Positions 1 through 5,210 of a stretch of DNA of 5,210 nucleotides are shown here, in pieces. The DNA is taken from NCBI GenBank assembly GCA_001717015.1, contig MAGV01000067.1, positions 4,746-9,955 on the forward strand. The letters are read 5' to 3'. A program made the translations under genes and the position numbers. The notes under the pieces are model-generated. The model worked only from the letters and a program-made list of their open reading frames with translations. It ran no database searches and was not told where the DNA came from. Position 1 is the stretch's first letter. Each line of letters starts with the position of its first letter. The stretch is from Candidatus Methanosuratincola petrocarbonis (ex Vanwonterghem et al. 2016). GTDB taxonomy: Archaea > Thermoproteota > Methanomethylicia > Methanomethylicales > Methanomethylicaceae.

Positions 1-1
1 G

Positions 2-67
2 ATCGCGGTAGACCCCGAAGCTGCGGCTGCCAGCCTGGAGGCCATGGCCGGGGAGCTGGTGGGGTAA
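2..67 (+). CDS. C-terminal end of an unidentified upstream gene (partial)
   Basis: Twenty-one codons are open from the window edge to a TAA at 65-67. They encode an Ala/Glu-rich tail ending in EAMAGELVG. One other frame is also open across this stretch, to a TGA at 118-120, but its Arg/Gly/Pro-rich translation looks like GC-rich noise and it would run through the stem-loop at 75-109. The frame chosen here stops just before that stem-loop, as a real gene end would. Too little is visible to name a family. It lies on the same strand as the genes that follow, so it may belong to the same transcription unit. Confidence 0.5.
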   Translation: MAVDPEAAAASLEAMAGELVG

Positions 68-74
68 CGAGGGA

Positions 75-109
75 GCCCGGGTCGGGAGATAGCGGCTCCC
101 GGCCCGGGC
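75..109 (+). terminator. Strong GC stem-loop after the upstream gene, terminator-like without U-tract
   Basis: GCCCGGGTCGGGAG (75-88) pairs with CTCCCGGCCCGGGC (96-109) over 14 positions with a single G-U wobble and a 7-nt loop. It sits 7 bp after the TAA at 65-67. No run of T follows, so it is not a classical intrinsic terminator. It could be an attenuator, a processing or 3'-end-protecting structure, or a terminator of the U-less kind. The structure is directly visible; the role is inferred. Confidence 0.45.
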
Positions 110-115
110 CCACCA

Positions 116-139
116 GGTGACGGTATGGCGCCCGTCACC
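116..139 (+). other. Second stem-loop in the 5' leader of the nuclease gene
   Basis: GGTGACGG (116-123) pairs perfectly with CCGTCACC (132-139) around an 8-nt loop. It follows the 75-109 hairpin almost directly and ends 31 bp before the nuclease start codon, leaving the ribosome binding site at 154-160 free. It may be part of a tandem terminator or leader structure. It could equally be a protein-binding palindrome. No convincing -35/-10 pair was found nearby. Confidence 0.35.
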
Positions 140-170
140 CTCATGATACCACGAGGGGAGTGTAAAGAGA

Positions 171-938
171 ATGGCCGTTAGCGCAATCGGCAACAAGTAT
201 TTTTCGGTGAGCGAGGTCAAAGCTTACCTGCAATGCCCCGTCCAGCACCAGTTCAAATACGTTGAGCGCATCAGCAAGCCGAATCCGCCGGCGGTGACCC
301 GGGGGATCGCCTACGACCGGGGCCTGCAAGCGGTCTACCGGCACCAGCTTGAGACGGGGGAGCTCCCGCCGGTGGAGCTGGCGGAGCAGGCGGCCCTGGC
401 CGCACTGGATGAGCTCATTCCCAACACGGACTGGGCGGAGGACTCGACGGAGGCCGCCCGGGCGGACGTGCAGCAGGCGATAGCGCTGTACATGCAGGAG
501 CTGGCCCCCAAGGTCCAGCCATCGCTCGTCCAGGACAGGTTTCTGGTCGAGTTCGAGAACACCGACTGGGCTTTTTTGGGCTACATCGACCTGGTGACCA
601 CCGACGGCGTGGTGGTGGACAACAAGTTGCTCGGGCGGTCCCCCGTCCAGGACGATGTTGACCAGGACCTACAGCTCACCGCCTACGCCCTCGGTTACCA
701 GGTCAAGTACGGGGGCCTGCCCGCGGGGCTCCGGCTGGACTGCATCATCAAGACCAAGACCCCCAAGGTGGTGCAGGTGGCCACTTCCCGCACGGAGGCG
801 GAGATCAACCGGTTCTTAAAGCTCCTGGGCCACGTGGCCCACGCCATCGACCAGGGCATCATTTATCCCCGCCCGGGCGGGTGGTGGTGCGGCCCGAAGG
901 CATGTCAGTTCTGGATCGAGTGCCACGAGAGATTTTGA
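171..938 (+). CDS. RecB/Cas4-like PD-(D/E)XK nuclease with probable Fe-S cluster
   Basis: Predicted 255-aa single-domain nuclease of the RecB/Cas4/AddB type common in phages, expected to degrade or trim DNA ends during recombination. The N-terminus has the family's SxSEVKxYLxCP signature with C22. The metal-binding core shows D140 in GYIDLV, then D150-x-K152 in VVDNK, then the QxxxY motif Q168-Y172. The C-terminus carries C240-x4-C245-x5-C251, which with C22 gives the four-cysteine layout that holds a 4Fe-4S cluster in Cas4 and AddB. The usual motif I histidine (GxxxH) appears to be tyrosine Y48 in RGIAYDRGL. The ATG is preceded by AGGGGAG at 154-160, ten bases upstream. The next gene starts 19 bp after the stop, so the two are very probably co-transcribed and cooperate. 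It is not a CRISPR Cas4 by context: no cas genes or repeats are visible. Family assignment is confident; exact substrate polarity is unknown. Confidence 0.88.
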   Translation: MAVSAIGNKYFSVSEVKAYLQCPVQHQFKYVERISKPNPPAVTRGIAYDRGLQAVYRHQLETGELPPVELAEQAALAALDELIPNTDWAEDSTEAARADVQQAIALYMQELAPKVQPSLVQDRFLVEFENTDWAFLGYIDLVTTDGVVVDNKLLGRSPVQDDVDQDLQLTAYALGYQVKYGGLPAGLRLDCIIKTKTPKVVQVATSRTEAEINRFLKLLGHVAHAIDQGIIYPRPGGWWCGPKACQFWIECHERF

Positions 939-957
939 GCGAGGAGGAGGATAAGCG

Positions 958-1968
958 ATGTCGCTTCCTGAGAGAGCGGTTCCTGCTGTGAAACAATCCG
1001 AGACTCCGGCGGTGCAGCAACAGCCCTTTGTCCCCATCATCAGCATGGGACTGGAGGCAGCCACCAAGTTCGTGGCCGAGATGAGGGCCTTTGTGGCCCG
1101 GCATCTGAAGGAGGGCGAGGATTTCGGCAAGGTCCCGGGAGCCCAGAAGCCGTCCCTGTGGAAGGCCGGCGCCGAGAACCTGTGCGGCTTCGCAGGCCTG
1201 GCTCCCGAGTTCGAGATCCTGGAGCAGGTCGAGAACTGGGATAAGGGTTTCTTCTACTACAAGGTCAAGTGTCGGCTCATTTACCTCGGCACTGGCCAGG
1301 TGGTAGCGGAGGGCATGGGCTCCTGCAACAGCATGGAGGATAAGTACCGGTGGCGCTGGGCGTTCGAGAACGAAGTGCCGGCCCACATTGACAAGGGCAC
1401 ACTCAAGAGCAAGAGATTCCAGCACAAGGGCAAGTGGTACACCAAGTACCGTATCGAGAACGACGACGTTTACACTCTGGTCAACACCATCCTGAAGATG
1501 GCCGAGAAGCGGGCGCATATCGACGCCACCCTGCGGGCTACAAGGACCTCCGCCATTTTCACCCAGGACATCGAGGACATGCCGGGGGTGGTGGAGGAAG
1601 AGGCTTCGCCGGCGCAGGAGGAGCCCCAGGCCTCTAAGCCCCAGGGTGCTCAGAAGCCCCAAACGCCGAAGCCCAAGACCCAGCAGCCGGCAGCGGCTCC
1701 CGCGGCTGCCCAGACTCCTGCCGCGAACGGCAATGGCTCCGCACCGCCCAACTGGACAAAGTTCTGGGCGCGGATGAAGGAGCTCGGCCTGACTAACGAC
1801 CAGGTGCGGCAGATGGCCGGCGAGTGGATGCAGGAGCCAGAGCTCAAGTCGCTGACCCAGGTCATCAAGAATCAGGCTGACCTCGACATGCTGCGCGAGT
1901 ATATTGAATCCGCAGTCAACCCGATGCCTCCGGACGACATGGCCCCCCCGGAGCACACCGCGGCTTAG
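958..1968 (+). CDS. Phage-type recombination-associated protein, possible ssDNA-annealing protein
   Basis: The 336-aa protein resembles a family often found in phages and integrated elements and usually annotated as hypothetical. Recognisable signatures are EGEDFGKVPG at residues 52-61 followed by KAGAENL, GSCNSMEDKY at about 121-130, NTILKMAEKRA at 176-186 and FTQDIED at 201-207. The KMAxKRA helix recalls the Lys/Arg-rich helix of Rad52/ERF-like annealing proteins; that link is my inference, supported mainly by the nuclease gene just upstream. Residues about 213-264 are a Pro/Ala/Gln/Lys-rich linker with KPQ-like repeats. Residues 265-336 (from NWTKFW) form a small, probably helical C-terminal domain of unknown role, perhaps for protein contacts. 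The start has an excellent GGAGGAGG site (943-950) seven bases upstream. The nuclease-annealer pairing parallels Red alpha/beta and RecE/RecT logic. Presence of the gene is very likely; its function is tentative. Confidence 0.85.
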   Translation: MSLPERAVPAVKQSETPAVQQQPFVPIISMGLEAATKFVAEMRAFVARHLKEGEDFGKVPGAQKPSLWKAGAENLCGFAGLAPEFEILEQVENWDKGFFYYKVKCRLIYLGTGQVVAEGMGSCNSMEDKYRWRWAFENEVPAHIDKGTLKSKRFQHKGKWYTKYRIENDDVYTLVNTILKMAEKRAHIDATLRATRTSAIFTQDIEDMPGVVEEEASPAQEEPQASKPQGAQKPQTPKPKTQQPAAAPAAAQTPAANGNGSAPPNWTKFWARMKELGLTNDQVRQMAGEWMQEPELKSLTQVIKNQADLDMLREYIESAVNPMPPDDMAPPEHTAA

Positions 1969-1983
1969 TCACCACTCCCCTCA

Positions 1984-2016
1984 GGCGGCCGGTGGTGCCC
2001 GCGACTGCCGGCCGCC
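1984..2016 (+). terminator. Perfect 9-bp stem-loop after the 336-aa protein gene
   Basis: GGCGGCCGG (1984-1992) is the exact reverse complement of CCGGCCGCC (2008-2016), with a 15-nt loop. It begins 16 bp after the TAG at 1966-1968, the usual place for a terminator or 3' stabilising hairpin. The sequence after it is ATATACCCCCCC rather than a T-run, so intrinsic termination is uncertain. Confidence 0.35.
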
Positions 2017-2067
2017 ATATACCCCCCCTGGGCGGGAGCAGCGCGGCGCGATGACGCGCACGGCAAG

Positions 2068-2161
2068 CGGTCCCGAAGCCGTTGGGGGACGCCTCCCCCG
2101 CAGGTGCACGAGGTCGCCGGGAGTCGGGCGACGCGGCACGCGGGTAGCCGGGGCAGGACCG
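2068..2161 (+). other. Candidate multibranched structured RNA element
   Basis: CGGTCC (2068-2073) can close with GGACCG (2156-2161) around two internal hairpins. The first is GGGGGA (2084-2089) with TCCCCC (2094-2099) around a CGCC tetraloop. The second is GTCGCC (2113-2118) with GGCGAC (2127-2132) around an 8-nt loop, extended by GTGC (2104-2107) with GCAC (2136-2139) across small internal loops. All stems listed are perfect Watson-Crick. I do not recognise a known riboswitch or RNA family. The fold was drawn by eye, not computed, and the base composition makes alternative pairings easy. Confidence 0.3.
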
Positions 2162-2177
2162 GCCCCCGCCCACCAAT

Positions 2178-2192
2178 ACCTGAAAGGTGGTG
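2178..2192 (+). promoter_or_regulatory. Ribosome binding site of the 122-aa gene, partly in a small hairpin
   Basis: AAAGGTGGTG (2183-2192) is a good Shine-Dalgarno sequence six bases before the ATG at 2199 and fixes that start. The same bases can pair upstream in two competing ways: ACCT (2178-2181) with AGGT (2185-2188), or CACCA (2171-2175) with TGGTG (2188-2192). This could mildly dampen translation, but the stems are only 4-5 bp. Confidence 0.5.
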
Positions 2193-2198
2193 TAATCA

Positions 2199-2567
2199 AT
2201 GAACATCTTCCTGCACGATTGGGCCGAGAGCGGCCTTGAAGGGCTAAAGAACGATTTCCAGATCACAGGCCAGGAGTTAGAGGGCGTCGAGATCCTCCTT
2301 GCCTCGTACTCCTACGAGTGCTGGTCGGGTGAGGCGTTCGTCCTGTTCCGTAAGAACGGCCGTTATTACGAGGTCAACGGCAGTCATTGCTCATGTTACG
2401 GCCTTGAAGGCCAGTGGAACCCCGAAGAAGCCGATCTAAACGAACTATGGAACCGCGTCCAGAACGGCACATTTGGGCGGGATACTTGGACCGGCAACGA
2501 GTTCGCGGAGGAATTGAAACTTTTGTTAACGGAACTGCGGGGTGAACGCGATGATGGAAGGTCTTAA
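2199..2567 (+). CDS. Conserved-type phage protein of unknown function (HCSCYGLEGQW motif)
   Basis: The 122-aa soluble acidic protein has no signal peptide or membrane segment. Its centre is YYEVNGSHCSCYGLEGQW (residues 56-73), with H63, C64 and C66 clustered. It is preceded by an aromatic-rich ASYSYECWSGEAFVLF strand region and followed by NPEEAD. I recognise this combination from small hypothetical proteins of phages and prophages; no function is established to my knowledge. The His/Cys cluster could bind a metal or be structural, which is speculation. A Shine-Dalgarno at 2183-2192 supports the start. Its final 17 bp overlap the helicase start in another frame, suggesting translational coupling. 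It appears less GC-rich than the nuclease and 336-aa protein genes. Confidence 0.82.
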   Translation: MNIFLHDWAESGLEGLKNDFQITGQELEGVEILLASYSYECWSGEAFVLFRKNGRYYEVNGSHCSCYGLEGQWNPEEADLNELWNRVQNGTFGRDTWTGNEFAEELKLLLTELRGERDDGRS

Positions 2568-5210
2568 CCCCCAGCAGGAGGCCGCGGTACTGCATACTAA
2601 CGGCCCCTGCTGCGTGATAGCCGGCGCCGGTTCAGGTAAGACCAGGGTGCTCACGCGCCGGGTAGCACGGTTGATTACCGACGAAGGGATCCCCGCCAGC
2701 AATATCCTCGCTGTAACCTTCACCCGGAAGGCTGCCGGCGAGATGCTGGAGCGGTTGCAGCCGTTAATCGGCGCAGCCGTCGAGGACTTGAACATCGGCA
2801 CCTTCCACTCCATTTGCTACCGTATCCTGCGCGAGGAGTTCCGGGCCCTGGGGCGCCAGATCCCGGAGCCAGCGCAGGAGCACTGGCAGAAGCGGGTCAT
2901 CAAGGAGATCCTGGCCCCGCCCGGGCCGAAGAATCCCGGGGGGTTGAACTGGGACCTGGACGTTTCGGTAGCCATGAGTTTCATCAGCAATCAGAAAAAC
3001 AACCTGCGGGATCCAGAAAACCTGCTGCTGACCGAAAGCCAGGAACGGGACGCCTACCGGTACAAGGCGCTCTATAGGAATTACGAGCAACGCAAGGCTC
3101 AAGAGAACAAGCTGGACTTCGACGACATGCTCCTGTGGTGCTATCAGCTCCTCCGGGATAACCCGGATATCCGCCGGAAGTACCAGGCGCAGTTCAAGCA
3201 TATCCTCGTGGACGAATGCCTTCCTTATGAATGCCCCGTCATGCTATCCGATGGCAACCAGGTTCCCATCGGTGAAATAGTTGAGCAGATGTTGCCAGCG
3301 GAAGTTCTCACCTATAACGAGAAAACAGGCACCCAGGAAGCAAAGCCCATCATTGGCTACCACAAGATTCCCCTTTCTAAGCCTTTATGGCGACTGGTGG
3401 CTCTCCGCAGGGACAATAAGGCCGAAACTGTTCGGCGGGTCAAATACGGGATCAACATCCTTGTAGCAACCGAGGACCACAAGGTATTCACGAGCCGGGG
3501 CTGGTTACCCATCTCGGAGATCAGGGTTGGCGACACAATCCAACTAGAATCCTCGACGGCTATTGCCCCAAAGCCCAAGGGAAACAGGCATTTTAATACC
3601 CTCTATAAGCATTCCGCCACCGCAAAGAAGGCACTAGGCGCCCAGATGAACGAGAAAAACAAGCTAGGCATTTGCGGCCAGACAAGGGGTAACCGCTCCA
3701 TCTCGCAACGCGGCGGAAACGGTCGAGGGCCGACTATTACCGAGAGATTGTTGCTCCAGGAGCTCGGCGAGAGTTGGATCTGGAATTATCCTGTGCCCAC
3801 GGGCGGACAAGGCCACGGCTACCCCACTAACTACAAAATAGACCTAGCAAACCCAGGCCTGATGATAGGGGTAGAAGTAGACGGGAACAGTCATAACTCG
3901 AAATCACGGCAGCAGCAGGACGCGAAAAAGGAGGCCTTCCTGCGGAGCAAGGGCTGGACTATCTTCCTGGTAAGAAATGAAGATGTCCATGCCAGCCTCC
4001 GGGGGGTCGTTGAGAAGATCAATGGACTGGCCAGGCGGGAGGCGGCCTGCGCCGGCGGGGCTGGTTGCCCCGTTGATGGTGAGGTAATAGCCATAGAGCC
4101 AATCAGAGTGAAGACCAAATACGTCTATGACATTACTGTGGCCGACAACCACAACTTCTATGCCAACGGCATCCTGGTGCATAACTGCCAGGACGTGAAC
4201 ACCGCTCAATACGAGATTCTTAAGCTCATAGCGCCTCCCGAGAATAACTTATTCGTGGTAGGAGATGACTTCCAGGCAATCTATGGGTGGCGCAGCGCGA
4301 AGATAGACTACATTATCAACTTTGCCCAGGATTGGCCAGGCGCTAAAATTATCCCGCTTGAAATCAACTACCGCAGCACCATCCCCATCGTGGAGGCCTC
4401 CAACCTTCTTATCAACCGGAACCAGTTCCAGGTGAAGAAAGCCCTCCGGGCCAACCGCGGGACCGGTCCCGAGCCGGTCATCACCCGGGCGGACGACGAA
4501 GACCACGAGGCGGAGCTGGTGGCGGCGGAGATCCAGGCCCTCACCAAAGAAGGCTACCGGTACGGGGACATAGCTTGCCTGTACCGCACAAACGCCCAGA
4601 GCCGCCCCCTGGAAGATGCATTCATCAAGAACCAGATCCCTCACGTTATCCTTGGCGCCACCGGCTTTTATCAGCGCCGGGAGGTCAAGGACGTCATCGC
4701 CTACCTGCGGATCTTGCACGACCCTGGAGATGAAGAAGCTATTCGGCGCGTAATAAACGTTCCCACCAGGTACCTGGGCAAGGTATTCCTCCAGGCCGTT
4801 GAGCAGTACGTGGCCCGGGAGGGGATATCCCTGCTGGAGGCCATGAGGTACTGCCCGGAGACCAGGGAGCGCCGGTACCGGGGGATCTACGAGTTCCTCT
4901 GGGTGATCGACCATCTCCGCCACCTCGCCGAGCACCAGGGCCCGGCCTGGCTGTCGCAGGAGGTGCGGCGGGTAACCGGGTACGACCAGTGGTTGCTCAA
5001 GGAGGAGGGCGAGAGTGACGGGGCCGATAACCACCGCATCGAGAACCTGAACGCCCTGGCTGCGGCGGCCGCCCGGTTCGCCAGCCTGAAGGACTTCCTG
5101 TTCTACGTTGACCAGGTGTCCACCAGGAAGACCGATGATGACGAGAACGGGCGCGGGGACAAGGTGCAACTCATGAGCCTGCACCGCAGCAAGGGCCTGG
5201 AGTTCCCGGT
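2551..5210 (+). CDS. UvrD/Rep/PcrA-type SF1 DNA helicase interrupted by an intein (3' partial)
   Basis: ATP-driven DNA helicase, open for 886 codons to the window edge with no stop. Precursor numbering: Q motif LNPQQ at 5-9; Walker A AGAGSGKT at 24-31 (K30); motif Ia AVTFTRKAAGEM at 54-65; motif Ib GTFHS at 83-87; LDFDDM at 188-193; Walker B split as HILVDE at 217-222 and CQDVN from 546; motif III VVGDDFQAIYGWR at 569-581; motif IV LEINYRST at 603-610; motif V LHRSKGLEFP at 877-886. Motif VI lies beyond the window. Without the 323-residue intein, 563 extein residues are visible, normal for a UvrD-like protein up to motif V. GGGGTGA (2539-2545) sits five bases before ATG 2551; ATG 2554 and in-frame GTG 2542 are alternative starts. 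It overlaps the preceding gene by 17 bp. It probably unwinds DNA in element replication or recombination; UvrD, PcrA and Rep cannot be told apart here. Confidence 0.93.
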   Translation, partial: MMEGLNPQQEAAVLHTNGPCCVIAGAGSGKTRVLTRRVARLITDEGIPASNILAVTFTRKAAGEMLERLQPLIGAAVEDLNIGTFHSICYRILREEFRALGRQIPEPAQEHWQKRVIKEILAPPGPKNPGGLNWDLDVSVAMSFISNQKNNLRDPENLLLTESQERDAYRYKALYRNYEQRKAQENKLDFDDMLLWCYQLLRDNPDIRRKYQAQFKHILVDECLPYECPVMLSDGNQVPIGEIVEQMLPAEVLTYNEKTGTQEAKPIIGYHKIPLSKPLWRLVALRRDNKAETVRRVKYGINILVATEDHKVFTSRGWLPISEIRVGDTIQLESSTAIAPKPKGNRHFNTLYKHSATAKKALGAQMNEKNKLGICGQTRGNRSISQRGGNGRGPTITERLLLQELGESWIWNYPVPTGGQGHGYPTNYKIDLANPGLMIGVEVDGNSHNSKSRQQQDAKKEAFLRSKGWTIFLVRNEDVHASLRGVVEKINGLARREAACAGGAGCPVDGEVIAIEPIRVKTKYVYDITVADNHNFYANGILVHNCQDVNTAQYEILKLIAPPENNLFVVGDDFQAIYGWRSAKIDYIINFAQDWPGAKIIPLEINYRSTIPIVEASNLLINRNQFQVKKALRANRGTGPEPVITRADDEDHEAELVAAEIQALTKEGYRYGDIACLYRTNAQSRPLEDAFIKNQIPHVILGATGFYQRREVKDVIAYLRILHDPGDEEAIRRVINVPTRYLGKVFLQAVEQYVAREGISLLEAMRYCPETRERRYRGIYEFLWVIDHLRHLAEHQGPAWLSQEVRRVTGYDQWLLKEEGESDGADNHRIENLNALAAAAARFASLKDFLFYVDQVSTRKTDDDENGRGDKVQLMSLHRSKGLEFP
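3217..4185 (+). mobile_element. Intein in the helicase Walker B motif, with embedded homing endonuclease
   Basis: A 323-residue in-frame insertion begins with Cys1 (CLPYECPVML) and ends VHN before Cys+1 of the extein, precisely splitting VDE from CQDVN. Splicing block A is CLPYECPVMLSDG. Block B is T85-E-D-H88 in ATEDHKVFTSRGW, followed by ISEIRVGD. Block F is VYDITVADNHNFYANG, and block G is ILVHN/C with the penultimate His, terminal Asn and Cys nucleophile. All residues needed for class 1 protein splicing are present and the frame is intact, so splicing activity is expected. Joining the flanks restores a standard DECQDVN Walker B. Insertion at a conserved ATPase motif is typical of inteins, since any existing allele offers the target and imprecise loss is harmful. 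Between blocks B and F lies a nuclease domain of the Vsr/DUF559-like type rather than LAGLIDADG. Confidence 0.95.
3601..4032 (+). other. Vsr/DUF559-like homing endonuclease domain inside the intein
   Basis: Approximately intein residues 129-272; the borders are by eye. A basic region with RGGNGRGPTITE is followed by LLLQEL, then the nuclease core: YKIDLANP with D209, GVEVDGNSH with E220, D222 and H226, D235-x-x-K238, and GWTIFLVRNEDV. This order (D, E-x-D-G-x-x-H, D-x-x-K, then GW plus a hydrophobic strand) matches the Vsr/DUF559 branch of the PD-(D/E)XK fold. That fold is known in some intein and group I intron homing endonucleases of phage and metagenomic origin, the EDxHD/Vsr-like family. 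The putative catalytic residues are all present, so the domain looks intact. It would cut helicase alleles lacking the intein at the region encoding Walker B. The target is inferred from the insertion point, not shown. Confidence 0.8.

Follow-up and report, generated by a model that had tools for sequence, protein, structure and literature searches.

The UvrD/PcrA-like helicase gene in the window (the whole stretch of 5,210 nucleotides of Candidatus Methanosuratincola petrocarbonis DNA analyzed here) is interrupted at its Walker B motif by an insert that very probably represents a self-splicing intein, with an in-frame DUF559 domain as its likely homing endonuclease. This reading rests on sequence comparison and, for the splicing fold, on a predicted model; the features on which it builds are compiled in Table 1.

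Table 1. Features of the window (positions count from its first nucleotide).
Feature	Position	Strand	Basis
PD-(D/E)XK exonuclease-like gene	171..938	+	PF12705 E 9.3e-24; phrog_69 exonuclease E 2.3e-12
Phage protein, function unassigned	958..1968	+	phrog_10048 E 8.7e-52
Small phage protein upstream of helicase	2199..2567	+	phrog_21421 E 7.9e-38
N-extein, UvrD/PcrA-like helicase up to Walker B Asp-Glu	2542..3216	+	PF00580 E 7.3e-74; aligns with PcrA 8-224
Complete intein, 323 aa	3217..4185	+	VDE/C...HN/CQDVN junctions, intein families
Intein N-terminal splicing half, residues 1-111	3217..3549	+	TIGR01445 E 3e-7
Helical linker preceding nuclease, presumably NUMOD-like	3577..3702	+	two predicted helices, residues 121-129 and 134-150
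In-frame DUF559 (Vsr/EDxHD-type) nuclease domain	3703..4032	+	PF04480 E 6.5e-8, 32.9 bits vs cut-off 20.6
Intein C-terminal splicing half, terminal HN at 4180-4185	4069..4185	+	TIGR01443 E 5.3e-9
C-extein: C+1 (4186-4188) QDVN, motif III, later helicase parts; ends with contig	4186..5208	+	PF13361 E 9.8e-41; aligns with PcrA from 225

The helicase reading frame starts with a GTG codon at position 2542, ATG codons at 2551 or 2554 being possible alternatives. Helicase domains with motifs I, II, and III were identified by PF00580, PF13361, and alignment with PcrA; the score with the NCBIfam PcrA equivalog was 489.9 bits at a cut-off of 911.2, for a gene which is ended by the contig and split by the intein. 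The alignment with PcrA closed exactly across the insert and placed it between the equivalents of residues 224 and 225, i.e. in the Walker B motif, as the original prediction had claimed. Homologues of the N-extein were continuous over this site: an uninterrupted DE-x-QD was found in 119 of the 120 listed (the best of 8000 scored), the exception being P0039, the one among them that has the intein. The insert contains all residues typical of a class-1 intein, namely C1 (3217-3219), TxxH in block B (TEDH with T85 and H88, 3469-3480), the terminal H322 and N323, and C+1. Furthermore, a HINT fold was obtained in the predicted model, and a fold search with it matched inteins. The previously proposed boundaries of the intein proved exact to the base, its 323 residues, the splicing residues, and the predicted HINT fold being in agreement. 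Segment 3217-4185 is, as judged from these features, an intein of class-1 type and is predicted to self-splice. Explaining it as an ordinary helicase domain or a sequencing artefact is practically inconceivable in view of the exact closure of the PcrA alignment and of the same junctions in 108 other proteins. Splicing would restore the Walker B motif; until then the precursor, whose ATPase motif is split by the insert, would be without a proper ATPase site and inactive as a helicase, as had been supposed.

The original prediction had raised the question whether the insertion site was already represented elsewhere; it turned out to be common in sequence databases. The intein query matched 136 proteins, and when the 120 listed were taken together with the window precursor, DE/C...HN/CQD junctions were found in 109 of 121 by a pattern requiring Cys at both places. 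The remaining 12 comprise P0070, without the N-junction, and 11 other proteins. The 109 inteins consist of 82 full-length, nuclease-bearing forms, that of the window among them, 24 mini-inteins of less than 200 residues, and three of 382 residues having a different middle. C1 (demanded by the collecting pattern), T85, D305, H322, and N323 are present in all 82 full-length inteins, H88 in 80 of them. The nearest intein relative of the window is P0039, with 69-70% identity in the HINT parts and without a nuclease. Of the 120 listed proteins, 17 also have an intein in the P-loop (Walker A), and many proteins with an additional Walker A intein carry PF05203/PF05204, which we take to be Hom_end. 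A collection of 50,697 phage records gave 52 matches with the intein, none of which covered 80% of it, so none was seen with the in-frame SF1 type. Likewise, 145 records of a plasmid collection matched, with less than 80% of the query covered in every case; the 30 listed matched residues 1-108 only, 29 being annotated as RecA or hypothetical protein and one being unannotated. The available part of a review locates the inteins of helicases, UvrD and PcrA among them, at the P-loop and contains no occurrence of the term 'Walker B' (PMC5874633). These P-loop inteins have the same host family as the window intein; they differ from it in that the latter is inserted at Walker B (DE/C) and harbors an in-frame DUF559/Vsr-type nuclease. 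A further source, in the portion accessible, covers inteins in GyrB and DnaE only (PMC6390638).

The nuclease had been overlooked in the original prediction. Residues 205-269 of the intein match DUF559 nucleases in frame, and profile A2, with the window as its first row, matched 3hrl (E 3.8e-9) and 3r3p (E 0.0028), the latter bearing the structure title I-Bth0305I catalytic domain. Residues D209 (3841-3843), E220, D222, H226 (E220-H226, 3874-3894), D235 (3919-3921), K238, and N254 are each kept in 82 of 82 full-length inteins; the acidic and His residues among them are candidates for the E-D-x-H-D motif. A fold search with the whole-intein model returned a match list filled by the HINT domain. 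No LAGLIDADG or Hom_end domain was among the six Pfam families listed for the window intein at E up to 1, and the linker gave no family match. The DUF559/Vsr-type nuclease class is unusual for inteins. A DUF559 gene has been placed in the EDxHD homing nuclease family (PMC9403480), and EDxHD homing endonucleases are exemplified by I-Bth0305I of phage group I introns (PMC3943268). I-Bth0305I sits in a group I intron, whereas the window nuclease lies inside an intein and has other DNA-binding additions. The DUF559 domain likely acts as the homing endonuclease of the window intein, and because a Vsr/EDxHD-type nuclease is present in frame, a mobile homing intein is the leading explanation.

The original prediction had offered a choice between a neutral parasite and a post-translational switch; the present analysis lent no support to a switch and gave no sign of control by redox state or temperature. 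Such a switch would imply that the intein is kept because conditional splicing, governed by redox state or temperature, times the helicase in the phage cycle. It would profit from the splitting of the ATPase motif and from Cys6 of the window, which lies near Cys1 and could form a local disulphide. However, Cys6 occurs in just two of the 109 inteins (window and P0039), and the Cys1-Cys6 disulphide was dropped as a candidate for this reason. Furthermore, a pure switch would not need the nuclease residues kept in every full-length intein, inteins move between diverged helicases, and 119 listed closest helicases (best of 8000 scored) do without this intein. A switch is therefore very unlikely.

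As a mobile homing intein, the freed protein of 323 residues would cut the Walker B-coding DNA of a phage, co-infecting or resident, that has no intein there. Repair templated by the copy with the intein would carry over both the intein and the Cys codon next to it, in place of the F or Y of the empty relatives, and through splicing the nuclease would presumably be sheltered at a position where mutation or deletion is difficult for the phage. Comparison of inteins with their exteins is in line with such mobility. The inteins of P0068 and P0069 (both 311 aa) are 98% identical, their N- and C-exteins 69% and 74%; for P0056/P0098, 99% identity of the inteins compares with 67% and 71% of the exteins, and for P0010/P0015, 83% with 44% and 53%. 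Altogether, intein identity was >0.8 and at least 0.15 above that of the lower extein in 34 of 5778 pairs. Near-identical inteins in helicases of 69-74% identity provide strong evidence for transfer. A full-length and a mini form were found in near-identical helicases (P0068/P0089, exteins 100% and 96%), a pattern to be expected if the nuclease is lost in the course of a homing cycle. The pair P0001/P0088 runs against simple nuclease loss, the exteins being 93% and 99% identical and the HINT parts just 71% and 62%; here, an intein may have been replaced at the site. The GC3 value of the window intein (0.65, 210/323) differs from those of the exteins (0.80 and 0.815, together 459/566; chi-square 27.7, p 1.4e-7), which points to a fairly recent arrival. 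At the thresholds used, the full-length intein was found in none of 60 related genomes, six of which gave weak partial matches, and the helicase N-extein at E 1e-40 likewise in none of the 60; thus, no strain-level pair with and without the intein was seen.

If splicing worked while the nuclease of the window copy was inactive, the intein would be an immobile relic, a vertically inherited passenger. Nuclease-less forms are indeed frequent, with mini-inteins making up 24 of 109 at the same site, and P0039, nearest by intein, is without a nuclease. Yet the window has retained all seven nuclease-domain residues that are invariant among the 82 full-length inteins, and the GC3 difference argues against long residence, which renders a relic quite improbable.

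The phage-type setting of the helicase, part of the original prediction, was confirmed by neighbouring genes matching PHROG phage families. In this setting the nuclease could have been selected as a weapon, for cutting the helicase gene of intein-less co-infecting phages and not (only) for homing. The setting and the essential motif as target agree with this, and the logic on the target side is the same as for homing; nothing found here separates the two. Near-identical inteins in diverged helicases are a prediction of homing, and a competitive role appears rather improbable. For one of the neighbours, the phrog_21421 label 'integrase' is doubtful, given a protein of 122 aa. The GC content of the contig (0.594) compares with 0.536-0.609 in nine sampled contigs, and composition gives no argument for mis-binning.

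The homing mechanism includes transfer of the cysteine codon following the insertion site. Among 119 listed intein-free homologues of the N-extein (best of 8000 scored), the residue after the Walker B DE was Y in 82, F in 35, V in one, T in one, and C in none; the nearest of those listed, with 66% identity to the window, has F. Since the empty site in this lineage is F or Y and never C, the +1 cysteine was likely brought in by the intein itself, intein and Cys codon arriving together. This would fit a speculation, mentioned in PMC11855218, that a +1 residue favourable to splicing comes along with an intein by way of the conversion tract. Replacement of F/Y as a rule for all cases was rejected, intein-free VDE-C-QDxN being common in viral contigs: at least 120 such stretches were found, with the motif III pattern in 92 of 120 listed, and counterparts with F and Y numbered 85 and 113, all of these being undercounts because the patterns require Val before DE. 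For 81 intein-bearing N-exteins, the nearest intein-free neighbour in the set compared had C in 42, F in 35, and Y in 4 cases; nearly all of these neighbours are <50% identical, and L257 alone accounts for 27 of the 35 cases with F. Apparently, the step in which the intein brings its own Cys is supported for lineages such as that of the window only.

Relatives of the nuclease were also found in SF2 helicases. Of the 52 phage records matched by tblastn, 40 matched in the nuclease region and 12, DNA polymerases and others, solely in the N-terminal splicing part. We examined six of the former in detail; each contained an ORF for a helicase of DEAH type, interrupted by an intein at DE/C...HN/CHH, a position equivalent to that in the window. 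In CP-T1, Pfam identified ResIII and Helicase_C in the helicase ORF and PF14890 (E 5.1e-12) in the intein frame. An in-frame nuclease in these phage SF2 matches proved wrong: the in-frame translation of the linker is nonsense, and the DUF559 nuclease is encoded in the +1 frame. The +1 open stretch comprises 215-263 codons wholly within the intein DNA, and five nested +1 ORFs scanned matched DUF559 with E 1.2e-11 to 1e-13. All six records annotate one CDS there, as putative helicase, DNA helicase, hypothetical protein, or coil containing protein; none of the six annotates a separate nuclease CDS. Intein DNA around the nested nuclease is stop-free, with 0 stops vs 291 expected in 75 regions.

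Wider scans, with a 4-row alignment built from in-frame nucleases only, yielded 48 bacterial-genome loci and 251 in viral contigs, of which the best 80 were taken. Within this sample, the nuclease lay in the +1 frame of an intein at 83 of 128 loci (67 viral, 16 genomic) and in frame at four, all viral and all SF1 with DE/C...CQD; no intein part was matched at 41 (9 viral, 32 genomic). The N-part was matched and the C-part unmatched at 47 loci, and in 47 of 47 the intein-side ORF crosses the nuclease at an offset of +1; seven further loci had a C-part match without an N-part match. Six hosts scanned by Pfam were of SF2 type (ResIII, Helicase_C, or SNF2). Many of the placeable junctions read DE/C...HN/CHH; in others the intein comes after DEAH, DEGH, or DESH, and some have HN/S at their end.

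Vsr-like nucleases and inteins are reportedly paired also in the fractured genes that Dassa et al. are said to have described in 2009, in which a free-standing nuclease lies between the halves of a split intein. The window intein differs in being one piece with the nuclease fused to it. The SF2 relatives have the nuclease as a gene of its own, but the intein frame crosses it unbroken. In the literature searched, mostly papers available without subscription, we came across neither a UvrD intein at Walker B that has a DUF559 nuclease nor a splicing intein in which a DUF559 gene is overprinted. Hidden out-of-frame HNH endonucleases of the ShiLan type have been described in phage methylases, without a detectable splicing domain, in a 2025 paper (PMC11855218). 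ShiLan and the SF2 relatives are alike in having a homing nuclease out of frame within a stop-free in-frame insertion; they differ in that the former has HNH and no splicing domain, the latter intein splicing domains and DUF559, and in the window the nuclease is in frame.

In the window a widespread intein site, the Walker B motif of UvrD-like helicases, is joined with a DUF559-class nuclease. Three points thereby become accessible to testing: whether the +1 nucleophile is supplied by inteins themselves through co-conversion, whether a protein motif common to two helicase superfamilies can, via its DNA, be the target of a single nuclease, and whether a functional intein can accommodate a homing nuclease overprinted in another frame. 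The motifs concerned are DECQD in SF1 and DECHH in SF2, and DNA for D-E-C-Q differs from that for D-E-C-H in the last base only (GAYGARTGYCAN); one nuclease lineage could therefore meet both superfamilies. We tentatively consider a DUF559 lineage specialised on helicase Walker B DNA, either fused in frame (SF1) or overprinted in the +1 frame of splicing inteins (SF2) and bringing the +1 Cys into alleles without one, whose inteins would jump between superfamilies and whose two states would interconvert; such a lineage is possible, though somewhat doubtful.

The number of frame changes differed between two trees. A tree of the nuclease core with 107 columns had 11 changes between the in-frame and the +1 state, at least three of them forced by starred branches, with 83 of 133 forks open; the nearest row to the window was a +1-frame SF2 nuclease, L455, with 53%. 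A tree with 155 columns, which gave long-branch warnings, had one frame change with a support of 80, not starred, and placed the window within a starred set of seven in-frame rows. In the +1-frame relatives, a stretch resembling the linker of the window also precedes the nuclease.

Inside the inteins of SF2-type helicases, the +1 frame encodes a DUF559/EDxHD-type nuclease. This arrangement was found in six phage record loci (L002-L007) and in 83 loci among the nuclease loci L407-L534 from bacterial genomes and viral contigs. In the GenBank records of L002-L007 the region is annotated as a single CDS, and the nuclease is not annotated in any of the six.

In the UvrD/PcrA-like helicases, the position directly before the TxxH motif is occupied by Cys in 80 of the 82 full-length, nuclease-bearing Walker B inteins; residue 84 of the window intein (3466-3468) is Ala, as is the corresponding residue of the mini-intein P0039, its nearest relative. 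Inteins of 382 residues occupy the Walker B site in P0084, P0086, and P0087, and most DUF559 residues are absent from them. The close homologues P0129, P0135, and P0163 have an uninterrupted Walker B motif, yet retain Pfam labels for intein or Hint; these helicases may therefore harbour inteins at other positions.

Among the matches listed, 17 of 120 proteins (P0042, P0054, P0060, P0063, P0067, P0068, P0089-P0097, P0103, and P0104) show a second intein that ends at the Walker A loop of their helicase. Hence, the ATPase site is interrupted in both halves.

The ORFs of the contig give it the look of a prophage region for lysogeny and recombination, with the exonuclease and phage proteins following the integrase-, ImmA-, and excisionase-like ORFs. 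Between two phage genes lie some 230 intergenic bases rich in G+C (window 1969-2198).

Coordinates of overprinted nucleases and of phage-related ORFs (L088, contig positions)
Feature	Location	Strand	Remark
+1-frame DUF559/EDxHD-type nuclease	L002 2590-3336		
Same	L003 2722-3348		
Same	L004 2566-3348		
Same	L005 2857-3489		
Same	L006 2722-3348		
Same	L007 2719-3354		
Tyrosine-integrase-like ORF	L088 2-1216	-	judged by eye
ImmA/XRE-like ORF	L088 1475-2600	-	judged by eye
Excisionase-like ORF	L088 2974-3769	+	judged by eye
Exonuclease and phage proteins	window 171-2567
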